Positions 1 to 31,744 of a stretch of DNA of 31,744 nt are shown here, piece after piece; within the stretch, counting starts at the first letter, position 1; the number at the start of each line of letters is the position of its first letter. The notes under the pieces are model-generated. The model was not told the origin of the DNA and searched no databases. It was given only the letters and a program-made list of their open reading frames with translations. The position numbers were made by a program, and so were the translations under genes. Origin of the DNA: a virus; IMG/VR virus record IMGVR_UViG_3300049053_000026, positions 1-31,744 of that record. One strand, given 5' to 3'.

Positions 1-77
1 GAGCGGGCGGGGTGTGCGCGGGCGCGGAAGTCGTGGCGGAGACTCGCGGGCATCGGGGCGCCCTGGTGGTGTCCCAT
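1..77 (-). CDS. Start of an unknown early gene, cut by the window edge
   Basis: A minus-strand reading frame begins with ATG at 77-75, four bases past the stop of the preceding gene (TGA at 83-81), and stays open to the window edge for about 25 codons. The visible peptide is rich in Arg, His and Ala and shows no domain. Its close spacing fits the tightly packed early operon. The ribosome site in front is weak (GAG within the end of the upstream gene), so both the start and the gene itself are uncertain. Confidence 0.35.
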   Translation of the reverse strand, partial: MGHHQGAPMPASLRHDFRARAHPAR

Positions 78-80
78 GGC

Positions 81-596
81 TCACTCGCTGCCCTCGTCCG
101 TGCCCCAGGCCTCGCACGCGGCGTCCAGCTCGTCCGCGTGCTCCCACGAGTCGCCGATGGGATGGCTGGTCCAAGAGGACGGACCACCGTCGAAACTGGT
201 GGGCCGGATCTTGCGGAAGACGACCTTGCGGGCCGCCTCGACGACCGCGGCCGGGCTGGCGTAGCCGTACACGGGCAGAGAGGTCGGCATCCGGCTTTCT
301 CCGTGAGGTTCGACGATTTCGGCAAACAGCCACTGTGGGCCGCGGTCCGGTTCGCCGTACTCGGCCTCGAAGCCGGTGTGCCACTCCCAGATCAGCAGCA
401 GGCCATGAGGCCAGTCTTCGGCGTGGCTGGTTTGCTGGAAGTCCAACTCGATGACGGCGTTGAGGTAGCAGTGCGTGCCGCGGGTCTCGCAGTCGTCGGT
501 ACGGAAGTCCTCCGTCGGCAGACCGGCGTTGTCGAGGGCCGTCCAGACGGCCTCGATGTAGTCGTCGTGCGGAAGTGTGCGCGGTGCGGTCGTCAT
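81..596 (-). CDS. Acidic conserved hypothetical early protein (171 aa)
   Basis: Soluble acidic protein with no membrane segment. The frame is open further upstream, but that part is Arg-rich and reads as the shadow of the neighbouring gene. The chosen ATG at 596-594 overlaps the stop of the replication initiator by 4 nt (ATGA) and follows a GAAAGG ribosome site. The sequence has many Trp, Asp and Glu, including a LIWEWHTGFEAEYGEPDRGP stretch, which is a globular composition. I recognise no domain. It is the last complete gene of the leftward early operon in this window and is probably co-translated with the initiator. Function unknown. Confidence 0.75.
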   Translation of the reverse strand: MTTAPRTLPHDDYIEAVWTALDNAGLPTEDFRTDDCETRGTHCYLNAVIELDFQQTSHAEDWPHGLLLIWEWHTGFEAEYGEPDRGPQWLFAEIVEPHGESRMPTSLPVYGYASPAAVVEAARKVVFRKIRPTSFDGGPSSWTSHPIGDSWEHADELDAACEAWGTDEGSE

Positions 597-1465
597 GCGC
601 TGTGCCTTTCGTGGTTGATGTGGAACTGCTGGCAGCCGTCGCACAGGCCGGTGGTGCCGTAGGGCAGCGGCATGGAGCACTCGGGGTCGGCGCACCGGGC
701 GAGGGGCTCACGGGCGCGGACCGCGGCGAGCGCTGCATCGCGCGGCTTGCCCGCCTCTCCTGCGCCCGTCGATGACTCGTCTTTGCCGGCCTCGCCCGCG
801 CGCTGCTGTGGCTGAGGTGAAAGGCCAGCCAGAGTGTGGTCGGGGAGGGGGTCCCTACCGTAGGTAGGGCTGTACTGGTAGACCCCCGCTACGGACGCTG
901 TCCGGAACGCGTCCACTGACGCTTTCCGGGGGCGTCCATGGACGCTGTCCGGATCCGCGCGGGGCGCTCCGGAACCCCCGGCACGGACGCTGTCCGGAAC
1001 GCGTCCACGGACGCTGTCCGACGGGTTTTCCACAGCGTCTGTGGACGCTGTCCGGGTCACCTCAGCGACCTGCTCGGCCTTCTTCTTCGCGTAGGCCTTC
1101 CGCTGCCGGGTGTCCGTCATGTGGTGGATATGTGAGGCCCAGTCGAGGCCCTTGCTCCCGATCGGGATGAGCAGCTGGTACATCGCGGACGCGTTCGGCC
1201 GGCGCTTGCGGGCGAGGACACCGACCCCCATGAGGACCTTCACGGCGCGCGTGACGGTCTCCTGCGAGCAGCCGGACAGGGTGGCGAGGGTGTCCCGTCC
1301 GGGGAAGGCGTTGGAGCCGTCGGCGTCTGCATAGGTGGCGATCCACATGCCCACGGTCACGACGCGCGCCACTTCGGGGATGCGCCGGCCGACGCGTAGG
1401 ACCTCGGCCCGGAGGGCGTTGGTCCACGCGTTGCGAACGCTCTGCACGCGGTCGTCAGTGCTCAC
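593..1465 (-). CDS. Winged-helix replication initiator with internal iterons
   Basis: 290-aa protein that probably binds the phage origin. Residues about 28-102 form a helix-turn-helix/winged-helix domain (TLATLSGCSQETVTRAVKVL, then GVLARKR and a beta wing) of the kind seen in phage and plasmid initiators. A basic stretch (KAYAKKKAEQ) and a low-complexity linker at about 138-195 follow. This linker is encoded by repeated DNA (iterons at 892-1054). The C-terminus carries four cysteines (C258, C263, C275, C278), a likely zinc knuckle. The GTG at 1465-1463 was chosen because the longer frame upstream is Arg-rich shadow sequence and the neighbour's stop lies at 1489. An initiator gene that contains its own origin matches lambda O. 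The specific role is inferred; a transcription regulator is the alternative. Confidence 0.7.
   Translation of the reverse strand: MSTDDRVQSVRNAWTNALRAEVLRVGRRIPEVARVVTVGMWIATYADADGSNAFPGRDTLATLSGCSQETVTRAVKVLMGVGVLARKRRPNASAMYQLLIPIGSKGLDWASHIHHMTDTRQRKAYAKKKAEQVAEVTRTASTDAVENPSDSVRGRVPDSVRAGGSGAPRADPDSVHGRPRKASVDAFRTASVAGVYQYSPTYGRDPLPDHTLAGLSPQPQQRAGEAGKDESSTGAGEAGKPRDAALAAVRAREPLARCADPECSMPLPYGTTGLCDGCQQFHINHERHSA
853..869. repeat. Small inverted repeat beside the iterons
   Basis: CCCTAC-cgtag-GTAGGG forms a perfect 6-bp-arm inverted repeat 22 bp from the first iteron, inside the initiator gene. It may be part of the origin or just coding sequence. Confidence 0.35.
892..1054. repeat. Iteron array, probable phage replication origin
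   Basis: The 13-bp motif CGGACGCTGTCCG, itself an inverted repeat (CGGAC-gct-GTCCG), occurs exactly at 892-904, 984-996 and 1008-1020. One-mismatch copies (TGGACGCTGTCCG) lie at 939-951 and 1042-1054, and a weaker copy at 916-928. A decayed unit sits near 962-973. Start-to-start spacing is mostly 23-24 bp, about two helix turns. Several units are preceded by GCGTCC, which forms a second palindrome with the following GGACGC. The array lies in the linker part of the initiator gene. Phased palindromic repeats next to an HTH protein are the usual sign of an initiator-bound origin. Confidence 0.65.
1026..1045 (+). promoter_or_regulatory. DnaA-box-like site within the iteron array
   Basis: TTTTCCACA at 1026-1034 differs by one base from the Streptomyces DnaA box TTGTCCACA and by one from the general TTATCCACA. 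It is part of a perfect inverted repeat, TCCACAG-cgt-CTGTGGA (1029-1045), which gives a box-like core on each strand. It lies between the fifth and sixth iterons. Host DnaA binding is inferred. Confidence 0.45.
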
Positions 1466-1488
1466 CTGGATCTCGTCTCTCGGTTCGT

Positions 1489-1977
1489 TCAGGCCTGGCT
1501 GGTGGACAGGGAGCGGCGTTCGTGGGCCGCGTTGCGCAGGCGGCGCCGGTAGAGGGCGGCTTGGCACGGCGGGCACAGCGGGATTCCGTGCCGCTCGTGC
1601 AGGTCGACGCCCCGGGCCTTGCCGCAGTGGCCGGTCCACTCGGCGATCGCGGCCGGGTCGTCGATGGTGTCGTCGTCCCAGGCCCCGACGGGCGCCCAAC
1701 GAGCGGCCGCCGCGCGGGCCTTGGTATGGCGGACGCTGACTGGGTCGACACCGTGTGTGGCTGGGTCAGCGCAGCTCAGCCGGTTGTAGACGTTGGCCAC
1801 CAGGCGCGCGGTCGACATGGGCACGGTGGATGCGGTGAGCAGCTGGGATAGCTGGTACTCGGTCATGCCGAGCCAGTTGGCGAGGCGGGCGTGCGGGTAG
1901 CCGACCGTTCCCAGGGCGTGGGGGCGGGGGCGGATCGTTCCCGCCGCGTGCACGCTCGCCTCCGGACGGGCCGTCAT
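1489..1977 (-). CDS. Small HTH-like protein with C-terminal CxxC motif (162 aa)
   Basis: The ATG at 1977-1975 overlaps the upstream stop (ATGA). Residues about 30-62 (ARLANWLGMTEYQLSQLLTA, then MSTARLVANVYNRL) look like a short helix-turn-helix segment. The C-terminal third contains HCGKARGVDLHERHGIPLCP, continuing as PC. This is the H/C...H.R.G...C..C pattern common in small actinophage proteins and probably binds zinc. It lies directly before the initiator gene in the leftward early operon, 23 nt away, so a part in early DNA transactions or transcription is plausible. That is inference; the family is not otherwise known to me. Confidence 0.7.
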   Translation of the reverse strand: MTARPEASVHAAGTIRPRPHALGTVGYPHARLANWLGMTEYQLSQLLTASTVPMSTARLVANVYNRLSCADPATHGVDPVSVRHTKARAAAARWAPVGAWDDDTIDDPAAIAEWTGHCGKARGVDLHERHGIPLCPPCQAALYRRRLRNAAHERRSLSTSQA

Positions 1978-2423
1978 GCCGCACCGCCGAAGATGGCGTC
2001 GTACAGGACATCAGCCCTCTGGTTCGCCTCCCGCATGGGCCGGTCCGCCAAGTGCTCGCCCGCGATGCACCCCTTCATTCCGCAGGTTGGCAGTGCCTTC
2101 CCGACCGGCTCGCGCCCGTTGTGCAGCACGAAGGCCACTCGCGGCGCAGCCTGGGGAACCTGCCGGTAGCAGACGCGAGGGGTGCCGTCCTTGTCGCGGT
2201 AGCCGATCCAACGCACGTGCCCGCCGTCGATCGGCTCAGCGAACTGGCGGAACGCGTCTTCGAGAGAGACATAGGTGTTCCGTCGCCCACGCCGGGGCGC
2301 CGGAAGACCGAGGGCGTCGCGTGTCTTCTGAACGGTGAGCGGTGCTACATGGAGCTGGCGGGCGATCTGTATCTGCGGGACGCCGGCACGGAGCAGCTCG
2401 GCGATGTCGGCGCGGACCTTCAT
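1974..2423 (-). CDS. HTH protein with HNH-like zinc motif (149 aa)
   Basis: The N-terminus (ADIAELLRAGVPQIQIARQL, then HVAPLTVQKTRDALGLP) is a clear homeodomain-like helix-turn-helix at about residues 4-40. The C-terminal half ends with TCGMKGCIAGEHL. This matches the C...C...EHL cysteine-histidine signature of HNH-related phage proteins, although the full catalytic HNH set is not obvious. The ATG at 2423-2421 follows GAGGAAG and overlaps the upstream stop (ATGA). The longer upstream frame is discarded as Arg-rich shadow. Likely a DNA-binding early protein. Endonuclease activity cannot be claimed from the sequence. Confidence 0.75.
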   Translation of the reverse strand: MKVRADIAELLRAGVPQIQIARQLHVAPLTVQKTRDALGLPAPRRGRRNTYVSLEDAFRQFAEPIDGGHVRWIGYRDKDGTPRVCYRQVPQAAPRVAFVLHNGREPVGKALPTCGMKGCIAGEHLADRPMREANQRADVLYDAIFGGAA

Positions 2424-2755
2424 GCTTCCTCGCCGCCCTTCTGCTGCTCGTCGCGGACGGCCGGCCGCAGCCGGTCGCACCCTGCATCGACCTCGGGCGG
2501 ACCAACGCGCTCGTAGAGGCCAGCGAGCGCAGCCAACTGCTCGTTCAGGTGGTCGTCGAGTTCCTCGAGGAGACGCAGCGCGTCGGGGCCGACGTCGTGC
2601 TGTACGCCGGTCAGGAGCGGCATACGGTTTCGGGCGGCGGCCACGATCAGGTCACGCTTGAGGGGCTCCCGGAGCGCGCGGCGTACCTGCCACGCGCAGA
2701 AGAGGGCGCCGACGATGGAGACGGCGATGATGACGATGACCTTGTCTGTGCTCAT
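2420..2755 (-). CDS. Small membrane-anchored early protein (111 aa)
   Basis: The start ATG at 2755-2753 overlaps the upstream stop (ATGA). Residues 5-25 (KVIVIIAVSIVGALFCAWQV) form one hydrophobic helix. A charged, mostly helical cytoplasmic-looking tail follows (RRALREPLKRD, then RLLEELDDHLNEQLAALAGL), which may form a short coiled coil. The layout is a bitopic protein with a short outside N-terminus or a signal anchor. Its place among DNA-binding genes gives no clear function. Membrane proteins in early operons can act in superinfection exclusion or host takeover, but nothing here shows that. Confidence 0.7.
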   Translation of the reverse strand: MSTDKVIVIIAVSIVGALFCAWQVRRALREPLKRDLIVAAARNRMPLLTGVQHDVGPDALRLLEELDDHLNEQLAALAGLYERVGPPEVDAGCDRLRPAVRDEQQKGGEEA

Positions 2756-3123
2756 GCCGCGCTCCGGTTGCGGTAGCCGGCGGTGCCCATCCACGTGCGG
2801 CAGATCGACGAGTGCACCGTCGCGCGCTTCGACTTGGCGTAGCCGCACGCCTCGATGACACCGGCCGCCGCCGCCCGGAGGAACGCGGGCCCCCACCGGT
2901 TCGGGCTGTCCGGCTCGTCGACCAGGCCCTCGGCGATGAGGTCCGCGGCCTGGAACTCGACGCCACGGCGGGCCATCAGCTCGATGGCGGCCGCGCAGGC
3001 GTCGGCCCACTCGATGGGCGTGTTCGCCTGGGCGAGGGCCATGCCGTCGGCTTTCGCCGCCTCCCCGGCGGACGGGCCGACGGCGCCCTGCACGGGCTCG
3101 GGGAACTGGAGTTGCTCCGTCAC
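2752..3123 (-). CDS. Conserved actinophage-type early protein (123 aa)
   Basis: Starts at GTG 3123-3121, which overlaps the upstream stop (GTGA); the longer frame upstream is shadow. After an acidic N-terminus, the segment WADACAAAIELMARRGVEFQ, then AADLIAEGL, DEPDSPNRWGPAFLRAAAA and GVIEACGYAKSKRATVHSS is mostly helical with a basic C-terminal end. It reads like the small winged-helix-like proteins found beside phage replication genes: a helix bundle, then GY.KS.R.T.H and a W.G turn. I know this pattern only as a conserved hypothetical. A DNA-binding or replisome-adaptor role is possible but unproven. Confidence 0.7.
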   Translation of the reverse strand: MTEQLQFPEPVQGAVGPSAGEAAKADGMALAQANTPIEWADACAAAIELMARRGVEFQAADLIAEGLVDEPDSPNRWGPAFLRAAAAGVIEACGYAKSKRATVHSSICRTWMGTAGYRNRSAA

Positions 3124-3572
3124 GGTCGGCCGCCGCCCTTCTTCTGCTCGATGGCCAGGCGGCTGATGCCTGCGACGGTCGCGAGGAGAGCGCCGATGGA
3201 GGCGACGTACTGGTCGCAGTCCGCTTCGAGCGCGGTTTGGAAGAGTGCGAGCGCCGTCTTGGTGTCTCGGTTGCTGTAGGCGACGAGGAAGCGCGCGGCG
3301 AAGGCCTTGGGCGGGTCTTCGTCCAACGAGCCGGGGACCAGCTGCTGGAGAGCCCACATGCCGCCGTTCTCAGGCCGCGGCGCGCGGTCGCCGTAGATCT
3401 GGCAGAGCATGTGCTCGCCTGCGGAGGCGATGGCGCAGCACACGCCGTACATCCGGTTGTTGTCGGAGTTAGTGCCGATCGTGATCAGGTGCTGCGCGGC
3501 TTCGTCAGCGTTCCCGGCGACGGCATGGGCAAGCGCCTCGAAGACGTGCTCTGCAGTGGTGTCGAGGTTCAC
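3120..3572 (-). CDS. Hypothetical helical early protein (150 aa)
   Basis: GTG start at 3572-3570 overlaps the exonuclease stop (GTGA), so it is probably translated by coupling. The protein is almost entirely helical, with repeated small-residue helices (HVFEALAHAVAGNADEAAQH, then LVAYSNRDTKTALALFQTAL) that resemble a degenerate TPR-like fold. It ends in a basic tail (EQKKGGGRP). No catalytic motif or membrane segment is evident. Its position directly after the exonuclease suggests a partner or accessory early protein, which is inference from order alone. Confidence 0.7.
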   Translation of the reverse strand: MNLDTTAEHVFEALAHAVAGNADEAAQHLITIGTNSDNNRMYGVCCAIASAGEHMLCQIYGDRAPRPENGGMWALQQLVPGSLDEDPPKAFAARFLVAYSNRDTKTALALFQTALEADCDQYVASIGALLATVAGISRLAIEQKKGGGRP

Positions 3573-4267
3573 TGGTGCCCCCCGTGCATGCGCGAGAGGG
3601 CGTCACCGGCCATCTCGGCCAGCTGCTCGTCGGAGGCCGCGAAGAAGGCGTCCGGGACGGTGACCGCGTCCCACACGGCGCGCGCCCAGCGGGCGTCACC
3701 CAGCGCGGTGTGCGCGACCTCCGGGGCCGGGGCCTCGACCTGCACGTGCCGGGAAACGTCGTGCGAGTGCCACGGCCAGCCGACCGCGCGGGCGACCTTG
3801 CTGTACCAGGTGGCGTCGCAGTCGTTCCGTGTCCGCTCGGCGGCCCGCCCGTACAGGGAGCCGACGGCGAGGGTGACGATGTCGACCGTGCGGTAGTGCC
3901 AGGGCGCCGCGTCACCGTAGTAGCGGGCGAACAGGTTGCGGATCATGTCGGCGTCGAACGCCGGGTTCGAGCCGATGAGGACGGCGCCATCGAGGAGGTG
4001 GTGCAGTCGGGTGGCCACGATGTGCGGGTCGTTCCAGCGCCAGTCCGGGGCCGACGTGCGCTCGTGGTACCGGTTGATCTCCAGGGCCTGCGGGTCGGCA
4101 TTCGACAGGTCCGGCTTGATCCGGAAGATGTGCTCTTCGTCGCGGCCGTCGGCGCGCAGGATGACGGCGATCTCCCACGCGTCGTGTACGAACGGGTCCA
4201 GGCCGATCGTCTCGCAGTCGACGAACGCGAGGAGTTTCGGCTTCCTCGTGGGTCGGGTGCTGCTCAT
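3569..4267 (-). CDS. DnaQ-like DEDDh 3'-5' exonuclease (232 aa)
   Basis: A metal-dependent exonuclease of the DnaQ/RNase T superfamily that removes nucleotides from 3' ends using two divalent metals. The family motifs are visible in order: Exo I FVDCETIGLD (D17, E19), Exo II IGSNPAFDADMI (D105) and Exo III AHTALGDARWA (H186, D191). This is the DEDDh type, with His five residues before the last Asp. The length suits a stand-alone proofreading-like domain; no polymerase or BRCT part is fused. ATG at 4267-4265 follows GAAAG. Phages use such enzymes in replication, recombination or host nucleic-acid turnover; which applies here cannot be told. It is the clearest enzyme of the early operon. Confidence 0.85.
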   Translation of the reverse strand: MSSTRPTRKPKLLAFVDCETIGLDPFVHDAWEIAVILRADGRDEEHIFRIKPDLSNADPQALEINRYHERTSAPDWRWNDPHIVATRLHHLLDGAVLIGSNPAFDADMIRNLFARYYGDAAPWHYRTVDIVTLAVGSLYGRAAERTRNDCDATWYSKVARAVGWPWHSHDVSRHVQVEAPAPEVAHTALGDARWARAVWDAVTVPDAFFAASDEQLAEMAGDALSRMHGGHQ

Positions 4268-4292
4268 GGTGCTCGCTTTCTGAGTGTGGGGT

Positions 4293-4337
4293 GCCGGGGC
4301 CCCGCCCGGCGGGGGATGTGATGGGCGGGGCCCCGGC
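4293..4337 (-). terminator. Long GC hairpin between two early genes
   Basis: A perfect 15-bp stem, GCCGGGGCCCCGCCC (4293-4307) paired with GGGCGGGGCCCCGGC (4323-4337), encloses a 15-nt loop. It lies in the 119-nt gap between the end of the small membrane gene (4387) and the exonuclease start (4267). No U-run follows. It may be a partial terminator or an RNA processing or stability structure that sets exonuclease levels. Confidence 0.55.
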
Positions 4338-4386
4338 CGGCCGCCGAGCCCGGAACGGGGGAGGCTCGACGCGGCCTGTCAGGTGG

Positions 4387-4587
4387 TCAGTTGGCGCGGT
4401 GGCGGCCGTGCTGCGGAACGGGGTCGTCGTCCGGCTGGACGTGTCCGTGCCGCGCCCGGTGCGGGAGTTGCTGCTGCCGCATGTGATGGGCGGCGCGGCC
4501 GACGAGCGTGGGGACATCGAAAAGCGCGAAGAGGAAGAACACGGCCCACACGGCGGTCAGCCACAGCAGCCACTCGAGGGCGCTCAC
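4387..4587 (-). CDS. Small single-span membrane protein (66 aa)
   Basis: GTG start at 4587-4585 overlaps the upstream stop (GTGA). Residues 4-26 (LEWLLWLTAVWAVFFLFALF) make one strongly hydrophobic, Trp/Phe-rich membrane helix. The tail is polar and His/Arg/Gln-rich (HHMRQQQLPHRARHGHVQPD). Overlapping frames here are less protein-like. It is the second membrane protein of the early operon. Function unknown. Confidence 0.6.
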   Translation of the reverse strand: MSALEWLLWLTAVWAVFFLFALFDVPTLVGRAAHHMRQQQLPHRARHGHVQPDDDPVPQHGRHRAN

Positions 4588-5126
4588 TCGTCAGCGTCCG
4601 GGTCGTACTCGGCGGGGACCTCGAGGGGGGTGACGATGTAGCCGATGCCGAACGGCTTGTCGCGGTCACCGAGGTCGAACAGCTCCTCTGGAGAGTCGTC
4701 TTCGGTGGGCTCGTCGGTGCGCCATTCCAGCGACGCTCCGGGTGTCTCGCGGCGCGCGACCGTCATGCAGTGGTCTCGGGCGGCCTCGCGGGTGCGGTAG
4801 TAGCCCATGACGATCGACTCGTGCTCGGCCCGGTACACGGTCCCGAGCGCGGCCTCCAGTTCGTCGACGCGATCCAGCAGCCACTCGATGACCGGAGCCA
4901 GATCCTTCCCAAGCGGCATCGGCACCCGGCGTGGGAAACCGTTCGGGGAGAGGGCACCGCGCATGTTCAACGCGTCGTTCCGCAGGGCAACCAGCTCGGC
5001 GGCCTTCTCCGGCGACATCAGCAGCTGCGCCGATTCGAGTGCGAGCGCGATGCCGGCGGCCGTCCGATTCTGGGTGAGCGCGGCATTGATGACACCCGCC
5101 ACCGAGTTCACGAGCTTCGTGTTCAT
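4584..5126 (-). CDS. Hypothetical early protein with helical N-terminus (180 aa)
   Basis: ATG at 5126-5124 overlaps the upstream stop (ATGA). The N-terminal 90 residues are helical (LVNSVAGVINAALTQNRTAA, then PVIEWLLDRVDELEAALGTV), suggesting an oligomerising domain with a short coiled coil. A middle alpha/beta part (ESIVMGYYRTREAARDHCMT) and a very acidic C-terminus (EPTEDDSPEELFDLGDRD) follow. There is no membrane segment or catalytic signature. Acidic tails in small phage proteins sometimes mark DNA mimics or partner-binding tails, but there is no direct evidence for that here. Confidence 0.7.
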   Translation of the reverse strand: MNTKLVNSVAGVINAALTQNRTAAGIALALESAQLLMSPEKAAELVALRNDALNMRGALSPNGFPRRVPMPLGKDLAPVIEWLLDRVDELEAALGTVYRAEHESIVMGYYRTREAARDHCMTVARRETPGASLEWRTDEPTEDDSPEELFDLGDRDKPFGIGYIVTPLEVPAEYDPDADE

Positions 5127-5692
5127 GCCGCCACGACCTCTCGCTTAGCACCGATCGGCGTGGCCTGGAACTTTCGGCGCCACCGGTAGCTGGGGTTCGG
5201 GGCCTTGGTCTCGGTCCACTCGATCGGGCCGTGGCACTTCCGCAGCGGGTTGTGGTACCAAACCCGGCGCATGGCCAGGTCGCCACACCCGGGACAGGCG
5301 ATCACCGGTCCGATCGGGTTGCCGGTCAGCTCGACGCGCTCGAAGTCGTCCAGTCGCCGGAACTCCAAATCACCGCTGAGGATTCGCGTACCGTCCAGCT
5401 CGATGTCGGTGTAGTCGTCCGCCCAGTAGGCGAGGGCGGCATCCTCGTTCTCCGCGTTCACCCACACGACGCGGGTGACGGTCTCGACGACGACGATCGG
5501 GAACCTGCGCTCGTCCACACCCCACGTGTTCGCGGGCCGGGTGCGCTCCAGCAGCGCTGCGATTGCCGGGGCGGGCTCGTTCGGGACGACTCGCGGCCAC
5601 GACTCGTTCAGGTACTTGTGGGGGCCGGAGTGCTTCAGGTCCCGCTCGCACTCACGCCAGGAGTCGCCGGGCATCGGCTCGCCGCACTTCAC
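5123..5692 (-). CDS. Zinc-ribbon early protein (189 aa)
   Basis: Starts at GTG 5692-5690, overlapping the preceding stop (GTGA); the longer upstream frame is Arg/Gly-rich shadow. Two likely zinc-binding regions are visible. The N-terminal CGEPMPGDSWRECERDLKHS, then GPHKY, fits the C...C...H.GPH pattern of small actinophage proteins. The C-terminal part contains CPGCG followed by a distant Cys/His pair (RKCHGPIEW). Between them is an alpha/beta stretch (PIVVVETVTRVVWVNAENED). A nucleic-acid-binding or scaffold role is a guess from the zinc motifs. Confidence 0.7.
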   Translation of the reverse strand: MKCGEPMPGDSWRECERDLKHSGPHKYLNESWPRVVPNEPAPAIAALLERTRPANTWGVDERRFPIVVVETVTRVVWVNAENEDAALAYWADDYTDIELDGTRILSGDLEFRRLDDFERVELTGNPIGPVIACPGCGDLAMRRVWYHNPLRKCHGPIEWTETKAPNPSYRWRRKFQATPIGAKREVVAA

Positions 5693-6048
5693 GCCGCCAC
5701 CTCGCTGAGGATGCGCGGCGCCTTGACCTGGTCGGTGGTGAGCAGGATGCCGTGGACGGAGATCGTGACCTGAATGCCCGCCTGGACGGCGGACCCCTCC
5801 AGCCAGGACTCCCGGCCGCGGGGGTGCAGCAGCACGTCCTCCGGCGCGACACCGAGCACGGCCAGCCACTCGTTGAACTCGGTGGGCGTGTGCACGCTCA
5901 GGTCCAGGGTTGCGGCCTTGCCCAACCACGGCCGGTGGATGGTGACGTAGGGGGAAGGCAGATCGGGGTGCTGGTGCGCCAGTTCGGCGAGCACGTCGAT
6001 CGTCGACGCCTGAAGGGAGATCGGGTCGGTTGTACGCTCAGTGGTCAC
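5689..6048 (-). CDS. Hypothetical early protein (119 aa)
   Basis: GTG start at 6048-6046 with an AGAGG ribosome site 6 nt upstream. It is a small alpha/beta protein (PYVTIHRPWLGKAATLDLSV, then AVQAGIQVTISVHGILLTTD) with alternating beta strands and no Cys, membrane or catalytic motif. It heads a run of coupled genes downstream of the excisionase-like gene and is separated from it by 89 nt of non-coding DNA. I do not recognise the family. Confidence 0.65.
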   Translation of the reverse strand: MTTERTTDPISLQASTIDVLAELAHQHPDLPSPYVTIHRPWLGKAATLDLSVHTPTEFNEWLAVLGVAPEDVLLHPRGRESWLEGSAVQAGIQVTISVHGILLTTDQVKAPRILSEVAA

Positions 6049-6137
6049 GGTGACCTCTGCTTTCTGGTTGGTAGGGGCGCCGGTCGGGGGTCGCCAGGCC
6101 GGGCAAAGTCGGGCGGCCCTTCGGCGCGTTCGGGGGT

Positions 6138-6410
6138 TCAGGCGCTAAGCGGCTCGACGGCCGTGCGCTCGTTCTGGCGGCGCAGGTCGTCGGCGGTGAA
6201 CGTGATCCGTCCGCCGTCACGGTGGTGGAACACCTCGCGCCGGTAGCAGCGCTCACGCAGAACGCGGACGCTGCGGTACGGCAGCAGCTGCAGGGCGACG
6301 ACCTCTTCGGGCGTCCAGCGACGGAATTCGGCTCCGTCGTGCTGCGTGGGGAGCGCGGTGGGGGTGCGCTTCTTGGTGGTGGGGGTGCGCTTCGTGGCCT
6401 TGGCGGTCAC
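6138..6410 (-). CDS. Excisionase/MerR-like winged-helix protein (90 aa)
   Basis: Probable recombination directionality factor or small DNA-binding switch protein. A Lys/Thr/Pro-rich N-terminus (KATKRTPTTKKRTPT) precedes one winged-helix unit (YRSVRVLRERCYRREVFHHR, then DGGRITFTADDLRRQ). The short helix pair, a beta wing with an Arg-Ile pair and a closing helix is the pattern of Xis and Streptomyces element excisionases. GTG start at 6410-6408 overlaps the Cro-like gene stop (GTGA). Early expression beside the switch suits excision. An early transcription regulator is the alternative. Confidence 0.6.
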   Translation of the reverse strand: MTAKATKRTPTTKKRTPTALPTQHDGAEFRRWTPEEVVALQLLPYRSVRVLRERCYRREVFHHRDGGRITFTADDLRRQNERTAVEPLSA

Positions 6411-6619
6411 GGTGTCGTCTCCTCGTCGAGGATCAGGCTCTCCGGGATTCGGAGGGCAGCGGCCACCCTGCGGAGCTGCTCAGAGCCGACGTCCCGTATC
6501 TGCTCACGTTCCAGGCGGGACAGGTATCCGCGATTCAGGCCAGTTTGAGCTTCCAGCTCGGGAAGGCTCAGCTTCCGACCAAGGCGGATGCCTCTGATCA
6601 TGCGTCCATTGGGCTTCAC
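6407..6619 (-). CDS. Cro-like Xre-family DNA-binding protein (70 aa)
   Basis: A single lambda-repressor-type HTH (IRGIRLGRKLSLPELEAQTG, then LNRGYLSRLEREQI) fills the protein; there is no oligomerisation or cleavage domain. It is the first gene of the leftward early operon and is divergent from the larger Xre repressor at 6826, the classic Cro position. GTG at 6619-6617 is the longest start; ATG at 6601-6599 is possible. Neither has a strong ribosome site, so a leaderless or short-leader message is conceivable. It probably represses the repressor promoter or the early promoter in the 206-bp control region. Confidence 0.7.
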   Translation of the reverse strand: MKPNGRMIRGIRLGRKLSLPELEAQTGLNRGYLSRLEREQIRDVGSEQLRRVAAALRIPESLILDEETTP

Positions 6620-6825
6620 ACCGAGAATCTGAGCACACCCTCACCACGAAGGCAAGCACTCTGCCTACATTCTGAGCACAAAGCCAGGCGCGTGCGGCAT
6701 ATGCCGCGCGGCCCTGCGTTGAGCCGTATGCAACGGATGGGGCGCAAAGTGCCTAATAATGCCCAGGTCAAAGGCCCGAACCTGAGCTATGTGCATGCAA
6801 CCCACCTATGCCAAGATGTGGACTT
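6620..6825. promoter_or_regulatory. Divergent immunity control region with operator-like repeats
   Basis: This 206-bp non-coding gap separates the Cro-like gene (minus) from the repressor (plus) and should hold both promoters. It contains a direct repeat TCTGAGCACA at 6628-6637 and 6671-6680 (43 bp apart), a perfect 14-bp palindrome GCGGCATATGCCGC at 6694-6707, a TATGCAACGG half-site near 6727, an AT-rich TAATAAT island near 6754, and TGTGCATGCAACC at 6790-6802. The last recurs inverted at 7378-7390. Two different repeat families suggest two regulators reading one switch. Exact promoter boxes could not be fixed. Confidence 0.6.
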
Positions 6826-7338
6826 ATGGATGAGACGACCAAGAGGTTGGGGGAAGCGCTCCAGGCAGCGCGCGAAGGGCGCCGACCTCGACTCACCCAG
6901 CCAGAGGCGGCCAAGCAGCTCGGCGTAGGCCGCAGCACTATCCAGAACATCGAACGAGGCCAGTTCGCGAAGATCAATCGGACGGTGCGCCAGTACGCCA
7001 CCCTGCTCGGCTGGCCCGACGGCGCTGTAGAACGCGTCGCCGCAGGGCAGGCGCCGGCCGCCGGAGCCGAAGCGGAGGCCGAAACGGGGGAACCTGCTGG
7101 CAACTCAGGGCTACCTCTTCCGCCAGCCGTGGAGTATGAGCTCCGCACGAACGAGACGCTGGATTCGACCGTCATCAACTTGGGGCCGGACGAGGACGAC
7201 GGGCACGTCATCGTCGTGCTGCAAGGCCGCAAGGGCGCCACGCCGGAGGAAGTGGCGAAGATCGCGGAGCGCTATCGAAAGGCACGCCGCTATCTGCAAG
7301 CACTAGCCACTGAGGCTGACGAGGTTGCAGATCCTTGA
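6826..7338 (+). CDS. Xre-family phage repressor candidate (170 aa)
   Basis: Residues about 8-60 are a lambda-type HTH (LTQPEAAKQLGVGRSTIQNI, then ERGQF) followed by a helix. A Glu/Ala-rich linker leads to a C-terminal domain (YELRTNETLDSTVINLGPDE, then GHVIVVLQG) ending in a helical KIAERYRKARRYLQAL segment suited to dimerisation. There is no obvious Ser-Lys self-cleavage site, so a LexA/CI-type autoprotease is not supported. ATG at 6826 is preferred over 6808 (MPRCGL...) because it begins the conserved helix, though its ribosome site (GTGGA) is weak. Size, position and orientation, divergent from a Cro-like gene and upstream of int, support the lysogeny repressor. Confidence 0.7.
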   Translation: MDETTKRLGEALQAAREGRRPRLTQPEAAKQLGVGRSTIQNIERGQFAKINRTVRQYATLLGWPDGAVERVAAGQAPAAGAEAEAETGEPAGNSGLPLPPAVEYELRTNETLDSTVINLGPDEDDGHVIVVLQGRKGATPEEVAKIAERYRKARRYLQALATEADEVADP

Positions 7339-7377
7339 TTGACCCATGCGAGGTAGATGCATTTCAGCCAAACGTGT

Positions 7378-7390
7378 GGTTGCATGCACA
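7378..7390 (-). promoter_or_regulatory. Inverted copy of the repressor-region 13-mer
   Basis: GGTTGCATGCACA is the reverse complement of TGTGCATGCAACC at 6790-6802. The two copies bracket the repressor gene, one before its start and one between it and the next gene. They are candidate operators for autoregulation or looping. Confidence 0.45.
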
Positions 7391-7434
7391 GACAGTCACC
7401 GAGAGGGGGCACCGCTCGGCGAACAGGAGCAGTC

Positions 7435-7839
7435 ATGCTCAAAATCGAGGTGAAGCGTCATAGCAAGCGCGAGGACTACTTCGAGCCCTGGATTGAGAGA
7501 TTCGATCACGGTGGTGGGTGGAGGTTTCACTTCCACTGGGACGACATCAGCGACGAAGGCGTAGAGGCCTTCCGCGAGATCTACGAGCAGCAGTCGACGT
7601 GCTGGCGCCCGCGTGCGGCCGATGCGCCGCGCGGCCCGCACATCCCCAACAAGATGGAGCGGAAAGCCGTACTGCCCGACGGTGAGAAAGTGGCCGTCTA
7701 CGACACGCCAGACGGCAACCTCTACATGGTGCGCGCCGACCTCATCTCGGAGCGAGGCGCCCGCCTCATGGCCCGCGCCCAATGGGAGATCTCCCGACAC
7801 TGGGAGCGCATCCCGCCTGAGGAGCGGACGGGGGAATAA
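7435..7839 (+). CDS. Unknown protein between repressor and integrase (134 aa)
   Basis: ATG at 7435 follows AGGAG and fixes the start; the frame upstream runs through the operator-like region and is not needed. The protein is charged and aromatic (DYFEPWIERFDHGGGWRFHF, HWDDISDEGVEAFREIYEQQ). It has a beta-rich middle (VLPDGEKVAVYDTPDGNLYM) and a helical end (RGARLMARAQWEISRHWERI). No membrane or catalytic motif is seen. It sits in the lysogeny transcript with repressor and int, so it could be expressed in lysogens, but its function is unknown. Confidence 0.7.
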   Translation: MLKIEVKRHSKREDYFEPWIERFDHGGGWRFHFHWDDISDEGVEAFREIYEQQSTCWRPRAADAPRGPHIPNKMERKAVLPDGEKVAVYDTPDGNLYMVRADLISERGARLMARAQWEISRHWERIPPEERTGE

Positions 7840-7873
7840 CCGCGCGACCGGCTGGCAGAGAAGGGGGCGGGGT

Positions 7874-9172
7874 ATGGCCTATGCGGAGAAGGTCTACAAG
7901 GTCCGCAACGGGGTGAAGACGAAGCAATTCACCTGGCGAGTCAAGTACAAGGCGCCGGACGGGCACGTACCGGAGGAACTGTCCAAGTCCGGCTTCGCGA
8001 CGAAGAAGCTCGCGGAGGACTGGGGGAACGAGCAGGAGCGGCTGATCCGGGAGGGGACCTGGATCGATCCTGCGAAGGCCACGGTGACGTTCGGCGAGTT
8101 CGCGCGCACGTTCATGAAGTCCCGGAAGAAACGCGGCCGCACGACCGGTACGCGCTGGGACAAGTTGGAGAACCACATCCTGCCGCGCTGGGACGGCGTC
8201 CCGATGCGGAAGATCTCGTGGTTCGACGTCGACACCTGGCAGCAGACCATGGACATCGAGGACGTCAGCCGCGGGCACTGCGTCAGCCTGATGTCGACCA
8301 TCATGACCGCGGCCGTCGACGCCGGGTACGTGACGGTGAACCCGCTATTCGGCCGGCGGCGCACGAAGGACACGTCCGGTGACGCGGCCCGGCCAAAGGC
8401 GCCGAAGGTCAAGCGGGACGGCGGCCCGCGGCCGGAAGACGCCGTCCTCCTGGCGGAGCGGCTCGGCCCGGCGGTCGGCGTCCACGTACTCACCACGGCC
8501 TTCGGGGGGCTGCGGTGGGGCGAGGGCCTCGGCCTGCACCGGGACAACACGCTGCTGTGGCGGCGCCAGCCGTGGGGGGCCGGCGAATTCGCCTGCCCGA
8601 TCCTCCGCATCAAGGAGGAGTACGCCGAGTACCAGGAGCGCGACGAGGACGGCGCCAAGAAGGGCTACGTCCTGAGGCTGGAGCCGACGAAGAACGACGG
8701 CTCGACGCGGGACGTGGACGTGCCGCCGTTCCTCGCTCTGCTGCTGAGCTACCACCTACAGGACTGGCCGCACGAACGTATCTTCTGCACGCCGTCCGGG
8801 AAGCCGTGGCGGCGGGGGAACTGGTCGCGCACCTTCCGGCCGGCCTGCGACGGACGGCAGGAGCGGGAGAAGCGCCAGGGCGTGGCGTACCGGGCGGCGT
8901 GGGATCCGATCCTGCCGGGCCTGGATATGCGGGCCCTGCGCGCGCTGCACGACACGCTGCAGTCGGAGCTTGGTGTGAAGGAGCCGCTCGCCTTCGAGGC
9001 GGCCGGGCACCGGCGGCCTGGCATCAAGCGGCACTACCAGAAGCCGACCCCGGCGATGCGCGCCGAACGGCTCGACGGCCTGGAGGAGACTTTCTGGCGC
9101 GCGCTGCGTAACGTGGGGTTGAGGACGTTGTGGAACAGGGTGGATCTCCGAAAACGGCCCCCGGAGAGTTGA
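7874..9172 (+). CDS. int: Tyrosine integrase (432 aa)
   Basis: Catalyses site-specific recombination between attP just downstream and a tRNA-Arg gene. Residues 1-65 form an arm-binding domain, about 70-160 a core-binding helical domain, and 185-415 the catalytic domain. Box I is GGLRWGE (R214); the beta-hairpin Lys is probably K273; box II is MRALRALHDT (R356, H359); box III is AGHRRPGIKRHYQK (H379, nucleophile Y388). In box II the usual H of HxxR is R353 (RALR) when aligned to typical Streptomyces integrases (HGLRHSHKT). ATG at 7874 follows AAGGGGG. Length is normal for large actinobacterial tyrosine integrases. The stop codon overlaps the first arm repeat of attP. Confidence 0.9.
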   Translation: MAYAEKVYKVRNGVKTKQFTWRVKYKAPDGHVPEELSKSGFATKKLAEDWGNEQERLIREGTWIDPAKATVTFGEFARTFMKSRKKRGRTTGTRWDKLENHILPRWDGVPMRKISWFDVDTWQQTMDIEDVSRGHCVSLMSTIMTAAVDAGYVTVNPLFGRRRTKDTSGDAARPKAPKVKRDGGPRPEDAVLLAERLGPAVGVHVLTTAFGGLRWGEGLGLHRDNTLLWRRQPWGAGEFACPILRIKEEYAEYQERDEDGAKKGYVLRLEPTKNDGSTRDVDVPPFLALLLSYHLQDWPHERIFCTPSGKPWRRGNWSRTFRPACDGRQEREKRQGVAYRAAWDPILPGLDMRALRALHDTLQSELGVKEPLAFEAAGHRRPGIKRHYQKPTPAMRAERLDGLEETFWRALRNVGLRTLWNRVDLRKRPPES

Positions 9173-9198
9173 CCTCCTAAATTCCTCCTAAATGATCA
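9166..9198 (+). repeat. attP arm repeat, copy 1
   Basis: 33-bp direct repeat matching 9421-9453 at 32 of 33 positions. Each copy contains CCTCCTAAA twice, 11 bp apart. It begins inside the last codons of int and lies 56 bp before the tRNA core. Likely an arm-type integrase binding site. Confidence 0.65.
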
Positions 9199-9254
9199 CT
9201 CGCGATGCAACGGCAGCGGGTGTCACCAGGAGGTATCCCGGTTCGAAGCGCCAT

Positions 9255-9297
9255 TCTCCTAAAGCGGGTGTCGCAGGTTCGAATCCTGCCGGGGGCA
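9255..9297 (+). other. attP core: 3' part of tRNA-Arg(CCU)
   Basis: The sequence reads as the 3' portion of a tRNA gene. It has the anticodon loop CTCCTAA at 9256-9262 with anticodon CCT at 9258-9260, the 3' anticodon stem AGCGG, a variable loop, T-stem GCAGG (9273-9277), T-loop TTCGAAT, matching CCTGC (9285-9289), acceptor strand CGGGGGC (9290-9296) and discriminator A. No matching 5' half (GCCCCCG, D-arm) precedes it, so this is not a functional tRNA. It is the identity segment phages carry so that the target tRNA-Arg(CCU) is rebuilt on integration. Confidence 0.8.
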
Positions 9298-9314
9298 CAG
9301 CGTTGAACAGGGCT

Positions 9315-9355
9315 AAGGCCCCGGAACTCCCAGGTCAGGGGGCATCCGGGGCCTT
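9315..9355 (+). terminator. Terminator hairpin downstream of the att core
   Basis: AAGGCCCCGGA (9315-9325) pairs with TCCGGGGCCTT (9345-9355) over a 19-nt loop, and TTCTC follows the stem on the plus strand. It is well placed to end int transcription or, after integration, the rebuilt tRNA transcript. Confidence 0.65.
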
Positions 9356-9420
9356 TCTCATGCCTCGTGATCCCACTCTGCCTACACACTGACTACACCC
9401 TAAATACGCGCTCACTACTG

Positions 9421-9453
9421 GAGTTGACCTCCTAAATTCCTCCTAAACGATCA
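9421..9453 (+). repeat. attP arm repeat, copy 2
   Basis: Second copy of the 33-bp repeat, 124 bp beyond the tRNA core end, with one T/C difference from 9166-9198. Its presence on the side opposite int shows that phage-type DNA continues past the core. Confidence 0.65.
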
Positions 9454-9483
9454 TGGCGTTTCCGCAGGTGAGCCCAGACGCGA

Positions 9484-9518
9484 GCAACCCCCGCACTCCC
9501 GTAGGAGGCGGGGGTTGC
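9484..9518. terminator. Bidirectional GC hairpin
   Basis: GCAACCCCCGC (9484-9494) pairs perfectly with GCGGGGGTTGC (9508-9518) around a 13-nt loop. It has no U-run. It resembles the stem-only terminators common in Streptomyces and separates attP from the accessory region. Confidence 0.55.
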
Positions 9519-9839
9519 CCTGTGTGCCGGGGCCACCGAGAGGGGGCTCCATTTCAGTGACGCCCGGCACGAATGAGGCCGGCGCAGGTTCGGTGCGGTG
9601 CGCCGACTGATCCATGTCTATCAACCCAGGTCAGAGCGGGAAATCACCCATCCGTGTGAACGTGTGTTCGATTCCCAGACACTACCTGGAGCCCTGCGGC
9701 ATATGCCAGTAAGCCGCAGAGCTGCCATGGGGGGTGGCGTAGCCGGTGGCGCGGGAAGCAGCTGGGGGCCTGCGAAGATCACAGAAAGCCCGCTGTCACC
9801 GGGCTGACATATGATGATGCAGGTCAGAGCGTTTGTCGA

Positions 9840-10076
9840 GTGCTTCCCGACCCGCCCGACGATCGTGAATGGCTGCTACGAGAGAGCCAACGTATCGGCA
9901 GACGAATCCGAGACGAACGCATAGACCGCAACCTCACGCAGGAGGCCGTGTTCCTGCGGGTCCCGCTGACTCGGAGCTTCTACCAGGAGATCGAGTCTGG
10001 GCAGGCGAACCCCACACTCGACACGCTGCTACGGATCTCGCGCGTCCTCGGTGTCACCATCGACCTCCTCCGCTAG
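9840..10076 (+). CDS. Small Xre-family regulator (78 aa)
   Basis: GTG start at 9840. The whole protein is a lambda-type HTH (RIGRRIRDERIDRNLTQEAV, then RSFYQEIESGQANPTLDTLL, ending RISRVLGVTIDLLR) that ends soon after the fifth helix, with no effector domain. A TATGAT box at 9810-9815 could drive it. The ribosome site is weak (AGGTCAG, 12 nt upstream). It lies beyond attP, outside the main switch, so in a prophage it would sit near one end. The shared 13-mer palindrome upstream (9695-9707) suggests cross-talk with the main repressor region. Confidence 0.75.
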   Translation: MLPDPPDDREWLLRESQRIGRRIRDERIDRNLTQEAVFLRVPLTRSFYQEIESGQANPTLDTLLRISRVLGVTIDLLR

Positions 10077-10469
10077 AGCAGGCATCAGTGTCCTGCTGTA
10101 GTGAATTCCAGTCCTGTACGAACAGAAACCGTTCTCCCTGCATATATCTGCGCAGATGCTGTGAGCCCCGCGTGAAGGTCTCGCCGTGCGTGGAAGCGCA
10201 GGCCTGAGCCGACCGACCGGTTCGGGGAACCTGACGAGGCGGCCCGCCGCCGGCCACTGGGGAGGGACCGGCGGCAGGCCCGCGGCCACCCGTCACGGGG
10301 GTTACAGGGCGACCGCATCCCCGGCGCCGGCTGCTGGTGTGGGACGTGGCAATCAAAGGCTGCAGTTCGTTGCTGCGAGGGGTGGTCGCTGCAACGAAGC
10401 TGGGGTTGGCTCTGCTGCGCAGCCACGATGACGGGTGACGGGGGGCACCGGCCCGGGGCCGCGTTTCGT
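10077..10469. other. Non-coding stretch between convergent genes
   Basis: 393 bp with no credible gene. It is locally less GC-rich than its surroundings near 10085-10160 and contains a perfect palindrome ATCTGCGCAGAT at 10146-10157, preceded by CATAT. Overlapping minus-strand frames are Pro/Arg/Ser-rich shadows. Nothing else was recognised. Confidence 0.5.
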
Positions 10470-10508
10470 CCCGCTGCCGGCGCGCTCGCGGCGCACACCG
10501 GCAGCGGG
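10470..10508 (-). terminator. Terminator of the small leftward accessory operon
   Basis: CCCGCTGCCGG (10470-10480) pairs perfectly with CCGGCAGCGGG (10498-10508) around a 17-nt loop, immediately after the stop of the 40-aa gene (10512). No U-run. It would stop transcription of the three genes from 11232 leftwards. Confidence 0.6.
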
Positions 10509-10511
10509 GGT

Positions 10512-10634
10512 CTAACTGAGTGGGATGCCGCAGCCGCCGCACTTCCAGCCGTCTTCTGTGCCTACCGGCTGGCCCCCGCATGAGCACAGGAGGATGCGCA
10601 GGACGGCCGCGATCGGCTGCCTGAGCTTCGTCAT
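10512..10634 (-). CDS. 40-aa zinc-ribbon protein
   Basis: ATG at 10634-10632 overlaps the upstream stop (ATGA) and follows GGAGA. After a basic, hydrophobic N-terminus (TKLRQPIAAVLRILL) the protein has CSCGG and KCGGCG, two CxC/CxxC pairs that form a minimal zinc ribbon. It is the last gene of a three-gene operon just before a hairpin. Such very short ribbons occur in Streptomyces and its phages; no function is known to me. Confidence 0.6.
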   Translation of the reverse strand: MTKLRQPIAAVLRILLCSCGGQPVGTEDGWKCGGCGIPLS

Positions 10635-10840
10635 CGCATCTCCTTGCCGCGGGCGGTCCGACACGCCTGCCGGTACTCGCGGTGCAGGCGGTCGCCGGTC
10701 TCGCACACGGTGTTGAGGCTCTTGCCTTCGTCGTCTGCGGCCGTGCAGGCCGGGCAGGCGGGGTAGTGGTCGAGCATGGCCTTCCACGCGGTCTGTTCGC
10801 TCGTCTCGTGGCTGTGCTGCTGGTCGGTGCGGGATGCCAT
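10631..10840 (-). CDS. Small CxxC protein (69 aa)
   Basis: ATG at 10840-10838; the longer frame upstream is Arg/Pro-rich shadow of the next gene. A charged N-terminus (Gln/His/Ser-rich) leads to YPACPACTAADDEGKSLNTV, then CETGDRLHREYRQAC. CPAC and the later cysteines could bind zinc. It is two nucleotides from the upstream gene's stop (10843) and overlaps the downstream gene, so the three genes are one operon. Similar CxxC...C..G..L small proteins are frequent in Streptomyces genomes. Function unknown. Confidence 0.6.
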   Translation of the reverse strand: MASRTDQQHSHETSEQTAWKAMLDHYPACPACTAADDEGKSLNTVCETGDRLHREYRQACRTARGKEMR

Positions 10841-10842
10841 GG

Positions 10843-11232
10843 TCAGCTCCCGGTCAGCTGCTCGTAGTGGTCGCATAGTGCGTTGAGGACGCGGGCCAGG
10901 CGGCGGGCGTGTCCGATGGGGCCGCCGGTTCTGCTGTTCGGCTGGACTTCCAGGCGGCTGCGCGCTTCCCATACGCATCCGAGGATGGCGTACCGGAGGC
11001 TGCCCGCCTTGATCCTGCGGGCGGCAGCCTCGACTTCGGGGGCGAGGACCTCGAGGTGCCCGCGTACCGTCGCGGTCAGTGTCTCCAGCTCGGCGCCGGC
11101 GGGGGGCAGTGCTTCGGGGACTGCGTCCGGGTCGAGGAGCCGGTTCACGGTCTCGCGCATGGTGGTGATGTCCGGCGGGTCTGTCTGCCTCCGCTCTGAC
11201 GCGGTCGGCGTGAGGCTGGTATTTGTTGCCAT
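10843..11232 (-). CDS. DUF6415-like Streptomyces protein (129 aa)
   Basis: ATG at 11232-11230 follows AGGAG. The protein is helical throughout (ITTMRETVNRLLDPDAVPEA, ELETLTATVRGHLEVLAPEV, SLRYAILGCVWEARSRLEVQ, ARRLARVLNALCDHYEQLTG). The arrangement, with a final ARRLA...L..HYE.L helix, looks like the DUF6415 family, widespread in Streptomyces and of unproven function. That assignment is from memory and uncertain. It heads the leftward operon and diverges from the Xre-TPR regulator at 11402, with a palindromic operator between them, suggesting control by that regulator. Confidence 0.65.
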   Translation of the reverse strand: MATNTSLTPTASERRQTDPPDITTMRETVNRLLDPDAVPEALPPAGAELETLTATVRGHLEVLAPEVEAAARRIKAGSLRYAILGCVWEARSRLEVQPNSRTGGPIGHARRLARVLNALCDHYEQLTGS

Positions 11233-11338
11233 GTCGGCGCTCCTTGGAAGCGTTGGCCACGCCCCGGGAGGCCACCACCTCGCCGGGGTCTGAGAGCTCA
11301 ACCTTGCGAGCGCTGACGGCTTCTGACTTCCCGCCGAG

Positions 11339-11359
11339 GGGTACCCATGATGGGTACCC
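11339..11359. promoter_or_regulatory. 21-bp perfect palindromic operator
   Basis: GGGTACCCAT and ATGGGTACCC form a perfect inverted repeat around a single central G. It lies 42 nt before the Xre-TPR gene and 106 nt from the divergent DUF6415-like gene. It is a probable dimer-binding site for the adjacent regulator. Binding is inferred. Confidence 0.6.
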
Positions 11360-11401
11360 TCACATCAGACCACGCCATCACCAAGCGCGACGGGGCACCT
11401 C

Positions 11402-12688
11402 ATGACCGGTCACGTACCGCCAACCGCGCTCCCCCGAGAGCTTCTTGAGCGCCCCGAGGTGCGGTCCGCGCTGGCCTCACACGACTTCGGAACCGTGTTC
11501 CTCCTCGCCCGCTCCGAGGCAGGCATCAGCTACTCGCAGATCGCGGCCGAGTGCGGGATCAAGCCGGAGCGTGTGGGAACGCTGGCCAAGGGCAACGGCA
11601 GGGTCACCTCGTTCGAGAAGATCGTGCGTCTCGCCGACGCGTTCCGCATCCCCGGCCACATGGTGGGCCTCGCCCCCCGCCCGTGGGAGATACCCGCCGA
11701 TGCTGCGCCCCGCCGAGAGTTCCTTAAGACCTCCGCTGCCGCGAGCCTCGCCGTCGGCCTCCCTGAACTCTCCCGCCCCTCCACCGGCGGCCGTGTCGGC
11801 AGCGACCTTCCAGAGAAACTGCGGCAGCGCACCGCCCGCCTGCGGCGCCTCGACGACGTCCTCGGCGGCGGCGACACCTACCGCACCTACCTTGGCGAAT
11901 ACCAGTCCACAAGGTCGCTGCTGCGCCACCGCACGTACACCCAGGAGACCGGGCGCGGTCTGCTGTCCGTGCTCGCCGAGCAGGCGCAGCAAGCCGGGTG
12001 GGCGGCGTTCGACGGCGGCCGGCATGCCGAGGCGCGTGGCCTGTACGAGGCGAGCCAGAAGGCGGCCACGGATGCGGGGGATGCGGCGCTCGCCGGGAAC
12101 GCGCTGGCCTTCCTGGCGTACCAGGGACTCCGTGGGGACCGGAACGCCCGGCAGGACGCGGTACAGACGGCCGCCCGGTCGTGCGCCACGGCCGGACCGG
12201 ATGCTGCGCCCGGGGTGCGGGCTCTGCTGTACGAGCGGCTCGCGTGGGCGCACGCGGTGGCGGGCAACGCCGACGAGACGGAACGAGCCCTCGAGGCCGC
12301 CCGCGCGGCCCTGGGTGAGGTCGACGGCACGCCGCAGCCGGACTGGGCGGCGTGGGTCGACGAGACTGAGCTGCAGATCATGTCCGGCCGGTGCTGGACG
12401 GAGTTGCGCCGGCCGCTGCGGGCGGTGCCCGTCCTCGAATCCGCGCTCGCCCGGTTCTCCGACTCGCATGCTCGGGACAAGGCCCTGTATCTGTCGTGGC
12501 TCGCCGACTCGTACCTGACCGCCGGGGAGGTCGAGCAGGCGGCTGCGGTCACGGGCCGCGTGCTCGACCTGTCCTCGGGGGTGGCGTCGGTTCGGCCACG
12601 GGAGCGGCTCGCGCCGGTACTTCAGCGGCTCGGCGAGCACCAGGCGCTGCCCGCGGTCGTCGACGTCCTGGAGCAGGCCCGAGCTTGA
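11402..12688 (+). CDS. Streptomyces-type Xre-TPR transcription regulator (428 aa)
   Basis: Residues about 29-95 form an Xre-like HTH (ISYSQIAAECGIKPERVGTL, then FEKIVRLADAFRIP). Residues 103-121 read PRREFLKTSAAASLAVGLP, a twin-arginine-like motif placed inside the protein. Residues about 190-425 are TPR-like helical repeats (LAEQAQQAGWAAFDGGRHAE, LYERLAWAHAVAGNADETER, LYLSWLADSYLTAGEVEQAA). This build is typical of Streptomyces chromosomal regulators of development or metabolism, not of phage switches. ATG at 11402; the ribosome site is not strong. It is divergent from the DUF6415-like operon, with a 21-bp palindrome between them, and ends 1 nt from the convergent CutA gene. Probably acquired from a host. 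Confidence 0.8.
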   Translation: MTGHVPPTALPRELLERPEVRSALASHDFGTVFLLARSEAGISYSQIAAECGIKPERVGTLAKGNGRVTSFEKIVRLADAFRIPGHMVGLAPRPWEIPADAAPRREFLKTSAAASLAVGLPELSRPSTGGRVGSDLPEKLRQRTARLRRLDDVLGGGDTYRTYLGEYQSTRSLLRHRTYTQETGRGLLSVLAEQAQQAGWAAFDGGRHAEARGLYEASQKAATDAGDAALAGNALAFLAYQGLRGDRNARQDAVQTAARSCATAGPDAAPGVRALLYERLAWAHAVAGNADETERALEAARAALGEVDGTPQPDWAAWVDETELQIMSGRCWTELRRPLRAVPVLESALARFSDSHARDKALYLSWLADSYLTAGEVEQAAAVTGRVLDLSSGVASVRPRERLAPVLQRLGEHQALPAVVDVLEQARA

Positions 12689-12689
12689 G

Positions 12690-13016
12690 CTACTCGGCGG
12701 GCGTGGTGTTCGCGGCGATCCAGTCGAGGCAGCCCTTTGACCCGGCCTCGATGGCGACGGCGGCGATCTCCGGGTTCAGCCACGGGTGGTTCTTCGCCAG
12801 GTGGGCTTCCAGCTCGGGGTAGCGGGCCCGGGTCGTTGTCAGCAGTAGCTTCCATTCCTCGCCGGTGCCGAACTCTCCGTCGTGCCAGAACGCGGACGTC
12901 ACGGGGCCGATGATCTGCGCCCCGGCGGCGAGGCGTTCGGCGACGGCGGTGCGGGCGAGGTTGACGGCCTGGTCGCGGGTGGGGGTGGCGGTGGATACCT
13001 GGAGGAAGTCAGCCAT
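12690..13016 (-). CDS. cutA: CutA family protein (108 aa)
   Basis: A CutA1-type trimeric ferredoxin-like protein, a family linked to divalent cation tolerance though its real role is debated. The full pattern is present: VSTATPTRDQAVNLARTAVA, then ERLAAGAQIIGPVTSAFWHD, GE....EEWKLLLTTTRARY, LEAHLAKNHPW.NPEIAAV and a closing GCLDWIAANT. The usual Cys after LAA (LAAC) is Gly here, and the H-P-Y of the family is H-P-W. ATG at 13016-13014 is chosen over an upstream in-frame ATG. It is convergent with the regulator (1 nt gap) and cut off from the lysis genes by the strong terminator, so it probably has its own promoter. Confidence 0.8.
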   Translation of the reverse strand: MADFLQVSTATPTRDQAVNLARTAVAERLAAGAQIIGPVTSAFWHDGEFGTGEEWKLLLTTTRARYPELEAHLAKNHPWLNPEIAAVAIEAGSKGCLDWIAANTTPAE

Positions 13017-13047
13017 GGTCGGGAGCGTATGCGCCGGCGGCGGACGC

Positions 13048-13093
13048 ACGAAAGCGGCCCCACCCTCCCGAAGGAGAGTGGGGCCGCTTTCGT
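13048..13093. terminator. Bidirectional terminator closing the late operon
   Basis: A perfect 16-bp stem, ACGAAAGCGGCCCCAC (13048-13063) with GTGGGGCCGCTTTCGT (13078-13093), plus four further inner pairs around a short loop. The A-rich and T-rich stem ends give a partial U-tract on either strand. It starts at the stop codon of the last lysis-region gene and ends 32 nt before cutA. It should stop the long late transcript. Confidence 0.8.
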
Positions 13094-13728
13094 CACGGGT
13101 ACTGGCGGCGGTGCGGGTCGAGAGCCATCGAGAGCGGGCCGTCGTCGGTCGGCTCCGGCTCCGGTGCGCTGTCTCTGCGACAGACGAGCGCGTCGGGGTC
13201 GTCCGGCGGGGCCTGAAGGCTGTAGCCGTCGGGGCAGGTCTGGCCGTCCTTGCCGTCGGCGCCGTCCCGTCCGTCTCTGCCTGGCGGCCCGCTCGGGCCC
13301 GGGACGGTGGAGTCGGCTCCCGCAGGGCCGGGTGGTCCCGACGGGCCGGGGACAGTCGAGTCGGTGCCGTCCTCGCCGTCCTTGCCAGGCGCCCCCGACG
13401 GCCCCGCCTTGCCGGGCTCTCCCTTCTCTCCCTGGGGTCCGCGCGGTCCGGGGATGGGGACGGGTACCCGGGTGCGGTCGTCGAGGTCGTCGACGGCCTG
13501 GCTCGGGTCGGGTGCTTTCGGTGTCTCGCCCGCGGCCTTCACCTGGGCGCGCAGGACGCGCACGTCGGAGGCGAGGACGCTGACCGCTTCGCCTCGCCGG
13601 TCGGCCTCGTCGGCCAGCTGGGTGTACCAGGACCAGCCGATGACGGCCGCCCCGGACAGGGCGATGAGCCAGCAGAAGACGGCGATCCATCGCCAACGCC
13701 CTGCGAGGGCCCGTTCTGCACGGGTCAC
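13093..13728 (-). CDS. Membrane-anchored collagen-like protein (211 aa)
   Basis: GTG at 13728-13726 overlaps the upstream stop (GTGA). Residues 14-34 (WIAVFCWLIALSGAAVIGWS) are a membrane helix, 36-66 a likely coiled coil (SVLASDVRVLRAQVKA), and 94-162 two blocks of Gly-X-Y collagen repeats (GPRGPQGEKGEPGKAGPSG). The second block contains the duplicated DSTVPGPSGPPG. A C-terminal domain with two Cys (QTCPDGYS, then LVCRRDS) and an acidic tail follows. The anchor, trimerising coil and collagen rod suggest an extended trimer projecting from the membrane, but topology is not proven. It is the last late gene, next to holin and amidase. A lysis-control, spanin-like or surface role is possible. Confidence 0.8.
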   Translation of the reverse strand: MTRAERALAGRWRWIAVFCWLIALSGAAVIGWSWYTQLADEADRRGEAVSVLASDVRVLRAQVKAAGETPKAPDPSQAVDDLDDRTRVPVPIPGPRGPQGEKGEPGKAGPSGAPGKDGEDGTDSTVPGPSGPPGPAGADSTVPGPSGPPGRDGRDGADGKDGQTCPDGYSLQAPPDDPDALVCRRDSAPEPEPTDDGPLSMALDPHRRQYP

Positions 13729-13994
13729 GAGGGATCGCCTCCCAGGTTGATGACGAGGATGCGAAGACGCGCGTTCTCTTCCCGGTCGGCGAGGCGCTGC
13801 TCCAGGAGCTGCTCAATCCTCTGGTCGCGGGCGGTGAGCTGCTCGCGCAGCTTGTCGCGCTCTTCCTGGACTTGGTCAAGCTCGGAGTTCCAGCGGGTGG
13901 TTGCGGTCTCGCCCCGCTTGCCGAGGTACGCCACCACGCTGCCGGACAGGACCCCAGCGAACGCGAGTACCGCGCCGATGGTGGTGGCGTCCAA
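13725..13994 (-). CDS. Membrane-anchored coiled-coil protein of the lysis cassette (89 aa)
   Basis: Starts at TTG 13994-13992 after GGGAG. Residues 5-24 (TIGAVLAFAGVLSGSVVAYL) are a membrane helix, followed by about 50 residues of strongly charged coiled coil (ELDQVQEERDKLREQLTARD, then QRIEQLLEQRLADREENARL). One membrane span plus a coil is a layout seen in small second lysis proteins of actinophages, antiholins or i-spanin-like proteins. It lies between the holin and the collagen-like gene, overlapping the latter by 4 nt, so the two may work together. Confidence 0.7.
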   Translation of the reverse strand: MDATTIGAVLAFAGVLSGSVVAYLGKRGETATTRWNSELDQVQEERDKLREQLTARDQRIEQLLEQRLADREENARLRILVINLGGDPS

Positions 13995-14003
13995 GGTGGC
14001 TCC

Positions 14004-14198
14004 CTACAGGTCGCGCGGAGGAGTGGGCGCCTGCTTGTTGGGGACGGCCCAGGTGAAGCCGAGCGCGGCGAGGACGGCGAGGCCTGCGGCCCAGCCCTCG
14101 GCGGCCGTGATGCGGTCGTCCGCCAGGGCGGTCGACAGGGTGCCGCCGCCCGCGACGACGCCAGCGACGACCGCCTTCCAGTACTTCGAGACCTTCAT
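14004..14198 (-). CDS. Holin (64 aa)
   Basis: Small membrane protein that probably forms the lysis pore releasing the amidase. Two hydrophobic segments, residues 8-25 (KAVVAGVVAGGGTLSTAL) and 35-52 (WAAGLAVLAALGFTWAVP), are joined by a short polar turn (ADDRITAAEG). The N-terminus is basic (MKVSKYWK) and the tail short and polar. ATG at 14198-14196 follows AAGGGAG and lies 2 nt from the amidase stop. Size, two spans and position after the endolysin all match actinophage holins. Confidence 0.75.
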   Translation of the reverse strand: MKVSKYWKAVVAGVVAGGGTLSTALADDRITAAEGWAAGLAVLAALGFTWAVPNKQAPTPPRDL

Positions 14199-14200
14199 CC

Positions 14201-14932
14201 TCAGGCTCCCTTCTCCAGCGCGGTGACGCGCTTCTCCAGAGCGGTCAGCCGCTCCTCGACAGTCGGCGGCTTCGGCGCCGGCGTGGGCGTGCCCGGCGAC
14301 CAGCCGGCCGCATGCTTGAGCCGCTCGACCACGCGCTTACGGATGTCCGGCATGGACACCCCGGGGCCGCGCGGGTCGACCTTGCCGGGCTGCCACTCCT
14401 TGTGGCCGATGACCGAGGTGTCGCCGTCCTCACCCCAGCCGTGCGCCCGGCAGATCGCGGCCGAGACGCGGACGATCGCCTCGACCTGGACGGCGGGCCA
14501 CGGGTCCTTGCCGTCGCCGAGGTTCTCGCACTCGAAGCCGTAGAAGCGCGCGTTGCCGTCGGCGTTGGCCTCGTTCACCGCCGGGAGCGGCTTCTCGGCG
14601 ATGACCGCCTGGAGGACATCGTCGTCACCCAGCCCGGCGTGGTTGGCGCGGCCGTAGCCGACGAGGTGGACGGTGCCGTCCTTGGCGATGACGCCGTGGC
14701 ACAGCGGGCCGGGCAGTCCCGAGTAGCCGTCGGTGCAGATCTTGACCGTGGTTGCGGTGCCCTTGGTGACGGTGTGGTGGATCATCACGCCGTTCACGGG
14801 CCCCCAAGCGCCGTGTCCGGCCCGGTTGTGGGTGCGCCAGTCGCCGTGTTCTTGGACCTTCACGCCCTCGGCGCGCAGCTTCGCCAGGAACGTCGACGGG
14901 GTCAGGGGAGTAGCCAACATGCCTCCAGACAT
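14201..14932 (-). CDS. Endolysin: N-acetylmuramoyl-L-alanine amidase (243 aa)
   Basis: Cleaves the amide bond between muramic acid and the stem peptide to lyse the host. The Amidase_2/PGRP domain covers residues about 30-205. It has the zinc-ligand region VMIHHTVTKGTATT (H52/H53), YGRANHAG (H98), the acidic YGFECENLGD segment, and GHKEWQPGKVDPRGP (H177, K184, D186). A Pro-rich linker (GTPTPAPKPP) leads to a heptad-like tail (VEERLTALEKRVTALEKGA) that may form a coiled coil instead of a classical wall-binding domain. No signal peptide, so export needs the holin. The start is uncertain: ATG 14932 has no clear ribosome site and ATG 14920 lies only one base after GGAGG. Confidence 0.85.
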   Translation of the reverse strand: MSGGMLATPLTPSTFLAKLRAEGVKVQEHGDWRTHNRAGHGAWGPVNGVMIHHTVTKGTATTVKICTDGYSGLPGPLCHGVIAKDGTVHLVGYGRANHAGLGDDDVLQAVIAEKPLPAVNEANADGNARFYGFECENLGDGKDPWPAVQVEAIVRVSAAICRAHGWGEDGDTSVIGHKEWQPGKVDPRGPGVSMPDIRKRVVERLKHAAGWSPGTPTPAPKPPTVEERLTALEKRVTALEKGA

Positions 14933-14938
14933 GAGAAA

Positions 14939-14963
14939 CGCCCCGGCCTGGCAGCGCGGGGCG
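14939..14963 (-). terminator. Small hairpin before the endolysin
   Basis: CGCCCCG (14939-14945) pairs with CGGGGCG (14957-14963) across an 11-nt loop, in the 46-nt gap between the tail gene at 14979 and the endolysin. It may lower read-through into, or adjust translation of, the lysis genes. Confidence 0.4.
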
Positions 14964-14978
14964 ATGGACGGGTGAGGG

Positions 14979-15509
14979 TCAGCCGATGCGCCAATAGAGC
15001 ATTCGGGTCTGGTTGCCGCCGCGGAGGATCGTGTCGCTCGCATGGGCGGTGTTCTGCGCGAACTGCAGCGTGACCGAGCTGTTCGTGCCGTCCGTGGCGA
15101 AGGTGCCGCGGTCGTAGGCCGAGTGGAACCGGCCGGGCGGCGAGGTGGTGTCGGTGCCACCGGCGATACGGGCGGTGGTGTTGCCCGGCCGCCGGAAGAT
15201 GATCAGTGATCCGGTGTCGGCGGACGTGGTCGCCGCAGACGCCGCGTACCCGGCGGTGAACGAGGCGAGCGGGGCGCCGGGCGCGTTCCACGCCCACTTG
15301 AAGTCGCCGCCGTCGACCGCGCTGTAGGAGATGAACAGCTCGTAGTGGAAGAGAGCGTTCGGCTCCGGCGTGAACGTGATCTCCGAGTTGACCAGCGTCG
15401 TGGAGTTGGTCACGGTCTGGTCGTTCTGCTGAATGATCAGCCGGGCATGACGGGCGTTCATGTCGTCGGCGGTCATCGCCTGCCCGGCGAACCACTGGGG
15501 AATCGACAC
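14979..15509 (-). CDS. Minor tail or baseplate protein (176 aa)
   Basis: GTG at 15509-15507 follows a full AGGAGG. The N-terminus SIPQWFAGQAMTADDMNARH matches the start of many actinophage tail-tip proteins (W.AGQ..TA..MN). The remainder is beta-rich, with many Ser, Thr, Gly and Asn (VNSEITFTPEPNALFHYELF, PGNTTARIAGGTDTTSPPGR), as in a receptor-binding or fibre-end sandwich domain. It is the last structural gene before lysis and lies 8 nt after the PhoD-type tail gene. Probably part of the adsorption apparatus. Confidence 0.65.
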   Translation of the reverse strand: MSIPQWFAGQAMTADDMNARHARLIIQQNDQTVTNSTTLVNSEITFTPEPNALFHYELFISYSAVDGGDFKWAWNAPGAPLASFTAGYAASAATTSADTGSLIIFRRPGNTTARIAGGTDTTSPPGRFHSAYDRGTFATDGTNSSVTLQFAQNTAHASDTILRGGNQTRMLYWRIG

Positions 15510-15517
15510 AGCACCTC

Positions 15518-18253
15518 CTACAGGGCGACGGTGGCGGGCTGGGCGAGTGAGACGGCAGTGCCCGCGGCCTGCGCCTTGACGACGGTGTTGATGCTGCGGG
15601 TGACGGTCATGCGCTGCGGGGTGGTGATCTCGAAGTTGTCGTAGGAGACCGTCACCGGCAGCGTGTTGGTGTTCGTCGAGGACAGCGTCGAGCGCGCCCC
15701 GACCGAGCCGGCCGCCGTCAAGGACGTGTCCGTGACCGTTGCCTGCCACTGCTCAGGCTCGGCCTCCGAGGCGCGCCAGCCCTTGGCGCGCAGCGTCGTC
15801 CCGTCCAGCTGGAAACGGATCGTGTAGAAGGTGCCGGCCGCGTGCACGCCCGGCACGGTCACCGTCAGCAGGTCCGTCTGTGTGCCGGCCACACGCCGTT
15901 GGATGACCAGTTGCAGCGTCTGTGTGGTGGTGAACCCCAGTCGTGCCGCGTACAGGTTGTTCGCGTCGACGTAGCGGGCGACCAGGTGCAGGAACTGGCT
16001 GCCGCCTGCGGCGAGGGCGCTGGTGGCGCCGTCGACGCGCAGGTCGAGGTCGGCCGCCGGGGACGGGGTGATGGTGTAGCGGGAGGCGTTGACCGAGGTG
16101 ACCGAGTGCTGGCCGACGCTGCCGTTGGTGGAGAACTCCGACGCCGGGGCGTTCGCGACCGTCCACACGGCGCCCGAGGACGATGTGCCCCACCCGTTGG
16201 AGGTGGTGCGGGCGAAGTCGTCCCACGCGTATGGCGCGCACGCGGTGACGCGGACGGTTTCCCCGCCGAGCCGGACGTCGAAGGGGAACTGCGCGGCCTT
16301 GAGGTTGGGTGCGGTGGACAGCCCGGTGGAGATGATCCACGGGGCCCGGGCGAAGATGCCGTCGGGCGGGGTGTGCACCACCAGGCTCGTGGCGGAGTCG
16401 GTGACAGCGGCCACGAGCTCACTGGCGGACGTATCGAGCCGGTTGGGCAAGTTCGGTCCCGCAGTCGCTTCCGAGGCAGGCAGCTGGGCAACGATCCACG
16501 GGGAGCCCGGGGAGGCGTTCAGCACCACGTCCCAGTCGTTGGGGTGGCCGATGGTCTCGGTGCCGCCCTCGGCGATCAGGTTGATGGTGTCCGGCGCCAT
16601 CCAGGGCGGCGGGGTGGAGACGGTCATCCGGTCGCCCAGGTACAGGCCGGTCATCTCATCGGCCAGGTCTGGATTCTTGGCCAGGTCGATGCGCACCGAC
16701 GGGTAGCGGTCCTCGTCCACCGTGCTCAGGTGGACGCGCCAGGCGGCCATGTCGGGCAGCTGCTCGTCGGTGGCGACGTTCAGCTGGATCCTCTCGTCGT
16801 AGACGCCGATGCCGTCGGGGTCCTCGGCCGGGTCGTTGATGTTGTTGGGTCCGGTCGTCTTCGAGTACGTGTACTCGCCGCCGTCGACGCGCTGCGCGGT
16901 GATTTCGTTGCGGACCTTCTGGTCGTCGTCGGTCGGCTCGAACGGCTCCGAGACGTCGCCGGCCGTGTAGTCGAGGGCGATGAGCGTGCCACCGACGTGG
17001 ACGTGTTTGGTGTACGCCTTCCACACGGTGCCGTTGATGTAGCCCGTGCCGGTCATGGAGATGGTGTGGCCGTTGTCCGTGACGCGCATGGTGCCGTACT
17101 GCTGGCGGCCCTGGAGCTGGCCCACGTCGTAGATGGCCGTCGAGTTGGTGGCCGCGTAGCTGGAGTCCATCGACGCGAACATGAACATTGGGAACCGGCC
17201 GTAGGGGTTGTACGGGCCGGAGCAGATCGACAGGGCGTGTTCGTCGGCCGTCATGAAGATCATGCGGCCCAGCCAGCCGGTGTCACCGAACATCTGCACC
17301 AGCTCGTCGCGCTCGTGCTCGAAGCTGGAGTAGGTGTCGGTGCCGCCGATCCACCGTGACGACGACTGCCACACCAGGACCTCGGCGCCGCCCGCGTTCG
17401 AGGTCAGCAGGTTCTCGAACCACGTCTTCTGTGCGGTGCCCAGCAGCGTCTTGGACGGGCCCTGCGGGTCACTGTTGGGGTCGCGGAACGATCGGCTGTC
17501 GGTGGCCACGTACAGCACCCGGCCGACTTGCCACGACTGGTAGATGCCCGTTGAGCCGCCCGAGCCGAGGGGGTAGTGCGGCACCCACTCGCGGTAGACC
17601 TGGTTGGCGGCCGGGTTCGAGGCGGTGGTGCGGTTGGAGTCGTTGCCGCCGTAGTCGTGGTCGTCCCAGATGTAGGTGGACGCCACCGACCGGAAGAACT
17701 GCGACTGCCGTGCGGCCGGGTTGACGAGGGCCCCGAAGTTCATGTTCTCGAAGTAGGCGGTCCGGAACAGACTGACGTCGTTGGCGGAGATGTTCCGGTA
17801 GTGCAGGTCACCCAGGTGGGAGAACCACAGCCACTGTTCGGCTGCGCCCTGCTCGCGCATCGTGTCGAAGACCGGATTGTTCGACACCGCGCTGGTGATG
17901 TAGGAGTCGTTCCCGACGCCGGTCAGGCCCGCGTCGCCGGCGGCGCCGAAGATGTACGAGACGCGTTCACCGATAGCGGCGGGATGGGTGAGGAACTGCG
18001 CCTTGAAGCTGGGGTTCAGGGCGCCGTCGTCCACGACCACCCAGTAGCGGGTGCCCGGGTCCAGGCCGGTCACGTTCCAGTCGATGACGTTGTGGGCTCC
18101 GGAGGCGACGGGCCCGAATGAGACGGGCCCGCTCATGGCTTCGTTATCGGCGACCAGCAGCGTTCCGGAACCCGCCGCCGTCAGGCGGGCCTTGACGCGC
18201 GCGGTGGTATCAGTGGTAGCGCCGATCCATACCGAGGACACATCCAGCGCCAT
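15518..18253 (-). CDS. Tail protein with PhoD-type phosphodiesterase domain (911 aa)
   Basis: Multi-domain tail protein. Residues 1-90 are an Fn3-like N-domain (TARVKARL, LDPGTRYWVVVDDG). Residues about 97-400 form a complete PhoD-type metallophosphatase: GAAGDAG (D107), HLGDLHY (D149, H151), WDDHDYGGND (196-205), ATDSRSFR (D252, R254) and MTADEHA (D337, H339). Residues about 440-650 are an unassigned structural part. Residues about 665-890 resemble a LamG-like sugar-binding sandwich (DDFART...GWG...W, VARYVDANNLYAARLG). B. subtilis PhoD can cleave wall teichoic acid, so a depolymerase acting on host wall polymer during adsorption is a reasonable inference. ATG at 18253-18251; an upstream frame overlapping the neighbour is rejected. 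Confidence 0.85.
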   Translation of the reverse strand: MALDVSSVWIGATTDTTARVKARLTAAGSGTLLVADNEAMSGPVSFGPVASGAHNVIDWNVTGLDPGTRYWVVVDDGALNPSFKAQFLTHPAAIGERVSYIFGAAGDAGLTGVGNDSYITSAVSNNPVFDTMREQGAAEQWLWFSHLGDLHYRNISANDVSLFRTAYFENMNFGALVNPAARQSQFFRSVASTYIWDDHDYGGNDSNRTTASNPAANQVYREWVPHYPLGSGGSTGIYQSWQVGRVLYVATDSRSFRDPNSDPQGPSKTLLGTAQKTWFENLLTSNAGGAEVLVWQSSSRWIGGTDTYSSFEHERDELVQMFGDTGWLGRMIFMTADEHALSICSGPYNPYGRFPMFMFASMDSSYAATNSTAIYDVGQLQGRQQYGTMRVTDNGHTISMTGTGYINGTVWKAYTKHVHVGGTLIALDYTAGDVSEPFEPTDDDQKVRNEITAQRVDGGEYTYSKTTGPNNINDPAEDPDGIGVYDERIQLNVATDEQLPDMAAWRVHLSTVDEDRYPSVRIDLAKNPDLADEMTGLYLGDRMTVSTPPPWMAPDTINLIAEGGTETIGHPNDWDVVLNASPGSPWIVAQLPASEATAGPNLPNRLDTSASELVAAVTDSATSLVVHTPPDGIFARAPWIISTGLSTAPNLKAAQFPFDVRLGGETVRVTACAPYAWDDFARTTSNGWGTSSSGAVWTVANAPASEFSTNGSVGQHSVTSVNASRYTITPSPAADLDLRVDGATSALAAGGSQFLHLVARYVDANNLYAARLGFTTTQTLQLVIQRRVAGTQTDLLTVTVPGVHAAGTFYTIRFQLDGTTLRAKGWRASEAEPEQWQATVTDTSLTAAGSVGARSTLSSTNTNTLPVTVSYDNFEITTPQRMTVTRSINTVVKAQAAGTAVSLAQPATVAL

Positions 18254-18257
18254 ACGG

Positions 18258-19670
18258 TCACACCCCCTGGTTGTACTTCGAGGCCCTGGTGCGGTACGCG
18301 AGCCCCACTGTGTCGCGGGACTCGTACAGGGAGCCCCCGTCGACATCCGCAGCGGACTGGAGTAGGTCGAGGAAGGCGCCAGGCTTCTGTGGACCCATGG
18401 CGGGGGTCAGGTCAAGGTCGCCGTTGACCATCAGCGGTACACCCTGCTCGGCGCACACCCGCTCGATTCGCCGCCCAGCAAGCTCGCGCACATGCCCGGT
18501 GAAGGCCCGCCAGGTGTCGATAGCTGCGGGGGCGTCGGGCCCCCAGTAGATGAGGTGCCCGAGGACCAGGGCGTCAGAGGTGATGGTCGTGCTGGGAGTG
18601 GTGCGGTCCTCGAGGTTCCACCGGTACGTGATGGTTTCCACGGCCCGGTTTTGTACGGCGTGGGTGCCGCTGTCGCTGATGGCGCCGTCGACGATGACGG
18701 CCCAGTCGCTTCCGCCGGCCCCGTCGTCGGTGACGGACAGCCGGATCATGTGCGGGGAGGCGTCGGCGATGCCGGCGTCGTTGATGGTGGCGAGCAGGGT
18801 GGAGGAGGAGGTGGTTTCTCCTCGGTCGGTGACGCGGAGCTGGATGAGGTCGAAGACGTTGTCAAAGCTCATCAGCCACTCGCGGACCGGGTCCGAGTCC
18901 GTGCCTTGGCCGGTGTCGACGATGGTGAGTCCTGGGGTGGCGCCGTCACCTCCACCGCTTCGGTAGTGGTCGACGGCCCATGACGTGATGTCGTGGGCGG
19001 CGACGCGGGCGGTGAGCCGGCCGGTGGTGTCGTCGGGGAGTTCCACAACGGGGTCCAGCCACGCGGCCAGGCTTCCCTTCCCCCAGTTCGGCTGCCCCTG
19101 GTAGAACGAGCCGGCCTCACCGATGGCCCTCATCGGTGAGCCCCCGCCGACGATTTCCGTGCCCTGGATCGCGGTCTCACCGTCGGTGAGCGGCCAGTAG
19201 GCGAGCGGGCTGTGTGCGTCGACGTGGCGGCGCAGCGGATCACGCAGCGGCTTCCTGCCCTGCGACAGGCGCCGTCGAATCCCGTTGGCCTGGACGGTGG
19301 TGTACACGTCCTTGCCGGACACATCCCAGCGGGTCGGCCAACTGGAGATGTGCCCCTCGAACCGGTCGACCACAAGGCCGCTGGGCGTGACCAGGTCGAC
19401 CCGTACCGGGGTGTTCAGGCTCAGCAGCCCGTACAGGTCGCTGTTGGGGTTCTTGCGGGAGTAGCGGCCGAGGATGGTCGGGGCGGCCTTGCTCTGCCCG
19501 TTGTTGAACGTCAGCGGGCACTTGGTGGTGTCGGCCGTGGACGCCCAGTCCTGCCGCCCCCACGTGATGGCGATCTGAGTGCGGGCGTACACGTCGAGCG
19601 TGACGTCCATCCAGTCGCCGCTGACGTACAGGTAGATGGTGGCGACCAGCGGCGTGTCGGGGAACACCAC
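18258..19670 (-). CDS. Large minor tail protein (470 aa)
   Basis: Two consecutive GTG codons (19670 and 19667) follow GGAG; the first is used. The N-terminal 110 residues (DVYARTQIAITWGRQDWAST, then PVRVDLVTPSGLVVDRFEGH) look like the beta domain of actinophage tail-tip proteins that bind the distal tail tube. A LamG-like stretch follows (HSPLAYWPLTDGETAIQGTE, then WHAFTGHVRELA-type strands). The C-terminal part (RRIERVCAEQGVPLMVNGDL) ends in a Tal-like segment. It sits between the tape measure and the PhoD-type protein, the usual place for Dit/Tal components. Confidence 0.75.
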   Translation of the reverse strand: MVFPDTPLVATIYLYVSGDWMDVTLDVYARTQIAITWGRQDWASTADTTKCPLTFNNGQSKAAPTILGRYSRKNPNSDLYGLLSLNTPVRVDLVTPSGLVVDRFEGHISSWPTRWDVSGKDVYTTVQANGIRRRLSQGRKPLRDPLRRHVDAHSPLAYWPLTDGETAIQGTEIVGGGSPMRAIGEAGSFYQGQPNWGKGSLAAWLDPVVELPDDTTGRLTARVAAHDITSWAVDHYRSGGGDGATPGLTIVDTGQGTDSDPVREWLMSFDNVFDLIQLRVTDRGETTSSSTLLATINDAGIADASPHMIRLSVTDDGAGGSDWAVIVDGAISDSGTHAVQNRAVETITYRWNLEDRTTPSTTITSDALVLGHLIYWGPDAPAAIDTWRAFTGHVRELAGRRIERVCAEQGVPLMVNGDLDLTPAMGPQKPGAFLDLLQSAADVDGGSLYESRDTVGLAYRTRASKYNQGV

Positions 19671-19679
19671 GTGCGTCTC

Positions 19680-21863
19680 CTAGCTGCCGAAGGTGTCTTG
19701 CACGTCGCCGCCGCCGTCGACCGCGACGATGTGCCGGATCAGCTTCTTCACCGCCTCGGGGCCGTCAACGACCAGGCGCACGGTGACCTGCGCGCCGCCG
19801 GCCGGGGAGGCCATGAGCGGCCTGGTGCCCGCGGTGAGCGTCCCGGATGGTCGCATCTGCTCGGGGTCGACCAGCTTGCCGAGGGCTCTGTTCATGGCGG
19901 GCGCTTCTTCCTCGGCGCCTTGGAGGATGCCGGGCGGGATCCAGCGGCCTACGACGTCTGCCATGACCTTGGAGGGGCTACCGATGCCGAGCGCGTCGGC
20001 AACCGGGCCCGGCAGCATGTCCTTGGCGAAGCCGGACACCTTGTCCCACAGCCAGCCGCCCATGGATTTGATGCCGTTCCACAGGCCGCGGATGACGTCC
20101 TGGCCCTGGCTCCACAGCAGGCTGCCCAGATTCCCGACCGCACTGCCGATCCGACGGGGCAGGCCCCTCATCCAGTCGACGAGCCCGAGCGCCTGGCGCA
20201 CGGCCGCGTCCTTCATGTTGCGGAACCAGCCGGCCACCCAACCGGGAATCTGGGCGAGCCAGCCTACAGCGTCCAGCACGTAGCCGACGGCGGCCTGGAT
20301 CTTCTGCCAGACCCAGTTCCAGATGGCGCCGGTCCACTCCTTCACGGTGTCCCAGTTCGCGATGATCAGCGCGACCAGGCCGATGATGGTGGCGATGACC
20401 CAGCCGACCGGCCCCATAGCGATCAGCCACTGTGCGGCCATGACCGCCGCCCACGCGACGGCCTTTACGGCCATGAGCAGGAACTGCGCGGTGGACACGA
20501 GGGCGGCGCGGACGACGGCGGCGATCCACGTGCCGATCGAGACCAGTGCGGATCCCGTCCAGGCGGCCGCGGTGGTCAGCGCGGAAGTCACGGCCCCGGC
20601 GGCGATGCGCAGGTAGGCCATGAGACCGATGCCCATCATGCGCAGCCAGTTGCCGATGACGCCCCACGCGGACGCGCTGATGATGGCGTTGGCCCCGGCA
20701 ACGATGGAGGCGATGGCCGTATAGGCCATCATGGCGCTCTTGACGATCAGCACGGTGACGGCGAGGCCCGACAGCACGTAGGCGAGCGGCTCGAACACCG
20801 CCTGGTTCTCGGTGGCGAACTGGATGAACGTGCCGGAGACTTCGGACAGCTTCTGCACGGCCTGTCGCTTGAAGGACTCCAGCGCCGATGCCGGGTTGTC
20901 GCCCACGGTCTTGACGAGCTTGTCTGTGGATCCGGCGGCTTTGTCGATGCCGGTGGCTGCCGCGGCGCCAGCCGGGTCGAGGGCGAACAGCGCGTCACCC
21001 ATGACGGTGCCTGGGTCACCGAACAGGGCGGTGGCCGCGTTCAGCTTGACCGTCTCGTCCTTGGTTCCGCGCAGGGCGTCCAGGGTCATCTGGAGGGCTT
21101 CCTGCCCGGACTTGCCGCCTTGGCCGATCTTCGCGGCCATCTCGTCGGCGTCCAGCCCGATCGACTTGAAGGCGTCCTGGACGGTGGTGCTGCTGGACAG
21201 GGTGAGTTCGCCGAACTGGCCGATGGCGTCGGCGATCTGGTCGGCGTCGCGGGCGCCCGCTTCCAGGCCCTGAGCGAGCAGGGCAGTGGCGGTCTGCCCG
21301 TCCAATCCGATGCGGCGGAACTGCGTCGAGTACTCGTTGATCGTGTCGAGGAAGTCGTCGCTCTTGTTCGCTGCGGACTGGAATCCGGCGGTCAGGATGT
21401 CGAACGCCTCGGTGGCGTCGTCCGCCAGGCCGGTACGGATCAGCTGCCCCACGGCGGCGGTGGTCGGGCCGACCTCCTGGTCGAACGTCTCGGCCAGCGC
21501 GAGGGCCTTGGTGGTGACGCCCTCCAGTCCGCCCTCGACTTCGCTGACGTCGCCGATGTTGTTGTAGACGCCGCGGATGGCTTCGTTGACGGTCTGGACG
21601 GAGTCGCCCCATGCCTCGCCGTACACCTTGGCGCTCACCTTGGACAGCTCGGCCGCCTCGGCCGGGCCGACCCCGAGCTGCGCGGCGAGCTTGGAGTTAG
21701 CGGCCTCCATGTCCAGGTTCGCGGCGACACCGACGCCGAGCGCCGCGGCGACGCCGGCGCCGATGCCCGCGGCCGCGGTCTCGAAGTTCTGCTGTGCGGA
21801 GGACAGCCCCTGCTCGGTGTTGTCCCTCGCGACGAGGTTGAACACCAGCGACGTATCGCTCAC
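19680..21863 (-). CDS. Tape measure protein (727 aa)
   Basis: Sets tail length and probably passes DNA into the cell. Residues 1-330 are helical with Gly/Ala-rich segments (AAAGIGAGVAAALGVGVAAN), an Asp/Glu/Thr-rich TMP core and the typical FDILTAGFQSAANKSDDF element. Residues about 350-520 contain several hydrophobic helices (YVLSGLAVTVLIVKSAMMAY, GPVGWVIATIIGLVALIIAN), followed by Trp-rich repeats (WTGAIWNWVWQKIQ, LWNGIKSMGGWLWDKV) and the SPSKVM...G..IPPGILQG signature of phage tape measures. At about 0.15 nm per residue the tail would be near 110 nm, a rule-of-thumb estimate. GTG at 21863-21861 follows GGGGGT. It directly follows the frameshifted chaperone gene. Confidence 0.9.
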   Translation of the reverse strand: MSDTSLVFNLVARDNTEQGLSSAQQNFETAAAGIGAGVAAALGVGVAANLDMEAANSKLAAQLGVGPAEAAELSKVSAKVYGEAWGDSVQTVNEAIRGVYNNIGDVSEVEGGLEGVTTKALALAETFDQEVGPTTAAVGQLIRTGLADDATEAFDILTAGFQSAANKSDDFLDTINEYSTQFRRIGLDGQTATALLAQGLEAGARDADQIADAIGQFGELTLSSSTTVQDAFKSIGLDADEMAAKIGQGGKSGQEALQMTLDALRGTKDETVKLNAATALFGDPGTVMGDALFALDPAGAAAATGIDKAAGSTDKLVKTVGDNPASALESFKRQAVQKLSEVSGTFIQFATENQAVFEPLAYVLSGLAVTVLIVKSAMMAYTAIASIVAGANAIISASAWGVIGNWLRMMGIGLMAYLRIAAGAVTSALTTAAAWTGSALVSIGTWIAAVVRAALVSTAQFLLMAVKAVAWAAVMAAQWLIAMGPVGWVIATIIGLVALIIANWDTVKEWTGAIWNWVWQKIQAAVGYVLDAVGWLAQIPGWVAGWFRNMKDAAVRQALGLVDWMRGLPRRIGSAVGNLGSLLWSQGQDVIRGLWNGIKSMGGWLWDKVSGFAKDMLPGPVADALGIGSPSKVMADVVGRWIPPGILQGAEEEAPAMNRALGKLVDPEQMRPSGTLTAGTRPLMASPAGGAQVTVRLVVDGPEAVKKLIRHIVAVDGGGDVQDTFGS

Positions 21864-21884
21864 AGCACCCCCTTGGTCAGGGGG

Positions 21885-22450
21885 TCAGCGCCCCGCGTTT
21901 TTCAGCCGCTCGTTGGCCTTCTCCTGCGCTTCCGCATAGGCGTCGAGCCAGGCGAGGATCCGGTCTTCCTGCTCGACCGTCATCAGGTCCCACTCCCAGG
22001 GCCGGATGTGCAGCAGGTGCGCGGCGTCGCCCAGCCGCTTCAGCCGGCGACTGGCAGCTCCGCTTTTCCCTCGTCGTCCGGGTCCTCGTAGGCCTCGGCG
22101 ATCTGCTCGTCGAGCTTGCCCAGGACAGCTGCCGCCTTCTCTCCCGAGACCGTCTCGGAGACCTCGGCGCGGATCATCAGCAGCTCGCCCTTGGAGTACT
22201 CGAGGGTGAGCTCGTCCCACGCGAAGTCGACGTCCTCGAATCGGGTCGTGGGGTGCTCCCGCTTGAGGTAGACGAACAGCAGGGCACGCCGGCACAGGCT
22301 GTTGCCCGCCACGACGTCCTTGGTGAACTCGCTGTAGTTGCGGTCGGTGAGCCGCTCCAGCTTCTCCCGCTCGGCGCTCATGAGCTTCTTGGGCTGGTAC
22401 TTCCAGCGCCGGGGCTCTTCGCTGCCTTCCGGCTTGTAGACCAGGTACAC
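21885..22450 (-). CDS. Frameshifted tail assembly chaperone, gpGT-like (188 aa)
   Basis: Read as 22450-22064, then from 22064 again down to 21885. The -1 shift on G GGA AAA replaces the last seven residues with a 59-residue extension (SGAASRRLKRLGDAAHLLHI, then RPWEWDLMTVEQEDRILAWL) ending KNAGR. The extension frame lacks a good start of its own, and its RPWEWD...E motif is typical of the downstream chaperone ORF of long-tailed phages. The minor GT-like product is thought to link tape measure and tube protein. It ends 22 nt before the tape measure start. Confidence 0.8.
22040..22450 (-). CDS. Tail assembly chaperone, gpG-like (136 aa)
   Basis: Short helical, charged protein (KYQPKKLMSAEREKLERLTD, TKDVVAGNSLCRRALLFVYL, SKGELLMIRAEVSETVSGEK) in the position of lambda gpG, directly before the tape measure. 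It probably coats the tape measure and recruits tail tube subunits. ATG at 22450-22448. Near its 3' end the slippery heptamer GGGAAAA (22070-22064) allows a -1 shift into an overlapping frame. Without the shift it ends in AELPVAG. This is the common product. Confidence 0.85.
   Translation of the reverse strand: MYLVYKPEGSEEPRRWKYQPKKLMSAEREKLERLTDRNYSEFTKDVVAGNSLCRRALLFVYLKREHPTTRFEDVDFAWDELTLEYSKGELLMIRAEVSETVSGEKAAAVLGKLDEQIAEAYEDPDDEGKAELPVAG
22064..22070 (-). other. -1 ribosomal frameshift site GGGAAAA
   Basis: On the minus strand the reading frame is GAG GGA AAA GCG, so the heptamer G GGA AAA fits the X XXY YYZ rule exactly. Shifting back one base joins two open frames of the tail chaperone region. 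Lambda uses GGGAAAG at the same place. No U/A-rich competitor is present nearby. Confidence 0.8.
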
Positions 22451-22463
22451 GCGTCCTCGCTTC

Positions 22464-22976
22464 CTATTCGGCCCGGTTCGCTATGCGCCTGGCCATGTCT
22501 TCCATCGCCTGCTCGACGGCTTCCTTGTAGCGGCCCTCACGGCCCTTGAAGGCGTCATCGAACCAATCGATCTTTCCGGTCTGGGTGACCCACCGCTCGC
22601 GGTCGCCCCACACCGGGTGCCGCCATCCGCCCGCCCTGTTCGTGCGCTTGGGCGCGTTGGGGAAGCCGCGGACGTTCTTCGTTTTGAAGGCTTTCACCCG
22701 GGCCCCGGACCAGCGGCCACCCAACTTGACCTCGGGCCGGATCTTCCGGGCGATGCTCGTGCGCAATGCGGGCGCCGTCGGCATGAGGCCAGACGTCGGC
22801 ATGGCCATGATGCTGTTCTTGGCCTCGGTGGCCCCGGGCTTCAGAGCCTCGCGCATGTTCTTCGCGAGGTCCTTCCGCAGCTCCTTGCTGTCCGTCTCGG
22901 CGCGGATCGCCCGCACCAGGGCGGCCAGGCCCTCATGCGTCTCCACACCGAGCGCGAACGGTGGCCCGTCGGCCAT
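22464..22976 (-). CDS. HK97 gp10-like head-tail/tail protein (170 aa)
   Basis: ATG at 22976-22974 overlaps the upstream stop by one base (TGATG). The pattern of an N-terminal helical half (LAALVRAIRAETDSKELRKD, LAKNMREALKPGATEAKNSI), then a basic segment rich in Gly, Arg and aromatic residues (LGGRWSGARVKAFKTKNVRG) and a closing helix (KEAVEQAMEDMARRIANRAE) is that of the HK97 gp10 family, which helps finish the tail or the head-tail joint. Here it lies after the tail tube genes, a little later than in HK97. Medium certainty. Confidence 0.65.
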   Translation of the reverse strand: MADGPPFALGVETHEGLAALVRAIRAETDSKELRKDLAKNMREALKPGATEAKNSIMAMPTSGLMPTAPALRTSIARKIRPEVKLGGRWSGARVKAFKTKNVRGFPNAPKRTNRAGGWRHPVWGDRERWVTQTGKIDWFDDAFKGREGRYKEAVEQAMEDMARRIANRAE

Positions 22977-23386
22977 CAGGACGTGGCGCGGGAGACGGCC
23001 CCCGAGGTGGGGTAGGTGACGGACACCGTGGCCTCGTCGCCGAGCGACCCGGTGATCGGGTTCCAGGACTTGATCAGCAGGTTGCCGGTGTACTTCGGGT
23101 TGCTGGCGGAGACGGCCCCTTGGTCGGCGCGCACCTCGAACGGCACGACGGTGCCCAGCAGCGGCCACATGATCGAGTCGAGTTCGGTGTCAGCGAAGTC
23201 CTGCAGGAACTCGATGCCGAGCTCGCCGCTCTTGAGGCCACCGAGGACTTCCTTCCAGCCCAAGCTGGCGTAGTTCGTGACGTCCTTCTCCTCCACCTCG
23301 ACTGCGATCTCGGCCTTCTTGGTGAACTCGTGCAGGACGTTCGCGTTGATCGACAGGTACTCAGCGAGCAGGACCATCTTGGGCAC
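22976..23386 (-). CDS. Short tail-tube-like protein, paralogue of the next gene upstream (136 aa)
   Basis: GTG at 23386-23384 follows GGGGG at good spacing. The segment EEKDVTNYASLGWKEVLGGL, then KSGELGIE, matches EEKDATNYGSEGWKEVMGGL, then ASAEISGE, of the upstream protein at 19 of 28 positions. The rest is beta-rich (VVPFEVRADQGAVSASNPKY, GNLLIKSWNPITGSLGDEAT), as in tail tube subunits. It ends with VTYPTSGAVSRATS. It could be a second tube, tube-end or collar protein. The duplication is visible in sequence; the separate roles are not. Confidence 0.7.
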   Translation of the reverse strand: MPKMVLLAEYLSINANVLHEFTKKAEIAVEVEEKDVTNYASLGWKEVLGGLKSGELGIEFLQDFADTELDSIMWPLLGTVVPFEVRADQGAVSASNPKYTGNLLIKSWNPITGSLGDEATVSVTYPTSGAVSRATS

Positions 23387-23448
23387 GGCGGGCCCCCTTT
23401 CAGGACAAGACGCGGGGCCCGCTGTCGGGCCGGTCTGGGTGGGTGCTG

Positions 23449-24186
23449 TTACTGGATGCCGAGCGTGGCGGCGAACATGAACGACGGCGTGGTCCCGGTG
23501 ACCGTCCAGGCGACGCGCCACCAGGTATCGGTGATGGCGCTGCCGTCCGTGCGCAGGGCCTGCCCGCCGGCAGCGGTGGCGGCCGCGAACGTGAGCCTCG
23601 TCGTGGGCGCGGCGAACGTGTTGTCGGCGCTGGATTCGACGCGCGCCGTCAACGAGGGCGTGGTGCCGGACACCGACAGCACATGCAGCGCCGCATACAG
23701 CCGCGCGCCGGCGGCCACGGCTCCGACCTCAAGCCCGGTGCCGGTTCCGGTGGCGGTGCGGGCAGTACCGGGCGGGTGGGCGAACTGCCCGCGCACCAGG
23801 GGCCAGCTGCCCTTCGCGGTTCCTGCCCAAGGAGCGATCTCGCCGACGGTGTCCAGCAGGGTGTAGGTGGAGCGCAAGGCGCTGGTGAAGTAGGCCAGGC
23901 TGCCCACGGCAGCGCTGTTGTTCGCGCTGATCGACCAAGGGCCGACGCCGCCGAGCTGGGACCAGGATCCATCGTCGACCTTGCTCGGATCGCCCGCTTC
24001 CCACTGCCCCTCGCCGGAGATCTCGGCGGACGCGAGCCCGCCCATGACCTCCTTCCAGCCCTCGGAGCCGTAGTTCGTGGCGTCCTTCTCCTCGGCCTCA
24101 CTGGACAACTCGATCTTGTTGGAGTTGCCGGTGAGGTCGACGGCCACCGCGAAGCACCGCACGTTGGTGAGGATCGTCTTACTCAT
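23449..24186 (-). CDS. Major tail (tube) protein candidate (245 aa)
   Basis: ATG at 24186-24184 follows GGGGGAC. The N-terminal 110 residues (FAVAVDLTGNSNKIELSSEA, EEKDATNYGSEGWKEVMGGL) carry the tube-type fold also seen in the shorter downstream paralogue. The C-terminal 130 residues are a Thr/Ala/Gly-rich beta domain (GLEVGAVAAGARLYAALHVL, TRLTFAAATAAGGQALRTDG) that may be an outward-facing Ig-like or carbohydrate-binding decoration. Its position after the connector genes and before the chaperones fits the tube subunit. The 8-nt overlap with the preceding small gene suggests coupled translation. Confidence 0.7.
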   Translation of the reverse strand: MSKTILTNVRCFAVAVDLTGNSNKIELSSEAEEKDATNYGSEGWKEVMGGLASAEISGEGQWEAGDPSKVDDGSWSQLGGVGPWSISANNSAAVGSLAYFTSALRSTYTLLDTVGEIAPWAGTAKGSWPLVRGQFAHPPGTARTATGTGTGLEVGAVAAGARLYAALHVLSVSGTTPSLTARVESSADNTFAAPTTRLTFAAATAAGGQALRTDGSAITDTWWRVAWTVTGTTPSFMFAATLGIQ

Positions 24187-24376
24187 CGCCGTCCCCCTTC
24201 ACCCGGCTCTTGCGGCTGGTCTTGCGGGGAGGGTCGACGACTTCCTCGGCAACGCCGGAGGCGACGAGGTGCGCGGCCTGCGCCGTCGGCAAGTCGATCT
24301 CGTCTCCCACGGCCGGCCACGGCTGGCCACACAGCAGCGCGCCCTGCGGGGCCGCTTGGAGAATGCGCAGTTTCAT
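24179..24376 (-). CDS. Small basic head-tail region protein (65 aa)
   Basis: ATG at 24376-24374 overlaps the preceding stop (TGATG). The sequence KLRILQAAPQGALLCGQPWP, then AVGDEIDLPTAQAAHLVASG, looks like the short SH3-like or Mu gp-type accessory found beside tail genes. It ends with a basic tail (DPPRKTSRKSRVKGD). Its frame upstream of the ATG is a shadow. Function in connector or tail assembly is inferred from position only. Confidence 0.6.
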   Translation of the reverse strand: MKLRILQAAPQGALLCGQPWPAVGDEIDLPTAQAAHLVASGVAEEVVDPPRKTSRKSRVKGDGDE

Positions 24377-24825
24377 CAGGTGCTCCCGTCTCCGATGACC
24401 TTGAGGGCGAGCTCGGCGCCTACGTAGCTGGCGCCGGCGTGCTCGTACCAGCGGTACGCCTGCACGCGCTGCAGGTGCAGGTCGTCGGCCAGGCCCCCGA
24501 GGGCCAGCTCTCCGGGCGCGCCGCGGGCGGCCTCGATGGCGGCCTTCAGGGAGGCCGGGCCCGCCCCGGACAGCAGCGCGTCCAGGATGCGCTGTGCGGA
24601 CCGGTCGTCGGCGCGGCCGGCCAGCACGCGGCAGGTGAACAGCAGCTCGTCGAGCTTGCGGCCCATGGTGCGGTCGTAGTTGACCTCGACCTCGGCGACG
24701 AAGAAGCAGGGGGCCACAACCGCGTCGGGGACGTAGCCGGTGCACACCAGTTTGCCGATGCCAGTGGGGAGCTCGACCGCGCGGGCGGCGTCCGCGATGG
24801 CGTCGCGTACCTGGGAGATCTGCAC
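24376..24825 (-). CDS. Tail terminator or completion protein candidate (149 aa)
   Basis: GTG at 24825-24823 follows GGGGGCGG. The arrangement VRDAIADAARAVELPTGIGK, then VVAPCFFVAEVEVNYDRTMG, LDELLFTCRVLAGRADDRSA and QRILDALLSGAGPASLKAAI is the alpha/beta build of lambda gpU-like tail terminators: a first helix, strands with an aromatic patch, and a helix with SA...LD. It lies between the head-tail adaptor and the tube genes, the expected place. The family is not certain. Confidence 0.65.
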   Translation of the reverse strand: MQISQVRDAIADAARAVELPTGIGKLVCTGYVPDAVVAPCFFVAEVEVNYDRTMGRKLDELLFTCRVLAGRADDRSAQRILDALLSGAGPASLKAAIEAARGAPGELALGGLADDLHLQRVQAYRWYEHAGASYVGAELALKVIGDGST

Positions 24826-24836
24826 AGCCCGCCCCC

Positions 24837-25430
24837 TTATCCGAAGCCGGGAAGGATGTACGGCTCGATCAGCGCCCACACGTCCGGGTCCCGGCGGGAC
24901 AAGTTGCGCACGCCCCACTCGGCGGAGCCGATGATGCCTTCCGGGGAGTCCTTCCGCTTGTACAGGCGGGAGGCCTGGATGTACGACGCCTCGGTAATGT
25001 CTTCCGGCTCAGCCGGATAGCCCCACCGGGTAGTGATCCGCACGCGCGAGTTATACGTGCCCCAGCCTCCCGACCGCAGCAGGCCGGTGATGGGCTCGCC
25101 GTCGGCGAGGGCGTTGTCCGGCTGTGTCTCGTACCCGGCGATGACCGTCCAGGACGAGGCGCCGCCGACTTCCACCACCAGGTCGTCGATGTTGCCGATG
25201 TCGTCGACCAGGAGCAGGTCGCCGTCGGCCTCGCACACGACCCGGCCAGCGAGGCGGTACACACGAGGGGTGGCGGTGTCGTCCAGCCAGAACCGGCGCC
25301 CGGTCGCCTTGTCGATGACACGCGACGAGGCGGCGAGCGCCGAGTCCAGCAGCGCGTCCCGGCTGGTGTCGTCGGCCTCGATGCCCAGCCGCGTCTTCAA
25401 CGCGGCCCGGGTTCCGTACTCGTGGGCCAC
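24837..25430 (-). CDS. Head-tail adaptor, HK97 gp6-like (197 aa)
   Basis: Joins the portal to the neck. GTG at 25430-25428, 6 nt before the next upstream stop. The helical N-terminus (TRAALKTRLGIEADDTSRDA, LLDSALAASSRVIDKATGRR) followed by a beta insert (VVCEADGDLLLVDDIGNIDD, VRITTRWGYPAEPEDITEAS) and a helical end (YIQASRLYKRKDSPEGIIGS) is characteristic of gp6/gp15-like connector proteins of actinophages. Position after the capsid genes agrees. Confidence 0.75.
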   Translation of the reverse strand: MAHEYGTRAALKTRLGIEADDTSRDALLDSALAASSRVIDKATGRRFWLDDTATPRVYRLAGRVVCEADGDLLLVDDIGNIDDLVVEVGGASSWTVIAGYETQPDNALADGEPITGLLRSGGWGTYNSRVRITTRWGYPAEPEDITEASYIQASRLYKRKDSPEGIIGSAEWGVRNLSRRDPDVWALIEPYILPGFG

Positions 25431-25436
25431 CGCGCA

Positions 25437-25685
25437 TCACCCAGCCGGGGGTGCGGCCGCGGTCTTCTTCGCGGCCGTCTTCTTGGCCGGCGGCTTGCCT
25501 GCGTCGGCGGTCTGCTGCGGTGTCGAGGTGCGGCCCTTCGGCTCCTTCTCCGGCTCGCTGTCGGGCTCGTAGCCGTGGTGCCTGAGCTGCTCGTCGACCT
25601 GGTCCACCCGGTCGATCTTGCCCTGCGCCACGTAGCTTGCGCGCTCCCTCTTCAGAGCCGCGATCATGTTCTCGTCGCGTGCCAT
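25437..25685 (-). CDS. Small protein with Lys/Ala-rich tail (82 aa)
   Basis: ATG at 25685-25683 follows GAGGGA. A helical, charged N-terminus (IAALKRERASYVAQGKIDRV, DQVDEQLRHHGYEP) leads to a disordered tail with repeated PAKKTAAKKTAAAPP, resembling histone-like KKTAAK repeats. It is common in actinophages as a short protein between capsid and connector. It may bind DNA or the capsid lumen. Function unproven. Confidence 0.65.
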   Translation of the reverse strand: MARDENMIAALKRERASYVAQGKIDRVDQVDEQLRHHGYEPDSEPEKEPKGRTSTPQQTADAGKPPAKKTAAKKTAAAPPAG

Positions 25686-25700
25686 GGGGATCGTCCCTCC

Positions 25701-26084
25701 TCAGAAGACGTACAGGTCAGCGGTGTTGGTGACGTTGGTGTTGGCGGAGTACGTCAGCCGCAGGTACCGCCACGGCTGGTTCGGCCGCAGGATCTTCAGC
25801 GTGGTGCCCGCGGCCGTGAGGTCGAACGTGGCGACAGCCCCCGTGTCCGGGGTAGCCGGGTCCGCGTAGGAGACCGGGAACCAGTTGGCGCCGTCCGCGC
25901 TGCCCTCGATGGCGTAGGTGCACGTCGGGGTCGCGCCGACCGCCGTGGTGATGGTCAGCAGGGCCGGGCCGGTGGCGGCGCCGCGGTCGATGACGTTCGT
26001 CGACTCGCCGTCGCCGGTCTGCTCGTCCGACAGGCGGGCGCTGTTGGGGTAGCGGTCGCCGCCGAGTGCCTGAAGTGTCGGCAT
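25701..26084 (-). CDS. Beta-sandwich capsid-region protein (127 aa)
   Basis: ATG at 26084-26082 follows GGGAGG. After a short N-terminal arm (MPTLQALGGDRYPNSARLSD) the protein is a discoidin-like beta-sandwich (PALLTITTAVGATPTCTYAI, EGSADGANWFPVSYADPATP, TLKILRPNQPWRYLRLTYSA). Such folds occur as capsid decoration or head fibre proteins. It comes right after the capsid gene and its hairpin, the usual place for a decoration protein. Role inferred. Confidence 0.6.
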   Translation of the reverse strand: MPTLQALGGDRYPNSARLSDEQTGDGESTNVIDRGAATGPALLTITTAVGATPTCTYAIEGSADGANWFPVSYADPATPDTGAVATFDLTAAGTTLKILRPNQPWRYLRLTYSANTNVTNTADLYVF

Positions 26085-26118
26085 CGTGTGGACCTCCCGT
26101 CCGTTGTGCCGTGGTGGT

Positions 26119-26152
26119 CCGCGCGGCCCGGGGAGCCGGCCGGGCCGCGCGG
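26119..26152 (-). terminator. Strong hairpin just after the capsid gene
   Basis: CCGCGCGGCCCGG (26119-26131) pairs perfectly with CCGGGCCGCGCGG (26140-26152) around an 8-nt loop, 7 nt after the capsid stop. No U-run follows, and a gene with a good ribosome site comes next. It is probably a partial terminator or a 3' stabiliser that raises capsid mRNA relative to later genes. Confidence 0.6.
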
Positions 26153-26159
26153 GTGACGG

Positions 26160-27581
26160 TCAGAACGTCGGGGTGATCAGGCCGGTGCCGCCGACCTTCT
26201 GCATGCCGTTGGCGTAGCGGCCGAACGTGTACGCGAAGTAGCTGTACGCCACGAGCAGCACGCCGAGGGAGGCGGCTGCAGCCTGCTCGGCGCGGATGAA
26301 CAGCGGCGCGTTGGAGTCCTCCCACAGGTGGCACTCCGAGGACGGCACCACGTAGATCTCGTCCTCGTTGGTGCCCGCGCCGAGGTTCGTCGCGATGTTG
26401 TTGTCGACGATGACCTCCAGCCCGCAGGGCAGCACGCCGCGCGGCCCGGAGGCGTACATGCTGGACGAGTTCGCCGTGCCGGCCGCCTGCACCGGGACAC
26501 CAGTCCAGTTGATCATCGGCCAGGTCGAGGACATCTGACTGGACAGCCAGTACCAGCGGCGCGAGTGCATCACCGCGTGCGTCGGGCGGCCCATCGCCAG
26601 CAGCGCCGCCTCAACCCCGGCGGTCGCACCCAGGATCTTCGGGTACAGCTCCGCACCGGTCGGTGTGGCGTCAGTGTAGGCGTTGGCGTTCGCGACGTTG
26701 GTCAGACCGTTGGTGGCCTGGTTCAGCAGGGTGCTGTCGATCGTGGTAGCGACCCGGTTGAACAGGTCCTGCATCGTGACGTCCTCGATGCCGGTGCCGC
26801 GGTCAATCGCTTGCCGGGACACGGTCTGCTGGCCGGCTGCGGTCTGCACGTTCACCGTCAGCAGCGTGTCGTCCATGTTCGTCTCAGACACCGCCGCGTT
26901 CTCCGACGCCTGCAGGGCCGCGGACGACGACGTGGTGATCCGGGAGATGTTCACGGACATGCCGGATTCCGGCAGCGGGTGCCGGTTACAAACGTCCGCG
27001 AAAGGCCGCAGGGCCGCCGTCGCCGGCGCGTACAGCTCGGTGAGGTACTGCGGCACCGTCAGCCCGGCGAAGGCGCCCGTGCCGACCGCGCGCTGCATGT
27101 ACTCGGCGCGCTCGACGCGCTCCTCCTGCATGTGCCGGGACAGGCGGTGGGAGGCCTCGACGTCCTGGAACAGGAACTGCCTGCTGACGTCCATCAGGAA
27201 GTTCTTGCCGTAGGGGTCCTGGTCCTTGCGGTAGGTCCGCTCCTCCTGGCCGACGCGGGCGACCTGGTCGTAGGAGGGCTTGCGGGTCTGAGTCTCCCGA
27301 GACTCCTTCTGCTTCGCCTCCCGCTCCATCTCCTCGGCCTTGATCTTGTTGGCGTTCGCCAGCTTGTTCTCGATACCGGCGATGTCGTTCTTCGCCTGGT
27401 CGCGGGCGGCGAACAGCTCGGCCACGCGCTGGTCTTCCTCAGTGCTCAGGTTCGAGCGGCCGTCCTGCTGCGCCTTGTCCAGGATGAGCTGGATCTCGGC
27501 GCCGCACTTCTTCTGCCGCTTGTGCGCGGCCTCAAGCTCAACCTCGATCGCTGCGATCAGGTCGTCGATGGTTCCGGGCAT
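26160..27581 (-). CDS. HK97-fold major capsid protein with N-terminal scaffold domain (473 aa)
   Basis: Shell subunit. ATG at 27581-27579 follows GGAGGG; a longer frame is discarded. Residues about 5-115 are a long charged coiled coil (IAAIEVELEAAHKRQKKCGA, LFAARDQAKNDIAGIENKLA, KAEEMEREAKQKESRETQTR), the delta/scaffold domain that the prohead protease removes in HK97-type phages. The rest has HK97-fold traits: VPQYLTELYAPATAALRPFA, the P-domain (VQTAAGQQTVSRQAIDRG), a helical spine (MQDLFNRVATTIDSTLLNQA), and HAVMHSRRWYWLSSQM typical of the actinophage capsid family. Confidence 0.85.
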   Translation of the reverse strand: MPGTIDDLIAAIEVELEAAHKRQKKCGAEIQLILDKAQQDGRSNLSTEEDQRVAELFAARDQAKNDIAGIENKLANANKIKAEEMEREAKQKESRETQTRKPSYDQVARVGQEERTYRKDQDPYGKNFLMDVSRQFLFQDVEASHRLSRHMQEERVERAEYMQRAVGTGAFAGLTVPQYLTELYAPATAALRPFADVCNRHPLPESGMSVNISRITTSSSAALQASENAAVSETNMDDTLLTVNVQTAAGQQTVSRQAIDRGTGIEDVTMQDLFNRVATTIDSTLLNQATNGLTNVANANAYTDATPTGAELYPKILGATAGVEAALLAMGRPTHAVMHSRRWYWLSSQMSSTWPMINWTGVPVQAAGTANSSSMYASGPRGVLPCGLEVIVDNNIATNLGAGTNEDEIYVVPSSECHLWEDSNAPLFIRAEQAAAASLGVLLVAYSYFAYTFGRYANGMQKVGGTGLITPTF

Positions 27582-27716
27582 GGGAGTGTTCCCTCCGTAC
27601 AGATGGGTTGAGGTGGGTGCAGCAACAGCGGGGCCACGGCCCACCCGGGTCATCTGCCGGGCGGCACAGGGCCTGCCTCCGGGCGTCTGCCGGAAAGCGG
27701 GCTGTGTCTGGTGTGC

Positions 27717-28523
27717 TCAGTCCTCGTCGGCCTCGACGAGCAGCTGAGTGCGGAGCATGGAGATCGACCGCCCCTCGGCGGCCGGGGCCGTCGCGCGCGC
27801 GGGTGCCGGCATCTGCGGTACGGGCGCGGGGGTGACGGTCATGTCAGAGCGCTGAGCGAGGCGGGTGTAGGCCTCGCGGGCGACCAGCGCGGGCAGGTTG
27901 GGGATGAGGTCGAGGAACTCGCCGGAGCGGGCGGCGATCGAGGTGTGCGGGTTGGCTCCGTAGGTGACGGGGCCGACGTCGCCGCGCTCCAGGTCGAACG
28001 CGTTGATGCGGTACTCGGTGTAGTCGGGGCTCCACTGGCCGCTCGTGATGCGGAACATGAAGCTCTGTTCCCTGACGTCCTCGTCCTCGATGGCCTGGAC
28101 GAGCAGCTGCACGTCCGCCCGCTTGGGGTTCAACCACGCGCGCTGACCGAGGCCGTGGTCGTCTGCCCACAGCTTCAGCCGGTCGTTCCTGGTGCTCGCC
28201 ATGGGGGTGCCCGCGTGGTTGAAGCGGAACACGACCTCGGGGTCGGCAGCCAGCGTGGCGTCGGCCGCGCCCTTGGAGACGATCTCCGTGTAAGGCCCGA
28301 ACATGTCCCACATCTCGTAGCCGGCCTCGAACGCCGAGGCGTAGCCCTCGACCTCGTACCAGTCCATGCCGTCTTCGCGCGTGATCTTCTTCGCGCGCAG
28401 CTGGGACGTGAACCGGATCTCCGGAGACTCGGGCCGGTCGCGGGGTACGGCCATCGAGGTTGAGCCCGCCGCGCCGGCGCGGGCCTGGGCAGCCTGCTGC
28501 CGCAGGGTCGCCATGTCGGTCAT
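27717..28523 (-). CDS. Prohead protease, HK97 S78 type (268 aa)
   Basis: Serine protease that cleaves the scaffold part of the capsid protein during head maturation. The herpes/HK97-type core lies at residues about 36-200: VEGYASAFE, PEVVFRFNHAGTPMASTRND with catalytic H103, and DVREQSFMFRI with catalytic S154. The C-terminal tail is Pro/Ala-rich (TPAPVPQMPAPARATAPAAE). ATG at 28523-28521 overlaps the portal stop (ATGA). It is followed by a 135-nt non-coding gap before the capsid gene, room for processing or a capsid promoter, but no clear signal is seen there. Confidence 0.85.
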   Translation of the reverse strand: MTDMATLRQQAAQARAGAAGSTSMAVPRDRPESPEIRFTSQLRAKKITREDGMDWYEVEGYASAFEAGYEMWDMFGPYTEIVSKGAADATLAADPEVVFRFNHAGTPMASTRNDRLKLWADDHGLGQRAWLNPKRADVQLLVQAIEDEDVREQSFMFRITSGQWSPDYTEYRINAFDLERGDVGPVTYGANPHTSIAARSGEFLDLIPNLPALVAREAYTRLAQRSDMTVTPAPVPQMPAPARATAPAAEGRSISMLRTQLLVEADED

Positions 28524-29698
28524 GAGGGATTCCCTCCTGCTTGCGGGGTCGCGGTGGTGGGCGTCGGCTGAGCGCCCTTGCCGAAGAGCCGGTCGAACTC
28601 GGCCATCTGCGCCTCGGTGAACGGCGGCTGGTCGTAGAGGGCGCGCGCCTCGGATGGCGCCAGGGTGCGGGAGTCGATGCGCGTCTTGATGACGCTGGCC
28701 TGGGCCTGCGGGTCCATGCGCAGCAGGGCGGCCGCGTTCAGCTTGACGAAGCGGGGCCGGGAGCTTAGCCGGGTCAGTGCATCCTCGCGGCGCTTCACGG
28801 CTGGCCCCAGGGACATGACGAGGAACTGGAGGTTGCGCTGGGTCATGTTCGCGTAGGTCACCGAACTGCCGGACACCGAAGCGTCGATGAGGTCGGACGG
28901 GCAGTCGAAGAACCGGGCGATGTCGCCGATGCCGAATTGCTTCGCGGCGATCCAGTCGGCGCCCGCCTGCTCAGCCTGGATCATGTCGTAGTCCCAGTCG
29001 TTGCCGGTGACGAACAGATCCCGGTTCATCACGGCGGCCTTGAAGCGCTGCTTCGCGCCGTCGGCCTGTTCAGGCGTCAGCTGCTTGGCGGTGTTCTTCA
29101 GATGCGCCGAGGGGATCGCCCCGTTGCGGAACCAGTCCATGGCGAACTGCTGGATCGACAGGTACTCCGAGATGGACCACGCGGCGTAGGCCACCGGGGA
29201 CAGACCGACCGGCAGGCCCGCCACCGTGTACTGCTTCTCGTGCCACACCTCGTGAGGCTCGTACTTGGTACCAGCGATCAGGTACGTCTTCTTGCCCTTG
29301 CGCATACGCACCGTGCAGTCGCCGATCGGAGCCAGCTCGATACGGGCCGGGAACCCGAGGCCATCCCTCGCGGTGATCAGCCCGATCGTGTTGCCCGCCC
29401 GGTCGAGGTCGAACTGACTGGAGTACATCCATTCCGGCATCTCGACCTCATCGCCGCCGGGGGTGATGAGGACGGGCGGCTTGGGCACCTCCACCTGGAT
29501 CCCGTCGACCTTGCGGTACAGGTCCACGGGCATGGTGCTGATCAAGTTCGCCCGGAGCCGCAGGCACGCCCACACTGCGCTGTGCCGGAGCGCGATCTCG
29601 TTCGTCACCACCGCGGCCCCGCCGGACGTGCCGGGCCGGGGCGGGATCAGCTGGTCTGCGGTCGCGCTCGCGAAGTCGCGGCGGCGGAACAGGCTCAC
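28520..29698 (-). CDS. Portal protein, HK97 family (392 aa)
   Basis: Dodecameric ring at the head vertex through which DNA is packed. GTG at 29698-29696 overlaps the stop of the small membrane gene (GTGA); the longer frame is shadow. Family features: NEIALRHSAVWACLRLRANL near the N-terminus, the wing with LAPIGDCTVRMRKGKKTYLI, LSPVAYAAWSISEYLSIQQF, then AMDWFRNGAIPSAHLK, and the clip/stem region AKQFGIGDIARFFDCPSDLI with SSVTYANMTQRNLQFLVMSL. The C-terminal LAPSEARALYDQPPFTEAQM, then DRLFG, is also usual. Length is normal for the family. Confidence 0.9.
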   Translation of the reverse strand: MSLFRRRDFASATADQLIPPRPGTSGGAAVVTNEIALRHSAVWACLRLRANLISTMPVDLYRKVDGIQVEVPKPPVLITPGGDEVEMPEWMYSSQFDLDRAGNTIGLITARDGLGFPARIELAPIGDCTVRMRKGKKTYLIAGTKYEPHEVWHEKQYTVAGLPVGLSPVAYAAWSISEYLSIQQFAMDWFRNGAIPSAHLKNTAKQLTPEQADGAKQRFKAAVMNRDLFVTGNDWDYDMIQAEQAGADWIAAKQFGIGDIARFFDCPSDLIDASVSGSSVTYANMTQRNLQFLVMSLGPAVKRREDALTRLSSRPRFVKLNAAALLRMDPQAQASVIKTRIDSRTLAPSEARALYDQPPFTEAQMAEFDRLFGKGAQPTPTTATPQAGGNPS

Positions 29699-29871
29699 GT
29701 CCCACCGCCCTTCCGTCCGGTGCCCGCGGCCAGCAACGATCCGGCGAGGACCACGATTCCGCTGACGGCGAGCGCCGCCCACCCCAGCCACCGGTACACC
29801 CCTGCGCCCGCGCCGGCCGCGACGAGCAGCAGGCCGACGGTGTCGAGCGCGGTCGTCATCCGCTCGCGCAC
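29695..29871 (-). CDS. 58-aa membrane protein between terminase and portal
   Basis: GTG at 29871-29869 follows GGAGGGGG; the stop TGA (29697-29695) overlaps the portal start, so the short gene is well framed. The protein has two hydrophobic helices, DTVGLLLVAAGAGAGVYRWL and WAALAVSGIVVLAGSLLAAG, and a basic end (TGRKGGGT). A two-span protein in the packaging operon is unexpected but is seen in other Streptomyces phages. Function unknown; holin-like or exclusion roles are possible. Confidence 0.7.
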   Translation of the reverse strand: MRERMTTALDTVGLLLVAAGAGAGVYRWLGWAALAVSGIVVLAGSLLAAGTGRKGGGT

Positions 29872-29884
29872 TACGCCCCCTCCT

Positions 29885-31444
29885 TCAGTAGATCGAGTCG
29901 AGTGGGTCGTAGTCCTCGAGGACGTGCGGGCCCCGGATGATGAGCGCCCACCGGGCGAACGTCGCCGCGCACAGCGGGCTGATGTCGACCAGGGAGTTGG
30001 TTCGGTCCAGCGTCCAGGCGTCGCCCTGGCGGCGCGTGCGAGCTCCGTTCACGGCGGCCGTGAGCGGCACCTGGTCGATGTGCCGCACGGTGCCCTGGTT
30101 CATCGCGTCGGCCAGCTGCCCGCACGCCTCCGTGATGTCTCCGGTCCGCATCACGGCCAGGTCGCCGCGCAACGGGTTGTCCTTGTCCTCGGGGACGTCG
30201 ATGCCAGCCGCGATCAGATCGTCGAGCAGCGAAGCGGCCGGGGACCCCGAGGCGACCGCCACCGCTACGGGCTTCCACAGCGCGTGCAGTTTCACCATCG
30301 CGGGCACCACCCAGTCCGTGCCCGGCCGGTACGCGACGACCTCGACGTGCACCTTGCCGTCAGGCCGCAGCGAAGCCGCGCTGATCGCCGAGCGCTTGCG
30401 GTCCTGCGACACGTCCAGGGCCAGGGCGACGCTCGCGGAATCCGGCCGGCTGGCCTTGTCCACCAGGCCCGGCCATGCCGCCTTCGGCACGTTCGGGTCA
30501 GACGGCGGGGTCGGCTTCCGGGTCCGGTTCAGGTAGGCCCGGTCGAACTCGGCCGGGTCCATCTTCTCCAGCTCGGCAGCGATGATCTCCTCGGTCACCG
30601 TGTAGCCGAGCGCGGGCAGCGTTGCCCGCCAGGTCGCCGGGTCCGCCCGGTCCAAGTCCTCGGGGGCATACCACTCGAAGTACGCCGCGCGTGGCCGGAC
30701 CGCGGCAGGGTCCTCGGCGAGCGCCGCGAACAGGGCCTCGATCAACTCGCGGCCCTTCTCCCGCTTCTTGTTCAGCCACACGCTCTTCGTGGTGCCGCCG
30801 GCCGACGCCCACCACAGCTGTGCCATGGCCCGGGTGAGCATGGCCGGACTGAACGCCTGCTCGAGGCGGTCATCCTCGTGCGCGAACGCCTCGTCGATGA
30901 ACCCGAGATCCAAGGGCGGGCCGTGGCCGGCTTTCTCGGTGTTCGCGGTGATGCCCATGCGCGACCGCTTGCCGGGCCACAGGATCGCCTCGTTGCCGTT
31001 CGACTTCCGGATACGCGCCAGCCGGGCGAGATCCGAGCCGGAGATCTTCTCCCAGAACTCGTCTTCCCAGCGCTGCCGCGCCATGCCGCGGGTCTGCGCC
31101 GCGTACACGATGTTCTGCCGCGGCCAGGCCAGTGCCCGGTGTACCTGGGCACCCAGGGTCAGTTCGGTCTTGCCCTGCTGCCGGGAGACGGACAGGCCGA
31201 CCTCGCGGTGGGCGAACAGCCCGGTGTCCGGGTCGATCTCCAGGGCGACATCCGACACGTACTTCTGCCACGGCATCGGCGGGGCGCCGAGCTTGGTCAT
31301 GACCTTCCACAGCTTCGGCCCGAGCGACGGCCGGCCGGGATGACGCGGTGTCCCCCAGCGCGGCGGGCAGGTAAGCCCGTACCGGTCGTAGAGGTCCTCG
31401 GCGAACTCACTCGGGGGTGCCCAGGTCTCCGAGGTCGTCGTCAT
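29885..31444 (-). CDS. terL: Terminase large subunit (519 aa)
   Basis: ATP-driven DNA packaging motor and nuclease. ATPase: Walker A VSRQQGKTE (86-94, K92), Walker B LDLGFIDEAF (D184, E185), and the coupling-like region ASAGGTTKS at about 213-221. Nuclease (RNase H-like): D344 in LALDVSQDRKRS and a late Asp in SLVDISPLCAAT. The middle position reads VAVASGSPAASLL, where related proteins usually have an Asp (VDP.SPA). ATG at 31444-31442; the putative small subunit gene overlaps its start by 38 nt. An extended N-terminus (WAPPSEFAEDLYDRYGLTCP) is usual in Streptomyces phages. Confidence 0.9.
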   Translation of the reverse strand: MTTTSETWAPPSEFAEDLYDRYGLTCPPRWGTPRHPGRPSLGPKLWKVMTKLGAPPMPWQKYVSDVALEIDPDTGLFAHREVGLSVSRQQGKTELTLGAQVHRALAWPRQNIVYAAQTRGMARQRWEDEFWEKISGSDLARLARIRKSNGNEAILWPGKRSRMGITANTEKAGHGPPLDLGFIDEAFAHEDDRLEQAFSPAMLTRAMAQLWWASAGGTTKSVWLNKKREKGRELIEALFAALAEDPAAVRPRAAYFEWYAPEDLDRADPATWRATLPALGYTVTEEIIAAELEKMDPAEFDRAYLNRTRKPTPPSDPNVPKAAWPGLVDKASRPDSASVALALDVSQDRKRSAISAASLRPDGKVHVEVVAYRPGTDWVVPAMVKLHALWKPVAVAVASGSPAASLLDDLIAAGIDVPEDKDNPLRGDLAVMRTGDITEACGQLADAMNQGTVRHIDQVPLTAAVNGARTRRQGDAWTLDRTNSLVDISPLCAATFARWALIIRGPHVLEDYDPLDSIY

Positions 31445-31682
31445 CGTCCGGCGCCCGTCCCTCCAGGATCTGGGCGAGCGTCTGCCGGAGCTCGCGCGCC
31501 AACTGAGGCAGCAGCCGGTCGTCCTGGGCGATCGGCTCGCCGCATGTCTCGCACTCGGCGGTCCGCGCGGCGTCGATGCGGCCGGCGAGAGCGTAGGCCA
31601 GCTCGGTCAGAGACGGCTCGACGCCGACCAGGTCCCCGAGCTGCTCAATGTCGCTGCGCACGGCATCCTCGACGGCCCCCAT
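31407..31682 (-). CDS. Putative terminase small subunit (91 aa)
   Basis: ATG at 31682-31680 follows GGGGGG; an upstream in-frame ATG (31715) is less likely. The helical pattern MGAVEDAVRSDIEQLGDLVG, SLTELAYALAGRIDAART, then LARELRQTLAQILEGRAPDD, is that of the short proteins found before terL in many Streptomyces phages, sometimes called small terminase. CETCGEP adds a CxxC pair. A strongly acidic end (DDDDDLGDLGTPE) overlaps terL by 38 nt. No clear HTH is visible, so the name rests on position. Confidence 0.6.
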   Translation of the reverse strand: MGAVEDAVRSDIEQLGDLVGVEPSLTELAYALAGRIDAARTAECETCGEPIAQDDRLLPQLARELRQTLAQILEGRAPDDDDDLGDLGTPE

Positions 31683-31744
31683 GCCGGCCCCCCTTCCATG
31701 ATCATCCGGGGTCATCGGCCCGGGGGGAGAAAAATAAAAGCTGG
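31683..31744 (-). promoter_or_regulatory. Leader before the packaging genes, AT-rich at the window edge
   Basis: The last 62 bases precede the first packaging gene. On the minus strand they start with AGCTTTTATTTTTC, unusually AT-rich for this genome, then a C-run and the ribosome site. This may be a terminator U-tract, a late promoter or near a cos site, but the window ends too soon to decide. Confidence 0.3.

Follow-up and report, generated by a model that had tools for sequence, protein, structure and literature searches.

The attachment sites of Cluster J mycobacteriophages (Omega, BAKA) lie in a tRNA-Leu gene, contain a 44-bp core that starts at the anticodon loop, and are flanked by paired 10-bp arm repeats, P1/P2 and P3/P4, with HTH genes located upstream of int (PMC3706429). 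Within Streptomyces, phages VWB and RP3 use tRNA-Arg(AGG) (PMC8724576), and several elements accrete at a tRNA-Arg gene (PMC9513070). In tRNA-dependent lysogeny, by definition, the core is about 10 bp long and the phage carries a tRNA of its own (PMC10865867).

The DNA analysed here (the window), 31,744 nucleotides long, constitutes one entire viral record, IMGVR_UViG_3300049053_000026. The plus strand carries an HTH gene, a small ORF, int, and attP in this order, and the terminase, portal, capsid, tail, and lysis genes are located on the minus strand (Table 1). The locus has the same architecture as the Cluster J sites, and differs from them in the arm consensus, the tRNA, and the host genus, which is Mycobacterium for Cluster J. 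Intact host genes for tRNA-Arg(CCT) have a 3' part identical to the 44-bp core, which falls within the annotated attP cores of RP3 and VWB. Both observations agree with the initial annotation, which placed the attP in tRNA-Arg(CCU) and proposed a hotspot shared with VWB; the same site is indeed used by VWB and RP3 (PMC8724576).

The core is flanked by two 33-nt direct repeats, which are 97% identical and 255 bp apart. Within each repeat, an 11-bp unit (ACCTCCTAAAT) is joined to a second one (TCCTCCTAAAT/C), and GATCA comes next. The left repeat and the int stop codon overlap. The arm word CCTCCTAAA occurs four times in the window, twice in each repeat and nowhere else, where 0.04 occurrences are expected. 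The core word TCTCCTAAA at 9255–9263 differs from it by one mismatch. The positions of the repeats, core, and word given in the initial annotation are exact. The right pair beyond the core is also found in relatives L009, L010, L013, L022, L027, L030, and L032, and it is located at the far ends of prophages integrated at tRNA-Val and chorismate mutase. As in other attP sites of the tRNA type, the core is the 3' part of a host tRNA, and the arm direct repeats on its two sides are kept in relatives. The locus does not belong to tRNA-dependent lysogeny, since the 44-bp core reaches the 3' end of the tRNA and there is no tRNA gene in the window. Upstream of the core, positions 9199–9254 contain a degenerate stretch, GCGGGTGTC...GGTTCGAA, which resembles part of the core and may be a remnant or a chance similarity.

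Table 1. Features of the integration region in the window.
Feature	Position	Strand	Basis
HTH protein, perhaps a repressor or directionality factor; leader with CAGGTCAA at 6764	6808..7338	+	Upstream of int in almost all relatives
Small conserved ORF between HTH gene and int	7357..7839	+	Comparison of relatives
Lambda-type tyrosine integrase, 432 aa, start MAYAEK	7874..9172	+	74% identical to actinophage RP3 Int; PHROG_1 integrase E=6.9e-25
Left arm-site pair, units 9172–9182 and 9183–9193 (11-bp period), then GATCA	9166..9198	+	Same place in nearly all of about 40 relatives
attP core, tRNA-Arg(CCU) 3' part beginning at the anticodon loop; 7-bp overlap presumed at 9256–9262 (CTCCTAA)	9255..9298	+	Cross-target comparison GCT-CTNNNAA-AGC
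Terminator-like hairpin (AAGGCCCCGG / CCGGGGCCTT, then TCTC) just past the tRNA part; loop holds CAGGTCAG	9315..9355	+	Sequence
Candidate accessory site CAGGTCAG between core and right arms	9331..9338	+	Enrichment in relatives and Streptomyces genomes
Right arm-site pair, units 9427–9437 and 9438–9448, then GATCA	9421..9453	+	Repeat match
Degenerate CAGGTCA site GCGTTTCCGCAGGTGAG beside right arms	9457..9473	+	Same position reads GCAGGTCA in L013, L022, L027, L030, L032
Small XRE-type regulator; CAGGTCAG at 9820–9827 just upstream	9840..10075	+	Homologues in L009, L022, L026, L027, and others

The closest named relative of the window integrase is that of actinophage RP3. The RP3 int-attP region (X80661; Streptomyces rimosus tRNA-Arg AGG) has the same core, a left arm pair at the same distance of 84 bp, and CAGGTCAG after the core. 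However, the RP3 arm word is TCTCCCAAAT, present twice, as opposed to CCTCCTAAAT in the window, and the RP3 record stops before the right arms. VWB, OnionKnight, and SF3 share with the window the tRNA-Arg(CCU) core and repeated arm words with an 11-bp period to the left of it. OnionKnight and SF3 also have arm words to the right, and CAGGTCAG flanks their cores. In contrast, the integrases of these three phages are only 24–26% identical to that of the window, and their arm words, GATGCCACA or GAGTCCACA, do not echo the core.

The AlphaFold model of the window integrase (pLDDT 82) can be divided into three predicted strands and a helix (about residues 1–59), a helical core-binding domain, and a catalytic domain. 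Its best matches in the PDB are structures of full-length lambda Int (1z1b and 1z1g). As in phage lambda, the integrase is probably heterobivalent and the arm and core sites are separate; however, the two proteins are 14% identical in the structural alignment, the core of the window is in a tRNA gene, and its arms are arranged as tight pairs. The assignment to the lambda type is based on the separate N-terminal domain, as modelled, and on the catalytic residues Arg214, Lys273, Arg356, His379, and Tyr388, with Arg353 in place of the first histidine. The Pfam integrase model did not recognise the protein, the match to Pfam Arm-DNA-bind_4 was below the cut-off, and no solved structure was detectable from the integrase sequence.

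Arg I of the catalytic set (Arg214, encoded at about 8513–8515), normally a strict requirement, is kept as arginine in the window and RP3 integrases. It is replaced by asparagine in the Thr-users and part of the Arg-users, and by glycine in most Val-users. The relatives with a replaced Arg I span L018–L021, L027–L034, and L051–L054, and keep the residues corresponding to Lys273, Arg356, and Tyr388. Their intact reading frames and duplicated cores argue that integrases without Arg I were probably functional. Arg223 is invariant across the integrase family. There is a precedent in IntDOT, in which a downstream arginine substitutes for Arg I (PMC8138268).

The distances between the left arms and the core in the integrase family are 71/72, 83/84, 93/94, 104, and 115/116 bp, in steps of approximately one helical turn. 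When merged into these five classes, the left distances fit a period of 10–11.2 bp better than random distances (p about 0.007–0.008). The right arm-to-core distances of 149, 159, 168–171, and 180 bp change in similar steps. Throughout the family, the arm pairs keep their sequence, their order, and their phase on the helix, and the spacing pattern supports the possible formation of looped arm-core complexes like those of lambda. In such a complex, the N-terminal domain of the integrase would bind the paired CTCC(T/C)AAA arm sites, and the C-terminal domains would bind the anticodon-stem half-sites (GCT and AGC) that flank the 7-bp anticodon loop. Strand exchange inside the loop would enable the phage-borne tRNA 3' half and the terminator-like hairpin to rebuild the host gene, and upon integration the hairpin would come after the rebuilt tRNA gene.

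To compare arm words with insertion targets, we gathered about 40 relatives with 39–92% identity. According to their cores, 18 target tRNA-Arg(CCT), 10 tRNA-Val(TAC), two tRNA-Thr(TGT), and three the 3' end of the chorismate mutase gene, and five further relatives adjoin tRNA-Val in the opposite orientation. The Val target is proven, with att duplicated in G006 and G284, where the cores are 60 and 38 kb apart. Insertion into the 3' end of chorismate mutase is proven for L057 and L059, in which duplications of 56–60 bp are separated by 54–60 kb, and was assigned to L061 by sequence. The duplicated cores of the integrated relatives are indirect evidence that the integrase would bind the arms and recombine attP with attB. 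The relatives keep the arm word CTCC(T/C)AAA, in most cases as two tandem copies with an 11-bp period and GATC behind them. Arm words of the TCTCC(C/T) type are found in every target group, and with few exceptions they form the 11-bp pair. The arm word is kept in the Val-targeting L020, L030, L031, L032, L034, L051, L054, L056, L058, and L060, in the Thr-targeting L019 and L033, and in L057, L059, and L061 at chorismate mutase; L031, for example, has CTCCTAAA twice next to the core CTTACAAA. The sequences of L023, L024, and L008 stop at att or close to it, and yielded either no arm pair or just the left arm. In L012, L014, L017, L028, L051, and L052, a terminator hairpin of the GACCGATCATGGTC type, together with TGACATC repeats, is located downstream of the displaced tRNA 3' end. 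Several of them seem to have another integrase gene after these, in convergent orientation, which suggests tandem elements at the same site.

In the tree of the integrases, from which L035 with its very long branch and odd composition was excluded, the Arg-users branch from within the Val- and Thr-users, and the Arg target is therefore derived, so that the arms predate it. The tree contains three target changes, and only these are independent comparisons. The triplet of the arm at the anticodon position is CCC or CCT in most units irrespective of the target. The similarity of arms to their own core is 6.48, the same as the permuted value of 6.48 (p = 0.51, in a permutation that ignores relatedness), and the likeness of arms to the Arg loop is equal or higher in elements that do not target tRNA-Arg. 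Covariation of the arm word with the core was thus not found among the relatives, as the targets switch without a change of the arms.

The most probable interpretation, to which we assign a probability of about 0.92, is that the locus is an ordinary attP of a temperate Streptomyces siphophage in non-integrated DNA, and that the similarity of its arms and core is a coincidence of the Arg target, because the relatives keep the arm word while inserting into different genes. The initial annotation had considered that the arm-binding and core-binding domains of the integrase recognise almost identical words, or that the arm sites are copies of the tRNA core placed into the flanks. In either case the arm word and the core should travel together, which they do not. 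Dual recognition would account for the exact 8-bp identity between the arms and the core loop in the window, which dinucleotide shuffles reproduce with a chance of about 2–3%; such sharing is notable for a single pair and unremarkable across many scanned windows. However, the arm word is unchanged when the core is CTTACAAA, CTTGTAAA, or the chorismate mutase sequence, and the arms lack the stem half-sites GCT and AGC common to the tRNA cores. Furthermore, the arms of the L013/L016/L022 clade have drifted to GACCAAA while the loop is still CTCCTAAAG. Taken together, these observations make a functional echo very improbable. The copying of the core has just as little probability: the arms resemble the core and are themselves tandem duplications, but Val-targeting outgroups with integrases down to 39% identity have the same arm word, and the Arg target is derived. 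Copies would also be expected to include the neighbouring core bases (AAAGCGGG), whereas the arms read AAAT or AAAC and then GATC. Conversely, the same Arg core is accompanied by unrelated arm words in VWB, OnionKnight, and SF3.

The coincidence can be traced to the composition of the loops. The three tRNA cores follow the pattern GCT-CTNNNAA-AGC exactly or almost exactly, and their common part is the anticodon stem together with U33, A37, and A38. The likeness of the window arms and core rests on CCT, which is the anticodon in the middle of the presumed overlap, and not on the flanking stems. The overlap of lambda-type integrases needs homology between the recombining partners rather than recognition by the protein. 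The middle of the loop would not be selected for reading by either integrase domain, and the arm word is probably an old property of the N-terminal domain, older than the use of tRNA-Arg(CCU). The arms and all three tRNA loops have CT...AAA in common, and a very ancient common origin of the arm word and the tRNA-loop word may be considered.

The exclusion of the echo as a new mode of recognition removes a false lead. In the family, a single arm-site code persists while three tRNAs and one protein gene serve in turn as targets. This natural experiment suggests that retargeting may act on the core-binding side alone, which would be useful for the design of Streptomyces integration vectors. The loss of Arg I and the CAGGTCAG site provide specific, testable leads, and may matter more than the echo.

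In the window, CAGGTCAG is found at positions 9331, 9627, 9820, and 6764, which include the leaders of the HTH (6808) and XRE (9840) genes. In the integrase family, the motif CAGGTCA shows an approximately eightfold enrichment up to 400 bp from the core. Nearly all copies are on the plus strand, and they lie near −53, +38 to +70, and +192 to +213 relative to the core. In 48 of 101 Streptomyces genomes, CAGGTCAG is located 15–45 nt after a tRNA T-arm (82 places), while a shuffled 8-mer is found there in seven of the same genomes (seven places). The reversed 8-mer CTGACCTG, initially used as the neutral control, is the same motif inverted, and was replaced by the shuffled one. The gap between the T-arm and CAGGTCAG peaks at 22–24 nt, smaller groups lie roughly one and two helical turns beyond the peak, and the site is preceded by (G/C) and followed by A(G/C). 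CAGGTCAG thus recurs, in phase with the helix, next to the tRNA attachment sites of Streptomyces integrative elements that are not related to each other. It is absent from two host tRNA-Arg genes that do not carry this phage. Literature searches for CAGGTCAG returned only chance matches or nothing bearing on the site. We tentatively propose, at somewhat less than even odds, that unrelated Streptomyces tyrosine integrases have in common an integrase-independent attP site, (G/C)CAGGTCAGA(G/C), positioned on one helix face relative to the tRNA core. It would bind a common accessory protein, which could be a directionality factor that the elements share or a bending protein of the host, and would then serve tRNA integration in actinobacteria as a general cofactor site.

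The intact arms on both sides of the core indicate that the window is non-integrated DNA. The window aligns, circularly permuted, with a 42,563-bp contig of Streptomyces cellulosae NRRL B-2687 (contig 56, L073–L075), which contains an intact attP and is circular, as its 99-bp terminal direct repeat shows. Approximately 9.9 kb of this relative is absent from the window. Judging from the alignment, the window most likely represents some three quarters of a phage genome that is circular or permuted and has a length of about 42 kb, which is in accord with the free or circular DNA proposed in the initial annotation. The linear class of the record in IMG/VR and its ends without a repeat would fit an integrated prophage or tandem array, with the second 33-bp repeat belonging to flanking DNA. 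This possibility was rejected and has hardly any probability, because the right arms are positioned as in relatives that are not integrated (255 bp) and as at the att ends of integrated relatives, and because of the collinearity with the S. cellulosae contig. In the S. cellulosae isolate with the free attP, the tRNA-Arg site already holds another element, with cores 19.8 kb apart. Near the left end of the window, imperfect repeats, each about 47 bp long, are clustered at positions 882–1058. The cluster is kept in the S. cellulosae relative and may be a replication or regulatory region.

Follow-up and report, generated by a model that had tools for sequence, protein, structure and literature searches.

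A PhoD-type phosphoesterase domain at the break of a split tail hub in a probable temperate Streptomyces phage

Here, we report a phage tail hub that is encoded as two separate chains, with a PhoD-family metallophosphoesterase domain seated at the break. The arrangement was found in a virus record of IMG/VR (IMGVR_UViG_3300049053_000026), of which a stretch of 31,744 nucleotides, hereafter called the window, was analysed. We propose that the composite protein is probably a tail-tip phosphodiesterase, carried by the split hub, that attacks phosphodiesters in the host envelope. In the following, we describe the locus, the enzyme domain and the hub, and weigh the readings that compete with this proposal.

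Siphovirus genes run along the minus strand of the 31.7 kb record in the order terminase, portal, protease, capsid, tail genes, tape measure, the two hub genes (hub-N, followed by PhoD::hub-C), amidase endolysin and collagen-like tail protein, and an integrase gene lies on the plus strand. The tape measure protein (19680..21863, minus strand; PF10145, E 5.7e-20, and a PHROG tape measure match) is encoded directly upstream of the hub. A small protein of phrog_24062 (14979..15530, minus strand), with a similarly placed small ORF in the related locus L213, separates the hub from an N-acetylmuramoyl-L-alanine amidase endolysin (14201..15001, minus strand; PF01510, E 3.1e-22), and a collagen-like repeat tail protein of phrog_1806 (13093-13728, minus strand) is encoded downstream of the endolysin. 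The integrase (7613-9172, plus strand; phrog_1) lies in a region that is 79% identical to that of the Streptomyces rimosus actinophage RP3. Since the endolysin additionally resembles endolysins of Streptomyces phages and split-hub relatives are present in Streptomyces genomes, the record very likely derives from a temperate Streptomyces phage; the same three lines of evidence back the Streptomyces host assumed in a preliminary description of this DNA. Beneath the integrase-region match, the attP core of RP3 is annotated.

The gene for the PhoD::hub-C protein starts with an ATG at position 18253 and extends to 15518 on the minus strand (15518..18253; 911 aa, 912 codons including the stop), and its product was assigned by PF09423 and PHROG matches. 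The interval named in the preliminary description coincides exactly with this ORF on the minus strand; no matching ORF was found on the plus strand of the same interval, which encodes no such protein, and a plus-strand reading was dropped. An AGGGGG ribosome-binding-like site and conservation of the start position in relatives support the ATG at 18253. A longer version starting at 18346 (942 aa) was rejected because its 31 additional codons would lie across hub-N coding sequence read in a different frame; it is also disfavoured by several relatives, in which the frame lacks an upstream extension.

The first part of the protein, aa 1 to about 423 (16985..18253, minus strand), is a PhoD-family metallophosphoesterase domain, as judged from PF09423, the 2YEQ fold and invariant ligand columns, and it includes a PhoD_N-like beta domain at aa 1-90. 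In profile searches with the 911-aa protein, PF09423 was matched with 44.5 bits against a cut-off of 27 (E 1.5e-11), and PHROG 24476 ‘phosphodiesterase’ was matched with E~0. The AlphaFold (AF2) model of the chain is of moderate quality (pLDDT 72, pTM 0.50). A Foldseek search against the PDB gave Bacillus subtilis PhoD (2YEQ) as best match (E 2.9e-16, TMt 0.53), followed by purple acid phosphatases; 2YEQ is also the closest solved sequence, with 17% identity to the window protein in the structural alignment. The bacterial alkaline phosphatase PhoD equivalog NF058638 was not matched by the window protein at E 0.01, and the relatives L211 and L215 score 24-30 bits with it against a cut-off of 1000. 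An Fn3-like domain had been described ahead of the enzyme. There is indeed a domain at that place, yet probably not a separate module: it occupies the position of PhoD_N/PAP_N, to which relatives show weak matches, and is thus most likely PhoD’s own N-terminal domain.

All five motifs of the family, previously described as present in order, were confirmed: GAAGDAG at residues 103-109 (with D107), GDLHY at 148-152, WDDHDYGGND at 196-205, D252-S-R254 and TADEH at 335-339. Alignment to 2YEQ predicts D107, D149, Y152, D197, D198, N204, D205, D337 and H339 as metal ligands; most of the ligand roles were taken from the literature (PMC4223295), while those of Y210 and H438 were placed by us. The mapping to N204/D205 requires a one-residue loop shift, which is backed by an N[N/D] pattern in relatives and by the observation that N272 of PhoD is sometimes replaced by Asp (PMC4223295). 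In the B. subtilis enzyme, activity is abolished by mutation of C180, D265, N271, N272 or D436 and nearly so by mutation of D207 or D266, and the iron is also held by a Tyr (PMC4223295). All 17 comparable PhoDs of split hubs retain the nine ligands when Asp or Cys is allowed at the iron and Asn or Asp at the position of N272; a further split locus, which is truncated and was kept outside this set, shows only part of them. The window carries Asp107 in the column in which the subfamily of B. subtilis and S. chromofuscus has its Cys ligand. Since two PhoD subfamilies are described, with exactly Cys or Asp as iron ligand (PMC4223295), this residue assigns the window PhoD to the Asp subfamily and is no sign of decay. 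Among split-hub PhoDs the iron ligand is Asp with the exception of L081 and L224, two records of one contig, and in most cellular relatives found it is Cys. Taken together, sequence and model strongly suggest an apparently intact enzyme with every metal ligand, for which catalysis is predicted. A copy of a host PhoD was considered and discarded, as the genome of Streptomyces sp. cf386 yielded nothing beyond the prophage protein and a single match that lay outside the PhoD domain; the nearest cellular PhoDs belong mostly to other phyla.

What follows the enzyme is the second half of a tail hub. Residues 424-672 (16238..16984, minus strand) form a gp27/VgrG-like hub C-terminal half, which an earlier reading had overlooked together with its upstream partner gene. 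This partner (18258..19670, minus strand) encodes the hub N-terminal half of 470 aa, which ends with ...SKYNQGV at the insertion point. Both genes match consecutive stretches of phrog_5313, namely 437-792 for hub-N and 786-1038 for the C-terminal part of the PhoD chain (of 1052 positions); these are the best stretches, with a second one existing for each ORF. At the junction (18251..18270, minus strand), CAG GGG GTG TGA closes hub-N and a gap of 4 nt precedes the ATG of PhoD, so that the AGGGGG motif ahead of this ATG is formed by the last hub-N codons. The remaining residues 673-911 (15521..16237, minus strand) comprise a LamG/CBM-like jelly roll and a terminal segment, recognised with Foldseek and shared with intact hubs. 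The LamG-like assignment made earlier was borne out by Foldseek matches to CBM66 (4b1m, TMt 0.72) and to the carbohydrate-binding module (CBM) of the evolved Dit of phage J-1 (5ly8), and BLASTP matched the region to Gibson gp24, Dubu gp16, Dagobah and Yara gp22. An extra lectin-like domain, present near aa 85-300 in intact relatives, is missing from hub-N of the window.

In the isolates Gibson (gp24), Dubu (gp16), Dagobah, Chymera (gp18) and Yara (gp22), both hub parts reside in single intact proteins encoded after the tape measure gene, and PhoD is absent. With profiles of the two hub parts we collected 126 records of loci with both parts, some of them re-fetched, which stem from a degenerate DNA pattern, from a PhoD query, from isolates and from the window itself. 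Among the matches listed, both parts lie in one ORF in 115 of these 126 records, usually 1-2 residues apart, and are split in the other 11, a number in which the window is counted twice (as such and as L001) and to which the PhoD query contributed four. In each of the 11 splits, a PhoD domain about 420 residues long sits at one identical point, between YNQ and ..LDY, and the interruption always comprises a stop and a new start. Further queries yielded additional splits, several of them on other parts of contigs that had been included before, and overall the arrangement occurs in at least 15 phages and prophages, among them some of Streptomyces and the Thermobifida phage P1312. No other cargo was seen at the PhoD junction in the loci searched. 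The 851-aa ORF of L242 contains a CBM-like insert (about aa 421-565), in frame and about 20 residues upstream of the PhoD insertion point, which suggests that the region tolerates insertions.

In 17 split loci, the distance from the hub-N stop to the PhoD start ranges from -4 to +10 nt, with all three relative frames represented. Together with the AGGGGG motif before the ATG, this spacing indicates two translationally coupled chains. A sequencing error as cause of the split was rejected, as the split recurs in many phages and in all three relative frames; the latter also makes a programmed frameshift, which would yield one hub-PhoD-hub chain, unlikely. The hub fold was checked on the intact relative L128, which is 40% identical to hub-N of the window and stood in for its two chains. 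Its model (pLDDT 81, pTM 0.82) matches the 43 kDa tail protein of MuSo2 (3cdd), T4 gp27 (1wth), VgrG and the DT57C baseplate (8hqz), and the insertion point is flanked by a short helix (425-428) and by a strand (435-438). Hub-C is modelled with a pLDDT of about 66 in the PhoD chain and about 87 inside the intact hub, two values obtained with different underlying alignments; the lower confidence of hub-C alone is as expected if it needs hub-N. For PhoD, dN/dS values of 0.14-0.52 (below 1, purifying selection) were obtained, mostly near those of the hub halves.

A match to the window protein was found in 53 of 394 genomes from the genus to which Streptomyces sp. cf386 belongs, and the PhoD part was matched in only three of them (G001, G094 and G256). 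The other matching genomes, about 50, contain hub-C and/or the jelly roll only, and most hub-C matches start at the junction, with query residue 422-427. Entry thus does not generally require PhoD. A tree of 102 hubs, built from N and C parts, places the ten split rows on one side of a single branch (support 82). The other 92 rows, which occupy many deep branches, all have an intact hub, and the simplest history is therefore that PhoD was inserted into such a hub.

PhoD domains borne on tail hubs fall into one phage-only clade of 22 rows (support 100/97). In other ARRANGEMENTS, PhoDs of this clade form the N-terminal part of fusions with other tail proteins or are located beside an intact hub. 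In L210 and L215, PhoD precedes a phrog_1885 tail protein, and in L211 one of phrog_1887/DUF5047. Counting L212, L214 and L216, six such loci carry same-clade PhoDs in front of unrelated tail proteins, with Cys as iron ligand. L213 and L217 (4922-9084) have an intact hub and a separate same-clade PhoD gene after it, in the order tape measure, intact hub, PhoD, small ORF and endolysin-like ORF, a layout that is a possible precursor of the hub insertion. In the tree, PhoD of L081 groups with the fused PhoDs, so that an exchange of the cargo, or two insertions, may have taken place; an AU test did not reject a single split-site clade (p 0.134). Two metagenomic viral proteins of 700-1000 aa (L015 and L223) contain PhoD-like domains with an Asp iron ligand after other N-terminal domains.

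How would such a split hub work? We suggest that an ancestral single-chain hub of the gp27/VgrG/Mu-gp44 type was interrupted by the PhoD domain at one short loop. The hub would now be made as hub-N (470 aa) and PhoD::hub-C (911 aa), which would be coupled and should fold together. With the chain interrupted and only the C-terminus of PhoD tied to the hub, a large domain could sit at a tight loop. Hubs of the gp27/VgrG type are trimeric, and about three PhoD units are thus to be expected at the tail tip. The tail location given in the preliminary description is backed by the fusion to a hub half and by a gene position immediately behind the tape measure gene. We strongly infer that PhoD resides in the virion, and the hub halves presumably reassemble. 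The metal centre is expected to consist of Fe3+ and two Ca2+, with the iron held by D107 as in purple acid phosphatases. At adsorption or entry, the enzyme would hydrolyse a phosphodiester polymer of the host envelope, for which poly(diglycosyl phosphate) and wall or lipoteichoic acid are candidates.

The substrate is the least certain part of our best explanation. By analogy with B. subtilis PhoD, teichoic acid appears plausible. The main polymer of Streptomyces walls is reported to be teichulosonic acid, which is free of phosphate, and poly(diglycosyl 1-phosphate) a minor one (PMC11481543). Phosphodiester wall polymers may therefore be minor, and teichoic-acid stripping is one of several options. 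Since B. subtilis PhoD and purple acid phosphatases act on monoesters too (PMC4223295), scavenging or another use is a further one.

The reported phosphate-free nature of the main wall glycopolymer (PMC11481543) also speaks for a serious rival, which we nevertheless consider unlikely: PhoD might act as a tail-tip phospholipase D that attacks membrane phospholipids for DNA entry rather than a wall polymer. The domain is attached to the hub, the tail part nearest the membrane, and the second member of the PhoD family to be characterised biochemically, from Streptomyces chromofuscus, is a secreted phospholipase D (PMC4223295). This phospholipase, however, is assigned to the Cys subfamily (PMC4223295), whereas the split-hub clade is almost all Asp. 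The Cys type of the related hub-fused PhoDs was likewise weighed against the rival; on account of these proteins, the iron ligand type tracks no single substrate. We regard it as improbable that PhoD serves as a receptor-binding or receptor-releasing module, which would recognise a phosphodiester-containing receptor and cleave it slowly or not. The lectin-like jelly roll lies next to PhoD in the same protein, and most phages with this hub lack PhoD, as expected of a host-range module, but metal ligands that are invariant across divergent copies argue for catalysis and not for binding alone. Finally, it is highly improbable that PhoD plays no part at the tail tip and is moron-like cargo, joined to a hub half by accidental gene fusion: stand-alone PhoD/PAP-like genes without a hub half do exist, e.g. 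Jay2Jay gp121 and in Microbacterium phages, where phosphate scavenging is imaginable, but hub-C is found only on the PhoD chain, which should thus be needed for a working hub, and purifying selection and recurrent attachment to other tail proteins speak against mere cargo.

Returning to the tail-tip phosphodiesterase, we note that peptidoglycan hydrolases are known components of the tail tips of phages with Gram-positive hosts, joined in some cases by phosphodiesterases of the GDPD type. A hub-borne PhoD/PAP-type metalloenzyme would add an enzyme class to this set. The arrangement appeared undescribed in the literature when PhoD was searched together with phage tails, and purple acid phosphatase together with minor tail protein, a search space outside which most subscription papers lie. 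By this literature, the preliminary statement that such depolymerases are little described in actinophages was fair, yet GenBank labels the P1312 homologue ‘phosphodiesterase’. A bolder hypothesis, which we put forward tentatively and with some doubt, is that the phage-only PhoD lineage moves as a module among actinophage hubs, splitting one hub family, fused before unrelated tail proteins and lying beside one intact hub, and that its substrate is a poorly studied actinobacterial phosphodiester polymer (poly(diglycosyl phosphate) or lipoteichoic acid) or the membrane. If true, this would constitute a new class of tail-tip entry enzyme. The split hub is a natural example of how a conserved scaffold protein can be cut so that a tight loop accommodates a large enzyme. 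Should the enzyme degrade a wall polymer of Streptomyces, it would offer a specific reagent for glycopolymers that are difficult to investigate.

Compared with known systems, the window shares with B. subtilis PhoD (2YEQ, PF09423) the fold and the ligand correspondences D207 to D149, Y210 to Y152, D265/D266 to D197/D198, N271/N272 to N204/D205 and D436/H438 to D337/H339. It differs in having Asp107 in place of the iron ligand Cys180, in starting directly at the PhoD_N-like domain, which leaves no room for a signal peptide, and in being fused to a tail hub half. Thermobifida phage P1312 is the only one among 50,697 phage records to cover at least 80% of the window protein. Like the window, it encodes hub-N (ALA06392, tail protein) and then PhoD::hub-C (ALA06393, phosphodiesterase) directly after the tape measure gene, listed in GenBank as two separate genes, with 48% identity over PhoD and the first part of hub-C; no paper describing its hub split was found in our literature search. 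Just after its PhoD tail gene, P1312 (L002) also carries genes for a ‘glycosyl/glycerophosphate transferase’ (9071-10066, P1312_027) and an O-methyltransferase, which might modify the polymer targeted by the tail enzyme. The stand-alone PhoD/PAP-like actinophage proteins Jay2Jay gp121 (‘hydrolase’) and Microbacterium phage Rowlf gp26 (‘purple acid phosphatase’) are 28-31% identical to the PhoD domain but are encoded by separate genes without fusion to this hub. A functional parallel is offered by the GDPDs in tail modules of enterococcal phages, phosphodiesterases proposed to cut wall teichoic acid; in contrast to the window, they belong to PF03009 and to phages of another host group, and a split hub is not reported in the passages considered (PMC10194240). 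The evolved Dit of phage J-1 with its CBM insertions (5ly8) likewise places a functional domain on a conserved tail-tip scaffold, although for carbohydrate binding and not for catalysis. The chain of an evolved Dit stays one polypeptide. The gp27, VgrG and Mu gp44 hubs (3cdd, 1wth, 8hqz), finally, have a fold in common with the intact relative L128, whereas the hub of the window consists of two chains, with the enzyme domain at the break.
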